A program made the translations under genes and the position numbers. A stretch of 10,322 nucleotides of DNA from Candidatus Avipropionibacterium avicola (lineage in GTDB: Bacteria > Actinomycetota > Actinomycetes > Propionibacteriales > Propionibacteriaceae), in the NCBI GenBank assembly GCA_018715445.1, contig DVLP01000416.1, forward strand, positions 1 through 10,322, read 5' to 3'. Position 1 is the first letter of the stretch; every line of letters begins with the position of its first letter. Shown piece by piece: positions 1-10,322 of the stretch. The notes under the pieces were generated by a model. The model searched no databases. It was not told the origin of the DNA and saw only the letters and a program-made list of their open reading frames with translations.

Positions 1-155
1 GTGAACACGTGCTGAGCCACGGCATCTTCGAGGCCGAATGGTTCGGTCCGAACGGCTCCGAGATCATCGAGGGCCACGACGGCCGCGAGCTCGCCCTGAA
101 ACTCGCCGAGCGCGGCATCATTCCGCCCGACGCCACCGACGACCTCACCGACTGA
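1..155 (+). CDS. C-terminal fragment of an unrecognised protein
   Basis: An open frame enters the window at base 3 and stops at TGA 153-155, giving 50 residues that start EHVLSHGIFEAEWFG and end IIPPDATDDLTD. Codon use fits a GC-rich actinobacterial gene, with mostly C or G in third positions. The end is acidic and has no membrane segment or recognisable motif. In related genomes secY, adk and map often lie upstream of infA, but this tail does not look like the C-terminus of adenylate kinase or methionine aminopeptidase as I know them. I do not recognise the family. The frame and stop are clear; the function is unknown. Confidence 0.6.
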   Translation, partial: EHVLSHGIFEAEWFGPNGSEIIEGHDGRELALKLAERGIIPPDATDDLTD

Positions 156-170
156 CGCTCGGCGTTGGTC

Positions 171-193
171 GGGCGGGGGCCGCGGGGGTGGGG
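171..193 (+). other. Canonical G-quadruplex motif
   Basis: Four runs of guanine on the plus strand (171-173, 175-179, 184-188, 190-193) are separated by loops of 1, 4 and 1 bases (C, CCGC, T). This meets the usual G3+N1-7 rule with very short loops, the class that generally folds most stably. It lies 16 bases after the stop codon of the upstream gene. It could act in the 3' end of that transcript or on DNA, but no function can be read from the sequence alone. Confidence 0.6.
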
Positions 194-221
194 AGCCACG
201 GCCCGGGCGAGCGGCGGAACC

Positions 222-418
222 CATCCGTACCGTGAGCCTCATCCGTGGCGTGAACTCCATCCGGACTCCGCGATCCACGTACCTCGGTGCCCCATCCGTA
301 CCGTGAGCCCCATCCGTGGCGTGAACCTCCGTCCGTTCTCCTCGATCCACGTACCCCCGTCCCCCATCCGTACCCCGCGTCCCGTCCGTACCCTGAACCT
401 CATCGAGCGATCCGAGGT
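222..418 (+). repeat. 18-bp tandem repeats in 71-72-bp higher-order units
   Basis: Units resembling CATCCGTACCGTGAGCC begin at 222, 240, 258, 276, 293, 311, 330, 348, 365, 383 and 401, so spacing is 17-19 bp throughout. Four subunits form a higher-order unit of 71-72 bp: positions 222-292 and 293-364 match closely subunit by subunit, and a third partial unit decays towards 418. Typical subunits are CATCCGTACCGTGAGCC, CATCCGTGGCGTGAAC and GATCCACGTACC. The array lies in non-coding DNA. An open frame through it gives a six-residue periodicity (HPYREP, HPWREL) but has no plausible ribosome binding site and is broken by the 17- and 19-bp steps. Confidence 0.8.
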
Positions 419-586
419 CCGCACACGTGCCTGTGGACCGCAATGCCGGATGCGGCTCCGCAGGCCCACGGCGACTTGCCGGCCCGCATCGACCCTTGCG
501 TTCGTCACCCGTCGTGTGCGGTCCTCCGGTGCGATTTACCGCAGGTAATTCGCGAGGTGCGACGGGGGTTCTCGGCCAGGGCTGGT

Positions 587-624
587 TTGTCCACAGCCTG
601 GGTCCAGGTCTCCGGTTGTCCACA
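587..624 (+). promoter_or_regulatory. Pair of DnaA-box-like sites
   Basis: The nonamer TTGTCCACA occurs exactly at 587-595 and 616-624, in the same orientation and 29 bp apart, both followed by G. This is the preferred DnaA box in high-GC actinobacteria. Looser relatives sharing GTCCACAG lie at 431-438 (minus strand) and 2018-2025 (inside ATGTCCACAG, in the infA leader). The pair sits 50-90 bp before the start of the AbiEi/nuclease gene. It could bind DnaA as a regulator or titration site. There is no AT-rich unwinding element and no dnaA or dnaN, so it is not an origin. Confidence 0.55.
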
Positions 625-673
625 GATCGTCAGAATCGTGAACGATCGGCGGTTCTGGGGCGCATGGTGTGGC

Positions 674-1645
674 ATGACGGCATTCATCTCACGCGCCGAG
701 TTGCTGGCGTCCGGGTTCACTCCGGCCGAGATCCGTGGGCACCTCGCGACCGGGGCCTGGACGTCCGTCGCGCGGGGTCGTTACGTGACGAAGCCCGGCG
801 GGGCCCACGGTTCGGTCGGGGAACGCCATGCCGTGCGGACCCATGCCGAGCTGTCCCGGTTCCGCTCGGAGGCGATCGTGGCGAGCCACCGCAGCGCAGC
901 GGTCCTCCATGGGCTCCCACTGTTGGGCCCGAAGCCCGGTCTCGTCGAAGTCACCCGGGACGGAGTCAACGGATCGCGGACGAGCAGTTCGGTCCAGGTC
1001 CGGGCCTCCAAGGTGCCACCCGAGGACCGCGTACGGATCGACGGGACCGCTGTCACGTCGGTCGCCCGCACGCTGGTGGACCTGGCACGTCACGATGAAC
1101 CGCTCCAGGCCATCGCGGCAGCCGACCGTGCGCTGGCAACCGAGCGCGTGACCGGGTCCGAAGTGGCGGCAGCGATGGCCCGGCTGGGCTCGGCCCCCGG
1201 CCTGCCGGCGGCTCGTCGTGTCCTGCAGCGGGCCGACGGTCGTGCCCACAGCGTGGGGGAGACGCGCCAGCGAATCGTCCTCGAGGACGGTGGGATCACC
1301 GGCCTGGCCTTCCAGATCGAGATCCGCGACGACCACGGTGGGTTCATCGGCCGTACCGATGCGGGCTTGGTGGAGCTGGGGATCCTGATCGAGTTCGACG
1401 GCAAGGAGAAGTACACGAAGTACCTACGGCCGGGGGAGCGGATGTCGGACGCCGTCCTGCGGGAGAAGAAGCGTGAAGACGCGTTGCGTGCGCTCGGCTG
1501 GATGGTGCTGCGGTTCGACTGGTCCGACCTGCGTCGCCCGGATGACGTGGTGCAGCGGGTCGGCCAGGAGATCGAGCACCGCCAGGAAGCACGGTTGCCC
1601 AGGGGATCGGTCATGGCCGCCGACCCCGTCCGCATCACCTTCTGA
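674..1645 (+). CDS. AbiEi-type winged-helix protein with C-terminal DUF559 nuclease-like domain
   Basis: The product is 323 residues. Residues 1-40 ([19 protein letters not shown], then a W..V.RGRYV segment) match the N-terminal winged-helix domain of type IV toxin-antitoxin AbiEi antitoxins. A middle part (about 65-160) carries the family's [13 protein letters not shown] and [11 protein letters not shown] blocks. The C-terminal region (about 192-300) is Vsr/DUF559-like, with a PD-(D/E)XK pattern: E196 in SVGETR, D229 in GRTDAG, E240 and K244 in IEFDGKEKY, then [15 protein letters not shown] and VLRF. All expected catalytic positions are present. Such genes are common as solitary copies in actinobacteria, and no AbiEii toxin gene is adjacent, so a classical antitoxin role is doubtful. 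ATG 674 is chosen because it starts the conserved domain; the frame stays open to 287 through repeat DNA, and GTG 638 is an alternative. No clear Shine-Dalgarno is seen. DNA nuclease or regulatory function is inferred. Confidence 0.85.
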
Positions 1646-1651
1646 CCTTCC

Positions 1652-1672
1652 GGGCCGTGCCTGAACGGCCTT
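1652..1672 (+). terminator. Weak hairpin after the nuclease gene
   Basis: GGCCGT (1653-1658) pairs with ACGGCC (1665-1670) across a six-base loop, with a possible G-T closing pair outside. It begins 7 bases after the stop codon. Only two T residues follow, so it is a weak intrinsic terminator at best; position is the main argument. Confidence 0.35.
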
Positions 1673-1818
1673 GGGTACGGGAGGCCCGCACACCGAGGGT
1701 GAGGACCGCGTACACCGGCGCGGGACCGCAGGCCGACGGCGGTGTGCTGTCCGACACCGCAACTGGCGGTCCGACCACGAGATGTGCGGACCTGGGTGGG
1801 ACAGTGGCCGGACGACGA

Positions 1819-1899
1819 CCGGACGCGACCCGGACGCACCCGGACGCAACCAGCCGGCGACCGTACGTGACCAGACCCGGACCGGACGGTGACCGTACG
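1819..1899 (+). repeat. Short phased repeats upstream of the infA promoter
   Basis: CCGGACGC occurs at 1819-1826, 1830-1837 and 1840-1847, spaced 11 and 10 bp, close to one helical turn. GACCGTACG, which contains the palindrome CGTACG, occurs at 1859-1867 and 1891-1899, a spacing of 32 bp or about three turns. All lie 60-140 bp upstream of the -35 element of the ribosomal operon. Helical phasing suggests a protein-binding array, but no known consensus fits and GC-rich low complexity could also explain it. Apart from these repeats, the weak hairpin at 1652-1672 and the promoter, I see nothing coding in 1646-2046. Confidence 0.4.
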
Positions 1900-1956
1900 A
1901 TTGCGCTGGCCCCGGAGCCACTCGCCCAGGGAGCCAGATCCACCCTCGTCGTGGAT

Positions 1957-1985
1957 TTGAGCAGTTGGGGGCCGTGGCGTAGAGT
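1957..1985 (+). promoter_or_regulatory. Sigma-A-type promoter of the infA-rplQ operon
   Basis: TTGAGC at 1957-1962 and TAGAGT at 1980-1985 are separated by exactly 17 bp. This matches the actinobacterial housekeeping pattern TTGNNN-17-TANNNT. Transcription would start near 1992, giving an infA leader of about 55 bases. No better candidate lies between the nuclease gene and infA. Confidence 0.7.
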
Positions 1986-1994
1986 GTCCTGTCG

Positions 1995-2013
1995 GTCACC
2001 TGTGCCGGGTGAC
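1995..2013 (+). other. Hairpin at the 5' end of the infA leader
   Basis: GTCACC (1995-2000) pairs with GGTGAC (2008-2013) around a seven-base loop, only a few bases after the predicted transcription start. A 5'-terminal stem of this kind could stabilise the mRNA. It leaves the infA start codon free. A DnaA-box-like ATGTCCACA follows at 2016-2024. Confidence 0.35.
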
Positions 2014-2046
2014 GCATGTCCACAGAACACCAGAGATTGTGAGTTC

Positions 2047-2268
2047 ATGGCGAAGAAAGAGGGCGCTCTCGAGATGGAGGGCACCGTGGTCGAGGCTCTG
2101 CCCAACGCGATGTTTCGCGTTGAGCTGACCAATGGTCACAAGGTGCTCGCCACCATCAGCGGCAAGATGCGTCAGCACTACATCCGCATCCTCCCGTCGG
2201 ACCGGGTTGTCGTGGAGCTCTCGCCGTACGACCTCACCCGTGGACGCATCGTCTTCCGGCACCGGTGA
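2047..2268 (+). CDS. infA: Translation initiation factor IF-1
   Basis: The product has 73 residues, the usual length for actinobacterial IF-1. It is a single OB-fold protein that binds the 30S A site during initiation with IF-2 and IF-3. The sequence runs [20 protein letters not shown], then [20 protein letters not shown], and ends with [13 protein letters not shown], matching the family from end to end. ATG 2047 is chosen because MAKK is the conserved start; the frame is open further upstream but that stretch is not IF-1-like. The Shine-Dalgarno is poor (AGAGATTGTGAG before the start). It is the first gene of the operon behind the promoter at 1957-1985. The gap to rpmJ is 156 bases, fairly long for this operon. 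Confidence 0.98.
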
Positions 2269-2424
2269 GTCGGACCAGGCCATCCTGATCCGCCGCACCA
2301 CCTCGTACGGAATCGCCTCACCGCGACCCGGACGAAACCCCGCCCAACCCAACAGTGCGAGCCCGGCTGCTGTCCCAGTGGCAGAGCAGGAGCATCTCGC
2401 GCTGACGAACCAGAAAGACCCTCG

Positions 2425-2538
2425 ATGAAGGTCCAGCCGAGCGTCAAGAAGATGTGTGACAAGTGCAAGGTCATTCGTCGACACGGTCGGGTCCTGGTGA
2501 TCTGCGACAACCCTCGCCACAAGCAGCGGCAGGGCTGA
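2425..2538 (+). CDS. rpmJ: 50S ribosomal protein L36
   Basis: This 37-residue gene encodes bacterial L36, a tiny zinc-ribbon protein that binds 23S rRNA in the large subunit. The sequence [19 protein letters not shown], then [17 protein letters not shown] is full length. The zinc ligands C11, C14, C27 and H32 are all present, so this is the zinc-dependent (C+) form; many actinobacteria also carry a zinc-free paralogue elsewhere. Purines AGAAAGA lie at 2412-2418, 6 bases before the ATG, as a modest ribosome binding site. Its place between infA and rpsM is the standard order. Confidence 0.98.
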
Positions 2539-2599
2539 GCACCACCGGCCCGTACGGTCGCCGAAGCCGGCACCACGGCCACACCCACAACTGAACAGC

Positions 2600-2688
2600 C
2601 ACCTCGGACGAGGTGAAAAACAACAGTGTGACAGCACCCCGGACGCGCAGTACGGCGTACGGGCCCACCTCCGGATCGTTGGCCGGAG
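2600..2688 (+). other. Two hairpins in the rpmJ-rpsM spacer
   Basis: The 217-base spacer 2539-2755 has no gene. CACCTC (2600-2605) pairs with GAGGTG (2610-2615) around GGAC, followed by five A residues. CTCCGG (2669-2674) pairs with CCGGAG (2683-2688) around an eight-base loop. The spacer is unusually long for this operon. The hairpins may be sites for processing or for feedback binding by a ribosomal protein, but in GC-rich DNA six-pair stems also occur by chance. Confidence 0.3.
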
Positions 2689-2755
2689 CCCCACCTGCCA
2701 GGCGGGGACGCTGCACGCCCCACACCGACGACATGGAATCGAAGGGTAACCACCC

Positions 2756-3124
2756 ATGGCACGCCTCATTGGTGTTGACCTCCCGCGCGACAAGCGCGTC
2801 GAGATCGCACTCACCTACATCTTCGGGATCGGACGCACCCGCGCCCTGGAGACTCTCGCCGCTACCGGTGTCAGCGGGGACCTGCGGGTCCACGAGCTCA
2901 CCGACGAGCACCTGGTCGCCCTGCGCGACCACATCGAAGCGAACTACCAGATCGAAGGTGACCTCCGCCGTGAGGTCGCCGCCGACATCCGCCGCAAGGT
3001 CGAGATCGGTTGCTACCAGGGTCGCCGTCACCGCAGCAACCTCCCGGTCCGTGGCCAGCGCACCAAGACCAATGCGCGCACCCGCAAGGGCAAGCGCAAG
3101 CCGGTCGCCGGCAAGAAGAAGTGA
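2756..3124 (+). CDS. rpsM: 30S ribosomal protein S13
   Basis: S13 sits in the head of the small subunit, touches tRNA and forms bridges to the large subunit. The 122-residue product has the full family pattern: [26 protein letters not shown], the helix-rich middle, the [23 protein letters not shown] signature at about residues 90-112, and a lysine-rich tail ending KPVAGKKK. Length is normal. GAAGGG (2741-2746) lies 9 bases before ATG 2756. It starts the S13-S11-S4-alpha-L17 block and is 46 bases from rpsK. Confidence 0.98.
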
Positions 3125-3170
3125 CGCGGACCGCGCGCGAATCGACGAGAGACTTCAGGAGTAATTGAGC

Positions 3171-3575
3171 ATGGCTACAGCTGGCCGAAGCACTGGCGCC
3201 AAGAAGGTGCGCCGCAAGGACAAGCGGTCCGTCCCCGCCGGACAGGCCCACATCAAGTCCACCTTCAACAACACGATCATCACCATCACCGACCCGGCCG
3301 GAGGCGTCATCGCCTGGGCCTCGGCCGGCACGGTGGGTTTCAAGGGGTCGCGCAAGTCGACCCCGTACGCAGCGCAGATGGCGGCCGAGGCCGCTGGTCG
3401 GCGTGCGATGGACCACGGCATGAAGCGGGTCGACGTCTTCGTGAAGGGCCCGGGCTCGGGCCGCGAGACCGCGATCCGTTCCCTCGGCGCGCTCGGGCTG
3501 GAGATCGGCCCGATCAGCGACGTGACCCCTGTCCCGCACAACGGCTGCCGCCCGCCCAAGCGGCGCCGCGTCTGA
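3171..3575 (+). CDS. rpsK: 30S ribosomal protein S11
   Basis: The product has 134 residues. S11 is part of the platform of the small subunit and contacts 16S rRNA near the E site. A basic N-terminus ([20 protein letters not shown]) is followed by the core [24 protein letters not shown] and by the conserved end [23 protein letters not shown] 3171 is chosen over the in-frame TTG at 3165 because AGGAGT (3157-3162) lies 8 bases before it and MATAGRS is a typical start. The gap to rpsD is 38 bases. Confidence 0.98.
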
Positions 3576-3613
3576 CCCACCCGACCACGAGAACACCCAA
3601 GGACTGAGAATTC

Positions 3614-4219
3614 ATGGCTCGCTACACCGGTCCCATGACCAAGAAGTCCCGCCGACTGGGTACTGACCTGGTCGGTGGCGACAGCTCCTTCGAGCGCCGT
3701 CCCTACCCGCCCGGCCAGCACGGTCGCGGGCGCACCAAGGACACCGAGTACGCCCTGCAGCTGCGGGAGAAGCAGAAGGCCCGTTACTCGTACGGAGTGA
3801 TGGAGAAGCAGTTCTCCCGTTACTACGTCGAGGCCAACAACACCCCCGGCAAGACCGGCGACATCCTGCTGCAGATCCTGGAGTCCCGTCTGGACAACGT
3901 GATCTACCGCGCCGGCTTCGCCAACACCCGTCGCCAGGCCCGCCAGCTGGTCGTCCACGGCCACTTCCTGGTCAACGGCCACAAGGTCGACATCCCGTCG
4001 TACCGGGTCTCGCAGCACGACATCATCGACGTCCGTGAGAAGTCGATGAACCTGCACCCGCTGGTCGTCGCCCGTGAGGTCCACCACGAGCGCGAGATCC
4101 CGGCCTGGCTGCAGGCCGTGCCGGACAAGGGACGCATCCTGGTGCACCAGCTGCCCACCCGTGAGCAGATCACCATCGATGTCCAGGAACAGCTGATCGT
4201 CGAGCTCTACTCGAAGTGA
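3614..4219 (+). CDS. rpsD: 30S ribosomal protein S4
   Basis: S4 nucleates 16S rRNA folding (body, h16-h18) and in several bacteria represses its own operon by binding mRNA. The 201-residue product starts MARYTGPMTKKSRRLGTDL and has the S4 RNA-binding domain at about residues 92-155 (LESRLDNVIYRAGFANTRRQ, then ARQLVVHGHFLVNG). The N-terminal part (GTDLVGGDSSFERRPYPPGQ) lacks the zinc-binding cysteines found in many bacteria, so this is the zinc-free type usual in actinobacteria. A weak AAGGA lies 9-10 bases before ATG. Two strong hairpins follow the gene before rpoA. Confidence 0.98.
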   Translation: MARYTGPMTKKSRRLGTDLVGGDSSFERRPYPPGQHGRGRTKDTEYALQLREKQKARYSYGVMEKQFSRYYVEANNTPGKTGDILLQILESRLDNVIYRAGFANTRRQARQLVVHGHFLVNGHKVDIPSYRVSQHDIIDVREKSMNLHPLVVAREVHHEREIPAWLQAVPDKGRILVHQLPTREQITIDVQEQLIVELYSK

Positions 4220-4227
4220 CGCCGTGC

Positions 4228-4301
4228 CCCGAGGTGCCGGTCCCCGTGCCGGCACCCCGGGACATCCATCACCGACCCCGTCCGCATGTGGGCGGTCGGG
4301 G
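4228..4301 (+). other. Tandem hairpins between rpsD and rpoA
   Basis: The first hairpin has a perfect eight-pair stem (GGTGCCGG 4233-4240 with CCGGCACC 4249-4256) around an eight-base loop. It extends past one A-C mismatch by CCCG/CGGG to 4228 and 4261. The second pairs CCCCGTCCGC (4276-4285) with GCGGTCGGGG (4292-4301), nine of ten positions, around a six-base loop. No T-run follows either, so a full terminator is unlikely. A partial attenuator, an RNase processing point or an S4 feedback site would fit the position between rpsD and rpoA. Confidence 0.5.
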
Positions 4302-4351
4302 CACCATGATTCGCCTCCTCATATAGCGGTGGGGGCGGAAAGGGAACAACC

Positions 4352-5368
4352 ATGCTGATTGCACAGCGCCCGACCCTGAGCGAGGACGTCCTCGGCGACT
4401 TCCGCTCGCGGTTCATCCTCGAGCCCCTGGAGCCCGGCTTCGGCTACACCCTGGGCAACTCGCTGCGTCGCACCCTGCTCTCGTCCATCCCGGGCGCAGC
4501 GGTCACCAGCATCAAGATCGAAGGCAACAACCACGAGTTCTCGACCATCGAGGGCGTCGTGGAGGATGTCACCGAGATCATCCTCAACATCAAGGAGCTC
4601 GTGCTCTCCTCCGAGGAGGACGAGCCGGTCACCATGTATCTGCGCAAGGCGGGCGCCGGGGCGGTCACCGCTGCCGACATCGCCCCGCCGGCCGGAGTGG
4701 AGATCCACAACCCGGATCTGCACATCGCCACCCTGAACGAGTCCGGTCGACTCGAGATGGAGCTGGTCGTCGAGCGTGGCCGCGGCTACGTCTCCTCGCA
4801 GCAGAACAAGTCCGAGGACGCCGAGATCGGCCGCATCCCGGTCGACTCGATCTACTCCCCGGTGCTGAAGGTCAGCTACAAGGTCGAGGCCACCCGTGTC
4901 GAGCAGCGCACCGACTTCGACAAGCTGATCATCGACGTCGAGACCAAGCCGGCGATCCGCCCCCGCGACGCGGTGGCCAGCGCCGGACGCACCCTGGTCG
5001 AGCTGTTCGGGCTGGCCCGGGAGCTCAACGTCGAGGCCGAGGGCATCGAGATCGGCCCGTCGCCGGTCGACGAGCAGCTCGCCGCCGACCTGGCGCTGCC
5101 GGTGGAGGACCTGAACCTGACCGTTCGGTCCTACAACTGCCTCAAGCGTGAGGGCATCCACACCGTGAGCGAGCTCGTCTCGCGCTCGGAGGAGGACCTG
5201 CTCGACATCCGCAACTTCGGGTCCAAGTCGATCGACGAGGTCAAGGAGAAGCTGGCCGAGATGGGTCTGACCCTCAAGGACAGCAGCCCCGGCTTCGACG
5301 CCATGGCCGCCGGTGGTGGCTACGACGTGGACGACGACGCGGACTACGCCGAGACCGAGCAGTACTGA
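4352..5368 (+). CDS. rpoA: DNA-directed RNA polymerase subunit alpha
   Basis: The product has 338 residues, normal for actinobacteria. Alpha dimerises to start core polymerase assembly and its C-terminal domain contacts upstream promoter DNA and activators. The N-terminal domain shows [20 protein letters not shown] (about 23-42), with the arginine pair R39-R40, and the insert domain with [17 protein letters not shown]. The C-terminal domain (about 250-312) contains [19 protein letters not shown], then [19 protein letters not shown]. An acidic tail ([14 protein letters not shown]) ends the protein. AAAGGGA (4340-4346) lies 5 bases before ATG. The gene is 132 bases after rpsD and 52 bases before rplQ. 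A 12-bp palindrome GGGCCCGGGCCC (5382-5393) lies in the latter gap. Confidence 0.99.
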
Positions 5369-5420
5369 CCAACTCCTGCGGGGGCCCGGGCCCTCGACCT
5401 GACATCCAGAGGAAAGACCA

Positions 5421-6104
5421 ATGCCTACTCCCACCAAGGGGAACCGCCTCGGCGGCAGCCCGGCGCACCAGCGGCTGATCCTGGCCAACCTGGCGACCCA
5501 GCTGTTCGAGCACGGGCGCATCACCACCACCGAGACCAAGGCCAAGCGGGTCCGCCCGCTCGCCGAGCGGTTGATCACCAAGGCCAAGCGTGGCGACCTG
5601 CACGCTCGCCGTCAGGTGATGGCCACCATCCGTGACAAGGGTGTGGTGCACCAGCTCTTCACCGAGATCGCTCCGGTCATGGCCGAGCGTGACGGTGGCT
5701 ACCTGCGCATCACCAAGATCGGTCCCCGCAAGGGCGACAACGCCCCCATGGCGATCATCGAACTGGTCACCGACCCGGTCCAGAAGAAGGACAAGTCCGC
5801 TGCCGCTCCGACTGCTGCTCCCGCTGCCGAGGAGACCGACGAGGTCACCGAGGTCGAGGACGCCGCCGACGAGGCCGCGACCGAGGAGACCGCTGACGGG
5901 ACCTTCCGTGGTGAGGAGCCGCCCGTCGGCTTCGACATCAAGGGCAACGAGGACTCGATGAAGTACCACACCCCGGACTCGCCGTGGTACTCGCAGACCA
6001 TCGCCGAGGTCTGGTTCAACAGCACCGAGGCCGCTGAGGCCGCTGGTTTCGTCGCCGCCGTCGCCTCGAAGGACGACGACGAGGACGAGGCTGACGAGAA
6101 GTGA
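5421..6104 (+). CDS. rplQ: 50S ribosomal protein L17 with C-terminal sunset-like domain
   Basis: The 227-residue product is far longer than a minimal L17 (about 120). Residues 1-119 are the L17 core: [40 protein letters not shown], then a [13 protein letters not shown] end. L17 lies near the peptide exit side of the large subunit. Residues 122-168 are an Ala/Glu/Asp/Thr-rich linker. Residues 173-210 form a compact extra module starting [18 protein letters not shown] and ending [12 protein letters not shown], which matches the motif I remember as the actinobacterial 'sunset' domain. The tail (216-227) is almost all Asp/Glu. AGAGGAAAG (5408-5416) is a strong ribosome binding site. It is the last gene of the operon. 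The module's role is unknown, and a related copy ends the minus-strand gene at 9829-10322. Confidence 0.97.
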
Positions 6105-6107
6105 GCT

Positions 6108-6161
6108 GATCCCGTGCGGGATCTGACGGCGGCCACCCACACGGGTGGCCGCCGTTCTCTT
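6108..6161 (+). terminator. Terminator of the infA-rplQ operon
   Basis: A small hairpin GATCCC/GGGATC (6108-6113 with 6118-6123, loop GTGC) starts 3 bases after the rplQ stop. It is followed by a 13-pair perfect stem (6126-6138 with 6143-6155, loop ACAC) and then TCTCTTCCCC. The long GC stem plus a pyrimidine-rich, partly T tail makes a good intrinsic terminator. Confidence 0.85.
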
Positions 6162-6170
6162 CCCCTGGCG

Positions 6171-6188
6171 AATGCAACGTTGTAAATT
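6171..6188 (+). promoter_or_regulatory. LacI-like operator over the -10 region of the hydrolase gene
   Basis: AATGCAACGTTGTAAATT contains the perfect palindrome CAACGTTG (6175-6182), centred on CG as in many LacI-family operators of sugar genes. TAAATT (6183-6188) fits a -10 element, which would put the transcription start at about 6195, on the A of the start codon. No convincing -35 is visible (TTCCCC at 6160-6165). This AT-rich patch stands out in GC-rich DNA. Repressor identity is inferred; no regulator gene is in the window. Confidence 0.5.
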
Positions 6189-6194
6189 GGGCTC

Positions 6195-8000
6195 ATGGAC
6201 ATCGACATCCCACGCCCTGAGTACCCCCGCCCGCAGATGGTCCGCGACCAGTGGCTCAGTCTCAACGGCCAGTGGGAGTTCGAGGTCGACCGGGGTGACT
6301 CCGGTCTCGAGCGGGGCCTGGGCGAGCGTGGCCTCACCCAGCGGATCGTGGTGCCCTTCGCGCCGGAGTCGGAGCTGTCCGGCATCGGCGACACCGACTT
6401 CCTGCACGCGGTCTGGTACGCGCGTGACGTCGAGTTCCCCGCGGCCTGGCAGGGCCAGCGGGTGGTGCTGCACTTCGGTGCGGTCGACCATGACGCCACG
6501 ATCTGGGTGAACGGCACCGAGGTGGGCCGCCACCGCGGTGGCTTCGCCAGCTTCTCCTTCGACATCACCGATGCCCTCGACGGGCTGCGGGGCCGGATCG
6601 TCGTGCGCGCCCGGGACGCCGCCAAGGGGCCCCAGGCCCGTGGCAAGCAGTCGGTCGAGTACGCCAACCGGGCCTGCAACTACACCCGCACCACCGGCAT
6701 CTGGCAGAGCGTGTGGGCCGAGCCGGTGCCCGAGGCCCACCTCGAGCGGCCCCAGATCATCCCGGATCTCGACAACGCCACCATCACCGTGGTCCAGCCG
6801 CTCAGTGCCGCCCGGAAGGGCTGGCGGGTGGTGGGCTCGCTGACCGACGCCGGCGGCGAAGTCGTACGGACCGAGGTCGCGACCGGCTCGATGGCGCCGC
6901 GGTTGGTGCTGAGCATCCCGAGTGACCGGGTGCGTGCCTGGGACACCCAGGACCCGCACCTGTACGGCCTCGAGGTGGAGTTGGTCGACGCCGACGGTGC
7001 GCAGGTCGACCGGTGGCAGGGCTACGCCGGGCTGCGCTCCATCGCCATCGACGGGCACCGCATCCTGCTCAACGGTGAACCCGTCTTCCAACGCCTGGTG
7101 CTGGACCAGGGCTACTGGCCGCAGTCGCTGATGACCGCCCCCAGCGAGGCCGCCCTGGTCACCGATCTGGAACTGCTGCTCAAGGCCGGGTTCAACGGCG
7201 CGCGGATCCACCAGAAGGTCGCCGAGGAGCGCTACCTCTACCACGCCGACCGCCTCGGCATCCTGCTGTGGGGCGAGTACGGCGACTGGGGGATCAACGG
7301 CCACGGACCGACCGGGGACAACCAGCGACCCACACTGTCGTTCCTGTCCGAGTGGGCCGAGATCGTGCGGCGCGACCTCAGCCATCCCTCGATCATCGGT
7401 TGGTGCCCGCTCAACGAGACCTGGCAGGAGATCACCGACCGGATCACCGATCTGGACGATGTCACTCAGGCGATGTACTGGACGACCAAGACGATCGACC
7501 CGACCCGACCGGTGCTGGACACCTCCGGCTATGCCCACCGGGTCCGCGGCGCCGATGTCTATGACTCCCACCAGTACGAGCAGGACCCGCAGAAGTTCGC
7601 CGAGCTGGTCGGTGGGCTCGCCGAGGGACGACCGTACGTGAACGCCGGGGCCAACGGCTGGGCGTGGTCGGTGGACTACGAAGGCCAGCCCTACTTCGTC
7701 AGTGAGTACGGCGGCATCTGGTGGAACCCGGACACCGCGGCCCAGTCCGACGGTGGGGACCGCACCGTCTCGTGGGGCTACGGCCAGCGGGTGCACGACG
7801 AGGAGGAGTTCCAGGTCCGGTTCGCCGGCCTCACCGACGTGCTGCTCGACGACCCGTTGATGTTCGGCTACTGCTACACCCAGTTGACCGACGTCTTCCA
7901 GGAGGAGAACGGGATCTATCGCTTCGACCGCTCCGAAAAGCTCGATGTGGCACGGGTGGCCCAGGTGCAGCGTCGCGAGGCCGCCTTCGAACGCGAGTGA
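6195..8000 (+). CDS. Glycoside hydrolase family 2 exo-beta-glycosidase
   Basis: The 601-residue product has no signal peptide, so it acts in the cytoplasm on imported sugars. It has the compact GH2 layout. A jelly-roll sugar-binding domain (about 1-175) includes LNGQWEFEVD, HFGAVDHDATIWVNGTEVG and TTGIWQSVW. An Ig-like domain follows (about 176-290), then a TIM barrel (about 291-600). The acid/base is E408 in WCPLNETW and the nucleophile E504 in FVSEYGG; both are present. LDQGYWPQSLMTAPS and HQKVAEERYLYHADRLGILLWGE are typical of the branch often annotated beta-glucuronidase or beta-galactosidase. I cannot fix the sugar specificity, and no clear glucuronidase N-x-K signature was identified. 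No Shine-Dalgarno precedes ATG 6195 (AATTGGGCTC), and a -10 just upstream suggests a leaderless mRNA. The next gene, a sugar-type binding lipoprotein, supports a role in glycoside use. Confidence 0.9.
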   Translation: MDIDIPRPEYPRPQMVRDQWLSLNGQWEFEVDRGDSGLERGLGERGLTQRIVVPFAPESELSGIGDTDFLHAVWYARDVEFPAAWQGQRVVLHFGAVDHDATIWVNGTEVGRHRGGFASFSFDITDALDGLRGRIVVRARDAAKGPQARGKQSVEYANRACNYTRTTGIWQSVWAEPVPEAHLERPQIIPDLDNATITVVQPLSAARKGWRVVGSLTDAGGEVVRTEVATGSMAPRLVLSIPSDRVRAWDTQDPHLYGLEVELVDADGAQVDRWQGYAGLRSIAIDGHRILLNGEPVFQRLVLDQGYWPQSLMTAPSEAALVTDLELLLKAGFNGARIHQKVAEERYLYHADRLGILLWGEYGDWGINGHGPTGDNQRPTLSFLSEWAEIVRRDLSHPSIIGWCPLNETWQEITDRITDLDDVTQAMYWTTKTIDPTRPVLDTSGYAHRVRGADVYDSHQYEQDPQKFAELVGGLAEGRPYVNAGANGWAWSVDYEGQPYFVSEYGGIWWNPDTAAQSDGGDRTVSWGYGQRVHDEEEFQVRFAGLTDVLLDDPLMFGYCYTQLTDVFQEENGIYRFDRSEKLDVARVAQVQRREAAFERE

Positions 8001-8003
8001 CGT

Positions 8004-8021
8004 AATGGTCTTGTAACCATT
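8004..8021 (+). promoter_or_regulatory. Inverted repeat upstream of the binding-protein gene
   Basis: AATGGT (8004-8009) and ACCATT (8016-8021) form a perfect inverted repeat with a CTTGTA spacer, starting 4 bases after the hydrolase stop codon. It is about 50 bp upstream of the proposed -10. The overall form AATG...TTGTAA...ATT resembles the palindromic site before the hydrolase gene, so both may bind one sugar-responsive regulator. It is too weak and T-poor to be a terminator. Confidence 0.4.
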
Positions 8022-8059
8022 TCGGACGACCGGACCGTCATTTGCGTTCAACCGTGATC

Positions 8060-8088
8060 TATTGTTAGGCCATCCCGCAGGGGGCGGG
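8060..8088 (+). promoter_or_regulatory. Putative -10 element and leader hairpin of the binding-protein gene
   Basis: TATTGT at 8060-8065 fits the TANNNT pattern of a housekeeping -10, in an AT-richer stretch; no good -35 lies at 17 bp (GTCATT at 8037-8042). Transcription would start near 8072, leaving a G-rich leader of about 47 bases. Within it CCCGC (8074-8078) can pair with GCGGG (8084-8088). AAGGGGGG just before ATG 8119 serves as ribosome binding site. Confidence 0.4.
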
Positions 8089-8118
8089 GACTTTGACGAT
8101 GGAGCAAGGGGGGCGGCC

Positions 8119-9759
8119 ATGTTCGGCAGCCAGATGGCACGTAGGACACTTCTCGGCGGAGGGCTGGCAGTTGGCGCTGCCGCAGCCTTGGCCGGTTGTC
8201 GCACCGATGGCGGTGGCGGCACGGGGACCGGGGGCGACTCGGGTGGCGGCGACGTCTCCTCGATCCGCCCGAACTACATCCCGTACGACGGACCACAACC
8301 CGACCTGCCCGGCGACGGCGCGATCGGCGTCCCGAACGGGTTCCTGAGCTACCCGTCGCCGCCGCCCAGCACCGGCGGTGTGCCGGTCGGGCTCTCGAAG
8401 CCGGTCGAGATGATGGTGCAGGGTGTCGCCTCGGCCACCCCGCACAGCAAGAACCAGTGGTGGCAGATGTGGGACAAGGACCTGGGCGCCGAGCTCAGCG
8501 TCAACGTGGTCGACAGCACGCAGTACACCGCGAAGTTCCAGACCGCGACCGCCGGTGGCACCTTCGCCGAGATCACCCAGATCGTGACGGTGCCGCAGCT
8601 GCCGAAGCTGCTGGAGTCGATGTTCACCGACCTGACGCCGTACCTGTCGGGTGACAACATCGCGAAGTACCCGAACCTGGCGGCCCATCCGGCCGATGCC
8701 TGGGACATGTGCATCATCAACGGCAAGATCTGGGGCATCACCAACCCCCGGATCGTGGCCGGCACGGTCGGGATGACCCGCGGGGACATCCTGGAGGAGA
8801 AGGGGATCGACCTGATCCCCGAGCTCAACAGTGGCGAGGACTTCCTCGACCTGTGCCGCGAGATCACCGACCGCAAGGCCGGGACCTTTGCCATCGGGCA
8901 GATCCCGCAGAACTGGACGATCCCGTTGATCATGGAGTCGCTCGGCGGCGCCAACGTCTGGCAGGTCGACAACGGCACCTGGATCTCCCAGTACGAGACC
9001 CCGGAGTACGAACGGGCGCTCGAGATCGTGACCCAGATGTACGACGAGGGGCTCTTCCATCCCAACAGCTACTCGGACCTGAGCTCCACCGCCGTCTGGT
9101 TCGACGGTGGCGCGACCGCGATCTTCGCGCAGAACTTCGCCTCCTGGCAGACCCGCGCCGGGACCGATGCGAAGCCGTACGACTACCCCTGTGGCGTGGT
9201 GAAGATGCCGAAGTGGGACGGTGGCGGGGTGGCCGAGAAGCACCTCGGCGCCCCCGGCTACGGCGCACCGGTCGGGTTGGCCAAGACCGATGACGAGGCC
9301 CGCATCGACGAGTTGTTGAAGGTTGCGGACTACTTCGCCTCGCCGTTCGGGACCGAGGAGTTCCTCAAGGTCAACTACGGTGTCGAGGGCCGCCAGTACA
9401 ACCTCAAGGACGGTCAGGTCCGCCCGGTCGCCGACGTCACCGACGAGCGGATCCCCGGACCCGCCTACTACGGTGCCACCAACGCGGTGAACATCTACTC
9501 CCCGGGCAGCCAGGAGGCCACCGAGCTGCTGCACGCCTACTGCCAGGAGATGATCCCGACAGGCGTGCGCAACCCCTCGTACGGCAAGTTCTCCGACACC
9601 GCGGCGAGCAAGGGTGCTGCGGCCGACAAGAAGCTCAACGACATCCAGGGTGACATCATCCAGGGACGGGCCAAGCTGTCCGAGTGGGCCGATGCGGTCA
9701 AGGAGTGGAAGTCCGCCGCCGGTGATGCGGTGGCTCGGGAGTACGCCGAGCAGGAGTGA
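8119..9759 (+). CDS. Solute-binding lipoprotein of a carbohydrate ABC transporter
   Basis: The product has 546 residues from ATG 8119, preceded by AAGGGGGG (8108-8113) at good spacing; TTG 8062 is in frame but overlaps the probable -10, and ATG 8134 is an alternative. The N-terminus MARRTLLGGGLAVGAAAALA leads to a lipobox LAGC with the acylated cysteine at residue 27. The arginine pair R8-R9 suggests Tat export. A Gly-rich linker follows. The mature part has features of large family-1 sugar-binding proteins such as LipO/YtcQ: TATAGGTFAEITQIVTVPQL, MTRGDILEEKGID, MYDEGLFHPNSYS, and a VADYFASPFGTEEF block near the C-terminus. It would hand an oligosaccharide or glycoside to membrane permeases, but none is encoded here and the next gene runs the other way. 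Substrate is unknown; the neighbouring GH2 enzyme is the best hint. Confidence 0.88.
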   Translation: MFGSQMARRTLLGGGLAVGAAAALAGCRTDGGGGTGTGGDSGGGDVSSIRPNYIPYDGPQPDLPGDGAIGVPNGFLSYPSPPPSTGGVPVGLSKPVEMMVQGVASATPHSKNQWWQMWDKDLGAELSVNVVDSTQYTAKFQTATAGGTFAEITQIVTVPQLPKLLESMFTDLTPYLSGDNIAKYPNLAAHPADAWDMCIINGKIWGITNPRIVAGTVGMTRGDILEEKGIDLIPELNSGEDFLDLCREITDRKAGTFAIGQIPQNWTIPLIMESLGGANVWQVDNGTWISQYETPEYERALEIVTQMYDEGLFHPNSYSDLSSTAVWFDGGATAIFAQNFASWQTRAGTDAKPYDYPCGVVKMPKWDGGGVAEKHLGAPGYGAPVGLAKTDDEARIDELLKVADYFASPFGTEEFLKVNYGVEGRQYNLKDGQVRPVADVTDERIPGPAYYGATNAVNIYSPGSQEATELLHAYCQEMIPTGVRNPSYGKFSDTAASKGAAADKKLNDIQGDIIQGRAKLSEWADAVKEWKSAAGDAVAREYAEQE

Positions 9760-9779
9760 GCGAGATCCGTTGACACACG

Positions 9780-9820
9780 GGAAAGGGCCGGTCGGAGCGC
9801 TCCGACCGGCCCTTTCCTTT
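9780..9820. terminator. Bidirectional terminator, perfect 38-nt palindrome
   Basis: Positions 9780-9817 are a perfect palindrome centred between 9798 and 9799, with arms of 19 bases (GGAAAGGGCC through GGAGC, then its complement). TTT follows on the plus strand. The A-rich outer part of one arm and T-rich outer part of the other serve both directions. It lies between the convergent genes ending at 9759 and 9829, so it can stop transcription from both sides. Confidence 0.85.
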
Positions 9821-9828
9821 GCGTGGTC

Positions 9829-10322
9829 TCAGATCAAGGACTTGCGGTAGCCGGCCTTCTTGGCGGCCGACTCGGTCCGGAAGCACTCCTCGGGATGGGT
9901 CTTGGTGTAGAAGCGCTGGCCCTTCAGGTGATAGATCATCGAGGGCTGGTTGCCCTTGATCGGTGCCCAGGAGGGGCAGGAGGTCCTGGAGCTCGGGGTG
10001 GTCCGCGTCGGGTACGAGATCGCTGCGGTGGCCTTCGAGGTCCGCGAGACCGTGGTGTGGCCCTTGAGCTTGCCGGTGACCTTGACGCTGGCCTTCATGC
10101 CGACCCGGGACGGAGTCATCTTCAGGGTCTTGTTGGTGCCGCCCTTGACGGCCTTGCCGTTGAGGTACCAGCGGTAGGTGAACTTCGTGCCCTTGGTCCA
10201 GCTACCCGGCTTGGCGTTCAACTTGGAGTTGACCTTGGCCGAGCCCTTGATCGTCGGGGTGGAGACCTTGGCGACCTTGGTCGAGGCCGAGGAGGTACGG
10301 CTGGTGGTGGCGTAGCCGGACT
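9829..10322 (-). CDS. C-terminal part of an Ig-like repeat surface protein with sunset-like domain (5'-truncated)
   Basis: The minus-strand frame is open from the window edge to TGA 9829-9831, giving 163 residues with the N-terminus missing. A Ser/Thr-rich linker is followed by an Ig-like repeat at about 18-103 (STPTIKGSAKVNSKLNAKPG, SWTKGTKFTYRWYLNGK, then SRVGMKASVKVTG), a repeat frequent in secreted or wall-linked actinobacterial proteins. A second linker leads to a C-terminal module (121-158) starting IKGNQPSMIYH and ending SAAKKAGY, the same module as at the end of L17. C115 (SCPSW) and C146 (PEECF) flank and lie inside it and could form a disulfide, which fits export. The protein is basic. 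TTG 10219-10221 is in frame but is inside the Ig-like repeat and not a real start. The full-length function cannot be told from this part. Confidence 0.8.
   Translation of the reverse strand, partial: SGYATTSRTSSASTKVAKVSTPTIKGSAKVNSKLNAKPGSWTKGTKFTYRWYLNGKAVKGGTNKTLKMTPSRVGMKASVKVTGKLKGHTTVSRTSKATAAISYPTRTTPSSRTSCPSWAPIKGNQPSMIYHLKGQRFYTKTHPEECFRTESAAKKAGYRKSLI

Follow-up and report, generated by a model that had tools for sequence, protein, structure and literature searches.

A sunset domain shared by ribosomal protein L17 and a secreted protein, and its possible role as a docking module on actinobacterial ribosomes

Two sunset domains in the window

The DNA analysed here (the window) is a stretch of 10,322 nucleotides from Candidatus Avipropionibacterium avicola. 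On its plus strand, rplQ (5421-6104) encodes a 227-residue ribosomal protein bL17 with a C-terminal sunset domain, and is matched by PF01196 and by the NCBIfam model NF051448, the latter with a whole-protein score of 336.9 bits (cut-off 280) and with residues 1-213 on model positions 1-228 of 229. The L17 core comprises residues 1-116 (5421-5768), where the PF01196 match ends, and is followed by an acidic, alanine-rich linker of residues 117-158 (5769-5894), delimited from the sequence, its charge and its lower conservation in relatives. Residues 159-214 (5895-6062) contain no cysteine and are predicted by AlphaFold2 to form an ordered unit of 56 residues (mean pLDDT 96.5), which is the sunset domain recognised by NF051437. 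Behind it stands a short acidic tail of 13 residues (6063-6101).

The second carrier is encoded on the minus strand by the 3' part of a gene (9829-10320), identified from the sequence and from its relative P0003, with its N-terminus lost at the contig end. It includes an Ig-like beta domain with approximate limits (10027-10263), recognised from its predicted strands and its best Foldseek matches, which are Ig-like, and a sunset domain (9835-10002) identified by NF051437 and by its predicted structure. P0003, which is 97% identical, has an apparent signal peptide, judged by eye, and two Ig-like repeats. The preliminary description had placed this copy on a surface protein with an Ig-like stalk; the Ig-like domain stands, but inspection of P0003 by eye revealed no membrane or wall anchor, and "secreted" is the safer label. 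All 28 relatives of the protein are annotated with PF27542. The cysteine codons at 9976-9978 and 9883-9885 of its sunset domain are invariant in 29 of 29 aligned rows, and the secreted copy is likely to contain a disulfide.

Residues 173-210 of L17, encoded at 5937-6050, align without a gap with IKGNQPSMIYHLKGQRFYTKTHPEECFRTESAAKKAGY, the translation of 9847-9960 (minus strand) at the end of the secreted protein. The coordinates were verified, and pairwise alignment reproduced the 16 identities over 38 residues that had been counted by hand; BLASTP of the two segments gave an E value of 1e-10, and 100,000 shuffles of one segment yielded at most 11 identities. The name "sunset" given in the preliminary description proved correct: both segments are the NCBIfam sunset domain, with NF051437 scores of 80.2 bits for the L17 copy and 59.5 bits for the secreted copy against a curated cut-off of 27, and they are the only places above this cut-off in the 3.25-Mb assembly, which is 91% complete. 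Profiles built from either kind of segment retrieved the other across the whole assembly. An alignment of secreted relatives found L17 at E 4.5e-7 with no other match up to E 10, and an alignment of the cytosolic type (A1) found the secreted copy at E 1.2e-12, with the next match at E 0.49. Profile-profile comparison of the two kinds gave a probability of 98.7% (E 1.5e-15), and two separate models, compared by spacing, predict like folds, with strands and helix at identical spacing and an offset of 106.

The proposed module length of 38 residues was not borne out, as the ordered unit has about 56, and the NCBIfam sunset model, with 42 positions, starts at 5937, 14 residues inside that unit. 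The copies also differ in detail, with a tryptophan in the inside copy (EVWF) where the outside copy has a cysteine (EECF) as well as a second cysteine upstream, and mean net charge is opposite in sign, at +4.0 for two secreted domains and -6.3 for 45 L17 domains.

Fold and possible relation to the Ada N-terminal domain

The best fold matches to the L17 copy come from Ada, whose N-terminal domain (PF02805; PDB 1u8b, 1wpk and 1zgw) takes ranks 1, 2 and 4 over 49-53 of the 56 residues, with weak scores. This domain binds zinc through four cysteine ligands, which are gone in sunset. Cysteine occurs within the 38-residue core in only 4 of 163 typed domains (two secreted, one ArfC-like and one nuclease-like; locus L088 was left out of this count), and one L4 domain (L107) has a cysteine upstream of the core. 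A zinc site was rejected for the L17 copy and domains of its kind, whose core has no cysteine. Nucleic-acid binding through charge is unlikely for the ribosomal domains, every ribosomal class being acidic on average (-2.5 to -6.3).

Sequence comparisons with Ada point in both directions. Alignment of sunset with Ada by hhalign scored 15.2, where 100 column shuffles reached no more than 9.0, but its probability was 2.7%; for the secreted set the score was 24.4, from an alignment interrupted by a long gap and lacking a shuffle control. The Ada alignment used consists of the 11 of 30 fetched PF02805 loci that fit a strict pattern. Among five matches to the sunset model below its cut-off in the window assembly and its relatives, three (in G000, G010 and G049) fall on PF02805 domains. 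The other two lie outside PF02805, which speaks against the link, as does the failure of the A1 profile to retrieve the window genome's own Ada. At the Pfam cut-off PF02805 matched neither window copy, and it touches 1 of 67 A1 members (E 0.11), while the nuclease model PF00565 touches two (E 0.1), which likewise speaks against a connection. We infer that sunset probably descends from an Ada-N-like zinc domain after loss of the metal.

Carriers, carrier change and selection

The domain was found on L17, L4, S2, S16, L22, the glycogen enzyme GlgB, single-span membrane proteins and secreted proteins. Of at least 559 encoding places, the wide survey kept the best 80, so its carrier shares are biased towards the query; in the relatives, all 73 places above the cut-off were typed, with those of G033 and G012:C2 outside the tree and the counts of charge and of residues behind the domain. 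The identity of the carrier was tested by HMM for L040, L149, L167, L120 and L134; the others were assigned by eye or from BLAST matches to these kinds. bS16 (found twice), uL22 and GlgB are carriers beyond the L17, L4, S2 and L20 of NCBI. No L20 carrier was found above the L20-sunset cut-off in 146 class genomes.

In all 166 typed domain ORFs, which correspond to fewer genomes because some numbered and named loci share a contig (for example L053/L106 and L054/L112), no more than 43 residues lie between the end of the domain and the stop. This constant position near the C-terminus, behind a low-complexity linker, on unrelated carriers and in both compartments would suit a very stable, ligand-free cap that shields long disordered tails from proteases. 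However, residues remain behind the domain in ribosomal carriers (on average 9.1 for L17, with up to 43, and 9.9 for L4), and sunset-free L17 proteins of relatives retain part of the tail, their matches to the L17-sunset model extending as far as positions 160-195 of 229. The wide conservation of polar core residues, by contrast, favours docking. Asparagine is kept in 151, histidine in 153 and threonine in 156 of 163 typed domains (lysine, present in all 163, is uninformative because the search pattern required it), and lysine, histidine and threonine are invariant in 67 A1 rows and 29 secreted rows, with asparagine in at least 90% of A1. Histidine is absent from 4 of 16 short membrane carriers, from all four LGFP-type carriers and from the membrane carrier of G012. 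These counts over 163 domains refute a single invariant Lys-Asn-His-Thr site across all sunset domains, and where the polar residues are kept they could be structural. Since they are not universal, a docking role becomes slightly less probable and a ligand-free cap slightly more so, yet we still regard the cap as unlikely.

Ribosomal carriers are patchy, being found in 24 of 57 relatives, and in G001, which belongs to the same genus, the L17 tail lacks sunset; the domain is thus dispensable, which counts against a docking role. Several may also occur in one genome: G005 has the domain on L17, L4 and S16, and G015 on L17 and L4, so that a rule of one sunset per ribosome was rejected. In a tree of 153 different sequences and 55 columns, whose bootstrap had not settled, L17 and L4 domains are intermixed, and well-supported branches force at least seven carrier changes for L17, six for L4 and two for S16. 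The S16 domain of G005 most resembles L4 domains (34 of 38 residues), and that of L149 an L17 domain (36 of 38); contigs shared between loci tilt such nearest-neighbour counts towards the same carrier. The intermixing and the two bS16 copies, resembling different donors, show that the domain has moved between carriers.

A domain of this kind might be a mobile passenger that recombination carries from gene to gene and that makes no functional difference to the ribosome. Patchiness and carrier change fit such a passenger, as does G033, where the L17 domain is out of frame in its final part. It is weakened by the substitution rates of five sets, in which dN/dS was 0.08-0.38 for the domain and 0.07-0.25 for the ribosomal core; these values come from non-independent pairs, the "Kribbella" set combines Kribbella loci with other relatives, the "Brachybacterium" set includes one Actinomycetales bin, and the Acidipropionibacterium set uses one of three pairs. 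Selection keeps the sunset domain, and we consider a neutral passenger improbable.

The 4-kb closeness of the two window copies looks accidental. Local duplication is unsupported: the two domains are alike at 16 of 38 residues (61% in nucleotides), the window L17 domain clusters in the tree with domains that relatives carry on L17 and L4, and the two secreted domains pair separately with support of 100/99. In G049, the secreted gene (C1:201661) is distant from the L4 carrier (C1:472212).

A possible docking module and its known counterparts

The preliminary description had proposed that the module serves on either side of the membrane. For the secreted kind this is supported by signal-peptide-like starts, judged by eye, and by the invariant cysteine pair, and one membrane-protein family adds to it through charge bias. 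Topology was predicted by charge counting on stop-to-stop ORFs, selected with a hydropathy limit that 7 of 40 L4 ORFs also passed. By this charge bias, the domain would lie outside in 43 of 43 members of type A, the commonest membrane carrier; 4 of 4 LGFP-type carriers and 8 of 15 short single-span carriers (3 against, 4 ties) would have it in the cytosol. If these topologies are right, one cytosolic partner would be insufficient for all carriers.

The same predictions bear on whether sunset domains bind each other or a shared partner, thereby cross-linking ribosomes or holding them at sunset-bearing membrane proteins. Such clustering would accord with the LGFP and short types placing their domain in the cytosol, and with the co-occurrence of ribosomal and membrane carriers, as exactly L17 and the short single-span type are found in 6 of 57 relatives (7 counting G033). 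Against it, some genomes (for example G034, G047 and G055) have a ribosomal carrier with no cytosolic membrane carrier, and type A is predicted to face outward throughout. We judge clustering to be rather unlikely. C-terminal tags are a known principle in degradation and quality control, and sunset could in principle be read by a protease adaptor during ribosome breakdown; a well-folded domain and secreted carriers fit this poorly, and we think it very improbable.

The reading that we prefer, though with less than even confidence, is that sunset is a very small fold without metal, which probably arose from an Ada-N-like zinc domain and which acts as a putative, flexibly tethered docking module tagging the whole ribosome. 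On the ribosome, it would hang by a disordered linker from the C-termini of large- and small-subunit proteins, and the choice of ribosomal carrier would matter little because the whole particle is what is tagged. Hopping among several ribosomal proteins suggests such a tag rather than a part of one protein, although the genomes with two or three ribosomal carriers argue against one tag per ribosome. A module of the same kind would dock other carriers, the membrane and secreted proteins. The earlier suggestion that the fold is a putative generic binder, and not a translation factor, gains indirect support from the unrelated carriers, the carrier change, the flexible tether and the selection. 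Less probable is the fuller proposal that in Actinobacteria whole ribosomes are tagged by a mobile docking module, made from an Ada-like zinc domain that lost its metal, which would hop among at least six ribosomal proteins from the two subunits and even to a glycogen enzyme, since only its presence on the outside of the particle would matter, and which would link ribosomes to a putative partner. A domain kept by selection while its ribosomal carrier changes would be unusual evidence for a lineage tagging the ribosome as a particle, and with carriers and fold named, "function unknown" becomes a simple pull-down question.

In the literature searched, we found no published study of the sunset domain and none of a C-terminal extension of L17 in Actinobacteria, nor the 56-residue unit with its Ada-like fold, the extra carriers, the carrier change, the selection or the two-sided topology. 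The combination of L17 and sunset is itself already catalogued, as NCBI has a model for it: both window copies exceed the cut-off of NF051437, the window L17 also exceeds that of NF051448 ("50S ribosomal protein L17, sunset domain variant"), and variant models also exist for L4, L20, S2 and ArfC; none turned up for S16, L22 or GlgB. Phage genomes gave no sunset match among 50,697 records. Domains with the pattern IKGN...YHxPGG...AGY on viral contigs are likewise C-terminal and share 43-48% identity with the L17 domain where the two match. Unlike the L17 domain, 8 of 10 have a cysteine pair, and their carriers are membrane proteins (8) and apparent nucleases (2), none ribosomal.

A further close counterpart is uL4 of Cutibacterium acnes, which carries a sunset domain at residues 250-287 (PDB 8crx and five other entries with the same chain). 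The accessible portion of the study that names 8crx and 8cvm (PMC10085706) calls the uL4 extension invisible and probably disordered, with no density for it in the 70S map, and mentions no domain there; the missing density speaks for a flexible tether; the accessible portion of PMC13392368 does not mention the uL4 tail. Because the tail is invisible in the published map, as described there, a partner that purification strips off could have escaped notice. C. acnes uL4 thus has the same domain as L17 of the window, but on L4.

A segment shared by L17 and a secreted protein

The window apparently comprises one entire contig of an assembly of 3.25 Mb in 469 contigs, and contains the end of a ribosomal cluster, with S13, S11, and S4 recognized by eye and rpoA and L17 by model. 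The cluster is followed by a family-2 glycoside hydrolase and then by a putative solute-binding protein, for which Pfam gives only a weak TAT signal and whose identity is our own reading, while the opposite strand holds the 3′ end of a further gene. The gene that usually follows L17 is truA; here the glycoside hydrolase (6195–8000) lies directly after L17 and truA is not in that place. An imperfect tandem repeat of 72 bases, present in 2.2 to 2.5 copies and built of 18-base units, occupies positions 220–401.

The preliminary description held that residues 173–210 of L17 (5937–6050, plus strand) and the end of the Ig-like protein (9847–9960, minus strand) share a module, given there the name "sunset". 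Both the observation and the name are correct. The two segments align without gaps at 16 identities in 38 residues, compared with a maximum of 11 in 100,000 shuffles, and the NCBIfam sunset model (NF051437, cut-off 27 bits) places both far above its cut-off, with no further place above cut-off elsewhere in the 3.25-Mb assembly. A profile built from either side recovers the other copy: the secreted-type profile retrieves L17 with an E-value of 4.5e-7, and the cytosolic-type profile retrieves the secreted copy with an E-value of 1.2e-12, the next match being at 0.49. This reciprocal retrieval also holds on the window's 156 open segments when the window rows are omitted from the models.

Carriers of the sunset domain

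The domain occurs in 46 of 57 relatives, at 73 places above cut-off: 29 in the type A membrane protein, 16 in L17, 10 in L4, 12 in proteins whose single span lies near the N terminus, two in another short membrane protein, two in secreted proteins, and one each in a fragment and in bS16. L17 is a carrier in 16/57 relatives and L4 in 10/57, with at least one ribosomal protein carrying the domain in 24/57. Of the 33 genomes in the family group to which the window belongs, apparently the Propionibacteriaceae judging by contigs common to relatives and named records, 29 have type A; the window's own assembly does not. In the two loci checked (L141, 2188–3171, and L160, 2209–3171, both plus strand), type A has a helical-looking N-terminal part, one membrane span, and the sunset domain at its very end; a cyclophilin gene lies beside it on the opposite strand and an exonuclease-like ORF further upstream. 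Across the class, matches are rare (17/148 genomes). The model also exceeds its cut-off in Bacillus subtilis, the sole control named in two surveys.

The survey of named loci covered the best 80 of at least 559 encoding places, so that carrier shares are biased to the query. Among these 80, the carriers include uS2 (four Nocardioides records), a further bS16 (L149), uL22 (L167), and two GlgB branching enzymes with a C-terminal sunset domain, from two Propionibacteriaceae bins (L120, identified by model, and L122, by eye; ORF 1021–3177, plus strand). Of 30 pattern stretches in viral contigs, 10 encode sunset relatives; the carrier is a membrane protein in eight of them and a protein read as a nuclease in two. 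Eight contigs of the viral collection (L204–L210 and L212) encode a membrane protein with an AQRKAQED-like repeat in variable number, followed by a Cys-containing sunset-like end domain.

Change of carrier and side of the membrane

A tree built from 153 distinct domain sequences requires 17 changes of the L17 label, 14 of L4, three of type A, and two of S16; counting well-supported branches alone, the minimum is seven, six, one, and two, respectively. These counts are rough, because a short tree with an unsettled bootstrap underlies them. The bS16 domain of the relative G005 most resembles L4 domains (34/38) and the one in L149 an L17 domain from Microbacterium (36/38), which makes them two separate captures. 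The two GlgB domains cluster at 98/99 with L118, an L4 domain from the metagenome bin that also contains L122; L118 matches each of the two at 33/38. Nearest neighbors are L17 only for 38 of 45 L17 rows, another carrier only for four, and tied for three; the 39 L4 rows (L088 dropped) give 28, five, and six. Most copies have therefore been inherited along with their carrier, and a minority have changed carrier.

The claim that the module is used on both sides of the membrane is supported by ribosomal carriers inside and secreted carriers outside, and in part by the distribution of charge on either side of the most hydrophobic segment, a weak indicator of topology. The positive side precedes the span in 43/43 type A proteins (one of 44 lacks a clear span), predicting an outside domain. 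It follows the span in 4/4 LGFP-repeat carriers and in 8/15 of the short single-span type (three against, four ties), predicting domains inside. In a single-span protein of the relative G012 (L244, ORF 2386–4176, minus strand), a very long, acidic, low-complexity region leads up to a divergent sunset domain in which the usual His and Thr are missing.

Selection, proposed role, and catalogued relatives

Across four multi-pair sets, the domain has dN/dS values of 0.38, 0.12, 0.08, and 0.32 and the ribosomal core 0.17, 0.12, 0.07, and 0.22; one further set, of a single pair, gives 0.32 and 0.25. These values speak against the domain being a neutral passenger. The domain shows higher residue identity than the linker in all five sets, by a narrow margin in Cutibacterium (92 vs 91%), and linker dN/dS exceeds that of the domain in three sets and falls below it in two, where linker dS is higher. 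The average linker is acidic in each ribosomal class, though weakly in bS16. Part of the tail is still matched by L17 proteins that lack the domain, and the tail therefore either came before the domain or outlasts it. One L17 domain (L226, G033:C1:3307687–3308334) loses frame before its last helix, through either decay or assembly error.

The domain lies near the C terminus in 166/166 typed ORFs. Because it folds, is under selection, hangs from a disordered tether, and has been exchanged between carriers that seemingly share little beyond solvent exposure, it is best explained as a docking module, with the ribosome as one among several platforms. We put forward this docking role tentatively, as a possibility somewhat short of probable, with homotypic clustering of sunset domains, an end cap, a passenger, and a degradation tag as its rivals. 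The core polar residues are kept widely but not universally (Asn 151/163, His 153/163, Thr 156/163), and least among membrane proteins; these counts do not establish one site common to all the domains.

The domain is part of NCBIfam release 20, together with named variants for L17, L4, L20, S2, and ArfC, and the combination of L17 and sunset is thus already catalogued; no paper naming the domain was found in the literature searched. By sequence, the sole PDB chain with the domain is an L4, present in six entries, two of which (8crx and 8cvm) are reported for C. acnes in PMC10085706. For uL4, that paper describes a solvent-exposed extension, exceeding its E. coli counterpart by 100 residues, that lacks density and is likely disordered. 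What goes beyond routine annotation is the exchange between carriers, the set of carriers for which NCBI has no variant model, and the possible likeness of the predicted fold to that of Ada.
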